Assembly: GCA_019058295.1 (NCBI GenBank)
Contig: JAHPZI010000006.1
Location: 62,001 to 126,000, forward strand
Source of the DNA: Promethearchaeota archaeon
Lineage (GTDB): Archaea; Asgardarchaeota; Lokiarchaeia; Sigyniarchaeales; SOKP01
Reading direction: 5' to 3'
Length of the DNA: 64,000 nt
Shown here: piece after piece, positions 1 to 64,000 of the stretch
How the letters are laid out: every line of letters starts with the position of its first letter
Numbering within the stretch: position 1 is the stretch's first letter
Position numbers and translations under genes: made by a program
The notes under the pieces: generated by a model
What the model was told of the DNA's origin: nothing
The model's input: the letters and a program-made list of their open reading frames with translations, nothing else
Databases searched by the model: none

Positions 1-1
1 T

Positions 2-478
2 GACGATATAGATTTTGTAATAGTAGGGCTTGATAGAAATTTTAATTATCAAAATTTATCTATTGCTCAAAAATGTATTTTGGAGGGAAACGCACAATTT
101 TATGCAACTAATGCAGATTCGACTTTACCAGTTGCTCGAGGCTTAAAACCAGGGGCTGGTGTTATGGTCAATGCTGTAGAGATTTGTACAGGGAGAAAAC
201 CAGTTAAAATTTTTGGAAAACCAGAACCTTACGGAATAAACCTTGCTTTAAAAGATTTGAATATCCCTCCTAACCAAGCTTGCATTATTGGAGATAGACT
301 TAATACAGATATACTAGCAGGAAACCGCGCAGGAATAATAACTATTACTGTTTTAACAGGGATTACTTCAAATGTAGAAATTGAAGAAATGATAAAAAAG
401 TCAAAAGAGAATCAAATTGAGGATCAAAATCTCCTGCCTAATATTGTGTTAAATACTTTAGAAGAGATTTTCATTTAA
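2..478 (+). CDS. HAD-IIA family phosphatase (NagD/phosphoglycolate phosphatase-like), 5' partial
   Basis: This is the C-terminal part of a HAD superfamily phosphatase of the NagD-like HAD-IIA class, which dephosphorylates small phosphorylated metabolites in the cytoplasm. The frame is open from base 2, so the true start lies outside the window; the TTG at 80 is internal. Visible family motifs are VIVGLDRNFNY, the ATNAD segment, the PGAG loop, FGKPEPYG carrying the motif III lysine, and IIGDRLNTDI with the motif IV acidic residues. The nucleophile DxD motif lies upstream of the window. The substrate cannot be named. Its end overlaps the end of the convergent membrane-protein gene by 8 bases. 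Confidence 0.85.
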   Translation, partial: DDIDFVIVGLDRNFNYQNLSIAQKCILEGNAQFYATNADSTLPVARGLKPGAGVMVNAVEICTGRKPVKIFGKPEPYGINLALKDLNIPPNQACIIGDRLNTDILAGNRAGIITITVLTGITSNVEIEEMIKKSKENQIEDQNLLPNIVLNTLEEIFI

Positions 479-1709
479 TTTGTATTTTATTTCTAGTTTC
501 TAAAGATAGTTCATTTTCCTCTGAATTCTCAATCTTAAAATCCTTGAATATCAAATAGACTAGGATTAGCATTAAAGATATAGCAAATAAACTTATTAAA
601 AGCACATAAAAAATGTAACTTCTTATATCAGATATAAGGTTAGGTACTATAAAGTTAAATTGACTTTCGAAATAAAAGGGGCCAATTATTTGACATATGA
701 GTAAAATTAATGTAATTATCAGGATCAAAATTAAATATTTTCTTTGAAGCGGATTTTTGAGTAAATATAAGCTTATTGGGATAATTATAGGAAAAGCTAT
801 AAAAAAAATACGGGAATAATTTACTGATAAAAAACCCAGTAGAAATATAAATGGTAGAAGGATTATTGAATTCTTCAAAAAAGGATTTTCGATTTTTTTT
901 AAATATAAATATAAAAAACTAATCAGCCATAAGACTCCAAATGTTCGATAAAACATATAGGGATGATAGAAAAGCTTCCTATTAAATAGGAACAAATTCA
1001 ATTGTAAGACAAATACAATTCTAGAAAATGAATAATAGATATAATTAAAACCCATAATATAACGAATTATTAGGAATACACTTATAGGAGGTATTGATAT
1101 TAACAATGTAGATAGAATACTTGACCTTAGATCTTTTTCTTTAAGTTCCAAGTAAAAGAATAAAACTAAAGTAATTAAAAGAATTTCCTTATTTATCGTT
1201 CCAATAGTTACACTAATAAGAAACAGTTTTTTATTTGAATCTACTAACGCATATAAAGCTAATAAAAAGAAGAAGAAGGTTAAGAATTCAACAAAACAGA
1301 TATTTTGGAGAAGGTAAATATTTATTGGACTTATAATAAATAAAAAAACACCACTCAAACTAATTGTAAAGCTAAATCCGATTTTTCTAAGAAAATAATA
1401 AAATAAAAGGGATGTAGCGTAAAATCCAGTTAAATTTACAATTATAAATCCTATAAGAGTCTCAACTGGTAGAATTGACACTAATAAGGGCGTTAATATT
1501 CTATACATGAAAATGGGTTTTCTATCTCTAAAATTAGAATCTGCCATAACATAATACATATGAGCATCGCCTTCCGTACTTACCGTTAAGAATGGATGTA
1601 TAAAAATCACGCCAATTACGATTATAGATAAAATTGTTAGGAAACACATTAGATTAAGTATAATAAATTGAAATCTAGGTGAATCTTTGTTTATAATTCT
1701 AATGCTCAT
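471..1709 (-). CDS. Polytopic membrane protein, tandem paralog 1
   Basis: A 412-residue protein with about ten or more hydrophobic segments and a short charged C-terminal tail. After the first membrane segment comes an acidic loop (EGDAHMYY) followed by YRILTPLL. An acidic first external loop of this kind resembles GT-C type lipid-linked glycosyltransferases, but I see no diagnostic motif, so the function is unassigned. It lies one base downstream of a same-strand paralog, and the central parts of the two genes are identical at the nucleotide level. The two are probably co-transcribed. A transport or surface-glycan role is equally possible. Confidence 0.75.
   Translation of the reverse strand: MSIRIINKDSPRFQFIILNLMCFLTILSIIVIGVIFIHPFLTVSTEGDAHMYYVMADSNFRDRKPIFMYRILTPLLVSILPVETLIGFIIVNLTGFYATSLLFYYFLRKIGFSFTISLSGVFLFIISPINIYLLQNICFVEFLTFFFFLLALYALVDSNKKLFLISVTIGTINKEILLITLVLFFYLELKEKDLRSSILSTLLISIPPISVFLIIRYIMGFNYIYYSFSRIVFVLQLNLFLFNRKLFYHPYMFYRTFGVLWLISFLYLYLKKIENPFLKNSIILLPFIFLLGFLSVNYSRIFFIAFPIIIPISLYLLKNPLQRKYLILILIITLILLICQIIGPFYFESQFNFIVPNLISDIRSYIFYVLLISLFAISLMLILVYLIFKDFKIENSEENELSLETRNKIQIK
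1053..1457. repeat. Copy A of a ~405-bp direct duplication inside the two paralogous membrane genes
   Basis: By eye this stretch is identical base for base to 2281-2685, a constant offset of 1228. It encodes the central membrane helices of both paralogs. Divergence begins abruptly on both sides. The pattern suggests recent tandem duplication or ongoing gene conversion limited to the core. Confidence 0.85.
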
Positions 1710-1710
1710 T

Positions 1711-2946
1711 TTAAGTAATGGAATTTTTATTTCTATTCTCTAAATTTATTTCATTTTCATCAGAATTCCTAATCTTTAAATCTTTGAATATCAAATAGAC
1801 TAGGATTAACACCAAATATATAGTGAATAAAGATGATAATAGCACATAATAAACATAACTTTCAAATTCAATTATAATTTTAGGTGTAGATCTGAAAAAA
1901 TAAAGAGTACCAATTATGTGACTTATGAGTAAAATTAATGTAATTATCAGGATCAAAATTAAATATTTTCTTTGAAGCGGATTTTTGAGTAAATATAAGC
2001 TTATTGGGATAATTATAGGAAAAGCTATAAAAAAAGGACGGGAATAATCTAATGCAAAAAGACCCTGTAGAAATATAAATGGTAGAAGGATTAATGATCT
2101 CTTTAGAAAAGGATTTTCGATTTTTTTTGAATATAAATATAAAAAACTAATCAGCCATAAGACTCCAAATGTTATATAGAACATATATGGATGAAAGAAA
2201 ATATTTATTTTGATCATGTTTAAATGCCATTGTAGAGTAATTATGATTGTAATATATGAATAATAGACAGCAATAAAATGCATAATATAACGAATTATTA
2301 GGAATACACTTATAGGAGGTATTGATATTAACAATGTAGATAGAATACTTGACCTTAGATCTTTTTCTTTAAGTTCCAAGTAAAAGAATAAAACTAAAGT
2401 AATTAAAAGAATTTCCTTATTTATCGTTCCAATAGTTACACTAATAAGAAACAGTTTTTTATTTGAATCTACTAACGCATATAAAGCTAATAAAAAGAAG
2501 AAGAAGGTTAAGAATTCAACAAAACAGATATTTTGGAGAAGGTAAATATTTATTGGACTTATAATAAATAAAAAAACACCACTCAAACTAATTGTAAAGC
2601 TAAATCCGATTTTTCTAAGAAAATAATAAAATAAAAGGGATGTAGCGTAAAATCCAGTTAAATTTACAATTATAAATCCTATAAGTGTTTTAACTGGTAG
2701 AATTGACACTAAAAAGGGCGTTAGTATTCTATACCTGAAAGGGATCCCTCCTTGCATAAGATTAATTTCTGCCATAAGATAATATTTATGCCCATCGTTT
2801 ATGGGAACTACCGATAAGAATGGATCTATAAAAATTACGCCAATCACTATTATAGATAGAATTGTTAGGAAACATATTAAATTAAGTATAAAGAATTGAA
2901 ATCTCGGCGAATCCTTGTTTATATTCATTGATCTAATACGTTTCAT
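1711..2946 (-). CDS. Polytopic membrane protein, tandem paralog 2
   Basis: A 411-residue membrane protein and the upstream partner of the preceding paralog. It shares the overall plan: first membrane helix, acidic loop NDGHKYY, then PFRYRILTPFL, many hydrophobic helices and a charged tail ending in an Asn/Lys-rich segment. The middle third is identical to the neighbour, while the first loop, the segment around residues 220-250 and the C-terminal helices differ. No signal peptide separate from the first membrane helix is seen. A GT-C-like membrane glycosyltransferase is a guess from topology and the acidic loop only. ATG at 2946 is the first in-frame start. Confidence 0.75.
   Translation of the reverse strand: MKRIRSMNINKDSPRFQFFILNLICFLTILSIIVIGVIFIDPFLSVVPINDGHKYYLMAEINLMQGGIPFRYRILTPFLVSILPVKTLIGFIIVNLTGFYATSLLFYYFLRKIGFSFTISLSGVFLFIISPINIYLLQNICFVEFLTFFFFLLALYALVDSNKKLFLISVTIGTINKEILLITLVLFFYLELKEKDLRSSILSTLLISIPPISVFLIIRYIMHFIAVYYSYITIIITLQWHLNMIKINIFFHPYMFYITFGVLWLISFLYLYSKKIENPFLKRSLILLPFIFLQGLFALDYSRPFFIAFPIIIPISLYLLKNPLQRKYLILILIITLILLISHIIGTLYFFRSTPKIIIEFESYVYYVLLSSLFTIYLVLILVYLIFKDLKIRNSDENEINLENRNKNSIT
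2281..2685. repeat. Copy B of the ~405-bp direct duplication
   Basis: This is the partner of 1053-1457. A second shorter block of near-identity links about 690-815 with about 1918-2043, which makes the gene pair a mosaic of identical and diverged patches. Confidence 0.85.
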
Positions 2947-3887
2947 AAAAATTCTAAAATTTGGTTATGTTTAATAATTATAGATTTTTAAAAAAATAAA
3001 TTTTTTTAAAACGATATTATATGTTCGGTATAATCCCTTTTATTGATAACGTTGCTGAAAAGAGCTCCAAATATTTTTCTTAACGTCATTAACTGATTTA
3101 TTTCGATAAAAAGATATTTAAGAGCAATCTTTATTAAAAAAGGGATTTATTGAATAAATAATTATCTTTAGTGAATTATAATATATGTTTTGGCTATATT
3201 TATATTAGCTATTAAAACGGATATGTTACTTTTCCTTTTTTTGTCTCTAAATTTGATAAAAAAGCTCTAGAGATTCTGTTTGGAAAAATATGTCATCAAA
3301 AAATCTATTGGGTTTTTTTAATATATCTATTAATCTCAATTTTTAATAATTATTATCAATCTGGGTAATAAAATAAGGAAAAAAAGATATCTTTAAGGTA
3401 AAAAATGGGAATGAATCCCCATTATTAAGGAGTTGATATGTTTTATTAATCACTTATTAAACATAGCATATTAATCTGCAAATATTGTTGTCTCGTTAAT
3501 AAAATTCTTTAAATAATGATTTTTCTTATAGCTTAATCTTTAGAAGATATTTTATGAAAATACTAAATTATTTGCGGATTCGGTTCATTCGTAATTAATT
3601 TAAGAGATTTTATAGAATTGGTTAAAAATACTATCGCCGACGAATATACGAAAACCCTTCTATTTCGTTTTTTTCAACTAATTTTTACTGATGCCGTAGT
3701 TCAATTGTTGGAATTAATTTTAATGATTATATTATTTTAAGAATATAAAAATATTCAAAAATCGAAAATAGCTTTCATTTTTTATAATATTCTTTAAAAT
3801 TTTGATAAAAAACTTTTTCAGAAAGAACTAGAATTTCATTGATTCATATCTCAATAGTAGAAAAAGGATATTTAAATAGAGCCTATT
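2947..3887. other. Gene-poor AT-rich intergenic region (about 0.94 kb)
   Basis: No open frame of convincing composition, no tRNA-like T-arm and no repeat array is visible. There is a short imperfect inverted repeat around 3406-3423 (ATGGG...CCCCAT). The region separates the tandem membrane genes from the Rab-like GTPase genes and may hold an undetected ncRNA or decayed sequence. Confidence 0.5.
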
Positions 3888-4418
3888 TTAAGTTAGCTCC
3901 AATTTATCCATCATCATCTGAGAGATTTTAATAAATATCTCCTCAACATTTTCACCAGTTTTAGAAGAGCATTCAATAATATCGTCGATATTATTTTTTC
4001 TTGCCAATTCAATAGCTAATTCAGTGGAAACCGTCCTCTTTAAATTAAGATCTAATTTTCCTCCTACCATTATCAATGGAATATCTATCTCTTTTTTATC
4101 AAAACCTTCTTTAAAAACATTTAACCATTCATAAATATTTAAGATGCTAGAGTGGCGTGTAATGTCGTACATAAAGATTCCCCCTGAAGCTCCCTTTGCA
4201 TAACTGGGTAAAAGAAATCTGAATTTATCTTCTCCAGCAAAATCCCATATTTGTAAAGTAATTTGTTTTTGAGCATGGTTTAATTTTTTCATATAAAAGT
4301 CAGCGCCAATTGTAACCTTATACTCGCTTTTAAATAGTCCTGTAAGATACCGATTGACCAAAGTAGTCTTCCCTACACCTCCGTTCCCGAAAACACATAC
4401 TTTATACTTTAATGACAT
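3888..4418 (-). CDS. Rab/Ras-like small GTPase
   Basis: A 176-residue single-domain small GTPase of the Ras/Rab superfamily, expected to act as a cytosolic or membrane-associated GTP switch. The P-loop GNGGVGKT is at residues 11-18, a switch I threonine lies in VTIGADF, switch II is WDFAGEDKFRF, and the G5 motif is ECSSKTG. The G4 motif reads VGGKLDL, with Gly where NKxD normally has Asn. There is no C-terminal cysteine, so prenylation is unlikely. It is the downstream member of a same-strand pair of paralogs about 110 bases apart. Such genes are strongly expanded in Asgard archaea; the effector is unknown. Confidence 0.9.
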   Translation of the reverse strand: MSLKYKVCVFGNGGVGKTTLVNRYLTGLFKSEYKVTIGADFYMKKLNHAQKQITLQIWDFAGEDKFRFLLPSYAKGASGGIFMYDITRHSSILNIYEWLNVFKEGFDKKEIDIPLIMVGGKLDLNLKRTVSTELAIELARKNNIDDIIECSSKTGENVEEIFIKISQMMMDKLELT

Positions 4419-4526
4419 AGTTTTAATTTAATTCAAATCTTAAAAAAAAACTTTTTAATCAAAATTTCTGTTAATTTCTTTAGAGTAAAATAATCCTATT
4501 TTTTATTAGAAGTTAAATGAATTTAA

Positions 4527-5060
4527 TTAAATTAACCCTGCTATTTCTACCAATTTTCGAGCTATTTTATAGAAAATTAATTCTACATTTACGCCTGTTT
4601 TTGCTGAACATTCAATATAATCGTGAAGCTCGTATTCTTTTGCTAGGAGAACCGCATCACTGCTAATAACAGATCGTCTATCGTGGAGGTCTAACTTACC
4701 ACCAACCAGGGTAATAGGAATTTCATGATCACTGTCCTTAGTACCTTCATAAAAACCTTCAAGCCATTTAGGTAAGTTTCTTAAACTAGAAACCCTTGTT
4801 ATATCGAACATAAAAATACCACATGAGGCTCCTTTTACATAACTTGGTAAAAGGAAACGAAATCTGTCTTCACCAGCAAAATCCCAGATTTGGAGTGCTA
4901 CTTTTTTACCCTCTATTTCTAAAGTTTTAAGTAAAAAATCAACTCCTATCGTCATTGTTGTATTACTTTTAAAGATTCCCGTTAAGTATCTATTGACTAA
5001 ACATGTTTTTCCTACTCCACCATCACCGAAAATGCATACTTTAAACATTGCGTCTTGCAA
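4527..5060 (-). CDS. Rab/Ras-like small GTPase
   Basis: A 177-residue GTPase paralogous to its downstream neighbour. It has P-loop GDGGVGKT, switch I MTIGVDF, switch II WDFAGEDRFRF, G4-equivalent VGGKLDL (Asn replaced by Gly) and G5 ECSAKTG. It also lacks a C-terminal prenylation cysteine. Translation may start at the first Met or at Met5 (MFKVCIFG); the latter gives the usual spacing to beta strand 1. A Roadblock gene lies within 1.7 kb, and Roadblock folds act as GTPase platforms or regulators in eukaryotes, so a functional link is plausible but inferred. Confidence 0.9.
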   Translation of the reverse strand: MQDAMFKVCIFGDGGVGKTCLVNRYLTGIFKSNTTMTIGVDFLLKTLEIEGKKVALQIWDFAGEDRFRFLLPSYVKGASCGIFMFDITRVSSLRNLPKWLEGFYEGTKDSDHEIPITLVGGKLDLHDRRSVISSDAVLLAKEYELHDYIECSAKTGVNVELIFYKIARKLVEIAGLI

Positions 5061-5213
5061 AAGATTCTCCCGTAAATCTTATCTTATTTAAATAAATTAT
5101 TAATATACAATTTGTATTGTTCTTTTTTAAAGTTTTATTAAAAAAAACATTGATTTTCATTTATACCTTAAAATAATAATTAAAATAAAACTAAAATATT
5201 TAATCGTTTTTAT

Positions 5214-6638
5214 TTAAATTTCCTTATTTTTATAGAAATCAGAGTAGAATTTTAAGAAATAATAATTTGACAACCTTGTATTTATAATTGAATCTATTTG
5301 AATAAATTCATTAGGAGCGTGAGCGAATCCACCAACGCCCAGACCTCCACTGATAAAATTTAACCCCAACATTTTTTTTATTTCGCTTAGTGGAGCAGCA
5401 GCTGCGCTTATTGGCCATAATTCAGTAGAAACTCCTAAAAAATCTGCACTTTTTATCAGACTTTTAACTAACGCAACATCTTTTTTGACTCTACATCCTT
5501 CATACCCCGCATTCCTAATTAATTCAATTTTGGATTTAGTACCTTTAGAGAAATTTTCAATTTTTTCTTTAATTTCTTTGAAAATTTGTTCTACAGAAAT
5601 ATTATGTGCAAATCTAATGTCTATTTTGCAGATTGCTTCATTTGGGACATAATTTTTCGTTCCTTGTTCTAAATAGCCGGATTTTAATGTGGAAATATTA
5701 AAGGTTGGATTAAATAAGTAATTGGTAAATGTCAATTTAGGATCGATTTCAATTGTTTGCACTATTCCGGCTTTCTTTATTATTTTATTTATATTGAATT
5801 TTTTGATTAAATCGTCGATTAGCGTTTGTTCTTCTTCTGAAAGCACGTAAGGTTCTTTCAAGCAGTCAATGTGAAACTCATTACTAGAATAGATGGTATT
5901 AATTAAAGAGATCAAATCAGACGCAGGATTTGGGATCAATGCACTAAATGCTGAGTGTGGCTCTTTATTTTCTGATGAAACTTTTATGGTTAAAGATATA
6001 ATTCCCTTATAACCTAACTTTAAAACTGAAATTCCGTTAAGATCTTGCTTTGTTGATGGATAATAGGCGCCAATACAATTTTCAAAAATCTTATTGTTAA
6101 TTACATTTTCAAGATATTTCAATAAAGTTGGCGAACCTTTCTCCTCTTCACTGTCGAATAAAAGTACCAATGATATCGGTAATTCATTCTTCTCTTTCAA
6201 TAATTTTATAACGTTTAAGAAGCATAATAAAGGGGTTTTTGAATTATAAGCACCTCTAGCGATTATACATTTACCTAAAGTATTTAAGGGTGGGGAAAGA
6301 ATTCTTATTTCTGCACCAAAAGGGTCACATATCCATTGTTCTTTTTTATTTATTGGTTGAGTGTCGTACATCATATAAATAAGCAATTTTTTTTTTAATT
6401 TACCTTCAACTTTAGCAATAATTAAAGGATTAATTTCACCAGGACATTCAATGATCTCCTCAGAAAAGCTTGAAATATAAGAGATTAAAAATTTTTTTGC
6501 TTTTTTAATGCCTTTTTCATTTAGAGTATTACTAGGGATCTTCAAAAAGGGAATTAATTCACTTTTAATAAATTCATCATTGCTTATCTTTAATAGATCT
6601 TCTATTATTGGGATTTCATTCTCATTCTCATTTTTCAT
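5214..6638 (-). CDS. M20 family metallopeptidase homologue (ArgE/DapE/carnosinase-like), altered metal ligands
   Basis: A 474-residue cytoplasmic M20-type amidohydrolase homologue. The length, the segment WICDPFGAEI, the catalytic-region DSEEEKGSP and the C-terminal GGFAHAPNEF (last metal His) fit the family, with a dimerisation insert between about residues 200 and 340. The first ligand motif, normally GHxDxQP, reads MMYDTQP. The bridging-Asp motif, normally RGAxDxKG, reads RGAYNSKTP. Two classical zinc ligands (His, Asp) therefore appear replaced by Met and Asn. The enzyme may use fewer metals or be non-catalytic. The substrate (peptide or N-acyl amino acid) is unknown. It is divergent from the Roadblock gene, sharing about 70 bases of promoter region. 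Confidence 0.8.
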   Translation of the reverse strand: MKNENENEIPIIEDLLKISNDEFIKSELIPFLKIPSNTLNEKGIKKAKKFLISYISSFSEEIIECPGEINPLIIAKVEGKLKKKLLIYMMYDTQPINKKEQWICDPFGAEIRILSPPLNTLGKCIIARGAYNSKTPLLCFLNVIKLLKEKNELPISLVLLFDSEEEKGSPTLLKYLENVINNKIFENCIGAYYPSTKQDLNGISVLKLGYKGIISLTIKVSSENKEPHSAFSALIPNPASDLISLINTIYSSNEFHIDCLKEPYVLSEEEQTLIDDLIKKFNINKIIKKAGIVQTIEIDPKLTFTNYLFNPTFNISTLKSGYLEQGTKNYVPNEAICKIDIRFAHNISVEQIFKEIKEKIENFSKGTKSKIELIRNAGYEGCRVKKDVALVKSLIKSADFLGVSTELWPISAAAAPLSEIKKMLGLNFISGGLGVGGFAHAPNEFIQIDSIINTRLSNYYFLKFYSDFYKNKEI

Positions 6639-6705
6639 ATATAATAAAATAGTTAAATTAATAATTAATTTAATTAATCATTGGAATTTGAAGCAATCAA
6701 TTATA

Positions 6706-7092
6706 ATGAGTAAAGACATATCGTCATATTCTATGAACTTTGAAGCTATAAACTTAATATTAGATGAAATGAAAGAATTAGGCACGTTTAAAGGAATTTT
6801 ATTTTCTAAGCGTGATGGAGGATTAATTGCTGAAAATATTGGTAAAGATATTGACTATAATGAGTTTGCGGCGATGTGTGCTTCTGTTTTTGAAAGTGCT
6901 GAAGGATTAGGAAAGACCTTTGGAGTTAATAAAATTGGCAAGATTATTGCCGAATTAGGTGATCAAACAATAATAATTGTTGAATGCTCCAATAAGACTT
7001 TTTTAACATTCATAATTGGGAAAGAATCCAATGTTGATCTTGTATTTGATAATTGGGCTAAATATAATCAGAAAATAATAAACGCATATTAA
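6706..7092 (+). CDS. Roadblock/LC7 domain protein
   Basis: About 128 residues forming one Roadblock/LC7 (longin-like) domain. It starts with an amphipathic helix (FEAINLILDEMKELG), then KGILFSKRDGGLIAENI, the helix EFAAMCASVFESAEGLGK, and strands ending in TIIIVECSNKTFLTFIIG. These domains dimerise and bind or regulate small GTPases (MglB, Ragulator, dynein light chain). The frame is open further upstream to 6508, but that part overlaps the divergent peptidase gene and does not look like this family, so ATG 6706 was chosen; ATG 6733 is an alternative. The nearby Rab-like and Rag-like GTPases are candidate partners. Confidence 0.85.
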   Translation: MSKDISSYSMNFEAINLILDEMKELGTFKGILFSKRDGGLIAENIGKDIDYNEFAAMCASVFESAEGLGKTFGVNKIGKIIAELGDQTIIIVECSNKTFLTFIIGKESNVDLVFDNWAKYNQKIINAY

Positions 7093-7152
7093 ATTCAAAT
7101 TGAATTAAATCCTATAAGAAGTAATGTATACGAGCTTACCTGACATTAAACA

Positions 7153-7752
7153 ATGAAAGTAAAAATTATTGCCTATTCGGATAATATTTGTCCATTCTGT
7201 TATATTGGAGCAAAACGTTTTGAAAAACTCAAGCAAGAAGTTGATTTTGATATTGAATGGAGGGGATTTGAAATTCATCCTGAAGTTCCCAAAGAAGGAA
7301 TATCACTCAATATTATTTTCAAATCTCTTTATTTGAGTAAAGGTATTGAGTATATAGAGAACTTAGGCAAAGATGTAGGGTTAATAATTAGGTGCACTAT
7401 GCTTTATAATTCACATTTAAGTTTAAAGGCGAACGAATTTGCTAAAAAAAAAGGGATCTTTAAAGAATTTCATTTAGCAATTTTTAAGGCATATTTTGAA
7501 GAAAATAAAAATATCGGAAAGGTTAATGTGATACTTGATATCGCTGAGAGTGTAGGTTTAAATAATCAAAAGTTAGAGGAATATCTACAAAGTGATGAAG
7601 CTGAAAATATTCTAAAAGAAAACTCAAATTTTGCATTTAAGCATGGAATAACTGGAGTGCCTACATTTATCATTGGAAATTCAATTATTGTGGGAGCGCA
7701 GCCGTATGATTTCCTTAAAAAAGCAATCTTAAAAGAACAAATTATGGATTGA
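7153..7752 (+). CDS. DsbA-family thioredoxin-fold oxidoreductase (FrnE-like)
   Basis: A 199-residue DsbA superfamily protein of the FrnE/2-hydroxychromene-2-carboxylate isomerase-like branch. Strand 1 leads to an active-site CPFC at residues 13-16, followed by YIGAKRFEKL. The segment EWRGFEIHPEVP is typical of FrnE. The helical insert spans about residues 60-140, and the cis-Pro loop GVTP-type appears as TGVPTFIIG near residue 173. There is no signal peptide, so it is likely cytoplasmic and acts in thiol-disulfide exchange or as a glutathione-independent isomerase-like enzyme. Exact substrate unknown. Confidence 0.88.
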   Translation: MKVKIIAYSDNICPFCYIGAKRFEKLKQEVDFDIEWRGFEIHPEVPKEGISLNIIFKSLYLSKGIEYIENLGKDVGLIIRCTMLYNSHLSLKANEFAKKKGIFKEFHLAIFKAYFEENKNIGKVNVILDIAESVGLNNQKLEEYLQSDEAENILKENSNFAFKHGITGVPTFIIGNSIIVGAQPYDFLKKAILKEQIMD

Positions 7753-7824
7753 TAAACATTTTATAAAACTAAATATTAGGAAAAAAATTTTATTTTCTTT
7801 TTTAATTATGAAATTTGTTAATCA

Positions 7825-8619
7825 ATGAAGTTCAAATACACAGATTATCATGTTCATACACGTTGGAGCCACGATATTAAAGAGTTCGGCCCAGCTTTCG
7901 AAGAATACATAAAAGTGGCAGAAAAAAATAAAATTAATATCTGTTTTTTAGACCACTATGAACTTCATTATATTGAAAATGATAAAAATTATCCATTTTA
8001 CGGAGATGGCAAAATAAATCAATATCTTGAAAAAGTAGATAAACTTAAGGAAAATTTTGAATTTGTTTTTAGCGGTCTTGAAGTGGATTATTATATTGAC
8101 AGGGAAATGGAATTATGGGAATTTATGGATGATTATAGGAAACAAATAGATTTCATTGCAGGAACATTACACGAGACGGAAGTTGGATATCCAGTAACCA
8201 CAAGAGAAAAACTATTAGAGCTGTTAAGAAAAAAAAAAATAAAAGATATTGTGGATGAATATTTTGAATTAATGGAGCGATTAATAAATTCAAAAATTTT
8301 TAAAAATATTTGCCATCTTGATACCATTTTTAGATATTTAAATCCAAAAGATTTTAAACCGACTTTAGATTGTGATATATCGGATGAGAGAGTTTTAAAT
8401 CTTGGTAGACTCTGTATTGAAAATAGAATTAGCATAGAATATAATCTCTCTGGAATAAAATATCCTATAGCACGTTCATTTCCCTCAAAACCTGTCATAA
8501 AACAATTAAATAAGGAAGGCGCTCGTATTTTTGTTGGCTCAGATTCCCATTCGGTTAATTATTTTCGAACTAGAATTCAGAAAGTTAAAAAAGCTTATAA
8601 ATTTTTAAAGAAAAATTAA
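7825..8619 (+). CDS. PHP-domain phosphoesterase (histidinol-phosphatase HisJ/HisK-like)
   Basis: A 264-residue PHP-family metal-dependent phosphoesterase. Metal-binding motifs are visible in order: DYHVHTRWSHD at the N-terminus, CFLDHYELH, GLEVDYY, AGTLHE around residue 114, a CHLDT segment, and the C-terminal GSDSHS. The order and length fit the polymerase/histidinol phosphatase type used in histidine biosynthesis. No his genes are nearby, so another phosphate monoester is also possible. The start ATG follows an A/T-rich leader without an obvious Shine-Dalgarno sequence. Confidence 0.85.
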   Translation: MKFKYTDYHVHTRWSHDIKEFGPAFEEYIKVAEKNKINICFLDHYELHYIENDKNYPFYGDGKINQYLEKVDKLKENFEFVFSGLEVDYYIDREMELWEFMDDYRKQIDFIAGTLHETEVGYPVTTREKLLELLRKKKIKDIVDEYFELMERLINSKIFKNICHLDTIFRYLNPKDFKPTLDCDISDERVLNLGRLCIENRISIEYNLSGIKYPIARSFPSKPVIKQLNKEGARIFVGSDSHSVNYFRTRIQKVKKAYKFLKKN

Positions 8620-8634
8620 AAATTTCTTCAATAA

Positions 8635-9930
8635 TTAAAGATCTAATTTATGCTTTTTCTTAAATAAGTCTTTTAATTCGCCTAGAATAGAGGATCTTGA
8701 ATTAGGTGTTGGAGGCTCAATATTAGATTCTTCGAGGTGAATAGGCTCTTCAGCTGGTATTTCAGCTGGTACTTCAGCTGGTACTTCAGCTGATACTTCA
8801 GCTGGTACTTCAGCTGGTACTTCAGCTGGTACTTCAGCTGGTACTTCAAGATACTCCCTTCCTTCAATTGCTTCAATTCTCTGTTCTATTGCTGATAATT
8901 GGGATGAGATAGATTCAGAAAGTTTTATAATAGCATTCATTAGGCCTTCCACAATTTCTCCTAATCCATCAATTCTTGTAATAGCAGGGTCGCTTACACT
9001 ATAATTTGATTTCATAACATCTTTAATATATTTGGAAAATTTTGGTTCATTAGATATTAAGGAGTATATCGAAGTTAAATAGGTTTCATAATCTAATTTA
9101 AGCTCTATACGGTCAAATAATTCTTTCAGATTATCTTTTAAAAATTCAACATTCAACTCTATTGTTGGTTCCCCTTTTAAATCCGGGTCGTATTTATGTA
9201 AGAAGATTAGCAAGTAAGGATTTTCTTCTAAATTACCAAGTATTTCAAGTATTTTTTCAAAATACTCAAATGAAGCTGCAAATCTCTCAGAATCTTGTAC
9301 ATCAATTACATATAATAGTAAATCAATCTGAAGGAAATATTGCTCAGGATATTTCAGATATTTACTTCTATATTCTTTCTGCCCTCCCAGATCCCAGACA
9401 AATAAATCGAGCCCTGAACCTTCTATTACTTTTCTTTTGACCCCCTTTGTGGGTTTTAAACCAACCAGATCATCTATTCCTAACTTACCACCAAATTTAG
9501 ATATTATTGCGGTTTTACCGGCATTGTCTAGACCTACAACGACAACCTTTTGTTGTGTTTTATCTCCACTAATCGCATCGTCTTTGATGCTTGAGATAAT
9601 AGAGCTAATAGTAATGGCTTTTTCCAATTTTTTTTCAAATTGAGGATATTTATTGTAGAGTGCTTTAATTTTTTCATCAAATTTTTCTCGTGTCTTTTTA
9701 CTTTTAAATTTAGAAGCTTCGACGATATTGGAGATTTCTAAAAATTCTTCTAAATAATTCGCCTCATCTTTGTCAATAAAATTAAATATTTCAAGGGGTA
9801 AATTCTTAATATCATCAATAGATTCTATTTTTATGGTTTCCTCTCCGCCTGAATATTCTAATTTTTTAACGAATTTAGGTTCCAAGAATTTTGCCAGTGC
9901 ATCAATTATATTTGAGAAACCTGATTCCAT
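8635..9930 (-). CDS. Rag/Gtr-Arf-like GTPase with helical N-terminal and repeat-rich C-terminal extensions
   Basis: A 431-residue protein with a central GTPase domain. The N-terminal ~115 residues are helical and charged. The GTPase core has P-loop GLDNAGKTA (about residue 130), a switch I Thr region (LKPTKGVKR), switch II WDLGGQKEYRSKY, and G4-like HKYD. HKxD in place of NKxD is characteristic of Rag/Gtr GTPases, while WDLGGQ is also Arf-like. A short coiled coil (ISSQLSAIEQRIEAIEG) precedes about eight PAEV tetrapeptide repeats and a basic tail. Probable role: a GTP switch on a membrane or scaffold, perhaps with the nearby Roadblock protein; inferred only. Confidence 0.85.
   Translation of the reverse strand: MESGFSNIIDALAKFLEPKFVKKLEYSGGEETIKIESIDDIKNLPLEIFNFIDKDEANYLEEFLEISNIVEASKFKSKKTREKFDEKIKALYNKYPQFEKKLEKAITISSIISSIKDDAISGDKTQQKVVVVGLDNAGKTAIISKFGGKLGIDDLVGLKPTKGVKRKVIEGSGLDLFVWDLGGQKEYRSKYLKYPEQYFLQIDLLLYVIDVQDSERFAASFEYFEKILEILGNLEENPYLLIFLHKYDPDLKGEPTIELNVEFLKDNLKELFDRIELKLDYETYLTSIYSLISNEPKFSKYIKDVMKSNYSVSDPAITRIDGLGEIVEGLMNAIIKLSESISSQLSAIEQRIEAIEGREYLEVPAEVPAEVPAEVPAEVSAEVPAEVPAEIPAEEPIHLEESNIEPPTPNSRSSILGELKDLFKKKHKLDL
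8748..8848. repeat. 12-bp tandem repeat inside the Rag-like GTPase gene
   Basis: The unit ACTTCAGCTGGT (plus strand) is repeated about eight times with rare substitutions (one GAT variant, one ATT variant). It encodes PAEV/PAEI tetrapeptides as a Pro-rich acidic linker between coiled coil and tail. Copy number is likely to vary by slippage between strains. Confidence 0.92.
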
Positions 9931-10050
9931 TACAATCTCTGTTATTAGTATTTTAATTATGTAATATTAATAGTTAGAATTAATTTTAAATTATGTATTA
10001 TAAATTATTTAATATCTAGATTTAATTAAGATTTATATAGTTGTTTTCTC

Positions 10051-10063
10051 TTTTTATATATAC
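10051..10063 (+). promoter_or_regulatory. Possible TATA box for the TFB gene
   Basis: TTTTTATATATAC lies about 65 bases before the TFB ATG, which would give a leader of roughly 35 bases. Assigned from composition only. Confidence 0.35.
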
Positions 10064-10122
10064 TAAGGATATATGAATTATCCAATTTATTTTTTGATTT
10101 AATCAATATAGAAGAAATATTT

Positions 10123-11028
10123 ATGCCTTCTGAATCCGATGATTTTAATGAAGATAAGGAAAACTGCTGTGATTCTCCTAAAATTAGCGAAGAGGATGGT
10201 TTTTATGTATGTTTAAACTGTGGATCTGTATTCTCTAGAATTCTCGATTCATCACCCAGAAGGGCATTTACAGCGGAAGAGATTCAAAAAAGAAAAAGTA
10301 CCGAACGTGTTTATAGCCCTATCGGCCCTCGTACAATTATTCGCGGTAGTCGTGATGCTCGAGGTACTTTGTTAAGCCCAAAATTTAAATCAAAATTTAA
10401 TAGATTAGCTAAAATCCATAGATCCTTAACAACCAGTTATGAAAGAAATTTATGGATAGCTTTACCAAATTTACAGCGTTTACAAAAAAGATTAGGTATT
10501 CCTGATATAGTTGCTGAGGATGCACTTCGAATATATACCCAAACCGTTAAAAAAAAGTTAACGATGGGACGAAGTATTGATACATTATTATCTGCATCTA
10601 TATTTTGTGCCTTAAGAATTCATGGTATTCCCAGAACTATAGAGGAAATAACTAAGATTGCTCAGATACCAAAGAAGAAAGTTATAAAAAGTTATAGATT
10701 AATTTTGATGGAGATTTTACCTCATTTAAATTTAAAAGTACAACATTTCACCTCAGACCGTTATGTAGATAAGTTTAATGATGAATTGGGATTGTCAATG
10801 CAAGTTAGAAATATTGCAGTTAAATTAATTAAAAGTGCGAAAGAAAATGGTTTTAACACTGCTGGTAAAGATCCAAAAGGAATTGCTGCTGCCGCTATCT
10901 ATCTCGGTTCTAAGATAGCAAATGAAAATCGCACTCAGAAAGAAATATCAAAACTCGCGATGGTTACAGAAGTAACACTTCGCATGAGAGTTAAGGACCT
11001 CCAAAAATACGCTAATATTATTCTATAA
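10123..11028 (+). CDS. tfb: Transcription initiation factor B (TFB/TFIIB)
   Basis: A 301-residue archaeal TFB. It recruits RNA polymerase to TBP-bound promoters. The N-terminal zinc ribbon is followed by a B-reader/linker (RRAFTAEEIQKRKSTERVYSPIGPRTII) and two cyclin-like repeats, about residues 105-200 and 205-300. The second carries NTAGKDPKGIAAAAIYLGSK and the recognition helix region. The zinc ribbon is unusual: cysteines are at 15, 16, 30 and 33, so the first CxxC/CxxH knuckle is degenerate. The end overlaps the convergent 1241-residue gene by 11 bases. It may be one of several TFB paralogs. Confidence 0.95.
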   Translation: MPSESDDFNEDKENCCDSPKISEEDGFYVCLNCGSVFSRILDSSPRRAFTAEEIQKRKSTERVYSPIGPRTIIRGSRDARGTLLSPKFKSKFNRLAKIHRSLTTSYERNLWIALPNLQRLQKRLGIPDIVAEDALRIYTQTVKKKLTMGRSIDTLLSASIFCALRIHGIPRTIEEITKIAQIPKKKVIKSYRLILMEILPHLNLKVQHFTSDRYVDKFNDELGLSMQVRNIAVKLIKSAKENGFNTAGKDPKGIAAAAIYLGSKIANENRTQKEISKLAMVTEVTLRMRVKDLQKYANIIL

Positions 11029-14000
11029 TATTGATTAATTCTTTTTCTTCCTCAAATAAAGGCAAAATATTTAATAGGTTTTCAATGTTAGAATTATATT
11101 GTTTCATATCGTAGATTTTTACATCAATAATGAATTTCATCAAAGTAAAATAGAACGTATCTTTAAGAATTTTTTCGCTCAATCCCATATTTTCAAAAAA
11201 TTTATTAAATTCAATTTTTATTTGCTTAGGAGATTTAATTTTTAATAAAGATAAACCATACAAAAAAAGTAGCATTGCACTGGTCTCATAATTCTTTCTT
11301 TTCAAAAAATTATTAGATAACTCTAAATATTTATTTGCTGCTTCCTTGAATTTTTTGTTTTTTACTAATAATAAAACCTCATCATAATATCGTTTTTTCA
11401 TTGCTTTTCTTTTAGTAAAAAAATCTTTAATATCCCTTTTTATATCACCTACTTTTTGTTGAAGACTACTATTAATACCGTCTAACTCAATTTTTATATG
11501 TTTAGGCTTTTTTATGAGAGTTGTGTCTTCAATTTTATCCTTTATTATTTCCTCTCCTAAAAGGGTTCTTAGAAAAGTGATTTCTGGTTCAAAAAGAATT
11601 AATTTATCAATGAGATGATTGATGCTTATTTGGATTAAATCTTGTAGATCTTCTTGATATGCAATGAAGATATATTTCATGAATTGAATTTCTGGTAACG
11701 TTTCTTCTATAATATTAAAATTTAAAACCTCTTTTGTATGATCTACAAAAATCGATTTCGCAAATTGAACATTCGTATCATAAATCTGAATTAAGGTTCC
11801 TAAAATTAAACTTACGGCTGCATATTTAAGAAGTTTTTTATCAGCGAGCTTTTGAAATGCGCTTAAATAAATTAAGGATGCTTCTTGTAAATTATTATTA
11901 ATTAATTCTTTGATAGCTTTATCCCAATAATCTCGTTTCATCATTTTTCTTTTAGCAATATCTTGGGTTTTTTTTTCAATGTTTTTTGCTATTTGATTAA
12001 TTTCTCTTCTAAGCTTTGCTATTTCCTCAGGAGGTAATTTAGTTTTTTCAGTTTTCTCTTCTTTTTCAATTTTTTTACCCAAATAATCATAAAGTACCAA
12101 AATTTCTTCTTCAAACATCGGTAAAAATTCTAAATAAGACATAGCTTTTTTTAATTTTGGTTCATCTTCGATTTTTTTCAGATCTATAACATATTCTATA
12201 AGAGTGACTGGGAATGTCTCGAATAACAAATTTCCTACTCTGGAAAATTCTTCTTTTATATCTTTCATTAAATTTATTAATTCATCTATTCTATCATCTT
12301 TTATTAACAATAGAGACGCTACAGCTAAGGATACTCCAGCTAAATTATATTTTTTAATTTTATTCAATTTAATTACACTCTCCTTATAAGAAATAATAGC
12401 GTTATCAAATTCTTGATTTTTTATGAATTCCAAAGCATTCTTAAAATAAGTTCGTTTCATACCACTTCTTTGTTTCATTTCATTTTCTTGATCCTGCTTT
12501 GCATCCCTTCCTTTTTTCATTATAATCGAAAGCTTTTCTTTTAATATTTCGGTCTTAACTGATTCTTTAGCTTTCTTGGTTTTTATTGCTGCTTTGCTAG
12601 TCTCTACTTTAGCTAATTTCTTGTGGATTTCATTTTTAAATGTTTTATTTTCAATTTTATCTGAAAATGTTTGGGCAGATGAAAAATCTTCTAAAGTAAT
12701 ATAGATTTCAGCAATTTTCTTATAGATTTTATCAAAATTAACTTTAAATTTTTCAACGTCTAAATAAGCTGCTGCAATTATATGAATTTTTTTTCTTAAT
12801 TCATTTGATTTTTCGATTCCTGATAAATTATTTTCAATTTCTACAATTTTTAGGGCTTCCTTTTTGATTTGTTTTATAAATAATTTATTTATTTCTCTGG
12901 ATTTTTCATACAATTGTTGACTTCTAAAGATTTTATTTGATTTTTCAAAAATTTTTTCTTTATTAGTGAAATCCTTTTCTGATGGCAATTTTTTCAATTT
13001 TTCAATGAAGAGTGTATAGATTCTTATTAAGTAATTTTTCTTAGTTTCATCTTTTAAATCTGAGTAGAACTCAAAGAAATTATCAAATAAATTACCTTCA
13101 ATTAAAATGTCCAAAGATTTTATCAAAATCTGATTTCCTGCTTCTTCTTTACCTATATCTTTGAGAAAAATAGAATGATTTTTTATTATTTGAGCAGCTT
13201 TAAGAAAATCATCTTTCTTAATATATTCATTAGACTCTTCTATTTTTTGAGAATTCATCTCAACAATAATATTTTCTTCAGCATCATAAAAATCTTGTAT
13301 AATATCAACCCCTTGTTGGACATATTCATTTATTTCTTTCTTTTTTAGTTTTTTATTCTTCTCTTCAATTTTTACACTAAATTCAGTTAATTCCTTCTTT
13401 AATTCCAAAGAATTTAATTTATTGATTAAAATAGTAGCCATCCCAAAATTCAATTCTTCTAAGAGTAATTTAATTAATTTTTCCAATTTGTTATCAATAT
13501 CTACTTTTTCTAACTCATAAGTCTCCCAAATATTTTCAATCTCATCGTGTACCTCTTTAGCAGCATATAAATCCTTTTCGTTGACTTTTTGTTCTAGTAA
13601 CTTTATTAATATCTCAATTACCTTTTCTTCAAATATTTTTAAGTCTTCATATAGCCCTTCTCGTTGATATTCATTTATACTGTAATATAATTGATCCCTT
13701 GCAGATTCTAGCTCTCCATTTGAAGATAAATATTCAGCAGCGTCAACAATTTTTTCAGAAACTTCACTTAAAATACCACTAGTTTCTTCGTGAGGTAACC
13801 TTTCAAGAATACTAAATGCGTTTTCAACTTTACAGGCTGAGATAAAAGAATTTATAGATAATTTAAAACAATCATTAACTAATTTTTTATCTTCTAGCTC
13901 AATTGATGCCCATTGAGCAGCGCTTTCATATTGTGAAGCGGCTAATTCGTAATCTCCATTATTAAATAGTTTATTTCCTTCTGTAATCATCGCTCTGTGA

Positions 14001-14743
14001 TATAATTTCTTAAAATCTATCGCTTTTCTTTTATCAAATTTATTAAAAATTTCTGAAGCTTCTAAAAAAAGGTTGATCTTTGAAAAAGTAAAGGCAGCTT
14101 GTTCATAATGAATCATGAATTCGCTATTATTGTAAATTTCTGAAATTATTGCTGCCTTTTTCATAGCCCGAGCAGCATAATAATAATTTTGTTCTTTAAA
14201 ATATTCATTCGCTAATTCTATAAATATAGGAAATCTCAACCAAGCATTTTCAATATTTAATGGAGTTTCTGCAGCAATCATCGCCAATGATAGGCATTCA
14301 AGCGCTTGATGAAATTTTTTTGGTGAAAGATTTATAAATACTTCAAGATCAGGGTAATTTAACCACATGCTTTCCAAAACATCGTTAGTAATAAGAGGAA
14401 GGAGACCATTTTTATCATAAAAAATAACTACTATAGGTATATTCCTTTTAACTGAATTTATAATAGGTAGACTCATTTCAAAAAACTCAAATTCCTCAAT
14501 TTTAAGAGGATTAATAAGAAATAGAATTCCATCAACAGTAGGAATAACTTCATCGTAATCTGCAGAAATAATATCCGTTAAAACGTCCACTTCCAAATCG
14601 CAAATATCTTCTAACGCATTAATTTCTTTATAAAATTCATAATAAGCATGCTTCTCCTCACCTACATCCTGAAATGATCTCACTATATATTCATATGTCG
14701 ATTCTGGTTCCCCCATTATTAAAACTTTAAATACATATCGCAT
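11018..14743 (-). CDS. Giant pseudo-GTPase/alpha-helical repeat protein
   Basis: A 1241-residue protein of unknown function. The N-terminal ~165 residues look like a Ras-fold domain: strand FKVLIMGEPES where a P-loop would be, VDGILFLIN like the G3-following strand, and IPIVVIFYDKNG at the G4 position. The GxxxxGK[S/T] lysine is absent, so GTP binding is doubtful. Then come TPR/SNAP-like helical hairpins (YYYAARAMKKAA, YELAASQYESAA), long Lys/Glu-rich helices, and three related C-terminal modules of about 170-180 residues starting near residues 763, 935 and 1116, each opening with K[RK]xYxxxA. It probably serves as a scaffold or trafficking-like factor, which I infer from fold resemblance only. 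Confidence 0.8.
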   Translation of the reverse strand: MRYVFKVLIMGEPESTYEYIVRSFQDVGEEKHAYYEFYKEINALEDICDLEVDVLTDIISADYDEVIPTVDGILFLINPLKIEEFEFFEMSLPIINSVKRNIPIVVIFYDKNGLLPLITNDVLESMWLNYPDLEVFINLSPKKFHQALECLSLAMIAAETPLNIENAWLRFPIFIELANEYFKEQNYYYAARAMKKAAIISEIYNNSEFMIHYEQAAFTFSKINLFLEASEIFNKFDKRKAIDFKKLYHRAMITEGNKLFNNGDYELAASQYESAAQWASIELEDKKLVNDCFKLSINSFISACKVENAFSILERLPHEETSGILSEVSEKIVDAAEYLSSNGELESARDQLYYSINEYQREGLYEDLKIFEEKVIEILIKLLEQKVNEKDLYAAKEVHDEIENIWETYELEKVDIDNKLEKLIKLLLEELNFGMATILINKLNSLELKKELTEFSVKIEEKNKKLKKKEINEYVQQGVDIIQDFYDAEENIIVEMNSQKIEESNEYIKKDDFLKAAQIIKNHSIFLKDIGKEEAGNQILIKSLDILIEGNLFDNFFEFYSDLKDETKKNYLIRIYTLFIEKLKKLPSEKDFTNKEKIFEKSNKIFRSQQLYEKSREINKLFIKQIKKEALKIVEIENNLSGIEKSNELRKKIHIIAAAYLDVEKFKVNFDKIYKKIAEIYITLEDFSSAQTFSDKIENKTFKNEIHKKLAKVETSKAAIKTKKAKESVKTEILKEKLSIIMKKGRDAKQDQENEMKQRSGMKRTYFKNALEFIKNQEFDNAIISYKESVIKLNKIKKYNLAGVSLAVASLLLIKDDRIDELINLMKDIKEEFSRVGNLLFETFPVTLIEYVIDLKKIEDEPKLKKAMSYLEFLPMFEEEILVLYDYLGKKIEKEEKTEKTKLPPEEIAKLRREINQIAKNIEKKTQDIAKRKMMKRDYWDKAIKELINNNLQEASLIYLSAFQKLADKKLLKYAAVSLILGTLIQIYDTNVQFAKSIFVDHTKEVLNFNIIEETLPEIQFMKYIFIAYQEDLQDLIQISINHLIDKLILFEPEITFLRTLLGEEIIKDKIEDTTLIKKPKHIKIELDGINSSLQQKVGDIKRDIKDFFTKRKAMKKRYYDEVLLLVKNKKFKEAANKYLELSNNFLKRKNYETSAMLLFLYGLSLLKIKSPKQIKIEFNKFFENMGLSEKILKDTFYFTLMKFIIDVKIYDMKQYNSNIENLLNILPLFEEEKELINIIE

Positions 14744-14893
14744 TTTATCGTCGTATAAAATCTTTAAAATTATGAGTTTTATGAAATCATTTAAATGATT
14801 TTCTCTTCATAAAATAAATTAATTCATTTAGCTTAATAAATTATTTAAATTAATTGATTGAAAAAGTAAAATCTAACAAACAATAAAATTTTA

Positions 14894-15556
14894 ATGATAA
14901 CATTGCTCGTCGAAAGGAATTATCGAATTGTAGAAGCGAAAATGATCGCCCAGATGGAAGAGGCCCTAGAATATGGGAAAAAATTGATTGATTCAGAATT
15001 GGATGCTGGGATTTTTGATTTTATTGTGAAACCTATAGTTAAAACCTTCTATAAATATTGGAGCGACAATGATGCCCGCGAAGGCACCTTACAACAAATA
15101 AAAGTAACTTTAGATTGTGCAAAGTTAATCCTAAATAATGGTATAGAAAATGAAGAATTTGAAAAAACGATTGAAGAAAATTTTCCAATTTATCTTAAAG
15201 GTGATCAAACCTATCGACAATGTAAAATGAAACATAAAAGTTTTAATAAATTAAAAGAAATTACAAGAGACTGTTTTATATCCCAAGTCAATGAAGCCGT
15301 ATTGTTTTTGAATGTGAAAGAAGATATTACGACTTATGATGATATAGTTAGGATTGTTTTTAAGACAAAAGAAAATGCTCTAAAATCTTTAATGCAACAA
15401 CTAGATTTTAATGAGGCTGGAATCAATGTCATTGAAAAAAATCCTTCAATTTTAAAGATTCCAACTGGCAAAAACATTCTTTTAAAATGCCTAAGAAAAG
15501 GTTTTGAGCACACAAAAACATTATTAATTGAGAGACTTGACAATATTTTCAATTAA
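14894..15556 (+). CDS. Hypothetical helical protein
   Basis: A 220-residue soluble, mostly helical protein that I do not recognise. It contains EALEYGKKLIDSEL, a central KHKSFNKLKEITRDCF segment, and a C-terminal basic helix. No metal motif, signal peptide or membrane segment is visible. It lies 27 bases upstream of the DUF2085-like membrane gene on the same strand and could be co-transcribed with it. Composition matches neighbours, so it is probably a real gene. Confidence 0.65.
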   Translation: MITLLVERNYRIVEAKMIAQMEEALEYGKKLIDSELDAGIFDFIVKPIVKTFYKYWSDNDAREGTLQQIKVTLDCAKLILNNGIENEEFEKTIEENFPIYLKGDQTYRQCKMKHKSFNKLKEITRDCFISQVNEAVLFLNVKEDITTYDDIVRIVFKTKENALKSLMQQLDFNEAGINVIEKNPSILKIPTGKNILLKCLRKGFEHTKTLLIERLDNIFN

Positions 15557-15583
15557 AAAACAACTTTTTGCGTTGTTATATAT

Positions 15584-16672
15584 ATGGAAGAAAATAGTGA
15601 TGATATTGCCTTAGTAAAAAACACTAAAAATGAGCATAATAATCCTTTAAGAATTATTTTTTTAAATTTGTTTATTAGCGTATTTATAATAATGTGTTAC
15701 TTCTATTTAGCAGAATTTTTCGGTTCAATATCTACGATTTTTGTAGAAAATTCTGAATTGATAATATCATTCGGGATCACTTTGTTATTATTCACGTTTT
15801 TTTCCACATTAGCAGGTAAATATCATGGCTTTATTGCGGGTTTTATAGGAGAATTACTTTACCAATTGGCCTATTACGATGTGATTTATATTCATTGGTG
15901 TTTGATAGTTTCAATATGGGGATTATTAAATGGTATATGGAAATATAAACCATTAAGATATCATAATTTAAAGAATTTAGGCTATTCAGTAGTAATATTA
16001 TTTCTTTCTTCTCTCTTTACGATGTTTCTTATAATAATATTTCAAAAAATTTTGTATTTTAGGCATTTTCAATCAACTATAATAAATTACGGATTAAAAT
16101 TTCTTATTAATGCAGTTATAGTAATTGTAATGGTTCCACTCCTTCTTTTTCTCTATGATAAAACTCTTGCTACAGATGAACAACACCTCTATTATTTGTT
16201 ATTAACTCATCATACTGTCTCTCAGAGTGATCACACATTTGTTTTAAAATTTGGCAGAACTTATATTTATTTTTGTTCGAGATGTTCAGGGGTAATACTT
16301 GGAGGATTGATTGCATTCTTTTTTACACATTTATTTGAAAGGATATATCATACCGAAATAAATCCCATAACTGCTGTGTTTTTATGTGTTATTTTGCCAA
16401 TACCAGGATTAATTGATTGGGGAACTCAGAGGTTAACATTAAGAAAAAGTACGACTGAATCAAGATTGTTTACCGGATTCGTTATTGGCAGTGCAATACA
16501 TTTGATGTCTTTTACGAGAGAATATTATTTCATAACGATTTTTTTGGTTATTTTCTATTTCAGCATTGTAGGTATATTAATATTTTTGGGGGAACGCCGC
16601 GGTTATGGCCTCGAATATTTAGAAATAGAGGAAGAAGAAAAATTCGATGAACAGGATAATCTAACAGAATAA
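15584..16672 (+). CDS. DUF2085-like polytopic membrane protein
   Basis: A 362-residue membrane protein. The N-terminal half has five or so hydrophobic helices with a GFIAGFIGELLYQ motif reminiscent of small-molecule transporter S-components. The C-terminal half resembles DUF2085: HHTVSQSDHTFVLKFGRTYI, then FCSRCSGVILGG with a CxxC near residue 230, then PGLIDWGTQRLTLRKSTTESR and further helices. The CxxC plus conserved Arg/Asp residues suggests a redox or metal site, but the family function is not established. The tail is acidic. The fusion of an extra membrane module to DUF2085 is inferred from length. Confidence 0.7.
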   Translation: MEENSDDIALVKNTKNEHNNPLRIIFLNLFISVFIIMCYFYLAEFFGSISTIFVENSELIISFGITLLLFTFFSTLAGKYHGFIAGFIGELLYQLAYYDVIYIHWCLIVSIWGLLNGIWKYKPLRYHNLKNLGYSVVILFLSSLFTMFLIIIFQKILYFRHFQSTIINYGLKFLINAVIVIVMVPLLLFLYDKTLATDEQHLYYLLLTHHTVSQSDHTFVLKFGRTYIYFCSRCSGVILGGLIAFFFTHLFERIYHTEINPITAVFLCVILPIPGLIDWGTQRLTLRKSTTESRLFTGFVIGSAIHLMSFTREYYFITIFLVIFYFSIVGILIFLGERRGYGLEYLEIEEEEKFDEQDNLTE

Positions 16673-16705
16673 AATTTAGTTAAGAAAAAATTTATTAAAA
16701 AAAAT

Positions 16706-17212
16706 ATGCCAAATATTATTTTTATTCATGGTTTAGAGAGTTCAGGTCAAGGCTTTAAAGGTCAACTATTCAAAAAAGTATTACCGGGATGTATTACGCC
16801 TACTTTTGAAGAATTTACAGATAAAATTACTTATAATAAATTATTAGAAATTCGAATGGCTCAATTGAAATCAATTTTGAAAGAAAAAGATACTTGGATA
16901 ATTATAGGATCAAGCTTTGGAGGGTTGATGGGAGCACTATATACAAGTCATTTTCCAGAAAAAGTAGCCCAGCTAATACTTCTTGCACCTGCTTTAGCAG
17001 TACCAGAATTGGATCCTGCTGTAATCTCTCGCATCAATATCCCAGTTGTTATATATCACGGTAGATATGATAAAATTATCCCATTAAAGTCAGTTCGGTC
17101 TCGGGCAGAAAGAATTTTTCTTAATCTGGAATTTATTGAGGTTGATGACGATCATATGCTTCACTCCACGGTAACTCAGATTAGCTGGAAAAAATTAATT
17201 AGAGATACCTAA
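16706..17212 (+). CDS. Small alpha/beta-hydrolase (YqiA/UPF0227-like esterase)
   Basis: A 168-residue compact alpha/beta-hydrolase without a large cap. Oxyanion region FIHGLESSGQGFKG is at the N-terminus, the nucleophile elbow is GSSFGG, the catalytic Asp lies in YHGRYDKIIP, and the His in DDDHMLH. It is predicted to be a cytoplasmic carboxylesterase or thioesterase of unknown substrate. ATG follows the preceding gene by about 34 bases. Confidence 0.82.
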   Translation: MPNIIFIHGLESSGQGFKGQLFKKVLPGCITPTFEEFTDKITYNKLLEIRMAQLKSILKEKDTWIIIGSSFGGLMGALYTSHFPEKVAQLILLAPALAVPELDPAVISRINIPVVIYHGRYDKIIPLKSVRSRAERIFLNLEFIEVDDDHMLHSTVTQISWKKLIRDT

Positions 17213-17289
17213 ACCATATAAGAAAAAAAAAATAAATATTATTCAGTTCGTCTTAAATTGTAAAATCATTATTATTATCGCTTTAAAAG

Positions 17290-18261
17290 ATGTCAGAAGA
17301 AAAGAGGAAAGAGAAAAAAAAAGAAGAAGAACGAAAACCATTAGAAGAAAGTCCATTTAGGCGAACTGATTTTGAACCATTAGAAAAAATAAATGATATT
17401 AAAAGAACCATAGCACCTGTAGAAATAAAACCTGTTGAAGTAGTTATAGATGAAGAATTAACAGAGATTGAAAATGATGTTCTGGAAATAGCTAAAGATA
17501 TTTTAAAATTAAAACGCTATGATGCTGAATTTGAAGTCGAATCAGAAGCTCATATTCAGAAATATCCGATTATTGAGAAATTATACGCTAAATGTATAGC
17601 TAAACTTTCTTTTAAGAAAGGATATAGTAAAGCTGATATTTTTCTGGCAATTCGAAGCTTAGAAGAAAAAAACTGGATAATAACCAATTCTAGAGTGACT
17701 AAGATGGAAATACTAGAAAATGAAAAACTTATGGGTGTATTAGACTTTATTAGAGAAAATGCAGGAATTCATGCCCGAGATAATAAAATAAAAGAGGAAC
17801 TAAAGATTACGAGAACTCCTTTTTTAAAGCATATCATGACTTTAGAAAGATTTAAGATGATAAGGTCAAAAAGAGTTGGAAAATCATTACATTATTTTCC
17901 AGCTGAAATACCAGAGGACGATAAAATAGATAAGCTTAGGATAATGCTATCGAATCCCTTAATCTTTAAAATTTTGGAAGAAATTTCAAAAGATAATACT
18001 ATATCCATATCAAAGATAGGAGACAATATAGATTATTATTCGGGAACAGTTCAGTATCATTTTAAAAAATTAAAAAAATTAGATTTATTAAAAATAAGTA
18101 AAGATAAAGAGGGTAGAAAGACTCATATAATAAACAAATCGATTATAAAAAAATATAAAAATATCTACAAAGAACCAGACTTCTCTAAAATACTTCTCTT
18201 ATACATCTCACTAATTTTTGGTCTTTTTAATATGATATTCTTTTTATCTATAATTATTTGA
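17290..18261 (+). CDS. Winged-helix transcriptional regulator with C-terminal membrane segment
   Basis: A 323-residue protein. Residues 1-30 are very Lys/Glu-rich. A helical region (about 55-135) is followed by two winged-helix domains. The first is LDFIRENAGIHARDNKIKEELKITRTPFLKHIMTLE-type (written here as a description of the helices around residues 153-190). The second is around 215-280, with ISKIGDNIDYYSGTVQYHFK and a Lys-rich wing. The last ~25 residues are hydrophobic (LLLYISLIFGLFNMIFF), which suggests a membrane anchor. Such membrane-tethered archaeal HTH proteins occur in several lineages; the target is unknown. Confidence 0.75.
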   Translation: MSEEKRKEKKKEEERKPLEESPFRRTDFEPLEKINDIKRTIAPVEIKPVEVVIDEELTEIENDVLEIAKDILKLKRYDAEFEVESEAHIQKYPIIEKLYAKCIAKLSFKKGYSKADIFLAIRSLEEKNWIITNSRVTKMEILENEKLMGVLDFIRENAGIHARDNKIKEELKITRTPFLKHIMTLERFKMIRSKRVGKSLHYFPAEIPEDDKIDKLRIMLSNPLIFKILEEISKDNTISISKIGDNIDYYSGTVQYHFKKLKKLDLLKISKDKEGRKTHIINKSIIKKYKNIYKEPDFSKILLLYISLIFGLFNMIFFLSIII

Positions 18262-18437
18262 TTTTTCTTTGTATCAATTAAGAACGAGTATATTGAAAAT
18301 CATTCAGGGAAATAAATACATATATTAAACATAGAGCTGCTAAAGAAATACAACAAGATATTTAAATAACCAGATTTTTATAAATTTTTAGAAGGGTTTT
18401 AATTGATATTAAATGAAATATCATTTGGAATTCTGTA

Positions 18438-19832
18438 TTATTTCGATTTATCAATTAACCCCCTCAAATTTTCTTTCTTTTTTAGAAATTCACGTATTGA
18501 ATTGAGGTCTTTGTTTATCATTCTCGCAGATCGTATATTAAATGGATTTCCTTCAAGCTTCAAGAAGAATTGTCGTAAATTTTTCAATTTCCTAATAATT
18601 CTAGGTATAGTAATGAAATCATTATGCCTTAAGTCCAATTCTTCGAGTGATTTTAAGTTTCCAATAGAATCTGGGAGTGAAGTCAATTGATTATTTCTTA
18701 AATCTAATATTCTAAGAGATTTAAGATTTCCAATAGAATTCGGAAGTGAAGTCAATTGATTATTAACTAAAAATATTTGTTGGAGCAATTTAAGGTTGCC
18801 AAATGAGTTTGGCAGTGTTTCTATCTGATTATTTTCAAGAAATAACTGTTTAAGAGATTTAAGATTTCCAAATGATTTTGGAAGGCTTTTTAATTCATTA
18901 TTTTCAGCATATAATCGTTCCAAATTTGATAAATTAAGGACTGGCTTAGGAAATTCCTTAAAGTTATTTTTACTTATATCTAATGATTGTAATGATTTTA
19001 ATTTTCCAAACGTTTTAGGGAGATCTTTTAAATGATTATCTCTTAATCTTAATACTTTTAATTTAGTTAAATTCTCTATAGATTCAGGAATAGATTTTAA
19101 TAGATTATGGCTAAAACCTAATACAAGTAGCGAATTTAACCTGAATAAAGGTTCAAGAATCTTATCTGGTAAAACTTTTAAAGAATTGCCTGCTAAAGAG
19201 AGAATTCGAAGATTTTTTAAACTGCATATATTATCGGGAAGAGTCGATATCCTATTATAATCTAAATATAATCCTTCAAGCGATTTTAAATTACAAACAG
19301 CCTTAGGGATTTGTGTAAATTTATTTTTGCTTAAATATAATTCTTTCAGTGAATTAAGGTTACTAAAAGATTCTGGAAGCGATTTAAATTGATTATTTCG
19401 TAAGATTAATTGTTGAAGCATGCTTAAATTTGCAAAAGATTCTGGTAGAGTTGTTAATTTATTTGTATCTAATTCTAATTCTTCTAGTAATTCAAAGTCT
19501 CCGAAAGTTTTTGGGAGAGCAGTTAAAGAGTTCCATCTTAAATTTAATTTTTCTAGCAATTGTAATTTACCAAATGATTCTGGGAGAATAGTCAATGAAT
19601 TATAACCTAAGTACAATTCTCTGATAGTATCTAGGTTCAAAATTTGTTTTGGAAGTTCTTTTAGACCACAACGTTCAAGCCATAAACTAACAACATTGTC
19701 ATCATCAATTTTAACTCCAAAAGAAGGTATTCCACGTTCATCAAGACAAGGAATTTTTTTACCGATTATCTTATTCAAATCGTTTAATGCTTCTGCTTGT
19801 TTGGGTTTAACGTTGTATTCTTCACTTTTCAT
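18438..19832 (-). CDS. Leucine-rich repeat protein (long)
   Basis: A 464-residue cytoplasmic LRR protein with about 15 or more 23-residue repeats of the bacterial/plant-like type LxxLxLxxNxLxxLPxSFGNLKS. A ~50-residue N-terminal cap precedes the repeats. The C-terminal cap contains KKENLRGLID. Such repeats form a curved binding surface for proteins. A shorter paralog at 35814-36536 shares the cap architecture. No signal peptide or kinase/GTPase domain is attached. Repeats are near-identical at protein level, so recombination between units is likely. Partner unknown. Confidence 0.88.
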   Translation of the reverse strand: MKSEEYNVKPKQAEALNDLNKIIGKKIPCLDERGIPSFGVKIDDDNVVSLWLERCGLKELPKQILNLDTIRELYLGYNSLTILPESFGKLQLLEKLNLRWNSLTALPKTFGDFELLEELELDTNKLTTLPESFANLSMLQQLILRNNQFKSLPESFSNLNSLKELYLSKNKFTQIPKAVCNLKSLEGLYLDYNRISTLPDNICSLKNLRILSLAGNSLKVLPDKILEPLFRLNSLLVLGFSHNLLKSIPESIENLTKLKVLRLRDNHLKDLPKTFGKLKSLQSLDISKNNFKEFPKPVLNLSNLERLYAENNELKSLPKSFGNLKSLKQLFLENNQIETLPNSFGNLKLLQQIFLVNNQLTSLPNSIGNLKSLRILDLRNNQLTSLPDSIGNLKSLEELDLRHNDFITIPRIIRKLKNLRQFFLKLEGNPFNIRSARMINKDLNSIREFLKKKENLRGLIDKSK

Positions 19833-19895
19833 ACTATTATTCTTTTTCCTTTTTTAGCTGATTAAATTATCCTTTATAATATATAAATTATTATC

Positions 19896-20783
19896 TCACT
19901 TTAAAGCAGCTTTGATTTTTGGTAAAGAACTAATTAACATATTAATTGCATTATTAATCCCTTTCTCAAGATTAGGATGAATCTCATTCGTTTTAAATAT
20001 ATCATATTTAGAGGACGGCATATCAGATACGGATAGAATTGAGGCAGTTTTTATATTAAATAATTTTCCTAATAGAAATAAAATTGAATTTTCCATATCA
20101 ATTCCTAAGACATTTATTGATTTTAATGAGTTGATAAACTCGTCGGTCTCACAAAACAGGGCGTCAGTTGTCCAAAAATCAACCTCTTTAACTTGATTAG
20201 GATTTTTAGATTTAGCTTCGTTAAATAATAATTCCCTTAATTGATTGTTTGGCTTGGTAATGAATACCATTTGATTACCCGCTTTAATATCTTTAATTTT
20301 CGAAATGGGATTTGATATTGATTCTAATTGATTAATCAACTCGGGATACTTAAGAATATAATGAGGAGATGTCCCATCGCCACAATAAGCAAGTTTGGGG
20401 ATTAAAATATCACCCACGTTAATTTTATTATTCTGGTTATCAATACCTCCACAAAAATCAACTCTTAGAATTACTTTTGTATTACATCTTTTCAAGCATT
20501 CCATAGCAGTAGCACAGTTAGGACACCCAACTAAAGAACGGATTACACTTACCTTAACTCCATTTAGCAATCCATTATAAACTCTACCGCGAACTCTTTT
20601 GTTTTGAAGTTTGCTAATCAATTTTTTCATTACAAATTTGACTGCTGGTAGGATAACAATGTCGGGATTTACACTTTTAGAAGAGGTCTCTAAAAATAAT
20701 CTTACAATTTTCTCATCTACACTCATAAATTTTAATCCAACGTTTATCAAATCTGACTTTATTCTATTTAACATTTTAAACAA
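19896..20783 (-). CDS. Nucleoside phosphorylase (PNP/UDP family)
   Basis: A 295-residue member of the PNP/UDP phosphorylase superfamily, which cleaves nucleosides with phosphate. Visible features: the N-terminal VSVIRSLVGCPNCATAMECLK region, RVDFCGGI as the family's phosphate/ribose loop, TDALFCETDEF, and GIDMENSILFLLG carrying the conserved Glu of the nucleoside site. The final SVSDMPS fits the purine/uracil specificity region. Substrate (uridine, MTA or purine nucleoside) cannot be fixed. Cys residues in SLVGCPNCATAMECLKRC are unusually dense. Confidence 0.82.
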   Translation of the reverse strand: MFKMLNRIKSDLINVGLKFMSVDEKIVRLFLETSSKSVNPDIVILPAVKFVMKKLISKLQNKRVRGRVYNGLLNGVKVSVIRSLVGCPNCATAMECLKRCNTKVILRVDFCGGIDNQNNKINVGDILIPKLAYCGDGTSPHYILKYPELINQLESISNPISKIKDIKAGNQMVFITKPNNQLRELLFNEAKSKNPNQVKEVDFWTTDALFCETDEFINSLKSINVLGIDMENSILFLLGKLFNIKTASILSVSDMPSSKYDIFKTNEIHPNLEKGINNAINMLISSLPKIKAALK

Positions 20784-20926
20784 TTTTTTTTATAATTTAT
20801 AACTACCACATTAATTACTTCAAAACTTATAATTATTAATCGTTTTTTTTTTTTATTTACTTACATTAAATACATTTATTAATAGATATTAAATCATCAG
20901 AAAAATACAGTGAAGCTTGGTTAACT

Positions 20927-22225
20927 TTGATGGGAAATAGATATATCATCGATAATAAAATTACAAATAAATTTGTTGAAATATATACGAAAACAACTTA
21001 TAGAATTATCGGAAATAATAAACACTCTGCTATTAAACCTTGTCATTGGCTCGAACAGAAATTAATGACAGGTAGAGAAAATAGAAATTGTTATAAGAGC
21101 ATTTTTGGAATTCAAAGTCATAAGTGTCTTCAGAATAGTCCCTCTTTCCCCTTTTGCAATCATCAGTGTGTTTTTTGCTGGCGAGATATTGAAAATGGAG
21201 ATCTAGGAAGCGATTTTATCGTTGAGCCAGACGAACCCAGAGATTTAGTTAATGAGATGATCCGACATCATCAAGACATTATCCAAAATCATTTACCCTT
21301 AAGAAGATATTTGGATAACTATGAAATTATGAATGAAATCCTTTATTACATGCTCAAAAATGGAGAGCACTGTGATATCAATCAGTTATCTAATATTATT
21401 CACGTTAGTCGAAATAAAATTGAACGAGCATTGATTTTACTAAAAAATCAAAAATTTATACACTCTATCGATAATACTTATAAAAATTTTAAACTTGAAG
21501 AAGATATTAAAAGTTGTATTAATTCAAAAGAAGAGATTCAAAGCTTAATCCATAGTGAACTTACAACTCCAGATGAAATTATGCAAACACATTCCGAAGC
21601 TATCTATCCAAATCACGCAGCTATTTCTCTTGATGGAGAACCGTTATTGTATCCTAAAATATCTGAACTCGTTGAAGAATTTAAAACTCGAAAGATGACT
21701 ACATTTATCGTGACAAATAGTACTTTACCAGAAAAGATTGAATCTTTAGATTCGTTACCTTCACAATTATATCTTACTCTGCCAGCTTCAAATGAAGAAG
21801 TTTACAAAAAAACTTGCCGTCCAATGATTAAAAATGGGTGGAAAAAAATTGAAGCCTCTTTAGATATGATTGAATCGCTATCCTGTAGAACTCTCGTAAG
21901 ATTAACTGCTGTTAAATCCCTTAATGTTAAGCTGGACGAAAGTCTAATAAAAAATTATGTTAAAATTATTGAAAAAGCAAATCCTAACTTTTTCGAAATT
22001 AAAGGTTTTACATTACAAGCAAAGGCTTTATTAATAAAAGAACGATTAAAAAGCGATAACCCAGTCAATTATTACTTTCCAGAATATGATTATTTAGAAC
22101 AAATCGCTTTAAAATTTGAGGAGTTGGGAAATTTTCCCTTGATTTATACAAATAAAGATAGCAGAGATTTCTTGTTTGCTGTGAACTGGGATAAAAATAA
22201 AGATCCTAAATTAAGAAAACCCTAA
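20927..22225 (+). CDS. taw1: tRNA 4-demethylwyosine synthase (TYW1/Taw1) with inserted winged-helix-like domain
   Basis: A 432-residue radical SAM enzyme that converts N1-methylguanosine-37 of tRNA-Phe to 4-demethylwyosine using pyruvate. Cysteines C77, C81 and C84 in CNHQCVFCWRD bind the SAM cluster; upstream Cys39, C55 and C67 could serve the second cluster. HAAISLDGEPLLYP and FIVTNSTLP are typical of the family. Between residues about 128 and 212 an additional segment appears (MNEILYYMLKNG, INQLSNIIHVSRNKIERAL) resembling a winged helix, which lengthens the protein relative to the usual ~310-350. It ends exactly next to the end of convergent apgM. Confidence 0.92.
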   Translation: MMGNRYIIDNKITNKFVEIYTKTTYRIIGNNKHSAIKPCHWLEQKLMTGRENRNCYKSIFGIQSHKCLQNSPSFPFCNHQCVFCWRDIENGDLGSDFIVEPDEPRDLVNEMIRHHQDIIQNHLPLRRYLDNYEIMNEILYYMLKNGEHCDINQLSNIIHVSRNKIERALILLKNQKFIHSIDNTYKNFKLEEDIKSCINSKEEIQSLIHSELTTPDEIMQTHSEAIYPNHAAISLDGEPLLYPKISELVEEFKTRKMTTFIVTNSTLPEKIESLDSLPSQLYLTLPASNEEVYKKTCRPMIKNGWKKIEASLDMIESLSCRTLVRLTAVKSLNVKLDESLIKNYVKIIEKANPNFFEIKGFTLQAKALLIKERLKSDNPVNYYFPEYDYLEQIALKFEELGNFPLIYTNKDSRDFLFAVNWDKNKDPKLRKP

Positions 22226-23440
22226 TCAGTTATTTAAAATAAGTTTCATGAATTCTTCTCCATTCTCAATTAAACCATACTCACCTTTTTCACCAGTGTT
22301 TTCAGAATATTCTCGCTGAGATTTTGATAGCTTTTTAGGATTATAAATAACAAAAGGTATTGGATCACTAGTATGTGTACGTTTTTTGCATGGAGTTGGA
22401 TGATCTGGTAGAACTACAATAACTAATTCATTATTAAATTCTTTTTCTGCTTCAATAAATGGTTTTACAATCTTTAAATCAAAATCTTCTAACGCAGCTA
22501 TTTTCTTTTTGGGATCTCCTGTATGGCCCATCTCATCTATAGCTTCTATATGTAAATATACAAAATCTTTTTCTCTTAATTGTTTTAAGGCAGCCTCTAC
22601 TTTGCCCTCATAATTTGTATCTGGTAAACCAGTAGCACCCTCAACTCGAATGGGTTTGAGTCCTGCAGCAATTCCGATACCAAATATTAGATCGACAGCA
22701 GAAATAACAGCGCCCTCTTTTCCGTATTTTTCTTTAAAAGATTTAATATTTGGTCTTTTACCAACCCCCCATGGCCAAATGTGGGTCGCAACTACTTTTC
22801 CCTCTTTTTTCCTCTCTTGATTAATCCTATCATTCCTAAGTGGTTCCTGACTCTCTTCAATAAGTTTATTTATATAACTTGCAGTTTTTATTGCTTTTTC
22901 GTCATTAGGATCTTTAGGTATTGTTAAGTAATCTTTATATGGTTTTCCAAGATGATCATGTGGAGGATATTGATGGATATTAGCGGAATAATTATTTCCA
23001 TCAAGCTTTAAAATGTGGCGATATTGTACACCAGCAGAAAATTCTGCACCAGTAGTATATGTTAGGTTATCAATTAAATGCTTAGCTTCGCCAGTAGTTA
23101 TATGACCTGAAGAATAATCATAAATAAATCCATCTTTAATATTTATTAAATTAACTCTAAACACAATATCATTCTCTTTTAATTTTACTCCAGCACTTAA
23201 AGCTTCAAATGGTCCACGACCACTATAGTCATTTTCAGGGGCATAACCTAAGATAGTCATATTTGCAACTCCACTATCCGCAGGCATATCGTCAGGAATT
23301 GTCTTTAACATCCCCATCTGACCATGACTGGCAAGCCAATCTAAGTTAGGAGTTTTTGCTGCTTCGAAGACAGTTTTATGCCCCAATTCCTCAATCGGCC
23401 AATCCGCTGCCCCATCACAAATTAATATGATATACTTCAT
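22226..23440 (-). CDS. apgM: 2,3-bisphosphoglycerate-independent phosphoglycerate mutase (archaeal type)
   Basis: A 404-residue ApgM, interconverting 3- and 2-phosphoglycerate in glycolysis/gluconeogenesis. The alkaline phosphatase-like metal site is visible in ICDGAADWP at the N-terminus, the phospho-accepting Ser in PADSGVANM, GRGPFEALSAG, and the C-terminal EAIDEMGHTGD and VVLPDHPTPC metal ligands. Length fits the family. Enolase, the next glycolytic step, is at 49944-51251. The ATG at 23440 starts directly with the first beta strand. Confidence 0.95.
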   Translation of the reverse strand: MKYIILICDGAADWPIEELGHKTVFEAAKTPNLDWLASHGQMGMLKTIPDDMPADSGVANMTILGYAPENDYSGRGPFEALSAGVKLKENDIVFRVNLINIKDGFIYDYSSGHITTGEAKHLIDNLTYTTGAEFSAGVQYRHILKLDGNNYSANIHQYPPHDHLGKPYKDYLTIPKDPNDEKAIKTASYINKLIEESQEPLRNDRINQERKKEGKVVATHIWPWGVGKRPNIKSFKEKYGKEGAVISAVDLIFGIGIAAGLKPIRVEGATGLPDTNYEGKVEAALKQLREKDFVYLHIEAIDEMGHTGDPKKKIAALEDFDLKIVKPFIEAEKEFNNELVIVVLPDHPTPCKKRTHTSDPIPFVIYNPKKLSKSQREYSENTGEKGEYGLIENGEEFMKLILNN

Positions 23441-23485
23441 GAACTAATTATCGAGTGATAATAATTATTTTAAAATGATATTACC

Positions 23486-24127
23486 TTAAACTTTTTTGAT
23501 GTCTTTTTGATATTTATGAATTATCTTTCTGAGTTTCTCTAAGTTGGTTTTTTTCAATGCAGAAAATTCTAGAAAAGGAATCTCAGCTTCTTTACCATAC
23601 TTAAAATTGTCTAAATGGATAAAAGACAAACCATATTCTTTTGCTGATTCAAGAAATAAATTAATAATACTTCTTTTATCGATATGTGAAACTTTATCAA
23701 TTTTATTTATAAGAATTAAGAGTGGAATGCTATATTCTTTCAGAAAATTGATTAATTCAAAACTTAATGGAATTGACTCCCTATTTTGAATAAAATATTT
23801 ATTAATTTCATCTTCAATTCTTAGAGCATTTAAAACGACTAATCCAAGAAAATAATCTTTATTGCACTTTTCAATGTGAATTATTATTTGTTTTTTAATG
23901 TGTTCTTCTCTCCTACGACTCGAATGTTTCATATAACCGAATCCAGGTAAATCGACAATTTGATAGGGTAAATTAGGTTGCGAAATTGGTTTTATTAGCA
24001 TTGTACTACCAGGTTTTTTACCTGCTTTTCCCTTGAATTTGCTTGGATTTGGTAATAATAACCGAGTTATAGAACTCTTTCCGACATTAGAATTTCCAAT
24101 AATTAACAAGGATGATTTTTTCTTCAT
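23486..24127 (-). CDS. engB: EngB/YihA-like GTP-binding protein
   Basis: A 213-residue TrmE-Era-EngA-EngB-type GTPase. G1 is GNSNVGKSS, G2 lies in KKPGSTM, G3 is DLPGFGY, followed by the EngB-type KHSSRRREEHIKKQI segment; G4 NKIDK and a G5-like FLEFSALKK are present. Bacterial EngB assists large-subunit assembly and cell division; archaeal homologues are assigned to this family, but their role is less clear. It starts 19 bases after the stop of the upstream acidic protein gene and is probably co-transcribed with it. Confidence 0.87.
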   Translation of the reverse strand: MKKKSSLLIIGNSNVGKSSITRLLLPNPSKFKGKAGKKPGSTMLIKPISQPNLPYQIVDLPGFGYMKHSSRRREEHIKKQIIIHIEKCNKDYFLGLVVLNALRIEDEINKYFIQNRESIPLSFELINFLKEYSIPLLILINKIDKVSHIDKRSIINLFLESAKEYGLSFIHLDNFKYGKEAEIPFLEFSALKKTNLEKLRKIIHKYQKDIKKV

Positions 24128-24146
24128 TTTACTATAATTAAAAAGC

Positions 24147-24995
24147 TTAAATATCTAAGAAATCGTCTTTGAGGAAGTCCCTAAACATTTCTTTTTTCTT
24201 TCCTTCTTCGATAACGGGTCTTGTGCTAATAGGCTTTCCTGCTTTTTCTAGAATCTCTTTTAAATCTTCAATATTAACTTTAGGATTAACTTTAAATTTA
24301 CCACTCATGTATCGGATAATTTTTTCATTCTTTAACGATAATCTTAAAATATAGCCGAGTCCAAAATAAAATTGAGGTTCTGGTATTGGATCGATTGCAC
24401 TTTTACTAGTTATTTCTTTTAAAATATCATATAATAAAGATTTACTCGCAGTATGATCTTCTACTTCGAAGACCAAATAATAAAGCGAATGGTACCATAT
24501 TTTTTCGCGCTTTTGTTTAACATACTCTAAAAATTTTTCAGGTGTAATTATTTCCTTTTCTTCTTTTTTTTTTTTTTCTAACAATTCCAGTTTAATTCTT
24601 TCTTCTAACTCTCCAGAAATCTCTTGAGTAGGTTTAGGCTCAACTTCACCTTCAGAAAGGCTGTGTAATTCCTCTTTTTTAACGCTTTCAATTGCTTGTT
24701 TCATTTCTTTTAATTCATCAAAATCAATTTGTTCTATATCTGAAAAATCTGAGATTAAATCCTCTTTTTGTTGTATATAATCACTTATTTCATTTTCACT
24801 CTCAGGAATCTCTGTATCTTCACTCTTTATATCTTCTTCTTTAACTTTAGCTATTGCTTCTTGCATTTCCTGAATCTCTTCGAATTCTAAATCATCTAAA
24901 TCTGAAAAATCTGTTTCAAGAAGTTCCATATCTTTTAAATAATCTTGTAAATCGTCTTCGTTTAATTCATCTTTTTCTTCATGATTTTCGTTCAT
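24147..24995 (-). CDS. Acidic protein with internal duplication, unknown function
   Basis: A 282-residue protein. The N-terminal ~125 residues are strongly acidic and duplicated: a unit containing DFSDLDDLEFEEIQEMQEAI is followed by a second, DFSDIEQIDFDELKEMKQAI. The C-terminal ~130 residues form a globular domain (EKFLEYVKQKREKIWYHSLY, QFYFGLGYILRLSLKNEKII) that I do not recognise. No membrane segment. Clustering with the EngB-like GTPase and the translation factor genes suggests a role in ribosome biology, which is speculation. Confidence 0.7.
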   Translation of the reverse strand: MNENHEEKDELNEDDLQDYLKDMELLETDFSDLDDLEFEEIQEMQEAIAKVKEEDIKSEDTEIPESENEISDYIQQKEDLISDFSDIEQIDFDELKEMKQAIESVKKEELHSLSEGEVEPKPTQEISGELEERIKLELLEKKKKEEKEIITPEKFLEYVKQKREKIWYHSLYYLVFEVEDHTASKSLLYDILKEITSKSAIDPIPEPQFYFGLGYILRLSLKNEKIIRYMSGKFKVNPKVNIEDLKEILEKAGKPISTRPVIEEGKKKEMFRDFLKDDFLDI

Positions 24996-25111
24996 ATTTT
25001 AATCATTAATAAAATATTTTCGCTTTTTATCAATAAAATTATAGTTTTTTAATACTTTAAATATTAATAATCTGGAAAAAATAAAAATAAGCAATAAAAA
25101 TATTATATTCT

Positions 25112-27364
25112 TTAAGTTCTCTTGTAGATGAATCTCTCCCAGGATTTTGCGGATGGCATTGATTCTGGCATTCCTTTGCGTTTTCTTATCTCTAAAATAA
25201 CATCTTCTTCTAACGAACTAGGAACTTTTTCAAAACCAAGAAATTCATAGCCAAAGAAAGCACGGCCCTGAGTAGTGCTTCGAATCTCATCTGCAATTCC
25301 AATTATTTCCGCTGCGGGAATTTGTCCTTGAACTCTCACATATTCTCCTTCAGGAATAACATTATGAATCCGGCCTCGATGTTTGAGTATTATTGAATTA
25401 ACACCCCCTTCGGTTCCTTGAGGGGTTTTTACATCAATCTTCTGAATGGGTTCGAAAAGATGAGGTCCAGCTTCTAACATTGCCAATGATAAAGCAGAAT
25501 ATGCCATGCTGGCGGTTTGTGCAAATTGAGTGTGTCTAGGGTCCTCATGGATAACCATGTCTGTAAAAGTTGCTCTAATTCCCATGGCAGGTTCCTTCGC
25601 TATAATACACTCTTCAAGCCAATTTCTAAAGGAGCTCACTAAGTCATTTTTGACACGATCAAATCGCTGTAATCCAGATGTTCCATTAACAAGGATATTT
25701 CCTTTATAAACATCAACGATACGTCTTGCTTCTTTCGCATCCCATCCTGCTTCTTCTCTTAGGATTTGAGCCCGCTCTTTTTCATTTTGCAAATCGGTAA
25801 TTTTACCTAAATCTATTAATTCCTCGGTTTTATTATCTAAAGGTTCAACATATAATAATAACCGATTATGCGCATTTGATGATTTAGTGTGATATTCTTT
25901 GCTTTTCTTACTAATTTTTTCTCTATACACTATGATGGGTTCTCCTATTTCAATATTAACTTGATTATTTATCCTTTTGGTCAAGATTTCAATTTGCAAT
26001 GGGTCAATCCCGCTTAAGATATACTCCATTGACTCTTTATTGAGTCGGAATTCAGCCGTAGGATCCGCTTGCAACCATTTCCCTACGACTTCTCCTAATT
26101 TTGCTAGATCATGAGGATCTTTGGGTTTAATACTTCTCGATACAACTGCTCTACAGGCGTAATTTATTTTTTCAAACGATGGAAGATTTGCTGCTTCATC
26201 TTTATCCTTAGGTATTTTATCAGATGCTAAAAAAGTCTCTCCTGAAGGGCAAATAAATCCATATAATGCAAAAAGATTCCCTGCGGGAATACTTGAAATA
26301 TCTAATATATCTGTAATCTCCATAACACCTAATCTTTTTACTCGATTACTAGTTTTGCTATTAACCAGATATAATGAGTCGGTTTGGTCAAAAGTACCTG
26401 AGAATACTCGACCGATTAAAGTTGCTTGATAATTTTTCTTAGGATCAAGGAATATTTTAGTAATCATACCATAGAGAGGTCCTTTCGGATCACTTTTTTG
26501 TAAGGCTTGACCAAGTTCAGAATTAAGATCGCCCCCCCAAATATGAGGTATTCTATATTTTGCGGCAGAAATAGGATTGGGTAAATGATCAACAACCATT
26601 CGTAGTATTGGCTCATCAAGAGGTAAGTTTTCTCTTAACCACATGATATCTCCTTCGTTATATTTCGCAAAAACATCTTGAGGTTTTAATTTCTTCTCCA
26701 GCAAAATTTCATAAGTAAAACCCCATCCATGTTTTGCTGAACCGACTGCTACACTATTTTTAGCAAAGTCAATTGACCAATCTGATCCTTCAGGTCTTAC
26801 CTTCTTAATTAGATCATTAACATCTCGCGTAATTTTATCTATTTTTGCGAAAGTGTCTTTTGGACTTAATTTTAATTCGCTAATCAATCTGTCAACTTTA
26901 TTAATGAACAAAACTGGTTTGCAGAACTCTTCGCCTACAGCAAGTCTGATGTTCGTTTCCGTCTGAGTCATTATTCCTTCTAACGCATCAACTAATATGA
27001 TGGCCCCGTCACTTCCTCGAAGGGCACGAGAAACTTCACCAGTGAAAGATATATGCCCAGGTGTATCATTTAGCTGAAAAATATAAGGTTCATCATCATC
27101 AGGGTGTCTTGGATCTTGAAAAGCGAGCAATACGACACTTGTGAAAATTGTAATGCCACGTTCTTGTTCCTCATCGTCGCTGTCAGTCATTTGTAACTGA
27201 CCTGCGTCTTCAGGTCTCATAAGTCCAGCCCGTCTTAATAGATAATCAGTCGCTGTGGTTTTACCATGATCAATATGAGCTGTAATACTGAAAATTCTTT
27301 TTTTCTCGTATGAGCCAGAAGTAACAAGTTTAGCAATTTCTTCCGGATTCTTTACTTTAACCAT
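25112..27364 (-). CDS. fusA: Translation elongation factor 2, probably the diphthamide-lacking paralog
   Basis: A 750-residue EF-2 that catalyses ribosomal translocation. G1 is AHIDHGKTT, switch I ERGITI, G3 DTPGH, G4 NKVD; the five-domain layout and the C-terminal EIRSTTQGRAFFGYEF are normal. The domain IV tip, where archaeal/eukaryotic EF-2 has xxHEDAIHRGxxQ with the diphthamide His, reads IHEDPRHTQFAQ (about residues 601-612): the His is retained but its flanking residues are changed. Asgard genomes can encode a second EF-2 (aEF-2p) with a degenerate loop; this copy is consistent with it. Whether a canonical copy exists elsewhere cannot be told. Confidence 0.95.
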   Translation of the reverse strand: MVKVKNPEEIAKLVTSGSYEKKRIFSITAHIDHGKTTATDYLLRRAGLMRPEDAGQLQMTDSDDEEQERGITIFTSVVLLAFQDPRHPDDDEPYIFQLNDTPGHISFTGEVSRALRGSDGAIILVDALEGIMTQTETNIRLAVGEEFCKPVLFINKVDRLISELKLSPKDTFAKIDKITRDVNDLIKKVRPEGSDWSIDFAKNSVAVGSAKHGWGFTYEILLEKKLKPQDVFAKYNEGDIMWLRENLPLDEPILRMVVDHLPNPISAAKYRIPHIWGGDLNSELGQALQKSDPKGPLYGMITKIFLDPKKNYQATLIGRVFSGTFDQTDSLYLVNSKTSNRVKRLGVMEITDILDISSIPAGNLFALYGFICPSGETFLASDKIPKDKDEAANLPSFEKINYACRAVVSRSIKPKDPHDLAKLGEVVGKWLQADPTAEFRLNKESMEYILSGIDPLQIEILTKRINNQVNIEIGEPIIVYREKISKKSKEYHTKSSNAHNRLLLYVEPLDNKTEELIDLGKITDLQNEKERAQILREEAGWDAKEARRIVDVYKGNILVNGTSGLQRFDRVKNDLVSSFRNWLEECIIAKEPAMGIRATFTDMVIHEDPRHTQFAQTASMAYSALSLAMLEAGPHLFEPIQKIDVKTPQGTEGGVNSIILKHRGRIHNVIPEGEYVRVQGQIPAAEIIGIADEIRSTTQGRAFFGYEFLGFEKVPSSLEEDVILEIRKRKGMPESMPSAKSWERFIYKRT

Positions 27365-27504
27365 ATCTTTTCACATTATTTCAATTTTTGAGGTATTATA
27401 TCACAAAAAAATATGGGAAAACATAAAAATTTTGTGAAACAAGGCTATAAATCCTTAATTTTAGACAGTTTCATATTAAAAAAGATTAGTCGTTATTTCT
27501 TTTA

Positions 27505-28962
27505 TTATAAATAAAATGGCAAAACCATCTCCTTTAAGACATATATTACCCTTTTTCCCGTAACTGTCTTACAACCAAACGAGTTTGAAATATTTATAAT
27601 GTTTAAATTATCAGGAATTTTATTTCTGATGAAGTCTTTTAAAAATTCTAAAAATATTGTAAATTTTCTCTCCGTTTCAATCCATAAATATCCTTTTTCT
27701 TCGAAAAATTTAGGATTTTTCTCTTTAAATTGACGGGCATGAAATTTATCTTTCACTGGTGGACCTTTGCGTATATAAGTGGGAGAAATTATAGGTTTTT
27801 CGCAAAATATCGCTACATTATATTCATTAAGTTCTACTTCAAAATATAATTCAAAAACTATATTTTCAAATCTTTTTGCATGAGAAAACTCTTTTTCTCC
27901 GTTTGCTTTGATGCTATGGCATAATGAATATAATTTATCTCTATTAATCGTATAATGGACATCATCATTAACATTTTTAAATTCTAAAACATAAATTTTT
28001 GAAATTAAAGGATCTTCAGAATTAGATAAGTCCACTTTAGGGATTGGTTTTATTCTAAAAAAGTTAATATTTGGATTTTTTAAGAAAGCTTTAACTATTT
28101 TATTACAATATTTATATGCCTTCTCGGATATCGCCGATGCTACATTCCTATTTTTATCAATAGGATCTGTAATAATAAGAAAATCGTTTTGGAAATGAAT
28201 TATCTTCTCTAATTCTTTTTTACTTCTATTAAAATAGTCTAAAGGATTTTCTTTTAAATCATTAAAGTTTTCAAAAACTTTTTGAATCGTTCCAAAATGA
28301 TATATTAATAATTCAGCGCTATATCCAATGAAACCAACCTTTCCAACTGCGCTCTTGTCACCATAACTATGGCAAGATTTAAAAAATTGTTTTAAAAGCC
28401 TAACATCATTTTTTTGATTGTTTGAGAGATTATCCCTAACAAACCATCCATGCCATGGTGACCTATCAACTGCAGTTATAGGTCCATTTTCTCTTATAAA
28501 TTCAAGGTCCAAATCAAAATAAAGAACGATATTAAACTCAATTTTTGTATCCTGAGTAATATAATCTACAGTTACATAAGGATGTTCAGCATATAATAGG
28601 CGGGCATTTTGAAATTCTTTTAAATTTAAGACTTTTAGGATCCACTCATTACACAATTTTAAAAAATCTTTTTTCGATGCTTTCTTTAATTTATTTTTAC
28701 TTAATCCCCTATATCTTGGTTCATATGATTCGTAATTTAATCCAATAAATAAATCAATATCAAAATCGTTTTTTAACTGAGTTTGTTTAATTCCAGTGGA
28801 CCCTTGAGGTTCGATTTTAGTATATTCAATATTTAATTCCTTCGCTTTATTTTCTAATAAGGACTTTAAATTCTTAGTAACTCTTTCAATGATAGCTAAT
28901 TCTTGATCGGTTGGTATAATTTCCTTTAATCCTTTATTTAGGATATCATTTATTGAGTTCAT
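27505..28962 (-). CDS. cca: CCA tRNA nucleotidyltransferase (archaeal class I)
   Basis: A 485-residue class I CCA-adding enzyme that completes the 3' CCA end of tRNAs without a template. The nucleotidyltransferase core shows QGSTGIKQTQL followed by the catalytic DFDIDLFIGL, and the third carboxylate in IEFNIVLYFD. The segment SPWHGWFVRDNL and the C-terminal KRVIYVLKEMVLPF are typical of the archaeal family. It lies between aIF5B and EF-2 on the same strand, and the intergenic distances (about 80-140 bases) allow separate promoters. Confidence 0.92.
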   Translation of the reverse strand: MNSINDILNKGLKEIIPTDQELAIIERVTKNLKSLLENKAKELNIEYTKIEPQGSTGIKQTQLKNDFDIDLFIGLNYESYEPRYRGLSKNKLKKASKKDFLKLCNEWILKVLNLKEFQNARLLYAEHPYVTVDYITQDTKIEFNIVLYFDLDLEFIRENGPITAVDRSPWHGWFVRDNLSNNQKNDVRLLKQFFKSCHSYGDKSAVGKVGFIGYSAELLIYHFGTIQKVFENFNDLKENPLDYFNRSKKELEKIIHFQNDFLIITDPIDKNRNVASAISEKAYKYCNKIVKAFLKNPNINFFRIKPIPKVDLSNSEDPLISKIYVLEFKNVNDDVHYTINRDKLYSLCHSIKANGEKEFSHAKRFENIVFELYFEVELNEYNVAIFCEKPIISPTYIRKGPPVKDKFHARQFKEKNPKFFEEKGYLWIETERKFTIFLEFLKDFIRNKIPDNLNIINISNSFGCKTVTGKRVIYVLKEMVLPFYL

Positions 28963-29043
28963 ACAATTTTAGTTTTAATTCAGTAATTAAAGTGAATAAC
29001 TTAACTGTTTTATATTGAAATTCTGATATTTTTAATCACCCGA

Positions 29044-30849
29044 TCACATCCCCCACCAGGGGTGTTCCTTTTCTCTCTTTAACTGAATATATTCTCTCAA
29101 TGCTTCTTTTTGATCGCTTGTTAATTCGTTTAGAAATTTTGCCATTAACTGTCTTACATGGGATTCTGGAACGTTAACAAATAGCGTTTCGTCTTTCCCA
29201 ATATCACGTCCGATTTCAATACCTCGAACAGATATTGCCACTTCCTTATCTTTATCAGCTTTATCTAAAGATTGACCTTTATCTTGTATTTGATGAACTC
29301 TTCCAATTAGTTTGCCCTTATCAGTTATTAAAGGAACTTTTGATTTTAAAGTGCCTCCTTCGACACTTACACCAAAAACCGCCGGATTTGAATTTCTGAA
29401 AATGTACTCTGGGAACATTTTAATTTTAGCTGGCAAAATTAATTCTCCCAATTCTTTTGCGGTATCTTCAGCTCGTCTAGTCTCTGCATATTCTATATAA
29501 TCCTCTAATAAGCGATATATAACATTATTAGTAAAAATTCTAATATTATCAATGTAAGCTTGCTCCTTCGCTTCAGGCAAAATAGGCACATTAAAGCCTA
29601 AAACCACTGCCGAATATGGATCAAACTCATTAACGATATTAGCGTTCATAATATCTTCTTTTTTAATTGGCCCTACATCTGCGATAGAAATACTTATGCC
29701 ATTTTTAGTTAAATGATTCTCTAAAGCTTCAAGAGATCCTAGAGTATCTGTTTTCAAAACAATACCAGCTTTTTCTGTTTTTATTTTAATACTTTCAACT
29801 TCGGCTTCAATTTCACTATATACGCTTTCTTCTTCGGAAGGGTCTGCAATTATCCTAAAAGGAGAACCAGCCACTACATCTTCAATATTTGGAGCGAGTA
29901 TTTTAAGACCAGCAGCTGCACTTATTAAATCCTTGTTATCAAATTTTTGTCTCGGATCCCTAATCTCATCTAAAGGTTTTGGCACCAATAATGCTCTAAC
30001 TTTTGATTTAATCGGTTTTTCTAAACCTCCAACGATAAAATTATCGCCTTTTCTAATGATTCCATCATATATTAAAAGATCTATTGTTTTTCCATATCCT
30101 TTTTCTTTTTTAACTTCTAATACGACGCCCTTTGCAGGTCCTTCAGAAAATTTCAAATTCTGAGTTAGGAATTGTTGGACTAATCCCATTAGTACCATTA
30201 AAAGAGTAGAAATTCCTTCTCCAGATTTAGCACTGGTGGGAATGATTGCAATTTTTTTTGTAAAGTCTTTTATTTTATCATATCGATCAATTCCTTTAAA
30301 ACCTTCTTCCAAAAAACTACCTACGATTTGAAGAATCTTCTCGTCTAAAAAATCTTTCACATGTGGTTTCTGTTTATTATAGGAATCCAAGAAGTCAGCG
30401 TCTTTTATTGATTTCCAACCTGAAATTCTATCGATTTTATTAGCAGAGATTATAAATGGCGTTTTTTTCTCTCGAAGAATTCGCACAGATTCCCATGTAA
30501 TTGGCATGGTACCAGCAGTTACATCAATGACTAAAATCGCGATATCTGCAACAGCACCGCCTCTTTTCCTTAAATTCATAAAAGCAGCGTGACCAGGAGT
30601 ATCAACAACCAAGATTCCCGGAAGCTTGATATCTTTCTCTGCAAATTCTTTCTTTGATTTTGCTAAGAAATCTTTAATGTTCTCAGTTGGAAAATAAGAT
30701 GCACCTATATGTTGTGTAATTCCTGCGGCCTCTCTTTTTTGAACTATAGTCCCACGGATATAATCCAAAAGGGACGTTTTTCCATGATCTATGTGCCCCA
30801 AAATACACGCTATTGGTGCTCTTATTATTTTCTTTTCTTGCTCAGCCAT
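29044..30849 (-). CDS. infB: Translation initiation factor aIF5B
   Basis: A 601-residue archaeal IF5B, the GTPase that promotes subunit joining and initiator tRNA positioning. Motifs: GHIDHGKTSLLDYIRG, REAAGITQHIGA (switch I), DTPGHAAF, ANKID, and SAKSGEG. Domain III carries KTDTLGSLEALE, and the C-terminal helix region LREYIQLK is as expected. Length is normal for archaea, with no intein and no eukaryotic N-terminal extension. Confidence 0.97.
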   Translation of the reverse strand: MAEQEKKIIRAPIACILGHIDHGKTSLLDYIRGTIVQKREAAGITQHIGASYFPTENIKDFLAKSKKEFAEKDIKLPGILVVDTPGHAAFMNLRKRGGAVADIAILVIDVTAGTMPITWESVRILREKKTPFIISANKIDRISGWKSIKDADFLDSYNKQKPHVKDFLDEKILQIVGSFLEEGFKGIDRYDKIKDFTKKIAIIPTSAKSGEGISTLLMVLMGLVQQFLTQNLKFSEGPAKGVVLEVKKEKGYGKTIDLLIYDGIIRKGDNFIVGGLEKPIKSKVRALLVPKPLDEIRDPRQKFDNKDLISAAAGLKILAPNIEDVVAGSPFRIIADPSEEESVYSEIEAEVESIKIKTEKAGIVLKTDTLGSLEALENHLTKNGISISIADVGPIKKEDIMNANIVNEFDPYSAVVLGFNVPILPEAKEQAYIDNIRIFTNNVIYRLLEDYIEYAETRRAEDTAKELGELILPAKIKMFPEYIFRNSNPAVFGVSVEGGTLKSKVPLITDKGKLIGRVHQIQDKGQSLDKADKDKEVAISVRGIEIGRDIGKDETLFVNVPESHVRQLMAKFLNELTSDQKEALREYIQLKREKEHPWWGM

Positions 30850-31078
30850 TTTTTTAATGCTTGCTGGAAATAATTATCTATATGGAATAAAAAATGAATC
30901 TAAAGATTAGAATTTTATTAATGATTTAAAAGTTGAAATTTATATATAATGATTTTTTTTAAACAACATAGTGAGTAAATAGAGTTGGTTAATTATGATA
31001 TTTTTTTATTGGATTGGAAAAAATCTCACTAAAATTAAAAAAAATCGATGAAAATTATATCTAATTATTATATTTGAC

Positions 31079-31927
31079 ATGCCAAAAATTGAAATTAGAT
31101 GCCCAGCTTGTAATAAAAAAGGATATATGGAAGTAGATGGAGTCATTTTAGAAAGGAAAATGGAACGGGGCATTATGACTATAAATTTAGGAAAAGATCA
31201 AATATGTGAGCATACATTCGTAGCCTATATTGATAATAATCTCCAAGTGAGAGATTGTTTTATAACCGATTTTCAAATCGAAATTCCAGAATTAGCTCCA
31301 TCTGAAATAGTTTTAGAAACAAAAATTCCCAGTTCTGAAGAGCTTAATGTAGATTTGATCAAAATGAACTTCTATCCCCTTACACTAACTTTTATTATAA
31401 GAGGAGGTTTTTTAAACAAAAAAATATTAGTTTTGAGTGAAGATGAATTTTTAAATAATTTTCTCAAGAATTTCTTCGAATTTATTTATAAAAATTCCTT
31501 TAATTTAGATATTATCATTTTGTCAATGGAAAAATATAAAAAAAATAAGAAGAATTATGAAGACTTCTTAATTATTAAAGACAAAAAGATTATAAGAGAT
31601 AAGGATAAAATACTTGATGTTAAAAAACTAAAAATAGAAAGTTTAATTATTCAAAGGTTTTATTCTGAATATATAGCAAATTCTAGCTTACTTTTTCTGA
31701 AAAATGAAATTTATAAAACTTATTTATTATCAAAAAGCATTGTAGATTTTATTAAAGAATTTAAAGGAGAAGAATTACTTTCAAAAAATATCCTTGATAA
31801 TTTAGAAAAAGTTCATAATGTTAAAATACAAATACCATATTTGGATTTCTTACTTGAAATTGTTAAAAATTATTTTAAAGTGGAAGTGCCAAAAACATCT
31901 AAAATTTCAGATTTCCTAAAATTTTAA
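31079..31927 (+). CDS. Zinc-ribbon hypothetical protein (Asgard-type)
   Basis: A 282-residue protein beginning with a small zinc ribbon: CPACNKKGYMEVDG, then ICEHTFVAYIDNNLQVRDCF, giving CxxC ... CxH as likely zinc ligands. A helical, Lys-rich remainder (about 95-282) follows. I do not know the function. My impression is that N-terminal modules of this type recur in Lokiarchaeota-like genomes, but I cannot check this. It precedes a seven-helix membrane protein by about 80 bases on the same strand. Confidence 0.65.
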   Translation: MPKIEIRCPACNKKGYMEVDGVILERKMERGIMTINLGKDQICEHTFVAYIDNNLQVRDCFITDFQIEIPELAPSEIVLETKIPSSEELNVDLIKMNFYPLTLTFIIRGGFLNKKILVLSEDEFLNNFLKNFFEFIYKNSFNLDIIILSMEKYKKNKKNYEDFLIIKDKKIIRDKDKILDVKKLKIESLIIQRFYSEYIANSSLLFLKNEIYKTYLLSKSIVDFIKEFKGEELLSKNILDNLEKVHNVKIQIPYLDFLLEIVKNYFKVEVPKTSKISDFLKF

Positions 31928-32010
31928 CATGAATTTTATATATAAGAGCATTGATTTATATTATAAATAAAAATATATCATAAAAATATAGAAAAAGTTG
32001 AAATCTGCCT

Positions 32011-32745
32011 ATGGCGTTATATATATTACCAACTGAACAATTAATTAGTGGATTATTCAGCCTTTTTTTTGTGATAATCTCATTAATTATTGGATTAATG
32101 TTAATCTCGAAATATTTCAGATATAAACAAAGTAACTTTTTATTAGTTGGTTTGACGTGGATTGGAATGGTTTCAATATGGTATCCTAGCGCAATCAATG
32201 TAATATATTTTTCCATTACAGGTAAGAGTATATCGGATTTATTATTTATGGCAATTGGAAATGGTTTAATTCCAATTACCGCATTTATTTGGATGATTAC
32301 GTTTACAGATCTTTTATATAAAGAGAAACAAAAAATAATTCTTATAATATTTGGGATTTTAAGCATTTTAACTGAAATCATATTCTTCTATTTTCTCTTT
32401 ACAGAACCATCTGTTCTTGGAAAAGTAGTATCCCCTGTAGACGCTATAACGACATTACCGGTTATAATTTATCATATATCCATATTACTCATGATCTTAA
32501 TAACAGGGATATTAATATGGAGAGAATCTTTAAAATCCACTGATCCAGAAGTTAATTTAAAAGGAAAATTACTTCTTACAGCAGTTTTATCTTTTATCAC
32601 TGGGGCCATTTTTGAAATTTTTAGCGATTTATCAATTATTATAATAATTATAGGTAGATTAATATTGATTTCCTCGAGTCTCGAATTTTATATGGGCTGG
32701 ATACTTCCATCGTTTATCAAAAATCGATTATTAAAAGAGAGTTAA
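32011..32745 (+). CDS. Seven-helix membrane protein, unknown function
   Basis: A 244-residue membrane protein with about seven hydrophobic helices, short loops and a basic C-terminus (FIKNRLLKES). The N-terminus is extracellular-like, and the arrangement resembles a 7TM sensor, but I find no retinal lysine motif or other diagnostic residues. It is convergent with uvrA; the gap is about 35 bases. Confidence 0.65.
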   Translation: MALYILPTEQLISGLFSLFFVIISLIIGLMLISKYFRYKQSNFLLVGLTWIGMVSIWYPSAINVIYFSITGKSISDLLFMAIGNGLIPITAFIWMITFTDLLYKEKQKIILIIFGILSILTEIIFFYFLFTEPSVLGKVVSPVDAITTLPVIIYHISILLMILITGILIWRESLKSTDPEVNLKGKLLLTAVLSFITGAIFEIFSDLSIIIIIIGRLILISSSLEFYMGWILPSFIKNRLLKES

Positions 32746-32779
32746 TTTAAAATTAACTTATTATTTTTTTTTTAATCTT

Positions 32780-35653
32780 TCAGTTAGAAAAATTCAGAGA
32801 TTTTTTTAAATATTTAGCTGTATATGATCTTTCATTTCTAATAATCTCTTCCGGACTTCCCATAACAACAATTTCACCCCCTTCATCACCACCTTCTGGA
32901 CCTAAATCAATAATATAATCCACAGATTTTATAATTTCCATATTATGCTCAATAATTATTACGGTATTGCCTTTATCGACTAATCTTTGAAGGACTTTTA
33001 ACAAAATCTTTATATCATAAGCACTTAATCCTGTTGTTGGTTCATCTAGAATATAGAGAGTATTGCCTGTACTCGTTTTTCTTAATTCCCTAGCAATTTT
33101 TAGCCTTTGAGATTCTCCTCCACTTAAAGTTGTTGATGATTGTCCCAATTCTAGGTAACCTAAGCCAACATCCACAACAGTTTTTAGCGTTCTTTTTAGG
33201 TTTGGAAAACTATCAAAGAATTGTAAAGCGTGATCAAAAGTCATGTCCAGAACGTCTGAAATTGTTTTTTTCTTAAATTTAATTTCAAGAGTTTCCGCAT
33301 TATATCGCTTTCCTTTACATAAATCACATCTAATATAAACATCAGGAAGAAAATACATTTCCTTAAGGATGTAGCCTGTGCCTCTACATTTTCTACAATG
33401 ACCTGCCTTTGTATTAAAGCTGAATCTCCCTTTTTTATATCCTCTTTCTCTAGATTCCTGTAATGCAGCAAATATATCTCTAATATAATCCATAGCTTTA
33501 GAATAAGTTGCGGGAACTGACCTTGGTGTCTTTCCTATTGGTGATTGATCAATATTAATGATTTTATCAATGTTCTCAAATCCATTTATTTCATCAAAAT
33601 CACCTGTCCTTAATTTAGAGCTTCGAATATTAACAAGATTATGTAATCCTTTATAAAGACATTCAATAAACAAACTAGTTTTACCAGCTCCTGAAACTCC
33701 TGTTACACACGTAAATATTTCTAATGGAATTTTTACATTTACATTTTTTAAATTGTTTTCTCTAGCGCCTTTAATCTCAATAAAGTCATCTCCAATATTT
33801 CTTCTTTTTTTAGGGATTGCAATTTTCTCTTTTCCAGATAAATATTTTCCAGTTAAACTATTTGCTTTTATTATGTCTTCGACTGGCCCTTCTGCAACTA
33901 TTTCTCCACCGTGTTCTCCTGCCATTGGTCCTAAATCAATGATATGGTCAGCATTTCTAATTACAGCATCATCATGTTCTACAACTAATACAGTATTTCC
34001 TAAATTTCTCAATTTCTTTAGCATATTAACTAATCGAGAGATATCTCTCTGGTGTAAACCTACTGTAGGTTCATCTAAGACATATAAAACACCCACTAAA
34101 GTTGAACCTAATTGAGTTGCTAATCTTATTCTCTCTGCTTCTCCAACAGATAATGTATCTGATCTTCGACTTAATTGAATATAGTCTAATCCAACATTAT
34201 TCAAGAATGAGAGTCTATCCTTAATCTCTTTTAATACATCTTTTACAATAGTTTTCTGAATATCATCAATGCCTAAACTTTCAAAAAATTTTATAGAGTC
34301 TTTTACGGGTAGATTTGTTAATTCAGCGATATTTAAGTCATTAATTGTAACAGCTAAACTTTCAGGCTTTAATTTTTGCCCATTACATTTAGGACAATCA
34401 ATTCGATTCATAAAGCTCTCATAGACTTCACGAGCTCCTTCTGACGTGGTCTCCATATACCTCCGATGTAGCATAGGAATTAAACCTTCAAATGGTCGAG
34501 CCGTTTTCCAGGATGTAAAAGATTCATTATTAGAATTCCTATAGTCATTTCTATCACTAACAAAATGAAAATTTATATTTTCATCCCCTGAACCAAATAA
34601 TAATTTTTGCAATTTATTGGGATCAATTTCTTTAATTGGTGTTTCATCAATATCGAAATCATAATGTTCTGACACTTGATTTATCATTTGCCATGAATAG
34701 CCTGTTGAAGATCTAAATCCTGGTATATTTCTTATACCACTTTCTGCCAGTGGAACAAAAACATTATTTCCCAATATTAAACTATAATCAAATTCCATTA
34801 CAGTGCCCAATCCATTACAATATTTGCAACTACCATGGGGTATATTAAATGAAAACATTTTATGGTCAAGAGGAGGTAAAGAAATTTGGCAATCTAAACA
34901 TGCATAGTGTTCGGAATATATTTGCTCATTTTTTCCTATTAATTCAACAAGAACAATTCCTTCAGTTAATTCCAATGCTGTTTCTATAGAATCAGCAAGC
35001 CGAGTTTTAATGTCCTCTTTCATAACAAGCCTATCGATTATAACATTAATATTGTGTTTCACATGTTTTTCCATTGGAATTTCTTCATCAAGAGTATATT
35101 GAATCCCATCAACTTCTACACGAACATATCCTTGTTTTTTTAGATCTTGTAAAAGTTCTTTATACTCACCTTTTCGATCTCGTATTAAAGGTGCTTTAAT
35201 TATGAATTTTTGATTCTCTTTTAGAGACTTTAGAATTTGATTTATAATTTGTTGAGGTGTTTGAGGTTTGATCTCTTTTCCGCAATTTGGACAATGCGGT
35301 ATCCCTATATTTGCGAATAATAGTCTGTAATAATCGTAAATTTCAGTTACAGTTCCTACGGTACTTCGAGGATTTTTTGAAAGAGGTTTTTGCTCAATTG
35401 CGATAGCAGGTGATAACCCCTCAATAGAATCGACATCTGGTTTGTCCATCTCTCCTAGAAACTGTCTTGCATAGCTTGAGAGAGACTCCAAAAATCTTCT
35501 TTGACCCTCAGCAAATAGAGTATCAATAACTAATGAACTCTTACCACTTCCAGAAACGCCAGTAACAACTACGAGCTTATTTCTGGGAATATTTACGTCA
35601 ATATTCTTTAAATTATGCTGTCTAGCTCCCTTGATTATTATATAATCATTCAT
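32780..35653 (-). CDS. uvrA: Excinuclease ABC subunit A (UvrA)
   Basis: A 957-residue UvrA, the damage-sensing dimeric ATPase of bacterial-type nucleotide excision repair. Walker A GVSGSGKSS is near residue 35, the first signature LSVGEAERIRLA, the second Walker A GVSGAGKTS and signature LSGGESQRLKIA, and zinc modules CPNCGKEI, CLDCQ...CKYCNG and CRKCRGTG...CDLCKGKR. All functional elements are present, so it should be active. Archaeal UvrABC systems are generally considered horizontally acquired from bacteria. uvrB is on the same strand, 6 kb upstream, instead of adjacent; uvrC is not in the window. Confidence 0.97.
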   Translation of the reverse strand: MNDYIIIKGARQHNLKNIDVNIPRNKLVVVTGVSGSGKSSLVIDTLFAEGQRRFLESLSSYARQFLGEMDKPDVDSIEGLSPAIAIEQKPLSKNPRSTVGTVTEIYDYYRLLFANIGIPHCPNCGKEIKPQTPQQIINQILKSLKENQKFIIKAPLIRDRKGEYKELLQDLKKQGYVRVEVDGIQYTLDEEIPMEKHVKHNINVIIDRLVMKEDIKTRLADSIETALELTEGIVLVELIGKNEQIYSEHYACLDCQISLPPLDHKMFSFNIPHGSCKYCNGLGTVMEFDYSLILGNNVFVPLAESGIRNIPGFRSSTGYSWQMINQVSEHYDFDIDETPIKEIDPNKLQKLLFGSGDENINFHFVSDRNDYRNSNNESFTSWKTARPFEGLIPMLHRRYMETTSEGAREVYESFMNRIDCPKCNGQKLKPESLAVTINDLNIAELTNLPVKDSIKFFESLGIDDIQKTIVKDVLKEIKDRLSFLNNVGLDYIQLSRRSDTLSVGEAERIRLATQLGSTLVGVLYVLDEPTVGLHQRDISRLVNMLKKLRNLGNTVLVVEHDDAVIRNADHIIDLGPMAGEHGGEIVAEGPVEDIIKANSLTGKYLSGKEKIAIPKKRRNIGDDFIEIKGARENNLKNVNVKIPLEIFTCVTGVSGAGKTSLFIECLYKGLHNLVNIRSSKLRTGDFDEINGFENIDKIINIDQSPIGKTPRSVPATYSKAMDYIRDIFAALQESRERGYKKGRFSFNTKAGHCRKCRGTGYILKEMYFLPDVYIRCDLCKGKRYNAETLEIKFKKKTISDVLDMTFDHALQFFDSFPNLKRTLKTVVDVGLGYLELGQSSTTLSGGESQRLKIARELRKTSTGNTLYILDEPTTGLSAYDIKILLKVLQRLVDKGNTVIIIEHNMEIIKSVDYIIDLGPEGGDEGGEIVVMGSPEEIIRNERSYTAKYLKKSLNFSN

Positions 35654-35813
35654 AAATAATTGCTTATAGTAAAGTAAAATTTGAGATTAATAAAGCACAT
35701 CTTCTAGGTTACTTAAAAGATCGGTTCTTGGTAAACTTTATGAAAAACGTAAACTCTTAAGATTTCTTTTTCTGAGACTTAACCATGATAGAAAGTCATT
35801 CTTCTTTTTGTAT

Positions 35814-36536
35814 TTAATACCCCCAAGGAGGCGGATCGAATATAGTACCATCTCCTATTAAGTCTTCATCAGCATCATCAAACTCTTCATCTTCATAATA
35901 ACTTGTTTTTATAGATCTGAAATATGAAGGGAGTTCCTTAAAGAATTTATTTGGCATATATAATACTTCAAGTGATTTAAGATTAATAAATGATTTAGGA
36001 AGCGATTTTAGCTTATTATCAAGTATATTTAATTTTCTAAGATTTCTTAAATTACCTAAAGAATCTGGAAGGTATTTGAGTTTAGTATGAAATAAATTAA
36101 GATCTATCAAGGATTGTAATTCTCCTATCGGCTCGGGAATCACTTTTAATGAATTTCTACTTAAATCTAATACCTCAAGCATCTCTAAATCAAATATCTG
36201 CTTCGGAAATAATTTAAACTTGTTTTCTTTCAGACTTAGGTATTGAAGCGATGCAAGGTTGGTGATTGATTCGGGAAGAGCTTTTAACTTGTTTTTCTCT
36301 AAATCTAATTCTTTTAAGAACTTAAGTTCACAAATAGTCTTAGGTAAGAATTTTAATTTACAATTAGATAAACCTAATTTTGTTATATTCTTCCCATCAG
36401 ATTCAAATCCAAACTCAAAGAATCCTTTTCCATAGGTTCGAGTAATAGGTCTTTTTATGAGTTGCTCTAATTCTGTTAATGCCTTAGCTTCGGATTTCGG
36501 GATTTCTGCGCCTCTAAAGGAAAATAATTTACTCAT
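35814..36536 (-). CDS. Leucine-rich repeat protein (short paralog)
   Basis: A 240-residue LRR protein with about six repeats of the LxxLxLxxNxLxxLPxS type. It has an N-terminal cap (PKSEAKALTELEQLI...) similar in layout to that of the 464-residue LRR protein at 18438-19832, and an acidic Asp/Glu-rich C-terminus (DDADEDLIGDG) ending in PPPWGY. It is the first gene of the accessory block upstream of uvrA. It probably mediates protein binding; the partner is unknown. Confidence 0.82.
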   Translation of the reverse strand: MSKLFSFRGAEIPKSEAKALTELEQLIKRPITRTYGKGFFEFGFESDGKNITKLGLSNCKLKFLPKTICELKFLKELDLEKNKLKALPESITNLASLQYLSLKENKFKLFPKQIFDLEMLEVLDLSRNSLKVIPEPIGELQSLIDLNLFHTKLKYLPDSLGNLRNLRKLNILDNKLKSLPKSFINLKSLEVLYMPNKFFKELPSYFRSIKTSYYEDEEFDDADEDLIGDGTIFDPPPWGY

Positions 36537-36588
36537 AATTTAATCTCTTTTTAGCTTATTCAAGATAAAATGTCAAATTTGTTGTCAT

Positions 36589-37128
36589 TTAAGGTATTCC
36601 TTGTTTGTATTTCAAGATTAATCGCTCGGTTTCTTTATACTCAGTAACCCATTGATCGCTTATAATATATGGGTCTTGATTCTTAATATAAATATAAATA
36701 AACCAAAATAACCCTTTGGAAAGACCTTTTTTGTTTTTGACTGTCTTTCTTTCTGATTTAGAATTTGTTATTATATCAAATGGAATGAAAATGCGTTTTA
36801 AGGGAATTAATGGATTAAATTTTTCAGCTAAAATATGATCTTTTCGATATTCAATTTTTCTGACTAATACCCCATTTTCATAAATGACAACATAGGTTAA
36901 GAAAAACCGAATAATCCAAAAAATAAAAAACATCCCTGAAATCAAAATAAGAGCACTAATTATTAATTTAAACACATCAAATGTATTTAGAATATTCAAG
37001 AAATTTAAGTAAAATCCGAGCAGTCCAATGGAGGTAAAAAAAAAACCCATAAAGCATAGAATAACAATTCCAAACCAAGGTCTATGTGCTTTACTTTTAA
37101 ATAATAATTTACCTCTTTTAGCTTTCAT
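36589..37128 (-). CDS. Two-helix membrane protein with PH-like tail
   Basis: A 179-residue protein. The N-terminus is basic (MKAKRGKLLFKSKAHR), two hydrophobic helices lie around residues 18-42 and 52-78, then a soluble beta-rich region (VVIYENGVLVRKIEY, LIPLKRIFIPFDIITN) suggests a PH-like/bacterial-PH fold. I do not recognise the family. It sits between an LRR gene and the three-gene cassette in the accessory block, with about 36 bases to the gene upstream. Confidence 0.6.
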   Translation of the reverse strand: MKAKRGKLLFKSKAHRPWFGIVILCFMGFFFTSIGLLGFYLNFLNILNTFDVFKLIISALILISGMFFIFWIIRFFLTYVVIYENGVLVRKIEYRKDHILAEKFNPLIPLKRIFIPFDIITNSKSERKTVKNKKGLSKGLFWFIYIYIKNQDPYIISDQWVTEYKETERLILKYKQGIP

Positions 37129-37164
37129 AAGAATTGTCTTCTATGTTTTTTTTATTAGGAATAA

Positions 37165-37800
37165 TTATGTAAGATTTAGATTCTCCAAAGTTTTTTTTGC
37201 TATTTCCTTGTCTTCTTTTGAAAGAGAATCTAAAAAAAAATTAATTTCATCTTTTATGAGAAAAATTATATCCTCAAAAGCAAATCTAGTAAAAAATCTT
37301 GATATTTTTTCACATAATACTTTTTGTGCTTCATTCTTTAATCTCGCTACAAAATATTTTTCAAGACTTCCAGTAAAAAATTCATAGGGTATCAGAAATA
37401 GATTTTTAAAGTCTAATAATTTGGGTTCCTTAAATAACTCAATCTCGTCAGAAGGGGGAAAATAATGTATTCTAGTATCATCTCTTATAATACTCTTTAT
37501 TCCTTTGATCCTTTTCTCTAAGTTGCTCGGAGAAAGTTTATCTTTTGGTAATTTTTTTAGTTCAGCAAATAAAATTGAAGAATTTGGTCTTATATCACAA
37601 GATTGTGATAAAATAACACCCGTAGTTAAAAAAGGTCTGACATTATAACTAGCTTTTTTTGGTAATTTGTCTGAATTTAAAGACTTTAACCATTCTTCCT
37701 TTATCTTGCTAAAATCAATTTGATTTGGAGTAATTTTCGGGAGATTTTGTAAAATATCTCCTTGATTGAGATAATCAGGGATTTCTTTTATGTAAATCAT
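37165..37800 (-). CDS. Hypothetical protein with GVILSQSCDI motif (cassette gene 3)
   Basis: A 211-residue soluble protein, the third gene of the cassette behind the TIGR04255-like gene. The most distinctive part is TTGVILSQSCDIRPNSSILFAEL around residues 55-75 (described here in pieces: GVILSQSCDI, then SILFAEL), a strand-turn motif with Ser and Cys-Asp that could form an active site. The C-terminus is helical (FFTRFAFEDIIFLIKDEI). Function not recognised. It starts 15 bases after the preceding stop, consistent with one operon. A toxin, nuclease or sensor role is speculative. Confidence 0.6.
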   Translation of the reverse strand: MIYIKEIPDYLNQGDILQNLPKITPNQIDFSKIKEEWLKSLNSDKLPKKASYNVRPFLTTGVILSQSCDIRPNSSILFAELKKLPKDKLSPSNLEKRIKGIKSIIRDDTRIHYFPPSDEIELFKEPKLLDFKNLFLIPYEFFTGSLEKYFVARLKNEAQKVLCEKISRFFTRFAFEDIIFLIKDEINFFLDSLSKEDKEIAKKTLENLNLT

Positions 37801-37815
37801 TTAAATTCAGTATAA

Positions 37816-38427
37816 CTAATAATTTAATATTCTAGATACATCTTCTTCAAATCTAATATGATTTTCCGTTTCTTTTTCTAACATTTTCAAACAATCAATT
37901 AAATCTTTTATAGTATCAATATACTCCAGAGGAGTATTGGATAATAATGAATTTTTATAAGATTCTAGAAAATTTAGATCAATCCAATAAGTCGGACAAA
38001 TTTTCCATTGAAGAGCAGCATTTATTTTATCAAATGTCTCAGAATTTATCATATCGAGACCAAATAATTGAAATATCTCGAAAATTTGTCCAAATGTAAA
38101 AAAAATCTGCTTTTTTGTTTTTTTTGAATCTAAAAGAATATTTTCTATAAATTTATCGAAAATTTGAGGTAATATTTCTTTAAAGCCAAAATAAATTTTC
38201 TTTAAAGCCAATATTATTTTATTTAATATTTCATAAAGGAAATTAAAAAATCGTACAATAAAACTTTCACTCTCTTCAATAGCAAGGGTTGGAGCTGTGG
38301 TAATTTCTGTGCTTTCATATTTTTCAATATCCTCGAATTCTTCGAAATTTCTATAAGCATTAAATAAACTTTCTGATAAATTTTTGATAATATCTTCATT
38401 ATATAACGCAGATTGAACTTCAGTCAT
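37816..38427 (-). CDS. Hypothetical helical protein with amphipathic/hydrophobic stretch (cassette gene 2)
   Basis: About 203 residues. The ATG at 38427 overlaps the stop of the preceding gene in an ATGACTGA arrangement, typical of translational coupling; a GTG at 38439 in the same frame is the alternative start. The middle contains a hydrophobic/aromatic stretch (VRFFNFLYEILNKIILALKK) that may be a membrane or amphipathic helix, followed by helical segments and a helical C-terminus with NHIRFEEDV. No catalytic motif is apparent. Its tight coupling to the TIGR04255-like gene suggests that the two act together. Confidence 0.6.
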   Translation of the reverse strand: MTEVQSALYNEDIIKNLSESLFNAYRNFEEFEDIEKYESTEITTAPTLAIEESESFIVRFFNFLYEILNKIILALKKIYFGFKEILPQIFDKFIENILLDSKKTKKQIFFTFGQIFEIFQLFGLDMINSETFDKINAALQWKICPTYWIDLNFLESYKNSLLSNTPLEYIDTIKDLIDCLKMLEKETENHIRFEEDVSRILNY

Positions 38428-39154
38428 TTTTTTTAACACCTAAAGTTTGCCTTAAATTTTCACTCATTATATTGAAGAAATAATCAATAATGGTATCATG
38501 AACATAATTTAAATCATCAATTAAGATCTGTTCATCATCAATTGAGAATTCTTTCTGCTTTAAATAAATACTTTCTAATCGAAATAGAAAAGATTCAATT
38601 TCTTTTATTGGTATTCCACGTAATCTAATTATAAATGTATCATTTTCCAGAGTATTTATTTTAATACCGGTATGAAAATCATTAAAGTCAATGCTCCACT
38701 TTTCTGGTTTATTAATAGACAAATTAAAATAATTGCCTAGATCAAAATTCTTTTTTGGAAAAGTAAATTCATCAATATATTCCATTCTAAATTGCTCAAT
38801 TTTATCTATTTCTAGGATCTTGCATGAATTTAATACCAATTTGACTATTTCCCCTTTTATTTCATTCCAATGCGTATATTCCGTGAAAATAAATATTAGA
38901 CCATCTGAAAAAAACTGAATTTGTCCACTTTTTTCTTTATTTAAAAATCTAATAGGTCCTATTTGAATTGGGACTTTTGCCTTTATTTTAACATCATAAG
39001 GATATTCTATAATATCTAAACTAGGAGCATTAGGATAATCTTTTTTAAGAAGCTCTTCAACTTTGGACATCATTTCAAATGATATTTTCTCAGGCTTTTT
39101 AAATTTAAAATCTATCCTAAAAGTTTTAAGAGGTGGCTTTTCTATTGTTAGCAT
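38420..39154 (-). CDS. TIGR04255-like protein (cassette gene 1)
   Basis: A 244-residue protein with the layout of the sporadically distributed TIGR04255 family. It has an N-terminal segment on parallel Pro-containing strands (PPLKTFRIDFKFK), a GQIQFFSDGLIFIFTEYTHW segment (the family's usual 'QF..d.l.vn....Y..W' region), IEQFRMEYIDEFTFP followed by DLGNYF, and a C-terminal helix VHDTIIDYFFNIMSENLRQTLG. Family function is not established; members occur in variable, often defence-associated loci. It leads a three-gene set on one strand (38420-39154, 37816-38427, 37165-37800). Confidence 0.65.
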   Translation of the reverse strand: MLTIEKPPLKTFRIDFKFKKPEKISFEMMSKVEELLKKDYPNAPSLDIIEYPYDVKIKAKVPIQIGPIRFLNKEKSGQIQFFSDGLIFIFTEYTHWNEIKGEIVKLVLNSCKILEIDKIEQFRMEYIDEFTFPKKNFDLGNYFNLSINKPEKWSIDFNDFHTGIKINTLENDTFIIRLRGIPIKEIESFLFRLESIYLKQKEFSIDDEQILIDDLNYVHDTIIDYFFNIMSENLRQTLGVKKND

Positions 39155-39332
39155 TGTTTTTTTCTAATATTATTTATGAATATATTGTCATTTACCAATA
39201 AATTTTTTATGTTTATAAAATCCTTGAAAAAGAAACTAAAAAACGCCAAGAGAGAACTAATATTAGAAAGTTGAAATAGAATGTAAGGGAGAAGGGATAA
39301 AAGAGAATCCAATAATTATTGAATCCGTATCA

Positions 39333-39470
39333 CTAATAGGTTTTTCTTTTGTTCGATTTTTCATCTCTCCTTGATTTACTTGATTGAAGGAAATGATTAA
39401 TAAGGTAAATAATAGCGGAAACAAATCCAATAATTGCTGTTGCTAGATTAATCAAATCTGAGATATTCAT
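39333..39470 (-). CDS. Small single-helix membrane peptide (45 residues)
   Basis: An ATG-initiated 45-codon frame in the 450-base gap between the cassette and the next gene. It reads M-N-I-S-D, then one hydrophobic helix (LINLATAIIGFVSAIIYLIN), then a basic tail rich in Lys/Arg (SSKSRRDEK, KRK). This organisation (one membrane helix, positive tail) is seen in small toxin, holin-like and regulatory peptides. No homology is claimed. Support is limited to composition and location in an accessory block. Confidence 0.4.
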   Translation of the reverse strand: MNISDLINLATAIIGFVSAIIYLINHFLQSSKSRRDEKSNKRKTY

Positions 39471-39607
39471 TTTACTTTTTTATGAAAATAATATTTTTAT
39501 TTTGTTAATACTTAAATAGAAAGATTGACTTATTTTATTTATGGTGACTAGAATGGTCAACATTGACTATTTAATATTAAAACATAATCAATAATAACTT
39601 TAAGAAA

Positions 39608-40639
39608 ATGATTAATAAAGCAAATATCTATAGCATTTCTCTTATCATAGAGTATCTGTGGTATAATCCTCGTCGTAAAATGGAGGATTTAATTAAAAAT
39701 AAAGTAAGAAGTAAGAATACTTTAAAACGCTATTTATATGGTCAGAGATATGGATATAGTGACGACGAAAGCTTAATAGATAATGGAATTTTAATTGCTC
39801 ATTCTACAACAAAGAAAAAAAGTAGAAAAACTGGTAAAATAAAATCTTACCCTGATGAATTTGAAGTTAATCAAGATTGGTTAATTTCGAATATTAATAA
39901 ATTTCCTAATATAAAAAAAGTAATCCGTTTTGGTAATGAGGATTTTGGATATGAATTCTATACTGTTGATGAAGCACGAAAAAAAATCGAAGAAGATAAG
40001 GGATATAGAGAAATGGATGCAATTTATCAAATTTATGAGAGTATCTTTGCAAATTCTATTTCTCATGAAATAAAACAAAATCCCAATTCAAAGTCATTTT
40101 ATTTCTCTGAAGAACAAAGAATTGCAAAAAGCTGGTTGATATATGGATTATTACTTATTTCTTTCGCATATAACCCAGATTTATGGAATTCATTAGAAAA
40201 AGTGGATGATTTTAATTTTGAAATGACAATTAAAATAGATATTCCAAAAGAATATCAAAATGATTTCTTTAATGCTTTTCAAAAAGTAAGGGATTTTTGC
40301 ATGAAAAAAAAACAGTTACCTTCTTCCTTAAAATTTCCCTTAGAAAAAAGTTTAGCACATATTCGTAGAATGAGTAAAGGACTTCTTATTAAAAATCCAC
40401 CAAAGACGTCAAAGGAGGATAAAAAAGAAATACCATTCCATAATGATCTTGATGTGTTTGAGGCTGTCGCATATATGCAACAAGGAACTTATGAGGAAAA
40501 TAAAAATAAGATTAATGCTGAAAATAAAAAGGATTTAAGAGAACTCATCGAACTTTTAAAAATATCAAAACCTTACTACCAAGGAAGCCAAGAATTAAAA
40601 TCGATTAATAAGCAATTGAAAAAAGTAAAAAAAAAATAA
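39608..40639 (+). CDS. Hypothetical protein, accessory block
   Basis: A 343-residue soluble protein on the plus strand, opposite to its neighbours. The first ~90 residues are basic with a helix-turn-helix-like start (IYSISLIIEYLWYNPRRKMEDLIKN-type, then KNTLKRYLYGQRYG). The middle is helical (EQRIAKSWLIYGLLLISFAY), and the C-terminus is Lys-rich (KQLKKVKKK). Function not recognised. It and the HEPN-like gene end convergently 65 bases apart. A DNA-binding role for the N-terminus is possible. Confidence 0.6.
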   Translation: MINKANIYSISLIIEYLWYNPRRKMEDLIKNKVRSKNTLKRYLYGQRYGYSDDESLIDNGILIAHSTTKKKSRKTGKIKSYPDEFEVNQDWLISNINKFPNIKKVIRFGNEDFGYEFYTVDEARKKIEEDKGYREMDAIYQIYESIFANSISHEIKQNPNSKSFYFSEEQRIAKSWLIYGLLLISFAYNPDLWNSLEKVDDFNFEMTIKIDIPKEYQNDFFNAFQKVRDFCMKKKQLPSSLKFPLEKSLAHIRRMSKGLLIKNPPKTSKEDKKEIPFHNDLDVFEAVAYMQQGTYEENKNKINAENKKDLRELIELLKISKPYYQGSQELKSINKQLKKVKKK

Positions 40640-40704
40640 TTTCTATCAAATTTTAACCAAAAATATAAAAGCTGTTATTTCTTAAATAATAGAGAAGGAA
40701 CTTA

Positions 40705-41310
40705 TTAGGGAAACATTTTAAAAAAATTTCTTAATCCAATAATCATAATCTTTACTTCCTCTTCAGAATAATTATTATAATTACCATGTGCTGCATCATT
40801 CCTTATGCCTAACCAAGCTGTCACTTGTTTCATCTGAGTTTTTGAGTAAACATTTTCCCCTTTCAAATCTGAATTCATCTGATCAGCTTTTTTAGGTTTT
40901 ACTCTCCCAGATGTCGTAATTTCTATATCAATGCCATTTTTTTCACATAGCTTTCTTAGATGTTCTTCTAAGGTACTTCCTGCTATAACAGCAGAAGCAT
41001 CTTTATATTTCTCATCTAAAAGATATTGTGCCATATCTAAATAATCAGAAAAAATATCTCCATGTATTAATTCTGATACTGTCTTAAGGTAATCTTGTTG
41101 CAAATCCTTATATAATGCAATTAAGGCTCCTTTAACAAATTTAAAGCGATTTACAATTAATTTATCACTTTCAAAATATTCTTCAATTCTTATATAATAT
41201 TCTGATTTTTTACCTGCAATCCTATCTATCACTGATAATGCTCTTGTAATACAAGTACTTAAAAATTCTCTACTTTTATTTACTGAACCAGCATATTGAC
41301 CATTCTTCAC
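40705..41310 (-). CDS. HEPN-like protein (putative RNase/nucleotide-binding), 5' end uncertain
   Basis: A 201-residue protein whose C-terminal half looks like a HEPN domain: DASAVIAGSTLEEHLRKLC, then TAWLGIRNDAAHGNY with the R-N-x3-H motif (about residues 170-175) that forms the active site in HEPN RNases, and a final helix. HEPN proteins act in toxin-antitoxin and anti-phage systems. The listed start is GTG at 41310, but the frame stays open without a canonical start back to 41382 and those codons look coding (YPIVEELNKV), so the true start may be non-canonical or lost. Confidence 0.65.
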   Translation of the reverse strand: MKNGQYAGSVNKSREFLSTCITRALSVIDRIAGKKSEYYIRIEEYFESDKLIVNRFKFVKGALIALYKDLQQDYLKTVSELIHGDIFSDYLDMAQYLLDEKYKDASAVIAGSTLEEHLRKLCEKNGIDIEITTSGRVKPKKADQMNSDLKGENVYSKTQMKQVTAWLGIRNDAAHGNYNNYSEEEVKIMIIGLRNFFKMFP

Positions 41311-41470
41311 ACTATTAATATCACTTAAAATTTCTTCAATTTGTTTAATAAAAACCTTATTTAATTCTTCTACTATTGGATATCACCTGAATTTTTATTA
41401 ATTAATATAAGCCATTCATATAATAAGTAATTTGATATGACAATTTATTATAAATAACAAAGAAAGAATT

Positions 41471-41593
41471 TTATAAGTTCCCACCCCCACTTACCCCCAT
41501 AATCACAACTAATTTATTTCTGGGAATAATTACATTAATATTCTTTAAATTGTTCTGCCTAGCCCCTTTAATTATAATGGGATTATCAGTCAT
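41471..41593 (-). pseudogene. uvrA: Decayed 5' fragment of uvrA downstream of uvrB
   Basis: Forty codons from ATG 41593 to a TAA ending at 41471. They match the start of the intact UvrA at 35653: after a shared IIIKGARQ, 19 of the next 26 residues are the same (for instance [17 protein letters not shown]). The Walker A motif is destroyed (GVSGGGN then stop instead of GVSGSGKS). It begins 67 bases downstream of the uvrB stop on the same strand, where uvrA would be expected in a uvrB-uvrA operon. The rest of the gene is missing here. Confidence 0.88.
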
Positions 41594-41660
41594 CTCTTAT
41601 CAATGATTATTGAATTAATCAAAAATGAAAAATTCTACGATTTTATTTTATAAGAATTCT

Positions 41661-43652
41661 TTAAATCTTTAATTTTAACTTAAGTTCTTTGATTCTATCC
41701 CTCAAATACGCAGCATCTTCAAATCTTAATTCTTTTGCTGCTAAAAACATTTTATTCTCAAGATATTGTATAATCATCTCATTATCACCTAATTCTTCCA
41801 TTTTATCCTCGATTGTTCTTTTCAACCTCTTGCTTTCTTTCTCCTTGAATTCTTTTTCTTCTGAAAGTGATTCTAAGATATTCTTTTTGACTGTTTGAGG
41901 TGTAATATTATTAACTTCATTATATGAGATTTGTTTAGCTCTCCTTCTGTTTGTCTCATCAATTGCAGCTTTCATCGCAGGAGATGTTTTATCAGCATAT
42001 AATATAGCCCTCCCGTTAATGTTTCTTGATGCCCTTCCTATAGTTTGGATTAATGAGCGAGTATCTCTCAAAAAGCCAAGTTTATCTGCATCGAGTATAG
42101 CCACTAATTGAACTTCTGGTAAATCAAGACCTTCACGTAGGAGATTTATACCTACAACGCTGTCGAAGGTTCCATCTCTTAGTTTTCTTAAAATTTCAAA
42201 CCTTTCTACAGTATCAACTTCGGAATGTAAGTATGCAATTTTAATTCCCAATTCTGCATAATATTCTGCAATATCTTCAGCCATTCTTTTAGTTAATGTA
42301 GTAATCAAAATCCTTCCTTTATTATTTATAACTTTGCGGAGTTCCCCTAGTAAATCATCTATTTGGTTTTCAGCTGACCTAACTTCAATCTGAGGATCGA
42401 CTAATCCAGTAGGGCGAATGATTTGTTCTGCCGAAATTCCACCACTTTTCTTTAATTCATAATCTCCTGGAGTAGCACTCATAAAAATAATATATTTAAT
42501 TTTGCTTTCCCATTCTTCAAAAGTTAATGGTCTATTATCGTAAGCGCTTGGAAGCCGCCACCCATATTCTATCAGATTTTTCTTACGTGCTTTGTCACCG
42601 CCTATCATACCACGGATTTGCGGAACCGTAACGTGAGATTCGTCTACTACAATCAAAAAATCTTGTGGGAAATAGTCAATCAAATTCATTGGGGGTTTTC
42701 CTGGAGGTCGCCCATCCAAATGTCTTGAATAATTTTCAATTCCCTTACAATAGCCCATCTCTCTCATCATTTCTAAATCAAATTTTACTCTCCTTTCAAT
42801 ACGTTGAGCTTCTGCGTACTTTTTTTCATTTTTAAAGAATGCAATCTGTTTCTTTAATTCCATTTTTATGGATTCTAATGCTTTTATTTTATTTTCTTCT
42901 GGAATAATAAAATGGGTAGCTGGAAAAATTCGACAATTGGGTAATTCTTTAAGAACTTGATTAGAAAGCGGATGGATTTCTTGAATTGATTCAATCTCGT
43001 CTCCAAATAACGATATTCTTATAGCTGTATCTAAGTATGCTGGAAAAATATCAACAATATCTCCTTTCACTCTAACAACGCCCCTTTTAAATTCAATGTT
43101 TTTTCGTTCGTAATTCATTTTGATTACGCGTTTCAATATATCAGATCTTTTAATAGTTTGTCCTACTTCTAAATCCAATGAAACAGCAACCCATTCATCA
43201 GGATTTCCAATTCCATAAATGCATGAAACGCTAGCGACTATTATTACGTCCTCTCTAGTTTTTATCGCATGGGTAGACGCCAATCTTAATTTTTCAATTT
43301 CCTCGTTTACGCTAAAATCTTTTTCAATATACAAACCAGTAATCGGCATATAAGCTTCAGGTTGATAATAATCATAATATGAGACGAAATAATGAACTGC
43401 ATTATGAGGAAAGAGTTCTTTAAGTTCATTATATAATTGTGCCGCTAAAGTTTTATTTGGAGCCATTACTAATGTAGGTTTCTGGACTTCTTGAATTATA
43501 TTAGCAATTGTAAAAGTCTTTCCTGTTCCGGTCGCACCTAATAATGTTTGAAAGCTTTTACCATTTTTAATATTTTTAACAAGATTTTTAATTGCTTGAG
43601 GTTGATCTCCTCGTGCCGTAAATTCAGACTCTATTTTGAATTTTTTACTCAT
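41661..43652 (-). CDS. uvrB: Excinuclease ABC subunit B (UvrB)
   Basis: A 663-residue UvrB, the helicase-fold subunit that verifies damage after loading by UvrA and positions UvrC. Walker A GATGTGKTFT is near residue 40, the beta-hairpin YYDYYQPEAY near 95, DESHV as motif II, helicase motifs TLTKRMAED and QTIGRASRN, and the C-terminal UVR domain (LENKMFLAAKELRFEDAAYLRD) that contacts UvrC. Full length and intact. It belongs with the intact uvrA at 32780-35653 functionally, though now separated by accessory genes. Confidence 0.97.
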   Translation of the reverse strand: MSKKFKIESEFTARGDQPQAIKNLVKNIKNGKSFQTLLGATGTGKTFTIANIIQEVQKPTLVMAPNKTLAAQLYNELKELFPHNAVHYFVSYYDYYQPEAYMPITGLYIEKDFSVNEEIEKLRLASTHAIKTREDVIIVASVSCIYGIGNPDEWVAVSLDLEVGQTIKRSDILKRVIKMNYERKNIEFKRGVVRVKGDIVDIFPAYLDTAIRISLFGDEIESIQEIHPLSNQVLKELPNCRIFPATHFIIPEENKIKALESIKMELKKQIAFFKNEKKYAEAQRIERRVKFDLEMMREMGYCKGIENYSRHLDGRPPGKPPMNLIDYFPQDFLIVVDESHVTVPQIRGMIGGDKARKKNLIEYGWRLPSAYDNRPLTFEEWESKIKYIIFMSATPGDYELKKSGGISAEQIIRPTGLVDPQIEVRSAENQIDDLLGELRKVINNKGRILITTLTKRMAEDIAEYYAELGIKIAYLHSEVDTVERFEILRKLRDGTFDSVVGINLLREGLDLPEVQLVAILDADKLGFLRDTRSLIQTIGRASRNINGRAILYADKTSPAMKAAIDETNRRRAKQISYNEVNNITPQTVKKNILESLSEEKEFKEKESKRLKRTIEDKMEELGDNEMIIQYLENKMFLAAKELRFEDAAYLRDRIKELKLKLKI

Positions 43653-43778
43653 ATGAATTAAATATTGTTTTAATGAAAAATTTAAGATTTAAATATATAT
43701 AAACGATTAGACTAAACTATTTTAATGAATAATGGCTTAAGATTTTTATGATGTTAAGTAAAAATTAATGTCTATAAT

Positions 43779-46700
43779 TTAATCTATATCTAAAATTTTT
43801 ATATCTTCGGCGCCTTCTTTCGTGCGAACTAAAACTTCTAATTCATGACTTGTAGTAAGTGTTGGAATTCCTAATTCAATTGATAATGTGTTATTAACAT
43901 ATGACATAGCAATCGTTAATGTAACTGAATCTAAGGGTTCTAGATCTAATGATTCTCCTACTCCTAAGCTGAAATCGTTGGGGTTGAAATAGGTGCCATT
44001 AATGTAAATTGAATCTACATTGAGATCTCGAGTGCCACCATTAGTGTTTGTTATTACCAAATCACCAGAGCCACTAAGATCTGCATCCGGTTCAGTTGAA
44101 CTTATTGTAATATTATAAAGATTACTATCAACTATTGCATTAAATGTATGAATTGTTGTTGCGGTAGTATTGGTTGTAATATTTACTCTAACTTCATTTG
44201 ATTTATTTATTTTTAAAGTATCAATATCAAAAGAGATTAATGCGCATTCTTGTACTTCTAAGGTGGCATCTCCATAGAGAAAGTTTACGTCATTAGCAAC
44301 TGAGATAGGTGTTGTATCATTAAGAGTCACATTAATTAAAGTGATAGGCTCATCTCCAGTATTTTTTATTAATATTCTTCCTGTTTCATTAGCAGCAATA
44401 TACGATGTTGTTAAACCATCAATTTTATCGATAATTGATATATTAGCCTCGTTCTTAATTGCATGAAATACACCGATATCTGAAGCTACTGGGTTATCTA
44501 ATTCATATCCTTTAGCCGCAATAGCAATAATTAATTCTTCATTTAAATTTATATCAGGTAATATTGATTGGATGTCTGAAGGTTCTATTACAATTGTGTT
44601 TTCATCGTTTGGGTTCAATATTAAATTGTGATTAATAGTATCAATATTTTCAGGATCAAGAGCATTTGCAATTGTTAAATCAAAAGTATTTCCATTCCTA
44701 ACAGAATCCGCTTTAGCAACATAAACTGAATCTAATCCCAAAACTTTACTTCCGCTATTTTTTACACGAATTTTAATGTTTCCATCAGTGTAGGCATAAG
44801 TATCTATGTTATTATAATCAATTGGTATGTGATATTTATAAGTATTTTTACTGTTTACTGCTAAAAGTTCAGGTGAAAGAGTTCTCTCATCATTAAGGAT
44901 CGAAAGTTGGTAGTTTTTAGTATTATATGACAACAGGGTTTCATCTTTTGCACCTTGTGAAGTATTTACTCCAACTAAATTACCTGTTATACCTGAAAGA
45001 AGAGGGTTAAATTCACCGGTAACATTTTCTATATAGGCTTTCGCTTTTTCTCCTGGCCTTAATACTGAGGATCCACTTATATAGCTTGTAGCATCATATG
45101 CATTTTGTTCACTATTAATATAAAATTTATTTAAATTAACAGGAGAAGTTCCAACATTTTCCACTTCAAGAAAAACATCAGCCAATTCGCCTTTTTGCTC
45201 AATCTTACTATTCTCTCGATTAATTTTTATTTCTCCTGGTTCAGCTTCAGAAACAAAGAAATTATCTGTGCTTTCATCAAAATTATATTTAGTTCCCTCT
45301 AACGCATCTGCTTCAGCTGAAACAGTTATATTCACTACATCATCCTCTTTATAAGGAATGTTCAAATCAACCCAAACTATATCTTCCTCATTTATATTCA
45401 ATATTTTATCATAATTTGATCGACCCATTGTAAAATTGTATTCTATATTGTTAATTTTTACATTTTTAATTGTTAAATCTCTCGTTCCTGTGTTTTTTAA
45501 ACTAAATGTAGAGCTCCCGATATCAAATACTTTAGGATCAATTATTGAAAAGCTAGAATCCAAGGCAGTATAGTCGACTTGAAATAATTTTACCATACCA
45601 TTTTGAGAGAAATATGCTGGTTTAAATACTTTAAAGTCATACTCCCCATTAGTAGGTATGTGATCTGCCCATTCATTTCCATTATCGTCTTCTCTCGCTT
45701 TAATATTGTACGATGGATTTCCGCCAATCTGAGAAGCGTAATACCATTTTAAATAGTCTGTATTAGGATTAACATTTGAAGGATTTGTAGGTTCCCCATA
45801 AAACATTAACTTAACTAATTGACTTTGAAACCAAGAATCTTCATATTTACCACTTGTTTCATTGATATAATCACTCTCAAGAAAAACGCTATCTTCAGCC
45901 CAATTATCTTCTTCCAATCCCTTTTTTTCATATTTTGCATAATTGTCGTTACAAATTCTCAACATCCATGGCCATTTACCCTCATCGCCTCCCATTCCAC
46001 TAATTAAAAATCCAAAATACACTAAGACATAATCCGCTTCTAATTCCCTAAGTATTTTAGCACTATATATTTCATTCGTTTGCATAAATGCCATTCCTGT
46101 CATTCCTATTCTAGAACCATCATGTGTATTGTTATCATTAACCGTAGTTACATTTCCAACGGGAGTGAGCCAATAACCATAATCCCACCAACTTACAACA
46201 ACATCGGTCCCAGCTAAATTATTTTTCATCCAAGTCAATGCATCTTCCCAATCATGAAATTGTCCTCCAGCTACCATTTGGCTATAAGATAATTGATTAA
46301 TAGAAATATCAGTTGCATGATAAACTTGAGCTATGCATAATATTCCAACCAAAGCATAGACCGCAAAAACTTCCGACCTCCCTACAGGTTTTCTTATTTG
46401 TCTTCTCCGTTTCCTGCTCACGCTAAGCTTTCTTTCTCCAACAAAACCCCCATAGATTTTCAAAACGTTTACTAACCCATAAGCACCCATTAATGATGCC
46501 GCAGGTGCAAATAATAAAATTATTCGAATCATACTTCCTGTAAAATAAAATAATGTCAATAAAAATATCATTAAAAATACATCCGCAAAATTTAACCTCT
46601 TAAAACAAAAAAATATTCCAAGAGGTAAAAGGAGCATTGGAATTAAAGTGTTATAATAAAAAATGGACCAAGCACTAGGCATATGTTCTGCAACTGAAGC

Positions 46701-47777
46701 TACAAGATGCATTTGATCACGTAATAAAGGACTAAGAACACTATTTAATCTGCTTCCAATGCCCAAAGGTACTAATTTTGGGTTAACCCATATGATTACT
46801 GCAATAATAATTATGAGAGGAATTGCTAACCATTTTATTGAATTTAATAAAATATTATAAAATCTAGGATAATTATTCCTTTTTGAGTGAATCATATGAA
46901 ATAGGATCAAAATTAAGGTAAAAAAAAATACCCCTGCAAAGGATAAATTAGTAAAAAAATCGCTAGGTTCAAAAGCAAGAAATAACGAATGTATCATAAA
47001 TCCCGTCCCTATGGTTCCACTATAAGCAATTAATATATTCTCATCATATTTATTTAATAAAATCATAATAGTACATACAAGTGGTATAATAAAGAAAACA
47101 AATTGATAACCGCCCCAACTTAAGGATAAATAGCCTAAGAAAAAACCTCCCATTATCGAATGCGTAAATTTGCCCGTTTTAACTGCTTTTAAGAAAAATA
47201 AAAATGTCATGAGGGTCGCAAACACACCTATGGTTTCATTATCGAAAAAACCAGCCATTGTACGCTGCATATGTCCAGTATTGAATGCTAAGAAAAAAGC
47301 CGCAAATAACCCACATTCCCGATTGTAAACCTCTTTTCCAAGAAAATACATAGCCAATACAGTAAGTCCACCCATAATAGCTGGAAGATAATAACAAACT
47401 TCATATATAGAAACTGGGATTCCAATAAAATTCAAAATCATCCATACAGCAACTGCCGTAAAGGGTAAGCCAGGTCTTGTCCTTGCTCGTGGAATACCCT
47501 CAGGATACCAACTCTTTTTATCTACCCAATGAAAGTACTCATAAAGAGAGTGCTCGCTGATATATTTAGCATTATAATATTGTATCCATGGATCAAATGC
47601 TTTAATTAAAGTTTGTCCTCTAAGAACGGGCGTTAGCCTTATCATTATCGCTAGAATTACGATTAATGTAATCGCTAAAAAAAAGACAATATTTTGCTTT
47701 TTTGCCCCCACAACTGAGCTGCGGATCCGGTCTTTAAAACCACTTAGGGAGTTGCCAATCCTACGTAAAACAGGCAT
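43779..47777 (-). CDS. aglB: Oligosaccharyltransferase AglB/STT3 with long C-terminal beta-rich extension
   Basis: A 1332-residue membrane enzyme that transfers lipid-linked glycans to Asn of N-glycosylation sequons on the external face. The N-terminal half has about 13 membrane helices; the first external loop holds FDPWIQYY (metal-binding Asp), and AGFFDNE is the second acidic motif. The soluble part carries WWDYG near residue 528. From about residue 770 onwards the protein continues with several beta-sandwich-like modules (FSLKNTGTRDLTIKNVKIN; ILIKNTGDEPITLINVTLN; LVITNTNGGTRDLNVDSIYIN) resembling CARDB/DUF11 repeats. This makes it much longer than usual. Confidence 0.93.
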   Translation of the reverse strand: MPVLRRIGNSLSGFKDRIRSSVVGAKKQNIVFFLAITLIVILAIMIRLTPVLRGQTLIKAFDPWIQYYNAKYISEHSLYEYFHWVDKKSWYPEGIPRARTRPGLPFTAVAVWMILNFIGIPVSIYEVCYYLPAIMGGLTVLAMYFLGKEVYNRECGLFAAFFLAFNTGHMQRTMAGFFDNETIGVFATLMTFLFFLKAVKTGKFTHSIMGGFFLGYLSLSWGGYQFVFFIIPLVCTIMILLNKYDENILIAYSGTIGTGFMIHSLFLAFEPSDFFTNLSFAGVFFFTLILILFHMIHSKRNNYPRFYNILLNSIKWLAIPLIIIIAVIIWVNPKLVPLGIGSRLNSVLSPLLRDQMHLVASVAEHMPSAWSIFYYNTLIPMLLLPLGIFFCFKRLNFADVFLMIFLLTLFYFTGSMIRIILLFAPAASLMGAYGLVNVLKIYGGFVGERKLSVSRKRRRQIRKPVGRSEVFAVYALVGILCIAQVYHATDISINQLSYSQMVAGGQFHDWEDALTWMKNNLAGTDVVVSWWDYGYWLTPVGNVTTVNDNNTHDGSRIGMTGMAFMQTNEIYSAKILRELEADYVLVYFGFLISGMGGDEGKWPWMLRICNDNYAKYEKKGLEEDNWAEDSVFLESDYINETSGKYEDSWFQSQLVKLMFYGEPTNPSNVNPNTDYLKWYYASQIGGNPSYNIKAREDDNGNEWADHIPTNGEYDFKVFKPAYFSQNGMVKLFQVDYTALDSSFSIIDPKVFDIGSSTFSLKNTGTRDLTIKNVKINNIEYNFTMGRSNYDKILNINEEDIVWVDLNIPYKEDDVVNITVSAEADALEGTKYNFDESTDNFFVSEAEPGEIKINRENSKIEQKGELADVFLEVENVGTSPVNLNKFYINSEQNAYDATSYISGSSVLRPGEKAKAYIENVTGEFNPLLSGITGNLVGVNTSQGAKDETLLSYNTKNYQLSILNDERTLSPELLAVNSKNTYKYHIPIDYNNIDTYAYTDGNIKIRVKNSGSKVLGLDSVYVAKADSVRNGNTFDLTIANALDPENIDTINHNLILNPNDENTIVIEPSDIQSILPDINLNEELIIAIAAKGYELDNPVASDIGVFHAIKNEANISIIDKIDGLTTSYIAANETGRILIKNTGDEPITLINVTLNDTTPISVANDVNFLYGDATLEVQECALISFDIDTLKINKSNEVRVNITTNTTATTIHTFNAIVDSNLYNITISSTEPDADLSGSGDLVITNTNGGTRDLNVDSIYINGTYFNPNDFSLGVGESLDLEPLDSVTLTIAMSYVNNTLSIELGIPTLTTSHELEVLVRTKEGAEDIKILDID

Positions 47778-48054
47778 CCATGATCTAAATCTTATTTACT
47801 ATGAAAATCTAATAAAATCTATTTAGATTATAAAAAATACTAAATCTTATAAAATTTTTTATTATAGGTGTGTAAATATATGGAAATACGCATTTAATTG
47901 TATAAATAAATTTAAATTTATCTGCGTTGAAATGATAACGAGAGATAATAATATTGATAATTTTTTGAATATTATATTTCATGTTATAATATTTTATTAT
48001 CATGTTTCTTTACTATTTAGAATTGAAATATATAATATATTGATAGGAATTTAG

Positions 48055-48900
48055 ATGGAAAGCAGAAGGTATCTCTTAAAATTTTATTATATAGGAAGAA
48101 AAAAGTTTCATGGTTCACAAAGGCAAAAAAGTTTTTTAACTATTGAAGAATGTTTAATTAACGCTTTAAATGAAAAGAATTACATAAAAGATGCTGAAAG
48201 TTCTGGATTTGAAGTAGCAAGTAGAACAGATCGATTTGTTTCTGCCCGAGCCGCTGTATTTTCGTTCATTACTACAAAAAAACCCATTTTGATGGAAATA
48301 AATTCAGAATTGCCTGAAGAAATAGGGCTTTGGGCTTATACAGAAGTATCTATTGATTTTTTATCTAGATTTAATGCATTATATCGCCATTACAAATATA
48401 TAGTTCCTGAATCTCTTAGTTTTCTTCAAAAAAATAGCAAATTTAACTTTAATATTATTAAAAAAGCTTGTACGGAATTGGAAGGTAAACATAACTTTAT
48501 AAATTTCTCTAAACCAGGGAAAGTGGAGGAAAAAACAGTAAGAGATATGGATTCAGTCAAGATTTCTATTAATAACGACTTTTTAATCTTTGATTTTAAA
48601 AGTAGGGCTTTTTTGAGACAACAAATTCGAAGAATGGTTAAAAAAATTTTAGAATTAGGGACAGGTGAAATAGAATATGATGATTTTCTAAAATTATTCG
48701 ATGTAACAAAACAATTTTTTTATCAGCCAGCCGATCCTTCAGGTTTAATTTTATGGGATATCAAATTTGATGATAATATTAAATTTGAAGTAGATATAAA
48801 ATCTAAAAAAAGAATGGAAACCTATTTTCTAAATCAAGAATTAAAATTCTGCTTAAAAAAGCAATTATTCAGAATTTTGCAGCAAGACGATTTTAGCTAA
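48055..48900 (+). CDS. truA: tRNA pseudouridine synthase TruA (archaeal)
   Basis: A 281-residue pseudouridine synthase acting on tRNA anticodon stem-loop positions 38-40. FYYIGRKKFHGSQ opens the first fold half, the catalytic Asp is D59 in ASRTDRFVSA, the RYxYxxP element appears as YRHYKYIVPE, and FLRQQIRRMVKKIL is the conserved C-terminal RNA-binding helix. Its 3' end overlaps the convergent RFC gene by 36 bases. Archaeal TruA proteins are sometimes annotated as PusA/Pus3-like. Confidence 0.92.
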   Translation: MESRRYLLKFYYIGRKKFHGSQRQKSFLTIEECLINALNEKNYIKDAESSGFEVASRTDRFVSARAAVFSFITTKKPILMEINSELPEEIGLWAYTEVSIDFLSRFNALYRHYKYIVPESLSFLQKNSKFNFNIIKKACTELEGKHNFINFSKPGKVEEKTVRDMDSVKISINNDFLIFDFKSRAFLRQQIRRMVKKILELGTGEIEYDDFLKLFDVTKQFFYQPADPSGLILWDIKFDDNIKFEVDIKSKKRMETYFLNQELKFCLKKQLFRILQQDDFS

Positions 48901-49836
48901 TAAAGATTGCAATTGAATTTCTTCTGTTCCTCCTTGACTTAAACGGTATTCAAATTCTGCAAGTAATTTTGAGAGCTCGATTTTTAAATTTTCGGATATA
49001 TTTAAATCATAAATCTCTCTGTGTATATCTCTAATGATATTTCTACCTGAGATGCCATAATCTTTAATTAATTCATTCAATAGTTTAATCGATAATTGTA
49101 ATTGTCCTTCTAGAGCATTCTGAAGGATAATTTTAATTTTATCTGGTGGCACTTCACCAGCTACTCTAAATACTATCTCTTGGTCTATTTTTTTTGATAT
49201 TGTTCCACATGATTGTAAATAATTTATAGCTCTTCGACAATCTCCGCGTGAAACATCTACTAAGGCATTTAAACCATTTGCAGCTAAATTTAGCTCCTCT
49301 TTAGAAGCAATTAGTTTAATTCTGTTTTTAATATCATCTTTATTTAAAGGAGAAAACCTAAACACAACGCATCTTGATTGAATCGGCGGGATTATTTTAT
49401 TTGAATAATTACATATTAAAATCATTCTACAGTTTTTTGTATATTTTTCCATTGTTCTTCTTAATGCTTGTTGAGCTGGAGCAGTCATATTATCTGCTTC
49501 ATCAAGAATTAATATTTTAAAGGGAACATCAATTGGTGGTATTGCTTTAGCAAAATCTTTAATATATGTTCTAATCACATCGATACCTCGGGCATCACTA
49601 GCATTCAATTCTAAATAAGTATTGTTTAACGACATTTTCTTGCCGTATAAATCTCTTACCATTGCTAAAGCAGAAGTTGTTTTTCCTGTTCCTGCTGGAC
49701 CAGCAAAGATTAAATGAGGCATAGATTCATCTATAATAAATTGTTTTAAACGTTTTATAATGGCATTTTGGTTAACAACATCGTTTAAAGAACGCGGACG
49801 ATACTTTTCGACCCAAGGACGATTTTCTACTGACAT
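48865..49836 (-). CDS. rfcS: Replication factor C small subunit
   Basis: A 323-residue clamp-loader AAA+ ATPase subunit that loads PCNA on DNA. Motifs: VEKYRPRSLNDVV, Walker A GPAGTGKTTSA at about 46-56, Walker B LILDEADNM, sensor 1 ILICNYSN, SRC (QSRCVVFRF), sensor 2 region GDCRRAINYLQ. C-terminal helices form the collar. PCNA is encoded at 62547-63350. An AT-rich promoter region separates it from the divergent enolase gene. Confidence 0.96.
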   Translation of the reverse strand: MSVENRPWVEKYRPRSLNDVVNQNAIIKRLKQFIIDESMPHLIFAGPAGTGKTTSALAMVRDLYGKKMSLNNTYLELNASDARGIDVIRTYIKDFAKAIPPIDVPFKILILDEADNMTAPAQQALRRTMEKYTKNCRMILICNYSNKIIPPIQSRCVVFRFSPLNKDDIKNRIKLIASKEELNLAANGLNALVDVSRGDCRRAINYLQSCGTISKKIDQEIVFRVAGEVPPDKIKIILQNALEGQLQLSIKLLNELIKDYGISGRNIIRDIHREIYDLNISENLKIELSKLLAEFEYRLSQGGTEEIQLQSLLAKIVLLQNSE

Positions 49837-49943
49837 TACAACTCTTAAAAATATATACTAATATAATAGAAGAAAATATTAAGATTAAATTTTCTTAATT
49901 CTTAATTAATAAATATTATTAAAAAAAAAGAGAGTAAATATTT

Positions 49944-51251
49944 ATGGTTGATTTTAAAATAAAAAAAATTAAATCTAGGTGGATTTTAGATTCTCGTGGA
50001 AATCCCACCGTAGAAACTGAAGTATACGCTGAAGATGATTTTGGAAGAGCTGCAGTACCTTCAGGAGCTTCGACAGGAGTTTTAGAAGCACTTGAATTAA
50101 GAGATGGGGGAAAAGCTTTTCTAGGAAAACATGTTACCAAGGCTGTTTCTAATGTAAACAACATAATAGCAAACAAATTAGTAGGATTTGATGTCAGGGA
50201 TCAGAAAAAAATTGACGAGGAATTGATAGCTATTGATGGAACTGAAAATAAAAGTAAATTGGGTGCTAATGCGATATTATCAGTTTCTTTAGCAGTTGCG
50301 AAAATAGCAGCAAAATTATCCGATAAACCTTTATTTGCACATTTGTATGAATTAAGCTATGGTAAAAATAGAGAAGATTATCTTCTGCCTCTGCCGTGTT
50401 CTAATGTCTTAAATGGAGGCGAACACGCAGGAAATAATTTAGCAATCCAAGAATTTATGATATTACCGATCGGAGCGAAATCGTTTTCTGGGGCGATACA
50501 AAATGTTGCTGAAGTTTATCAAACGCTTAAAGCCCTTTTATCTAAGAAATATGGTAGACCATCTGTTAATGTTGGCGACGAAGGAGGATTTGCCCCAAAT
50601 TTATCTTTAACTAGAGATGCTATTGATATAATCATTGATGGAATCGAAGAGGCAGGATTTATGATGGGAACCGATTTTGTATTAGGAATAGATGCTGCTG
50701 CTAGTGAATTTTATGAAGATGATGAATATTATAATATTGATGGAAAAAAATTAACAGAAGAAGAGTTATTACAATATTATTTGGATTTAACTCACGATTA
50801 CCCTTTAAACTCAATTGAAGACCCATTTGACGAAAAAGCATTTAGTGGTTTTACACACTTAACTGCTAAAGTTGGAAAATCAATCCAAATTGTAGATGAC
50901 GACATTACTGTTACTAATATTAAAATTCTCGAAAGGGCAATTACTGAAAAAGCAGGAAATGCATTGCTACTTAAAGTTAACCAAATTGGAAGTTTAACTG
51001 AAGCAATTAAAGCTGCTAAAATGTCTTTTGAGCATGGATTTAATGTAATGGTATCTCATCGTTCTGGTGAAACTGAAGATACTTTTATTGCTGATTTGGC
51101 TGTTGGGCTCTGCACAGGTCAATTAAAGACTGGAGCCCCTTGCAGAAGCGATAGAAATTGTAAATTTAATCAGCTTCTTAGAATTGAAGAGATTTTAGGA
51201 GAAAACGCAAAGTATCCTAAGAATTTCGGTTCTTGGAAGAATTTTCAGTAA
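49944..51251 (+). CDS. eno: Enolase
   Basis: A 435-residue enolase, dehydrating 2-phosphoglycerate to phosphoenolpyruvate. The N-terminal SRGNPTVETEV loop, PSGASTG, the GGEHAGNNLAIQEFM His segment, metal ligands in GIDAAASEF and EDPFDEKAF and VDDDITVTN, the catalytic Lys in LLKVNQIGS, and the C-terminal SHRSGETED and GAPCRSDR motifs are all present. It acts directly after ApgM (22226-23440) in glycolysis. Confidence 0.97.
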   Translation: MVDFKIKKIKSRWILDSRGNPTVETEVYAEDDFGRAAVPSGASTGVLEALELRDGGKAFLGKHVTKAVSNVNNIIANKLVGFDVRDQKKIDEELIAIDGTENKSKLGANAILSVSLAVAKIAAKLSDKPLFAHLYELSYGKNREDYLLPLPCSNVLNGGEHAGNNLAIQEFMILPIGAKSFSGAIQNVAEVYQTLKALLSKKYGRPSVNVGDEGGFAPNLSLTRDAIDIIIDGIEEAGFMMGTDFVLGIDAAASEFYEDDEYYNIDGKKLTEEELLQYYLDLTHDYPLNSIEDPFDEKAFSGFTHLTAKVGKSIQIVDDDITVTNIKILERAITEKAGNALLLKVNQIGSLTEAIKAAKMSFEHGFNVMVSHRSGETEDTFIADLAVGLCTGQLKTGAPCRSDRNCKFNQLLRIEEILGENAKYPKNFGSWKNFQ

Positions 51252-51276
51252 ATTCTAATATCATTTACTTCCCATC

Positions 51277-51915
51277 TTATTGCTTTAAGAACCTATAAAT
51301 ATTCACATCTATTTTCTTTATTTTTTGAGTATGAAATTTGAATGATTTTTCTAAAATCATATTAAACGGAAGAACATTATCAACTTTCCAATTGAATTTT
51401 TTTATAAAATTGAGAATAAATTTATGAACCTTTTCACTTGCTAGGTGAATCGAGTAAATTACATCTGAGAATGAAAATGCTTTCTCCAAAAATATTCTAT
51501 CAGCTGTTTTATGTTGAACTCCAAAAGGAGGATTCATAATTGTTGTTATTTTCAGATTTTTAGGTATCAATAATTTAGAAAATTCAAGATATTTTACTTC
51601 AGCGCATATGGGAAAAATAATATGGTCAAGATCAAGGTTTTTTATATTATTTTTTAATATACATAAAGCTTTCCAATCCTTATCTATACTTAAGATGCAA
51701 CTAGCTCTCATTAAGGCACTTGCTATTGATAATCTCCCCGTTCCGGCACCAAGATCAAAAATTAATTTATTTTTTATATCGTTGAATTCGAAACCAGCAA
51801 AAAATATAAGATCTACAGCACATGTAGCGTCTATAGTATACTGTTCTAATTTTATTTTTGGCTCAATAAATGTTTGGGTGTTTTGGATTATAGAGATTAA
51901 ATGCTTTTTGTTAAT
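51277..51915 (-). CDS. METTL5-like rRNA N6-adenine methyltransferase, non-canonical start
   Basis: A class I SAM methyltransferase of the METTL5/COG2263 family, which in eukaryotes methylates an adenine of 18S rRNA. The frame is coding well upstream of the first ATG (51711): before it come FIEPKIKLEQYTIDA and the SAM motif I DLGAGTGRLSIA, both matching METTL5. Motif IV is MNPPFG. No ATG, GTG or TTG occurs in this frame between the in-frame stop ending at 51958 and 51711. ATT at 51915, used as the start here, gives about 212 residues, close to METTL5 length; codons further upstream are alternatives. Sequencing error would also explain the absence. Confidence 0.78.
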   Translation of the reverse strand: MNKKHLISIIQNTQTFIEPKIKLEQYTIDATCAVDLIFFAGFEFNDIKNKLIFDLGAGTGRLSIASALMRASCILSIDKDWKALCILKNNIKNLDLDHIIFPICAEVKYLEFSKLLIPKNLKITTIMNPPFGVQHKTADRIFLEKAFSFSDVIYSIHLASEKVHKFILNFIKKFNWKVDNVLPFNMILEKSFKFHTQKIKKIDVNIYRFLKQ

Positions 51916-52010
51916 TTTAAAATCCGCTCTATTACAATTAATTATGAATAAATTTATTTACATTATAACATAATATTTACTTAAAATAAAGATCTATTGT
52001 TATTTTTTAT

Positions 52011-52613
52011 ATGCCAAATAGAGAACAAATTAAAAATAAGGATATCGCTGTCACAGGACAATATCTAGGGGTTATAGAAGAGTATATCAGTAATGAGCAA
52101 TCTACATACGTTAAAGAAGGTCAAATTTTTGCGACTAAGACTGGCATGATTTCAATAGACGATAAAAAACGACAAATTGAAATAGAAACACATCAAGAAA
52201 AAGATAGAAAAACAGTTGAAATCGGAGATATTGTTATCGGGACCGTCGTTTTTTTGCGGAAATTTTCCATAGGAATTACTTTTAATACTATCAATCAAAA
52301 GATTCATTTTAATTCTTCTTATTTTGGTAATACTCATGTTTCTCAAATATCTAATAAATATATAGAAAAAATTAACGATGCTTTTCAAATTACGGATATC
52401 ATTAGGGCCAAGGTTACTAAAAAAAATGCAAATGAGTATACTTTAAGTACAGTAGGGAAAAATTTTGGAGTAATACATGCTGATTGTTCGATCTGTGGAA
52501 CAAAACTTAATAAAATCGGATATGATAAATTAAAATGCGACTTTTGTGGGAACATTGAAAAAAGAAAACTTGCTATAGATTATGGAGATATAGCTCATAA
52601 ATTAAGGTTCTAA
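52011..52613 (+). CDS. csl4: Exosome complex RNA-binding protein Csl4
   Basis: A 200-residue cap subunit of the archaeal exosome, which degrades or tails RNA 3' ends. It has an N-terminal domain (VTGQYLGVIEEY...), an S1 domain in the middle (GDIVIGTVVFLRKFSIGITF; FQITDIIRAKV) and a C-terminal zinc ribbon CSICGTKL...CDFCG. It opens a plus-strand run of RNA-related genes through DUF99; RpoL lies two genes on. Confidence 0.93.
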   Translation: MPNREQIKNKDIAVTGQYLGVIEEYISNEQSTYVKEGQIFATKTGMISIDDKKRQIEIETHQEKDRKTVEIGDIVIGTVVFLRKFSIGITFNTINQKIHFNSSYFGNTHVSQISNKYIEKINDAFQITDIIRAKVTKKNANEYTLSTVGKNFGVIHADCSICGTKLNKIGYDKLKCDFCGNIEKRKLAIDYGDIAHKLRF

Positions 52614-52679
52614 TTTTTTTTCTAATTATCTATCAATAAATTTATTGTTTTTGAATTATTAAGTAGGTGTTTACAATTA

Positions 52680-52901
52680 TTGCCTAGATCTGGTAAAAAA
52701 GTTATTCATTTTTATAATTCAAGTGGAAATTTGGAAAATACAATAAAATTTCTTGAAAAAATTCAAGAAAAAGTAAATTACATTAATTTAAATGCAACAG
52801 TTTCTGGTAAGAGTATTAAGATCACAATATATGGATCTAGGGATCTTCAATATTTGGCTTGTGAAAGATTACGCAATTTAGCAGAAATATATTTGTGTTA
52901 A
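52680..52901 (+). CDS. Small alpha/beta protein between csl4 and rpoL (Pcc1-like fold possible)
   Basis: A 73-residue protein starting at TTG 52680, preceded by AGGTG about 10 bases upstream. Predicted order is strand (KKVIHFY), helix (LENTIKFLEKIQEKV), strand (NYINLNATV), strand (KSIKITIYG), helix (RDLQYLACERLRNLAEIYL). This order matches Pcc1 of the KEOPS tRNA modification complex and similar two-helix folds, but the sequence is too short for me to assign a family. Its position between an exosome subunit and an RNA polymerase subunit suggests a housekeeping RNA-related role. Confidence 0.6.
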   Translation: MPRSGKKVIHFYNSSGNLENTIKFLEKIQEKVNYINLNATVSGKSIKITIYGSRDLQYLACERLRNLAEIYLC

Positions 52902-52988
52902 TTTCATTTCAATACTAAAAAATACCATAAAACATTTATTTTATTTTTCATTAGGATTGATAAGTTCGAATAGTTTAAAGTTATCATA

Positions 52989-53492
52989 ATGGCAAAGAAA
53001 AGAATTAAAAAAGAATCAGAAGAAGAATTAGAAGACGATATAGGAGATTTAGAGGAGGAAGAAGTTGAGATTGAACTTCCTAAAATAACTAAAAAATCGC
53101 GTAAAGACGAAAAAGAACTTGAGGACACTTTTTCAATAACTTCAGAGTTAGGAGAAGAGGAGGATGAAGAGGAGTTAGAATTTGAGCTTGAAAAAAAGCC
53201 TGAATTTCCTGACTATAAATATCTTGATCTAAAGATTTATGAAGTAACAGAAAATAATTATGAAATTGAAATTATTGGACAATCGCATGGATTTTGTAAT
53301 ATTCTTGTTAAACATCTCTTAAATATCGAAGGTGTGAACATAGCGGCATATAAAATGACTGGTTTAGAACCCCCTAAAATTTATTTAAGTCTCAAAAATG
53401 GTCATAAAATTAAAGAGATATTACATAAAGGGATTGAATCGCTTAGAGAAGAAGTTCTAGAGGTCAAAAAACATTTTCAAAAACTCATGTAA
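52989..53492 (+). CDS. rpoL: RNA polymerase subunit L (Rpb11-like) with acidic N-terminal extension
   Basis: A 167-residue protein. The C-terminal ~95 residues are RpoL/Rpb11: LKIYEVTENNYEIEIIGQSHGFCNILVKHLL, written here as its parts (YEIEIIGQSHGFCNIL), then NIAAYKMTGLEPPKIYLSL and a C-terminal helix. RpoL pairs with RpoD in RNA polymerase assembly. The first ~70 residues form a highly acidic Glu/Asp-rich tail with Lys-rich ends, which is not part of standard archaeal RpoL (about 90 residues). The ATG at 52989 is the first in the frame; a later start seems unlikely because codon use is uniform. Confidence 0.88.
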   Translation: MAKKRIKKESEEELEDDIGDLEEEEVEIELPKITKKSRKDEKELEDTFSITSELGEEEDEEELEFELEKKPEFPDYKYLDLKIYEVTENNYEIEIIGQSHGFCNILVKHLLNIEGVNIAAYKMTGLEPPKIYLSLKNGHKIKEILHKGIESLREEVLEVKKHFQKLM

Positions 53493-53550
53493 ACATATCA
53501 ATGCTTTTTTTATGAAAAATTTTTAAGAAGTTAAAATTCTACTTACTATA

Positions 53551-54003
53551 ATGGTTTATGAGTTTTTAATTAACGATTTAAACAAGATTAAAACGCAAAA
53601 AAGTATTGGAACTGATAAAGGATTAGCTAAAATAGGAGATGGGATAGTTAATCTAGCATATTCAGTGGCAAAATCAATTTATTTAACAAGAAACAACTCA
53701 AATAAAGAAGTAGTGCGTACCGGATTAAAAGTAAGTAAAAAAATTTTATCTAACGCTTTAAAAAATGCAAATATGAAAAATTTTGCTAAAAATAGGGCTG
53801 ATGCTCATGATCTTGCAAATACCGTAGAGGCTATTGTAGCTTATGTTTGGCTAAATAATAAAATGTCTTTAAAAGAAATTATTGATTTTTTAACCGAAAA
53901 TTTTTCTGGAAATCTACAAGGTAGAATTGATGAGATAAATAATGCCATAAATGCCTTTACAACTCTTTTGAATTACACAAAAAAATTCTTACCCGAAAAT
54001 TAA
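53551..54003 (+). CDS. RNase III-like family protein (Mini-III-type)
   Basis: A 150-residue protein that looks like a single RNase III catalytic-domain fold. LAKIGDGIVNLAYSVAKSIYL resembles the family signature helix with a GD motif, VSKKILSNALKNANM the following helix, and DAHDLANTVEAIVAYVWL the second conserved acidic helix (NTVEAIVA, in place of GDxxEAxxG). No dsRNA-binding domain. Predicted role in rRNA or tRNA processing. It overlaps none of its neighbours; the next gene starts 3 bases later, so they are co-transcribed. Confidence 0.6.
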   Translation: MVYEFLINDLNKIKTQKSIGTDKGLAKIGDGIVNLAYSVAKSIYLTRNNSNKEVVRTGLKVSKKILSNALKNANMKNFAKNRADAHDLANTVEAIVAYVWLNNKMSLKEIIDFLTENFSGNLQGRIDEINNAINAFTTLLNYTKKFLPEN

Positions 54004-54006
54004 AAT

Positions 54007-54570
54007 ATGAAAGAAAATCCTATTACAATCGGATTTGATGATGCCCCTTTTAAGCTAAAATCGACTGAGAGAAAAATAACTCAGTTAATAGGTGTAGTTT
54101 GTCAAGGGACAAGAATGGTCAATGTAGTTAGAAGAGAAATTGAGATCGATGGCTATGACGCGACTGAAGCTTTAATTGAACTCACAAAACAAAATGAACT
54201 TCATGTGCAATATATTTTAACTGATACGATAACATTTGGTGGGTTTAATATTGTTGATTTAAATGAAATTTATAATAAAACAAAAAAACCAATAATTGCT
54301 ATTACTGAAAAAGAAGTTAATCTGGAATCTGTAAAAGATGCATTAATAAAGAAATTTCCACAGAATTATGATTTAAAAATTCAAAAAATAATTAATGCGG
54401 GAAATTTATACGAGACAGATATTGAGACAGCCGGAGGTTTATCAAGGATTTATTTTCATTCTAAAGGAATTGATCCTGATGAGGTTGAATTGTTATTGCA
54501 AAAAATATGTATTGATTCAAAACTTCCCGAGCCGGTTCGTCTCGCACATATAATAGGAAAAGTATTTTGA
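54007..54570 (+). CDS. DUF99/UPF0215 family protein (endonuclease V-related)
   Basis: A 187-residue protein of the DUF99 family. The N-terminal IGFDDAPFK carries the acidic motif equivalent to the endonuclease V active site; IGVVCQGTRMVNVVRREIEIDGYDATEALIEL (recognised by parts IGVVCQG, IEIDGYDATEAL) and LTDTITFGGFNIVDL are typical. The role is thought to be DNA or RNA deaminated-base processing, without firm proof. Start ATG lies 3 bases after the RNase III-like stop. Confidence 0.85.
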   Translation: MKENPITIGFDDAPFKLKSTERKITQLIGVVCQGTRMVNVVRREIEIDGYDATEALIELTKQNELHVQYILTDTITFGGFNIVDLNEIYNKTKKPIIAITEKEVNLESVKDALIKKFPQNYDLKIQKIINAGNLYETDIETAGGLSRIYFHSKGIDPDEVELLLQKICIDSKLPEPVRLAHIIGKVF

Positions 54571-54587
54571 GAAGAAAAAATAAAAGT

Positions 54588-55070
54588 TTAATCTGTTCTC
54601 ATCTCAAATTCTAAAATAGCTTTCATTCTTTGACGTAGTTCAGGACGAATTGCGCTCATTCCATAAGTTTTTACTCCTAATCTCTTTTCTACTTCATCTT
54701 CGGTAAGAACATTCGGAAGATCTTGTTTATTCGCTATGACAATAATTTTTGATCTTATATGACGGGAGAATCTTTCAAAGATTTCTTTACACTTAGAAAT
54801 ATTCTTTTCTGTGGAATCTGTAACTAATACAGCTAAACCTGCACCTCTCAAAAAGTCTTTCCACATGAATCTAAATCTATTTTGGCCTCCAAAATCCCAT
54901 ATGGATACTTTACCGTAAGAGCCCAAGATCCTTGTATTAATATTTAATCCAATAGTTGGGGATCTTTCATTCGAAACCTCTTCTCCTGACAATAATTTTA
55001 GTAAACTAGACTTCCCGACTCCACTCTCCCCAATAATTGCTATTTTATTCTTAATGTGGATCATTTTCAA
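54588..55070 (-). CDS. Arf/Sar-like small GTPase
   Basis: A 160-residue small GTPase. G1 GESGVGKSS is at residues 14-22, switch I PTIGLNINT, G3 WDFGGQNRFRF (Arf-type WDxGGQ), G4 NKQDLPN and a G5-like TYGMSAIRP. No N-terminal amphipathic helix or myristoylation Gly is evident, and no C-terminal lipid site. It is placed with Arf/SRP-beta-like GTPases expanded in Asgard archaea. It is convergent with the DUF99 gene. Confidence 0.88.
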   Translation of the reverse strand: MKMIHIKNKIAIIGESGVGKSSLLKLLSGEEVSNERSPTIGLNINTRILGSYGKVSIWDFGGQNRFRFMWKDFLRGAGLAVLVTDSTEKNISKCKEIFERFSRHIRSKIIVIANKQDLPNVLTEDEVEKRLGVKTYGMSAIRPELRQRMKAILEFEMRTD

Positions 55071-55250
55071 TCAAGTCTTCAATTATTTAATTTGTTATTT
55101 AGAAGATGAAAATTATATCTCAAAAAATAGAATAATATGGCGGTATTACCTTTCAAATAAATTTAAATAATTGACTAAATTAACTTTAAAATGAAATCTA
55201 AATAAATAAAAATTGATAGAATGATATAAAAAAATTAGAGGTAAGACTTT

Positions 55251-56360
55251 ATGAACAGAAAAAAAGTTTTTTATTTTCTTTTTTTATGGGGATTATTTCT
55301 CTTACCACTTGTAAATTTTGCTGTAGCTCAACCGAGTTATGTCGGAATTGATGAGGAAGATTCCTATGAGTGGAATACATCTTTCCATAAAAGTCCTCTT
55401 GAAGATTATTGGATTGATCTTGGTTATTCTGTAACATATGCTGAAAATATTACTGATTTTTTTTTTAATGCGTTAGATATAGATACAGACGTTGATGGTT
55501 GGAGAGTTTATATTACAGAAATTGAGAGTGAAGATGATTATTCTTATGCTGGGAATGAGATTGGTGGAGTTCACTATATATACAATTTTTACGTAAGAGA
55601 GGATGGAGGAGATTGGAAAAGAAAAGAACATAATGGTAGAGCAGAGATTATGGAATATGATATATATTTATATCTAGCTTTTACTTGGGCGGATATGGGA
55701 TTCTTCCCTACTTGGCTTAATCCTTTAGACTTGAAAGAATTGTTTCCTTTTGACATGAAATTATGGTTTACTCCTACTAACACGAATTGGCGTCGCATAG
55801 CTGACAATGTTGACTATTTGTATCAACATTATCATGGGGATGGAGAAGCAAACACTGAATACTGTACTTCTTACTTTATCCAAGAAGATTGTGGAATGTC
55901 TACTTCATGGAATCCCGAATATAATAGTCAGATAGAGGAGTTTGGATCTGTGGTAAGATACACTAGTGATGGCGTTCTTTTGCATTATGAATTTACATAT
56001 GATGGACGCATTATTATGGAAATTGATTTAGAACAATCTTTTCTCTACGAAAATTCTTGGTGGTTAATTCCTTTAATAGTAATAGTCATTGTATTAGTTA
56101 TAATTCCAGTTACTATCGTTAGTATTGTAAAGGTAAGAAAGAAACATAGAGTAAAAAAAGAAAAAATTGCTCCACCCAAAGAAGAGAAAAAACCAGAAGT
56201 TTCAGCACCAGCTGCCGTTACTCCAGCTGTCGTTACTCCAGCTGCCGTTACATCACCGGTCGAAACTCAGGAAGAGGTATTTTTTTGCCCAATGTGTGGA
56301 AACCAAGTTAAAGCTGGTAAAAATTTTTGCCAAGAGTGTGGTGCTAATTTAAAGGAGTAA
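55251..56360 (+). CDS. Surface-anchored protein with cytosolic zinc-ribbon tail
   Basis: A 369-residue protein with an N-terminal signal or anchor (KKVFYFLFLWGLFLLPLVNF, likely cleaved near AVAQPS), an external domain rich in Tyr/Trp/Asp (about 30-265), one membrane helix (WWLIPLIVIVIVLVIIPVTIV), a basic stop-transfer KVRKKHRVKKEK, a Pro/Ala/Val/Thr linker with a ~15-base repeat near 56208-56252, and a C-terminal zinc ribbon FCPMCGNQV...FCQECGANL. The architecture suggests a sensor or scaffold spanning the membrane. Family not recognised. Confidence 0.75.
   Translation: MNRKKVFYFLFLWGLFLLPLVNFAVAQPSYVGIDEEDSYEWNTSFHKSPLEDYWIDLGYSVTYAENITDFFFNALDIDTDVDGWRVYITEIESEDDYSYAGNEIGGVHYIYNFYVREDGGDWKRKEHNGRAEIMEYDIYLYLAFTWADMGFFPTWLNPLDLKELFPFDMKLWFTPTNTNWRRIADNVDYLYQHYHGDGEANTEYCTSYFIQEDCGMSTSWNPEYNSQIEEFGSVVRYTSDGVLLHYEFTYDGRIIMEIDLEQSFLYENSWWLIPLIVIVIVLVIIPVTIVSIVKVRKKHRVKKEKIAPPKEEKKPEVSAPAAVTPAVVTPAAVTSPVETQEEVFFCPMCGNQVKAGKNFCQECGANLKE
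56208..56252. repeat. ~15-bp tandem repeat in linker of surface protein
   Basis: Three imperfect copies of a CCAGCTGCCGTTACT-like unit encode PAAVT/PAVVT/PAAVT just before the zinc ribbon. Confidence 0.75.
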
Positions 56361-56546
56361 AAAATCAATATTTAAGTCATTTTTTTCCTTTTTTTTATTT
56401 AATAAATAATAAATCGATATCTCCTTGATGAGTGAAATATAATGAAAATAGAATAATAATTATTCTATAATATAAAAGGCGATAACAAAAATACAGAAAC
56501 TAAAAAAAATAACCAAAAATAAAAATAAGCTAAAAAAAATAAATTC

Positions 56547-57845
56547 TTATGCTCCTGTGTCGATATCCTTGACAATACCTACGGCGACAGTTCTACCCAT
56601 ATCGCGTACCGCGAATCGGCCCATCTCAGGAATTTCAGTATATTTCTCAATACATAGTTTCTTTATTGGGGCTAATTCTACGATTGCAGCTTCATTTCTT
56701 TTGAGAAATTTAGGATTGTCTTCGATTACTGCTCCTGTTTTCTGATCTAATTTTTTCATAAGACTGTTAAATTTTGCTGCAACTTGAGCTGTATGTGCAT
56801 GAACAACAGGAGTATATCCTTGAGCGATAGCGGTTGGATGCCAAATGACAATAATTTGTCCCGTCCATTTTCCCTTTGGAGTTATAACTGTTGGGGGATT
56901 ATCAGGATGACCTAAACAATCACCTCTACCAGCATCTTGCATACTAATTCCTCTGATACTAAATCCAACATTATCACCAGGCTCGGCTTGAGGTATTTCT
57001 TCGTGATGCATTTCAATAGTTCTTATTTCTCCTTTAAAGCCAGTTGGCATAATTATGATTTTATCTCCTTTTTTCAAAACTCCCGTTTCTACTCTACCAA
57101 CTGGAACAACTCCTGTACCTTTAATCTGATAAGAGTCTTGGATTGGAAGTCTCAATGGTTTGTCTGTTGGCTTTGCAGGAATTTCAAATTTATCAATTGC
57201 ATCAATTAAGGTTGGGCCCTTATACCAAGGCATTTTATCGCTAGCTTTTGCTAGATTCTCCATCGCCATACCGCTAGTTGGGATGAAAGGAATTTTTTTC
57301 ACAGGGAATCCAATATTACTAAGAAGGTCAGACACATTTTCTACACATTCGTTAAATCTGTCTTCATTATAATCCCAAACATCAGCTTTATTTATGGCTA
57401 CTACTAATTGCTTAACACCAAGAGTTTGTGCAAGGTAAGCATGTTCCCTAGTTTGCCCATTTGCTGCAATACCCACTTCCATTTCTCCTTTTTTACCAGA
57501 AACGACTAGGATTGCAGCATCTGCTTGAGATGCACCTGTAATCATGTTTTTTACAAAATCAGCGTGTCCGGGAGCATCAATGATTGTAAAGTATCGATTT
57601 GGAGTCTCAAATTTTCTAAATGCAAGATCGATTGTAATCCCTCGCTGACGTTCTTCCTTCAATCTATCAAAAACAAAAGCGTAGGACCATGATTCTCGAT
57701 CATATTCTTTTGCGAGTTTTTCAAGCTCTCTTGCTTCTCTTTCTGATACTGAGCCTGTTTCTATAAGTAAGGCACCCATCATTGTTGATTTGCCGTGATC
57801 TATATGACCTATGATTACGAGATTTAAATGTTGCTTGTCAACCAT
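56547..57845 (-). CDS. tuf: Translation elongation factor 1-alpha (aEF-1A)
   Basis: A 432-residue EF-1A that delivers aminoacyl-tRNA. G1 GHIDHGKST, switch I QRGITIDLA, G3 DAPGHADF, G4 NKAD, G5 TSGMAMENL. Domains II and III are complete, including GDNVGFSIRG and the C-terminal FAVRDMGRTVAVG. The length is typical of archaea (about 425-440). A TATA-like element 30 bases before the ATG suggests a nearly leaderless, strong promoter. Confidence 0.97.
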   Translation of the reverse strand: MVDKQHLNLVIIGHIDHGKSTMMGALLIETGSVSEREARELEKLAKEYDRESWSYAFVFDRLKEERQRGITIDLAFRKFETPNRYFTIIDAPGHADFVKNMITGASQADAAILVVSGKKGEMEVGIAANGQTREHAYLAQTLGVKQLVVAINKADVWDYNEDRFNECVENVSDLLSNIGFPVKKIPFIPTSGMAMENLAKASDKMPWYKGPTLIDAIDKFEIPAKPTDKPLRLPIQDSYQIKGTGVVPVGRVETGVLKKGDKIIIMPTGFKGEIRTIEMHHEEIPQAEPGDNVGFSIRGISMQDAGRGDCLGHPDNPPTVITPKGKWTGQIIVIWHPTAIAQGYTPVVHAHTAQVAAKFNSLMKKLDQKTGAVIEDNPKFLKRNEAAIVELAPIKKLCIEKYTEIPEMGRFAVRDMGRTVAVGIVKDIDTGA

Positions 57846-58202
57846 ATTTCAATCAATTTCCATATTTAATTTATATATACAATTAATTTACTTAATTTTT
57901 AATTGTCAATAATAATATTAATTATTAATTGATAATGAATTTTAATGTTAAGGAATTTATATTCTTTTCTATAAAGGATTCTCTAGGGGAAATAAATGGG
58001 ATATTTATATAATAAGTCAATAAATTTTCTTTTTAAGTAAATACTTACCTTTAGGATCCTCAAATAATTTTCGATTATTATAATAATTAAAAAATTACTT
58101 AGAATTAACATTTAGATAATAAATATAAAAAAACATAGAACTTTAATTTACATTAAGGAATATACAAAATTTAAGTAATAAATCTATCCTCAATTAAAAA
58201 CA
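57846..58202. promoter_or_regulatory. Divergent intergenic region with EF-1A promoter
   Basis: The 357-base gap between EF-1A and aIF2-alpha is about 80% A/T and holds no plausible gene. On the minus strand a clear TATA box (TATATATAA at 57871-57879) is centred about 30 bases before the EF-1A ATG, so transcription should begin at or near the start codon. On the plus strand the spot GGAATATACAAAA near 58157 may serve aIF2-alpha. Confidence 0.6.
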
Positions 58203-59021
58203 ATGGTTCGTTCAAGAGAAAAATTTCCAAAGGAAGGAGAATTCATAGTCGGAAAAGTGACTGATATTCACGATCAACATGTTTATGTAGATTTAATAGA
58301 TTACGAGGGTTTAAATACGGAGGACATCGCAAGAGGTATGATTCATGTTAGTGAAATATCAAGCCGATGGGTAAAAAATATAAGAAATCACGTAAGAGTT
58401 GGTCAGAGAATTGTTTTAAGAGTTCTGCATGTGGATCCGACAAAGGGACACGTTGATTTATCATTAAGAAGGGTAAATTCAGCTCAAAGAGAAGTTCGAA
58501 TGAAGGAATGGAAATATGCTTTAAAATACGAAAATTTATTACAATTTCTTGTAGATGCTACGGATTTGTCTCTTGATGATGCTTACAAACTAATTGGATT
58601 TCCAATCTTGGATAAATTTGATTCTTACCAAGAAACTATTGAAGAACTTAAAGAAAATGGCAAGGACATTTTAAAGAATATAAAAAATGTTTCCGAAGAT
58701 GTAAAAAAAGCTTTTCTGCGGGTGATTGACGAGAATGTAGAAATATCGACTATTAACATAGTAGGAAAAATTAAAATTTCTTATAATGCTGAAAATGGGA
58801 TAGATTTAGTAAAAGAATCATTAAATGAAGCAAAAAAGGTCATAAAAAATCCTAAAGAGACCAGAAAATTAAGCATTAGTTATATCGCAGCTCCGCTTTA
58901 CCGTCTCGAAATCGTCTCTAAGGATTATTTAGATGCTGAAAACATACTTTCTGAGGTTTTAGAGGTTATTGAAGCTAAAACAAATAAATATGAGGGTAGG
59001 TTCGATTTTATTCGAGATTAA
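58203..59021 (+). CDS. eif2a: Translation initiation factor 2 subunit alpha (aIF2-alpha)
   Basis: A 272-residue aIF2-alpha, which contributes to initiator Met-tRNA binding. It has an N-terminal S1 domain (GEFIVGKVTDIHDQHVYVDL; GMIHVSEIS; DLSLRRV), a helical middle domain (MKEWKYALKYENLL) and a C-terminal alpha-beta domain (NIVGKIKISYNAENG). The Ser equivalent to the eIF2-alpha regulatory site is in EISSRW. It is followed by nop10 with a 34-base gap, the common archaeal order. Confidence 0.95.
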   Translation: MVRSREKFPKEGEFIVGKVTDIHDQHVYVDLIDYEGLNTEDIARGMIHVSEISSRWVKNIRNHVRVGQRIVLRVLHVDPTKGHVDLSLRRVNSAQREVRMKEWKYALKYENLLQFLVDATDLSLDDAYKLIGFPILDKFDSYQETIEELKENGKDILKNIKNVSEDVKKAFLRVIDENVEISTINIVGKIKISYNAENGIDLVKESLNEAKKVIKNPKETRKLSISYIAAPLYRLEIVSKDYLDAENILSEVLEVIEAKTNKYEGRFDFIRD

Positions 59022-59055
59022 ATTAATTGTAATAATCTTATTTTAATATATAAGC

Positions 59056-59244
59056 ATGACAAAATATCTTCAAAAATGTAAAAAGTGTGGTAGATACGGA
59101 TTAGCTAATCCAGAATTAAAGTGTCGATACTGCGGTGGTCAATTAATAAATCCAAAGCCACCAAAATTTTCATTAATCGATAAGTATGGAAAATACAGAT
59201 TAAAATATTTTAAAGAAGAATTTGAGGAAAAATTTACTAAATGA
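59056..59244 (+). CDS. nop10: Ribosome biogenesis protein Nop10
   Basis: A 62-residue H/ACA RNP subunit. The zinc ribbon has C8, C11, C23 and C26; the rest matches Nop10 (PPKFSLIDKYGKYRLKYFKE). It binds Cbf5 and guides pseudouridylation. Co-transcribed with aIF2-alpha. Confidence 0.95.
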   Translation: MTKYLQKCKKCGRYGLANPELKCRYCGGQLINPKPPKFSLIDKYGKYRLKYFKEEFEEKFTK

Positions 59245-59250
59245 TTTGTA

Positions 59251-59928
59251 TTAAGTGTTAATTTCGATTTTTTCTGCAAATTTCTCGTTAAGAACTATTT
59301 CTGCGTTTTTAGAAGGCATGCACGCAATTTCACCTTTTTTAAATGGCCCATAATTGATAAGATCAATACCCACTAAAGGAGGGGTTTCTTTTAAAAATCT
59401 GATTATAACATAATCGAATTCTTCACCCTTAGATTTGAAAGATTTTTTAAGATCTTCAACTCTAATTTCTTTGAAAGATTCTTCAACTTTACCTATTTCT
59501 GTGCTTCCATTTTCCTTCAATTCAAACGTTTTTTTAATTTCTTCATCTTTAACTCCTTCATAAAGCGCCATTGCTTTTACTTTTTCAAATCCTTTAATAT
59601 CGCTGACTAAATTTCGATAAAATAATTTTTCAGCCTCCAAAAGATCATCTAAATTAATTTCTTGTAAGGCTAAGGCAAAATTTAAAATTTTAATTTCCCG
59701 CATTTTTAAAAAGTCGTTAAATAGAAATTCAAAATTTTCTTTATAAGAATCTAATATCTCGGTTTTTATTTTATTATTTTCTAAATCATTTAATTTTGTA
59801 TTATTAAGAATTTGAAGATTTTCTTTAAATTCTTTAAACAGCTCTTTAGTTAATTGAGTCAAATCTTTATTCTTAAATTCATTAAGCCAATATTGATATA
59901 ACTTCTCGTATTCGTTTTTAATATCCAT
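59251..59928 (-). CDS. GINS complex subunit (Gins51-like)
   Basis: A 225-residue GINS subunit. The N-terminal A domain is helical (about 1-145). The C-terminal B domain contains YVIIRFLKETPPLVGID, LINYGPFKKGEIACMPSKNAEIVL, as in archaeal Gins51. GINS is part of the CMG-like replicative helicase complex and contacts primase and Cdc45/GAN. It lies 61 bases downstream of priS on the same strand, and a very similar B-type segment ends PriS. Confidence 0.87.
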   Translation of the reverse strand: MDIKNEYEKLYQYWLNEFKNKDLTQLTKELFKEFKENLQILNNTKLNDLENNKIKTEILDSYKENFEFLFNDFLKMREIKILNFALALQEINLDDLLEAEKLFYRNLVSDIKGFEKVKAMALYEGVKDEEIKKTFELKENGSTEIGKVEESFKEIRVEDLKKSFKSKGEEFDYVIIRFLKETPPLVGIDLINYGPFKKGEIACMPSKNAEIVLNEKFAEKIEINT

Positions 59929-59989
59929 AAATTAAGAAAATTTTTTTATTCTTAAAAAAGAAAAAGTAGAGAAAGAATTTATTATTAAC

Positions 59990-61240
59990 TTAAGCAGTCT
60001 TAGCAACCCCCCTACAAAGCAAAAATACAGCAATATGATGTGGAACCTCGATTATCTCTCCTTGAGAGAAAGGCCCATAAGTTTGACCTTTTATTTTTGT
60101 AGCAGGTACCTTAGGCTCTAAAATTTCGATTTTTTGCATAATATCACTCTGGAATACTATTGGATCCAGATTTTTATTACTTTCATCGAGGGGATTAAAA
60201 GTATCTAGTTCTTTAATTGATAATTCTTGAACTTTAAATCCTGTTTTCCCATGTAAAGACCCTGGATATCGAATAAGTCTATGGATGTCAATTGATACAG
60301 GGTCATCAATTCTGATTCCAATTTCCTTGATTATTCCATATAAAAAGGTCTCCCATTTTTTTGGACCGAATCCCTCTATATTCCATAATATTTCCAGAAA
60401 ATTTTGCTTATTATTCAGAATAAATTCTATAGTGTCATTACTCAATCCAAATTGCTTACCCTTAAAGAGTTTAATTATTATATCATTAGAATAATTTTTT
60501 AAGACTTCTTCAATTTTTAAAATAATTTTTTTAGACCAGCCGATATTATCTCTTAACAAACTTAAATTCAAGCTTAAATTTTTAAGACCCAAAATTTCAA
60601 GAGAAATATTACTTCCAGTAATATAATCGACAATTTCTCTTCTGTCTCCACTAGATAATCCTCTCATTTTTTTATTTTCGACCTTTAAGTGATACCCACG
60701 ATGCCCTGAAAAAGCAATTTTCAAATCTTTTTCATCAATCCCAAAATCTGGAAAGAGAAAATCGTAAATTAAACTAATTATATCTCTTTTAGCAATATCT
60801 AAACAAATATCACAAATCCAATTTAAATTTCTTAGCTTACGTTTACCACATTTAGGACATTTATTCATCATCCCTTTTCCACTTTTTCCACACTCAACAC
60901 AATACCAATAGTCGTGATTAGTTTTACAGGGGGTTTCAAAATGGTCTACATCAATATCAATAACTAAATCACAGCCTTGATATTGCTTATTATTCATATT
61001 TAAATTATCTGGTTGAAGATATAGTGTTCCACTTGAATATACATGTCTTGATCCATTATCGGCTAAATATTTTTTTAGAAGTTCAACATTTTTAAATGCC
61101 ATATGCCTAATCATAATTTGTTTATCCCACGGAATAAATCCGAATTCCCGATGTTCTAGCAAATCAACAATAGGGATTTTAGACTTATTTTCGCGATAGT
61201 ACGCTTGAAATAGCTTTTTTAATAGTTTATTTTCGCTCAT
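59990..61240 (-). CDS. priS: DNA primase catalytic small subunit PriS
   Basis: A 416-residue archaeo-eukaryotic primase. The catalytic Asps lie in DLVIDIDVDHF, the zinc motif includes CVECGKSG...CPKCGKR...CDICLD, and the nucleotide-binding segment is FSGHRGYHLKV. SIDIHRLIRYPGSLHGKTG is the third acidic/basic motif. The last ~35 residues (YGPFSQGEIIEVPHHIAVFL) resemble the GINS B domain, the known PriS-CTD. Its start overlaps the end of priL by 14 bases. Confidence 0.96.
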   Translation of the reverse strand: MSENKLLKKLFQAYYRENKSKIPIVDLLEHREFGFIPWDKQIMIRHMAFKNVELLKKYLADNGSRHVYSSGTLYLQPDNLNMNNKQYQGCDLVIDIDVDHFETPCKTNHDYWYCVECGKSGKGMMNKCPKCGKRKLRNLNWICDICLDIAKRDIISLIYDFLFPDFGIDEKDLKIAFSGHRGYHLKVENKKMRGLSSGDRREIVDYITGSNISLEILGLKNLSLNLSLLRDNIGWSKKIILKIEEVLKNYSNDIIIKLFKGKQFGLSNDTIEFILNNKQNFLEILWNIEGFGPKKWETFLYGIIKEIGIRIDDPVSIDIHRLIRYPGSLHGKTGFKVQELSIKELDTFNPLDESNKNLDPIVFQSDIMQKIEILEPKVPATKIKGQTYGPFSQGEIIEVPHHIAVFLLCRGVAKTA

Positions 61241-62414
61241 TATTATTTTTTAAATTATTATTAGGATGGTTTTCTTTTCTGGAAGCTCGAAATTGTTTTA
61301 ATTGTACATAAAATAGGGGGTGTTTTATCTTTTTTTGAGCATCCTGTTTTTTTGAATAATACCCCTCTAAACAAATTTTATCCTTATACTTAGCTGCCAT
61401 GCATAAATTTAACGATTTTAGAGTAGTACATTTATGAGGTGTGTAGCCTTTTTTTTTAGCAAAATTTACTTGATAGGCAGTCTTATCTCTAGCAAAATCT
61501 GGCATAGTTGAAAATATGTCAATAATTTTATCTACTGGGTAGTTGAGAGCGTGTAAAAAAAACACTAAAAATAACCTCTCTATATGAATCAGATTTTGAC
61601 CTTCTTGAGATTTCGAGAGTATTTCATTTATACATGGAGGAAAAGTATTTGAAATATCAGCCCCTTCTTTAAAACTAATATCAAAAGAATATTCAAAAAC
61701 TTCCTTTTTTAGTTCCCATTGGCTTAAAATATTTTCATATAATTCTTTAAATTCTTGTAAATTTAATAATTCCTTTTTAAGAGATTCTAAAGAAGCTTTA
61801 TCTTCTTTTACTTCAAATTTATTACGAATGTACTCTTGTATAAGGCGAATTAAACTTCGTTTTTGAATAAACACATATCCATTGGAGAGAGCATTATTCA
61901 CAAGTTTACGATACTCATCATGCAAATTAGATATTAACTTTAAATAATCTGTATAATAAATTCGAAAACTAGTTTTAAGTAGTTCTCTCTGGTCTTTTAA
62001 AATATTTACCCCATATTCCATTGGATCACTATAAAGAATATCTAATTTTAAATCTTCACAAATAGAATAAATGTTGTAGTCATTTTCTTTAATTAGATCG
62101 TTATAATTTATTTTCGAATATAAGTTAGCGATTTTATTTGTAATTATTTTGTTATCCAGAACAACCATTAAGATTTTTAACAATAAATACAGATATACAT
62201 TTACCTTATCAAGTTTATAATATGAGACATTTTCTAAATTATCAAAAGCGGCTTTAAAAATTTCAAACAATCTTTCTTGTATTTCTTCACTAAAAGTTTC
62301 TGAAAAAATAGTTGAAATAAATTCTGAAGGTGGTTTAGAAGCGATGTCAGAAAAAAATTCTTTTAACGATGGAAGCCAAGGATAACGGTAAATCAATTCA
62401 ATTGGAACGGTCAA
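61227..62414 (-). CDS. priL: DNA primase large subunit PriL
   Basis: A 395-residue PriL, which regulates primer synthesis through a C-terminal Fe-S domain. Cysteines fitting the 4Fe-4S site are in FPPCINEIL, HKCTTLKSLNLC and DKICLE. The N-terminal helical part contacts PriS. It overlaps priS by 14 bases, so the two are translationally coupled. Confidence 0.9.
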   Translation of the reverse strand: MTVPIELIYRYPWLPSLKEFFSDIASKPPSEFISTIFSETFSEEIQERLFEIFKAAFDNLENVSYYKLDKVNVYLYLLLKILMVVLDNKIITNKIANLYSKINYNDLIKENDYNIYSICEDLKLDILYSDPMEYGVNILKDQRELLKTSFRIYYTDYLKLISNLHDEYRKLVNNALSNGYVFIQKRSLIRLIQEYIRNKFEVKEDKASLESLKKELLNLQEFKELYENILSQWELKKEVFEYSFDISFKEGADISNTFPPCINEILSKSQEGQNLIHIERLFLVFFLHALNYPVDKIIDIFSTMPDFARDKTAYQVNFAKKKGYTPHKCTTLKSLNLCMAAKYKDKICLEGYYSKKQDAQKKIKHPLFYVQLKQFRASRKENHPNNNLKNNNERK

Positions 62415-62546
62415 GGCGTTAAATTCTCCTTTTTCAAAATTATTAATTCTCTATATAAAATGATCATTTGAAGTTTTAATAAACAAGGAGCACATTGATT
62501 TATTAATAATTATATTTGAAAAGAGATAAGAAGTTAAAATAATTGA

Positions 62547-63350
62547 TTAAAATTCATCCATGTCCTCATCTTCATCGAAATCAGCCTCTTCCACCCTTGG
62601 GGCAAGAAAATAGAATAATTCACCACCTTCAAGGAGATTAAACATCATTTTTAAGGGATGGTCCGTTTTGAGTGAGATCTCTAACTTTTCTGTAATTGAA
62701 GAAATTTTTAAGATTGCTTTTAAAAAAGTTAGAGAGTATGCGCCACTACTAGTGCCAGAAATATCTGTTTCAATCAATTCATCTAGTTCAAGCTCATAAT
62801 TCATCTCTCCAATTTGTCCGGTAGAACTAAAAACTAAACCCTGGTCTTCTATGGACTTCATATTTAAAATTTCGGAATAAATCTCAGCATCTTTGATCGC
62901 CTCAACTAAGAAATCCGGATCTATTACCCATTTTGAAGAATATTCAATATTTAGTAAATTTTCCATGGGAATTTCTTCAATATCGATGTCCAGTAAAGCT
63001 AAACTAAAGGTTCTAGTGCGAGAAGTTCCCTCTCTCTGCATTTTAATTTTAATTTTTTGATCCTTCTCATTAAAATCAATTTCCACAGCATCATTAGCAG
63101 CACATCGTTTCAAAATCTTATCTAGATCATCTAGATTTAATCCTACTTTAGATTCTTTACTGCATTTATAATCATCAAAATTATCTTTCTTGATAGAAAG
63201 TTTTAACAAACAAATTCGACTTGGGTCCATTGCTGAGATTGTGAACTCTTTTGGAGTTACTCTAAACTCAGTTTCATCAATAATACTAGCAAGAGTTTCT
63301 ACTATGCCTTTTAAAATCCGACTATTTTCTAGTTTTAACGTAAAACTCAT
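62547..63350 (-). CDS. pcn: DNA sliding clamp PCNA
   Basis: A 267-residue PCNA, the processivity clamp. FTLKLENSRILKGIVETLASI starts the first domain; ISAMDPSRICLLKLSI, LNLDDLDKILKRC and the interdomain connecting loop before IEDQGLVFSSTG follow. The C-terminus FYFLAPRVEE ends in an unusually long Asp/Glu-rich tail (EADFDEDEDMDEF). A TATA-like stretch lies about 20 bases before the ATG. Confidence 0.97.
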   Translation of the reverse strand: MSFTLKLENSRILKGIVETLASIIDETEFRVTPKEFTISAMDPSRICLLKLSIKKDNFDDYKCSKESKVGLNLDDLDKILKRCAANDAVEIDFNEKDQKIKIKMQREGTSRTRTFSLALLDIDIEEIPMENLLNIEYSSKWVIDPDFLVEAIKDAEIYSEILNMKSIEDQGLVFSSTGQIGEMNYELELDELIETDISGTSSGAYSLTFLKAILKISSITEKLEISLKTDHPLKMMFNLLEGGELFYFLAPRVEEADFDEDEDMDEF

Positions 63351-63366
63351 ATCTCATTAACTCTTT

Positions 63367-63375
63367 TATTTATAA
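63367..63375 (-). promoter_or_regulatory. Possible TATA box for PCNA
   Basis: TATTTATAA on the plus strand (TTATAAATA on the minus strand) is centred about 21 bases from the PCNA ATG, consistent with a leaderless transcript. Confidence 0.35.
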
Positions 63376-63610
63376 CTTATTGCGTTAGCTTTCACAATAT
63401 ATTAATATTGGTTTATTGCCTTTCTTTATTAAATTTAATATTAGTGTTTTAATAATAACTAATTTTACTTCTCGATTAAATTATTTATAGTTATTTAAAA
63501 ATTCTATAATATGAATATATAAAAATAAAAAAATTACTTAATGAATTAATTATTTATATTTGCCTAAAACTTTCAAAATTATAAGTTATGTTTTAAGGAT
63601 GGTGGTTTAA

Positions 63611-63940
63611 GTGGAAAAGCTATATGCGAAACAGAGGATAATAAGGGATGTGAAAAATGAAGATGAGCGAATTCAAATTACTGGTTATGTAAAAAATTTA
63701 GTTGAAAATGACCATATTATATTAGAAGACAAATCTGGCAATATTAAAGTAAGTATTAAAAACATTGATTTTAATTTTAAAGAAAAAAATTTAATCAACA
63801 TTATGGGGAGTTTAATGATAAAAACTGATGGTGAAAAAATCATAGATGCTGATATTGTACAGGATATGAACAATTTAAATTTCGAATATTACTGCAAATT
63901 ATATGAGTTAAAAAAAGAATTGGATGAAAAGGAAAAATAA
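63611..63940 (+). CDS. OB-fold protein (RPA/Stn1-Ten1-like or tRNA_anti-like)
   Basis: A 109-residue protein starting at GTG. It folds as a single OB barrel: RIQITGYVKNLVENDHIILED, KSGNIKVSIKNI, NIMGSLMIK, followed by a helical tail. The ITGYVxN...DxSG pattern is typical of nucleic-acid-binding OB domains, such as RPA32-like or Ten1-like subunits. Its position next to PCNA suggests a replication role, but the family is not fixed. Confidence 0.65.
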   Translation: MEKLYAKQRIIRDVKNEDERIQITGYVKNLVENDHIILEDKSGNIKVSIKNIDFNFKEKNLINIMGSLMIKTDGEKIIDADIVQDMNNLNFEYYCKLYELKKELDEKEK

Positions 63941-64000
63941 TTGATTACTACTCAGATTTACATTAAAAAAATTAGATATAAGTTAAAAATATTGCCTTAA

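Follow-up and report, generated by a model that had tools for sequence, protein, structure and literature searches.

The question raised by this locus is what an archaeal cell does with a long protein that opens with a Ras-like domain lacking the motifs of a GTPase and continues into helical repeats. The open reading frame lies at 11018..14743 on the minus strand of the window, by which we mean the whole 64,000-nucleotide stretch of the Promethearchaeota contig analysed here. It stands as the sequence-only reading had drawn it and encodes a soluble protein of 1241 residues without a transmembrane-like segment, with a pI of 5.6 and an MRY start that is common to most of its homologues. That no named family has this combination of parts was confirmed for Pfam and NCBIfam, where the protein has no family and yields only sub-threshold DUF357 and TPR_2 matches. 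No published account of an architecture of pseudo-GTPase, solenoid and modules was found in the literature searched (mostly non-subscription papers), and a search for viral relatives of the protein returned none. The component parts are of known kinds, and it is their combination that is missing from the family libraries searched. Asgard multi-domain GTPases with fusions to longin and/or roadblock domains have been described (PMC10933270). These are similar in that a GTPase domain sits within a larger architecture and differ in having longin or roadblock partners, and the words 'pseudo' and 'TPR' are absent from the available text of that source.

The N-terminal domain (residues 1–165; 14249..14743, minus strand) had been read as possessing Ras-like strands without a P-loop lysine, and this was confirmed. 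The G1 P-loop GxxxxGK[ST], the G3 DxxG and the G4 [NT]KxD motifs are absent from all 36 homologues, which conserve instead F5, D71 (in VDGI), P79, W127 and W168. Missing G motifs are by themselves no proof that nucleotide binding has been lost. A profile of residues 1–168, built from 30 homologues and searched in 49 genomes, found as its best matches outside the family mostly proteins of ~180–200 residues, with E-values (per genome) from 1.2e-7. Inspection of 15 stretches gave 16 matching proteins, all of them small-GTPase-like, with GxxxxGK[ST] intact in 14 and degenerate in two. When compared by hhalign with 40 Ras-like Asgard GTPase sequences, the domain aligns with 92% probability over 152 columns (score 46.5), covering the first strand through to the last helix and collinear from beta1. 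Its score against a pooled GTPase profile is 32.2; none of 100 column shuffles exceeded 18.1, and the reversed domain reached 13.6. Among 22 families drawn from neighbouring genes only a small GTPase stands out besides the gene's own family. Arf and Rag profiles alone give only local matches to the domain, which favours descent from a Ras/Rab-like set. The genome-wide profile search and the full-domain alignment support the pseudo-GTPase reading and, as far as sequence comparison can carry it, a descent of the domain from Ras-superfamily small GTPases. To the Asgard members of that superfamily (PF00071) the domain appears homologous along its whole length by profile; it differs from them in that no homologue here retains G1, G3 or G4 and in that it is embedded within a 1241-residue solenoid protein.

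Downstream of the pseudo-GTPase domain, residues 166–744 (12512..14248, minus strand) form a TPR-like alpha-helical solenoid. The proposed helical repeats are supported by TPR_2 matches in the solenoids of 14 among 30 homologues, the strongest at E 6.8e-5, in which the likeness to TPR proteins consists; the repeats of the window protein differ in being divergent, and their matches fall below the curated Pfam cut-off. Within the solenoid, the middle third matches the last third at 96% (346–530 vs 500–745). Three C-terminal modules follow, all on the minus strand: M1 (residues 745–893; 12065..12511), M2 (residues 920–1068; 11540..11986) and M3 (residues 1100–1241; 11021..11446). Their recurrence at a spacing of ~175–180 residues was upheld by profile-profile comparison, which relates M1 to M3 at 99.7%, M1 to M2 at 99.3% and M2 to M3 at 99.1%, no reversed module-module control exceeding 2.8%. 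The K[RK]xYxxxA motif said to open each module is present in two of them (KRTYFKNA at 763 and KRDYWDKA at 936), whereas the third module has KKRYYDEV at 1116. Outside the modules, K[RK]xY is found at 245 and 568. A better common landmark is L[PI][LM]FE[EP]E, at 874, 1048 and 1227, which in M3 takes the form LPLFEEE close to the module end. AlphaFold, given the three modules in alignment together with near-identical relatives, returned a confident, all-helical model (pLDDT 86.4, pTM 0.83), which with the profile homology at 99% supports the view that the modules are alike. M1 is recovered in 36/36 aligned homologues and M2 is missing from 14 of the 36, three of these 14 being from the most distant family, f4, whose C-terminus is recognisable only in part. 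On a tree built from the remaining sequence, without M2, six changes are needed to account for its presence and absence, so that M2 has been lost several times.

Asgard archaea are the group closest to eukaryotes, and among them the gene is confined by our searches to one order. Of 228 Asgard genomes searched with a full-length profile, 71 have the gene, and all 71 belong to the window's order, which is represented by 79 genomes; the window's genome has one copy, and the gene is single-copy wherever contigs permit counting. The eight genomes of the order without a match are mostly incomplete, with two more than 90% complete. No match at E<=1e-6 was found in the 149 Asgard genomes outside the order, a search in which two candidates were scored per genome, so that very divergent members could escape it. 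The named relatives are Lokiarchaeota assemblies at 93–94% identity to the window protein, and identity falls to 25–33% in families f2 and f3 and to 19% in f4. Between pairs of close homologues, dN/dS is 0.04–0.25 in the N-terminal domain; outside that domain it stays under 0.5 except in one short comparison (0.60), so the protein is maintained by purifying selection. Mean column identity is 53% in the N-terminal domain, 48% in the solenoid and 35% in the modules, the last value pooling all three copies. Since conservation in the N-terminal domain equals or exceeds that of the remaining protein and its dN/dS is low, the domain is kept for some function. In one relative (genome G049, L035:2780-6511) a single in-frame TAG splits the gene into two open frames.

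The explanation we prefer, at about an even chance of being right, is that the protein is a large cytosolic docking scaffold or adaptor in which the dead G domain would serve as a fixed protein-binding module. Most likely the N-terminal domain, having lost the residues for GTP binding and hydrolysis, would present a fixed protein-docking surface rather than act as a switch, while the solenoid recognised from sequence profiles might provide the arm, and the C-terminal helical modules, two or three in number, would offer a row of similar binding sites. Such an array would explain why M2 could be lost repeatedly with M1 and M3 staying. Likely clients would be small-GTPase and membrane machinery, which is abundant in Lokiarchaea. 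Pseudo-GTPases are found in eukaryotic scaffolds, for instance CENP-M, the dynein light intermediate chain and AAGAB/p34, in which the G fold is kept and nucleotide binding is lost or unused. The comparison would apply to how the domain may work, by function and not by sequence, and the architecture of these proteins is unlike that of the 1241-residue protein. A scaffold is also the default reading of any solenoid protein, which counts against the proposal. Work on Asgard archaea seeks the origin of eukaryotic membrane traffic and has so far attended to their many active GTPases. That an entire order almost universally maintains, under selection, a protein whose G domain is dead would show pseudo-GTPase scaffolding in archaea. 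Pull-down experiments on cultured Lokiarchaea could take this protein as a concrete target.

The gene's surroundings bear on a first alternative, in which an active small GTPase, neighbouring or other, would be the pairing partner of the pseudo-G domain, much as Rag proteins form heterodimers, with the solenoid as effector. In the window's family, most loci share the order of an Arf/Rag-like GTPase (8635..9930, minus strand) with an intact P-loop, the TFIIB homologue TFB (10123..11028, plus strand), the gene itself, and two further genes, W14894 and W15584. The GTPase gene is thus two genes off in most loci of this family, and the pairing of pseudo-G domains with other proteins is an established theme. 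The Arf/Rag-like GTPase is, however, absent beside the gene at the loci of the other three families, whole blocks and not only the gene's neighbours are conserved in the window's family, and with dozens of GTPases per genome proximity is weak evidence; on balance we consider such a partnership unlikely. TFB is indeed the convergent neighbour that the sequence-only reading had reported, overlapping the gene by 11 bp. Because the window's family is the only one in which TFB and the Arf/Rag-like GTPase were seen close to the gene, little weight is given to either, and TFB proximity was rejected as functional evidence, TFB lying away from the gene outside that family. Near its C-terminus the Arf/Rag-like GTPase carries a Pro-Ala-Glu-Val repeat encoded by a 12-bp tandem repeat of 8.4 copies (8748-8848).

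The modules suggest a second alternative. The helical part had been likened to SNAP as well as TPR scaffolds, and in a Foldseek search of the PDB the first eight matches of the module model are alpha-SNAP, Sec17 and gamma-SNAP, with TM-scores of 0.57–0.65 by query length and probabilities of 0.98–1.00, above the TPRs of kinesin light chain (TM ~0.4). The best structural match is thus SNAP, but the E-values are 0.27 or worse, which indicates a resemblance of fold and is no proof of descent from SNAP. By sequence the module profile aligns with residues 172–289 of Sec17 at E 0.045, over its C-terminal half only. The window protein has no match to Pfam SNAP (PF14938) at E<=1, and 3 of 38 single modules match it weakly (best E 0.013). 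In a control, tiles of TPR-rich Asgard proteins reached similar profile scores, the highest over short stretches. As these generic tiles score as well by sequence, SNAP membership is not claimed, and the modules are called SNAP-like by fold, a character that, as predicted from the model, is a lead. As modelled, they resemble the C-terminal half of alpha-SNAP, gamma-SNAP and Sec17 in fold, and differ in occurring as two or three tandem copies without the SNARE-binding N-terminal half and in their conserved LPLFEEE.

In other Asgard genomes the module profile finds one or two proteins each, among them proteins of about 416–439 residues that may be Asgard relatives of SNAP. Three of four scanned exceed the Pfam SNAP cut-off, four score 24–31 bits against it, and their joint profile matches gamma-SNAP at E 2e-6. 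They comprise a SNAP-like helical N-terminal half followed by what appear to be two beta-sandwich domains, with a weak DUF11 match in one. The modules link the protein to these SNAP-like proteins, which may bear on the origin of SNAP. Such proteins are encoded at L221:1387-2694, L207:682-1929, L208:18-1292, L213:1243-2502 and L216:1252-2499, with a counterpart in the window's own genome around G000:C18:26583-27149.

A SNAP-type adaptor would use its modules like the C-terminal half of alpha-SNAP to hand substrates over to an AAA+ ATPase bearing an N-domain of the CDC48/NSF type. The 20S complex contains several SNAP molecules, whose place the tandem modules of a single chain would take. The structural matches, the Sec17 alignment and the Asgard SNAP-like proteins are in keeping with this, and proteins with a CDC48-type N-domain (CDC48_N) are encoded in 26/26 genomes, although CDC48 is widespread in archaea and its presence proves little. 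Set against it are the Foldseek E-values, the equal scores of single Asgard TPR tiles and the failure of the gene's own protein to reach Pfam SNAP. No SNARE domain exceeds the cut-off in any of these 26 genomes, so if the modules work like SNAP their client would not be a canonical SNARE. We rate this reading as quite unlikely. A vesicle-coat reading was rejected, as the protein has no beta-propeller family match and the N-terminal domain is GTPase-derived.

Comparably doubtful is the suggestion that the gene product belongs to a membrane-associated complex with its divergent neighbours. W14894 (14894..15556, plus strand) encodes a soluble protein of 220 residues of no known family, and W15584 (15584..16672, plus strand) a DUF2085 membrane protein with ~8 transmembrane-like segments. 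W14894 is the deepest conserved neighbour, within a few genes across families f1–f3 (in f2 and f3 where the contig extends far enough), and W15584 is near the gene in f1 and f2, in the latter beside W14894, despite gene identities of 25–33%. Both neighbours, however, are divergent to the gene and not co-transcribed with it, neither is near it at the f4 loci, and their retention could reflect slow local synteny. W14894 has a conserved YLKxDQT motif and is tandemly duplicated in several relatives.

More doubtful still is a composite reading, in which the protein would be an order-wide Asgard adaptor combining a dead Ras-type G domain with tandem SNAP-type modules; its partners would be CDC48-type ATPases or GTPase complexes, and the cell around it would lack canonical SNAREs. 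Were it true, a single chain would unite parts that in eukaryotic vesicle fusion belong to different proteins. Highly improbable is that the N-terminal domain is some other Rossmann-like alpha/beta fold with a convergent likeness to GTPases: a PDB sequence search with its profile gave six weak matches, none significant (E 0.3 or worse; among them a septin, Rab-like 5/IFT22 and a sugar-repressor), and an AlphaFold model from three near-identical sequences reached a pLDDT of only 32 and is uninformative about the fold, but the inspected matches outside the family are all GTPases, collinear from beta1, and shuffling and reversal abolish the signal.

Two small single-domain relatives of the GTPases, at L188 and L199, have a degenerate P-loop (GDREVGRRT and GDPEVGKAN) with the NKLD motif kept, and are possible further pseudo-GTPases.

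Follow-up and report, generated by a model that had tools for sequence, protein, structure and literature searches.

Recurrent interruption of uvrA at its Walker A codons, with foreign 5′ ends and varied cargo, in a family of Lokiarchaeia

In a 64,000 nt stretch of Lokiarchaeon DNA (hereafter the window; genome G000, contig C6 of a 3.2-Mb assembly that is 79 % complete), uvrB and uvrA are separated by a block of accessory genes, and a fragment of uvrA lies behind uvrB, which raises the question of how one locus came to hold two uvrA starts and what was brought in between them. The original prediction described a degenerate uvrA 5′ end at 41471–41593, 67 bp after uvrB, where uvrA would start in an intact operon, and proposed either integration of a mobile element that carried its own uvrA start or a duplication followed by decay. 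Using tblastn with the window's own UvrA, we recovered this stub at 7e-10 (82 % over 33 aa); the match runs from UvrA residue 1 up to the Walker A motif, with none beyond, and stops at ∼41478, the final bases of the stub as first reported being already block DNA. The second ABC domain of UvrA matched the same place more weakly (1e-6), in keeping with a remnant of uvrA rather than of another ABC ATPase. The break in the stub falls at the codon for the Walker A lysine, between GGGAA and C. As had been proposed, the only full uvrA begins at 35653, no second full copy being found in the genome; its start lies 5.9 kb beyond the stub, behind seven accessory genes (Table 1). This count of seven ORFs includes the small membrane ORF, which had earlier been taken as an addition to the seven. 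The uvrB gene of this genome contains no intein.

Table 1. Features of the uvrB–uvrA locus in the window, in order from uvrB to uvrA
Feature	Position	Strand	Remarks
uvrB	41661..43652	-	663 aa, intact, NCBIfam equivalog
Original uvrB–uvrA intergenic DNA	41594..41660	-	Collinear with G004
uvrA stub	41478..41593	-	∼39 codons; the host's original uvrA 5′ end; 98–99 % identical to G004 start
Left breakpoint, host/inserted DNA	41477..41478
RiboL-PSP-HEPN-like protein	40705..41310	-	E 4.8e-6, slightly below the Pfam threshold
343-aa protein	39608..40639	+	No family
TIGR04255 family protein	38420..39154	-	NCBIfam 47 bits against a cut-off of 30
207-aa protein	37816..38439	-	No family
211-aa protein	37165..37800	-	Near TIGR04255 homologs in G061, G010, G018, G076, G079
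179-aa membrane protein	36589..37128	-
Leucine-rich-repeat (LRR) protein	35814..36536	-
Imported upstream region of working uvrA	35654..35813	-	Differs from the G004 uvrB–uvrA spacer
Working uvrA	32780-35653	-	957 aa, TIGR00630/NF001503 equivalog
Imported 5′ end of working uvrA	35498..35653	-	Codons 1 to ∼50
Host-derived body of working uvrA	32780..35497	-	By comparison with G004

A genome of the same genus (G004) has uvrB and uvrA adjacent, with uvrA in the position of the stub, and thus provides the uninterrupted arrangement for which a comparison with relatives had been suggested. The two loci are collinear on either side of the block (94.1 % and 92.2 % DNA identity), the window's spacer plus stub is 98–99 % identical to the spacer plus uvrA start of G004, and identity between the stub itself and the start of the uninterrupted G004 gene is 0.99. 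Alignment of the two uvrA starts of the window gave an identity of only 0.78, the working start having diverged and resembling those of other genera. Between the working uvrA genes of G000 and G004, third-position identity was 0.55 over codons 1–40 and 0.7–1.0 thereafter. As the stub agrees with the G004 start, whilst the working uvrA is well matched to G004 only from about codon 50, these alignments identify the stub as the host's own uvrA start and the front of the working gene as imported and joined to a host-derived body; the exact switch point is uncertain, at roughly codons 46–52. The imported upstream region would then supply the promoter. Two uvrA starts at one locus are also what a tandem duplication of uvrA with decay of the first copy would leave, but the G004 comparison refutes this reading and leaves it virtually no probability: the stub is nearly identical to the single uvrA start of G004, the functional start is nearest to other genera, and the uvrA body is host-like. 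Among repeats spanning the block borders, the best, at 81 % over 80 bp, was that formed by the two uvrA starts.

Homologs of the block's TIGR04255 gene and of the 211-aa gene occur sporadically, in five relatives, and never beside uvrA; G004 has neither. No donor carrying the window's cargo beside uvrA was found, and PADLOC defence-system models gave no match to this cargo. Downstream of uvrA, at 31079–32745, the window also holds a gene for a cysteine-rich 282-aa protein and a multi-TM gene, and in G008 similar-looking cysteine-rich and multi-TM genes lie between uvrB and uvrA, flanking a 567-aa transposase-like gene.

Among the family loci read, uvrB and uvrA were adjacent in ∼24 and separated in ∼17, the latter including G068 and also G060, in which the seeming adjacency is with a stub; the distance between the genes on one contig ranged from 174 bp to 20.6 kb. 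Besides G000, a uvrA stub follows uvrB in nine other genomes of Lokiarchaeia: G019, G035, G071, G060, G077, G063 and G076, together with G068 and G001, where it is more decayed (to codons ∼23 and ∼10, respectively). None was found in family f2 (8 genomes). Eight stubs, that of the window included, end within 6 bp of one another at the Walker A codons GSGK^S, with hand-read offsets from the end of the Lys codon of 0, 0, 0, 0, -1, +2, -3 and -3 nt (the stubs of G019 and G063 have small internal deletions), and so define a constant site of insertion within the 5′ portion of a core gene. The probability of such clustering is ∼3e-10 if ends are uniform over codons 1–57, and ∼2e-7 if only six are independent. 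Independence itself rests on the differing DNA at the left ends; the insert sequence adjoining the stub varies among genomes, with a few pairs weakly similar, and G063 and G068 share sequence there that probably reflects one event. Two successive events are suggested for G035, whose stub sits 890 bp downstream of uvrB and itself belongs to the imported type. Breakpoints were partly read by eye and family assignments come from the tool.

Different inserts carry different cargo. At the loci L119, L073, L123, L158, L077, L076 and L120 it is very varied, comprising TPR and WD40 proteins, multi-TM proteins, glycyl radical enzymes with their activase and a TetR-like regulator, a ClC channel, a Fic protein and an enoyl-CoA hydratase. 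Since every locus comes from metagenome-assembled genomes and several contigs end near the junction, an assembly or binning chimera was considered; the window's block, however, lies inside a 144-kb contig and the same structure with different cargo recurs in many separately assembled genomes, making an artefact very improbable. One contig (G067:C96, L124:1) has its first base precisely at the Walker A core of uvrA, as though the assembly had forked at that point, and several others end just upstream of uvrA. Five fairly complete family members (G080, G005, G085, G082 and G060) yielded no canonical full uvrA, and second UvrA-like loci, with ∼835-aa frames beside ∼1630-aa (multi-ABC) frames, were seen in G033:C34, G006:C289, G035:C10 and others.

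In insert-bearing genomes the uvrA 5′ segment is often nearest to other genera whilst the body is nearest to its own genus. The 5′ segment of G000 is 0.86 identical to that of G068 and its body 0.92 to that of G004; the 5′ segment of G071 is 0.93 identical to those of G068 and G059 and its body 0.93 to that of G083; G076, G084 and G001 are likewise discordant. In insert-free genomes with close kin, by contrast, 5′ segment and body are mostly concordant. Ahead of the imported starts, the noncoding sequence is also conserved across genera and falls into two groups, one of ∼110–135 bp (G033, G035, G059, G061, G063, G068, G076, G084 and G006) and one of ∼180–200 bp (G013, G019, G072, G077, G081 and G062). 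G018 has an imported 5′ end without cargo; the uvrA body to which it is joined shares 95 % identity with that of G011. Thus, the new 5′ end, with a presumed promoter, comes from the incoming DNA and the old one lies at the other border. Across 14 close pairs of insert-bearing and insert-free genomes, synonymous codon identity was 0.36–0.60 through residue 52 and 0.74–0.90 beyond.

Taken together, these comparisons show uvrA to be interrupted at its Walker A P-loop codons. The host's own start is left as a stub behind uvrB, and unrelated DNA is joined to it; this DNA terminates in an upstream region and uvrA codons 1 to ∼50, both foreign, that are fused to the host body. Within one Lokiarchaeia family this result recurs with cargo that varies. 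The insertion with an incoming uvrA start that had been proposed is thereby borne out as an outcome, but its attribution to a mobile element is not established, as the inserts showed no integrase and share no cargo, and the two junctions are not reciprocal. In single cases the foreign-to-host switch falls at codons 41–58, whereas the stub ends at codon ∼38, so that reciprocal attL and attR junctions with a common core are not present, and host codons ∼39–50 are absent from both copies. As the imported tract runs past the stub breakpoint the exchange was not reciprocal, and the loss of host codons fits one-sided break repair and not conservative or reciprocal site-specific recombination.

We therefore tentatively prefer, with somewhat less than even confidence, a recurrent break at the P-loop codon followed by one-sided repair from a foreign uvrA, a homing endonuclease being the candidate cutter. 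Under this scheme uvrA would suffer a recurrent double-strand break at this codon, most simply by a homing endonuclease of the P-loop-intein type, and the right-hand end (the uvrA body) would be repaired by leftward copying from a foreign uvrA. As that donor would be preceded by other genes and by a promoter of its own, its 5′ end and cargo would be brought in, after which the left-hand broken end would be joined illegitimately. Being coded differently, the imported P-loop region would then also be a poorer target for renewed cutting. In eight insert-free pairs, synonymous identity over codons 25–41 was 0.69–0.73 against 0.79–0.92 for the body, a weak signal. The intact uvrA of G075 (L138), compared with the otherwise near-identical gene of G083 (L131), has a dense patch of recoded synonymous codons at 37–41, which could be the footprint of a two-sided repair.

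No nuclease would be needed if, after DNA uptake, uvrA homology anchored the incoming DNA at one end and microhomology at the P-loop allowed an illegitimate join at the other. Such homology-facilitated recombination needs no recombinase, would take as cargo whatever sits upstream of the donor uvrA, and would find the P-loop GC-rich within an AT-rich region. However, the foreign tract always ends within codons 41–58 and not anywhere in the 2.9 kb of homology, and eight left ends fall within 6 bp, both of which leave it improbable.

The main rival to break repair is an integrative element or genomic island whose integrase, since lost or acting in trans, uses the uvrA P-loop as attB and brings in a promoter and 5′ end. 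The anatomy is that of the dusA-specific genomic islands, which interrupt a conserved gene at its 5′ end and carry varied cargo, the new 5′ end coming from the island and the old one lying at the outer boundary (Farrugia et al. 2015, PMC4482086). A passage of PMC8409611 describes the same for SXT/R391 in prfC, with an incoming promoter and N-terminus and the old 5′ end at the outer border. The fixed left junction, the right ends of ∼110–200 bp conserved across genera and the contig of G067 that begins exactly at the core would also suit an element, and the last ∼16 bp of the G071 stub, which look foreign, are what an attachment-site crossover would likewise yield. The dusA islands, however, encode integrases, excise as circles and have 21–28 bp attachment repeats (PMC4482086; IMEVchUSA3, PMC8409611), whilst neither integrase nor circles were found for the inserts described here, the P-loop of an archaeal uvrA is the target and foreign sequence continues beyond the breakpoint. 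Similarly, SXT is a conjugative element, whereas no transfer or recombination genes were recognized in the uvrA inserts.

In agreement with the original prediction, no integrase or other recombinase was recognized in the window's block, nor in any other insert read (0.2 to 20 kb), part of the insert ORFs having been run against Pfam and the genome-wide searches covering tyrosine rather than serine recombinases. The sole PF00589 match in G000, 316 aa long, belongs to a class of ∼315-aa proteins that every one of the 13 genomes searched contains and that we read as XerA-like, and no uvrA 5′ piece lay near the other tyrosine recombinases fetched. A scan of viral contigs with six uvrA N-termini returned no true relative and no free form of an element, and a literature search joining Asgard archaea, integrase and uvrA found no paper. 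With junctions that are also non-reciprocal, we regard such an element as rather unlikely. As such, the uvrA inserts are not filed as a dusA/prfC-type element, though the outcome is the same, because an element-borne recombinase and reciprocal junctions were looked for and neither was found.

Returning to break repair, the cut that it calls for has a counterpart in the partner gene. P-loops are known intein sites, occupied by inteins with LAGLIDADG homing endonucleases (review PMC5874633), an enzyme class that cuts DNA at the insertion point. In G073 and G063 we found a UvrB intein with splicing and LAGLIDADG domains at GATGTGK^TF, and homologous inteins occupy the same site in four other Asgard genomes. 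In uvrB the corresponding P-loop codon is thus an insertion point, and the uvrA break coincides with the canonical GK^S/T codon boundary that P-loop inteins use. Across these six genomes the intein is ∼529 aa long, includes a helix-turn-helix domain and sits at the Walker A lysine (loci L140:4881–8474 in G073, L168/L291 in G063, and L292–L295); our literature searches found no report of an Asgard UvrB P-loop intein. The target of the UvrB intein itself differs from uvrA to the right of the site. At uvrA, in contrast to the P-loop inteins, what remains is a stub together with cargo and a foreign 5′ end, and searches of the family and of the uvrA genes listed across the phylum found no intein in uvrA; the homing-endonuclease step is accordingly one that we infer, its cutter being hypothetical. 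One suspiciously long uvrA match (L223) proved to be two tandem UvrA paralogs and not an intein.

These findings describe a site in Asgard archaea at which accessory genes repeatedly enter one operon and where empty sites can be compared with filled ones, and such events explain the separation of uvrA from uvrB in part of the family. A broader reading, which we hold more loosely than the repair scheme itself, is that the uvrA P-loop codon may be a natural target of homing endonucleases in Lokiarchaeia, where failed homing repairs would repeatedly have left the gene with a foreign, differently coded front and with captured neighbouring genes, making the uvrB–uvrA junction an integrase-free hotspot of gene acquisition. 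If a homing endonuclease is the cause, selfish nucleases would, besides spreading themselves, open conserved genes both to the capture of unrelated cargo and to the replacement of a P-loop coding region.
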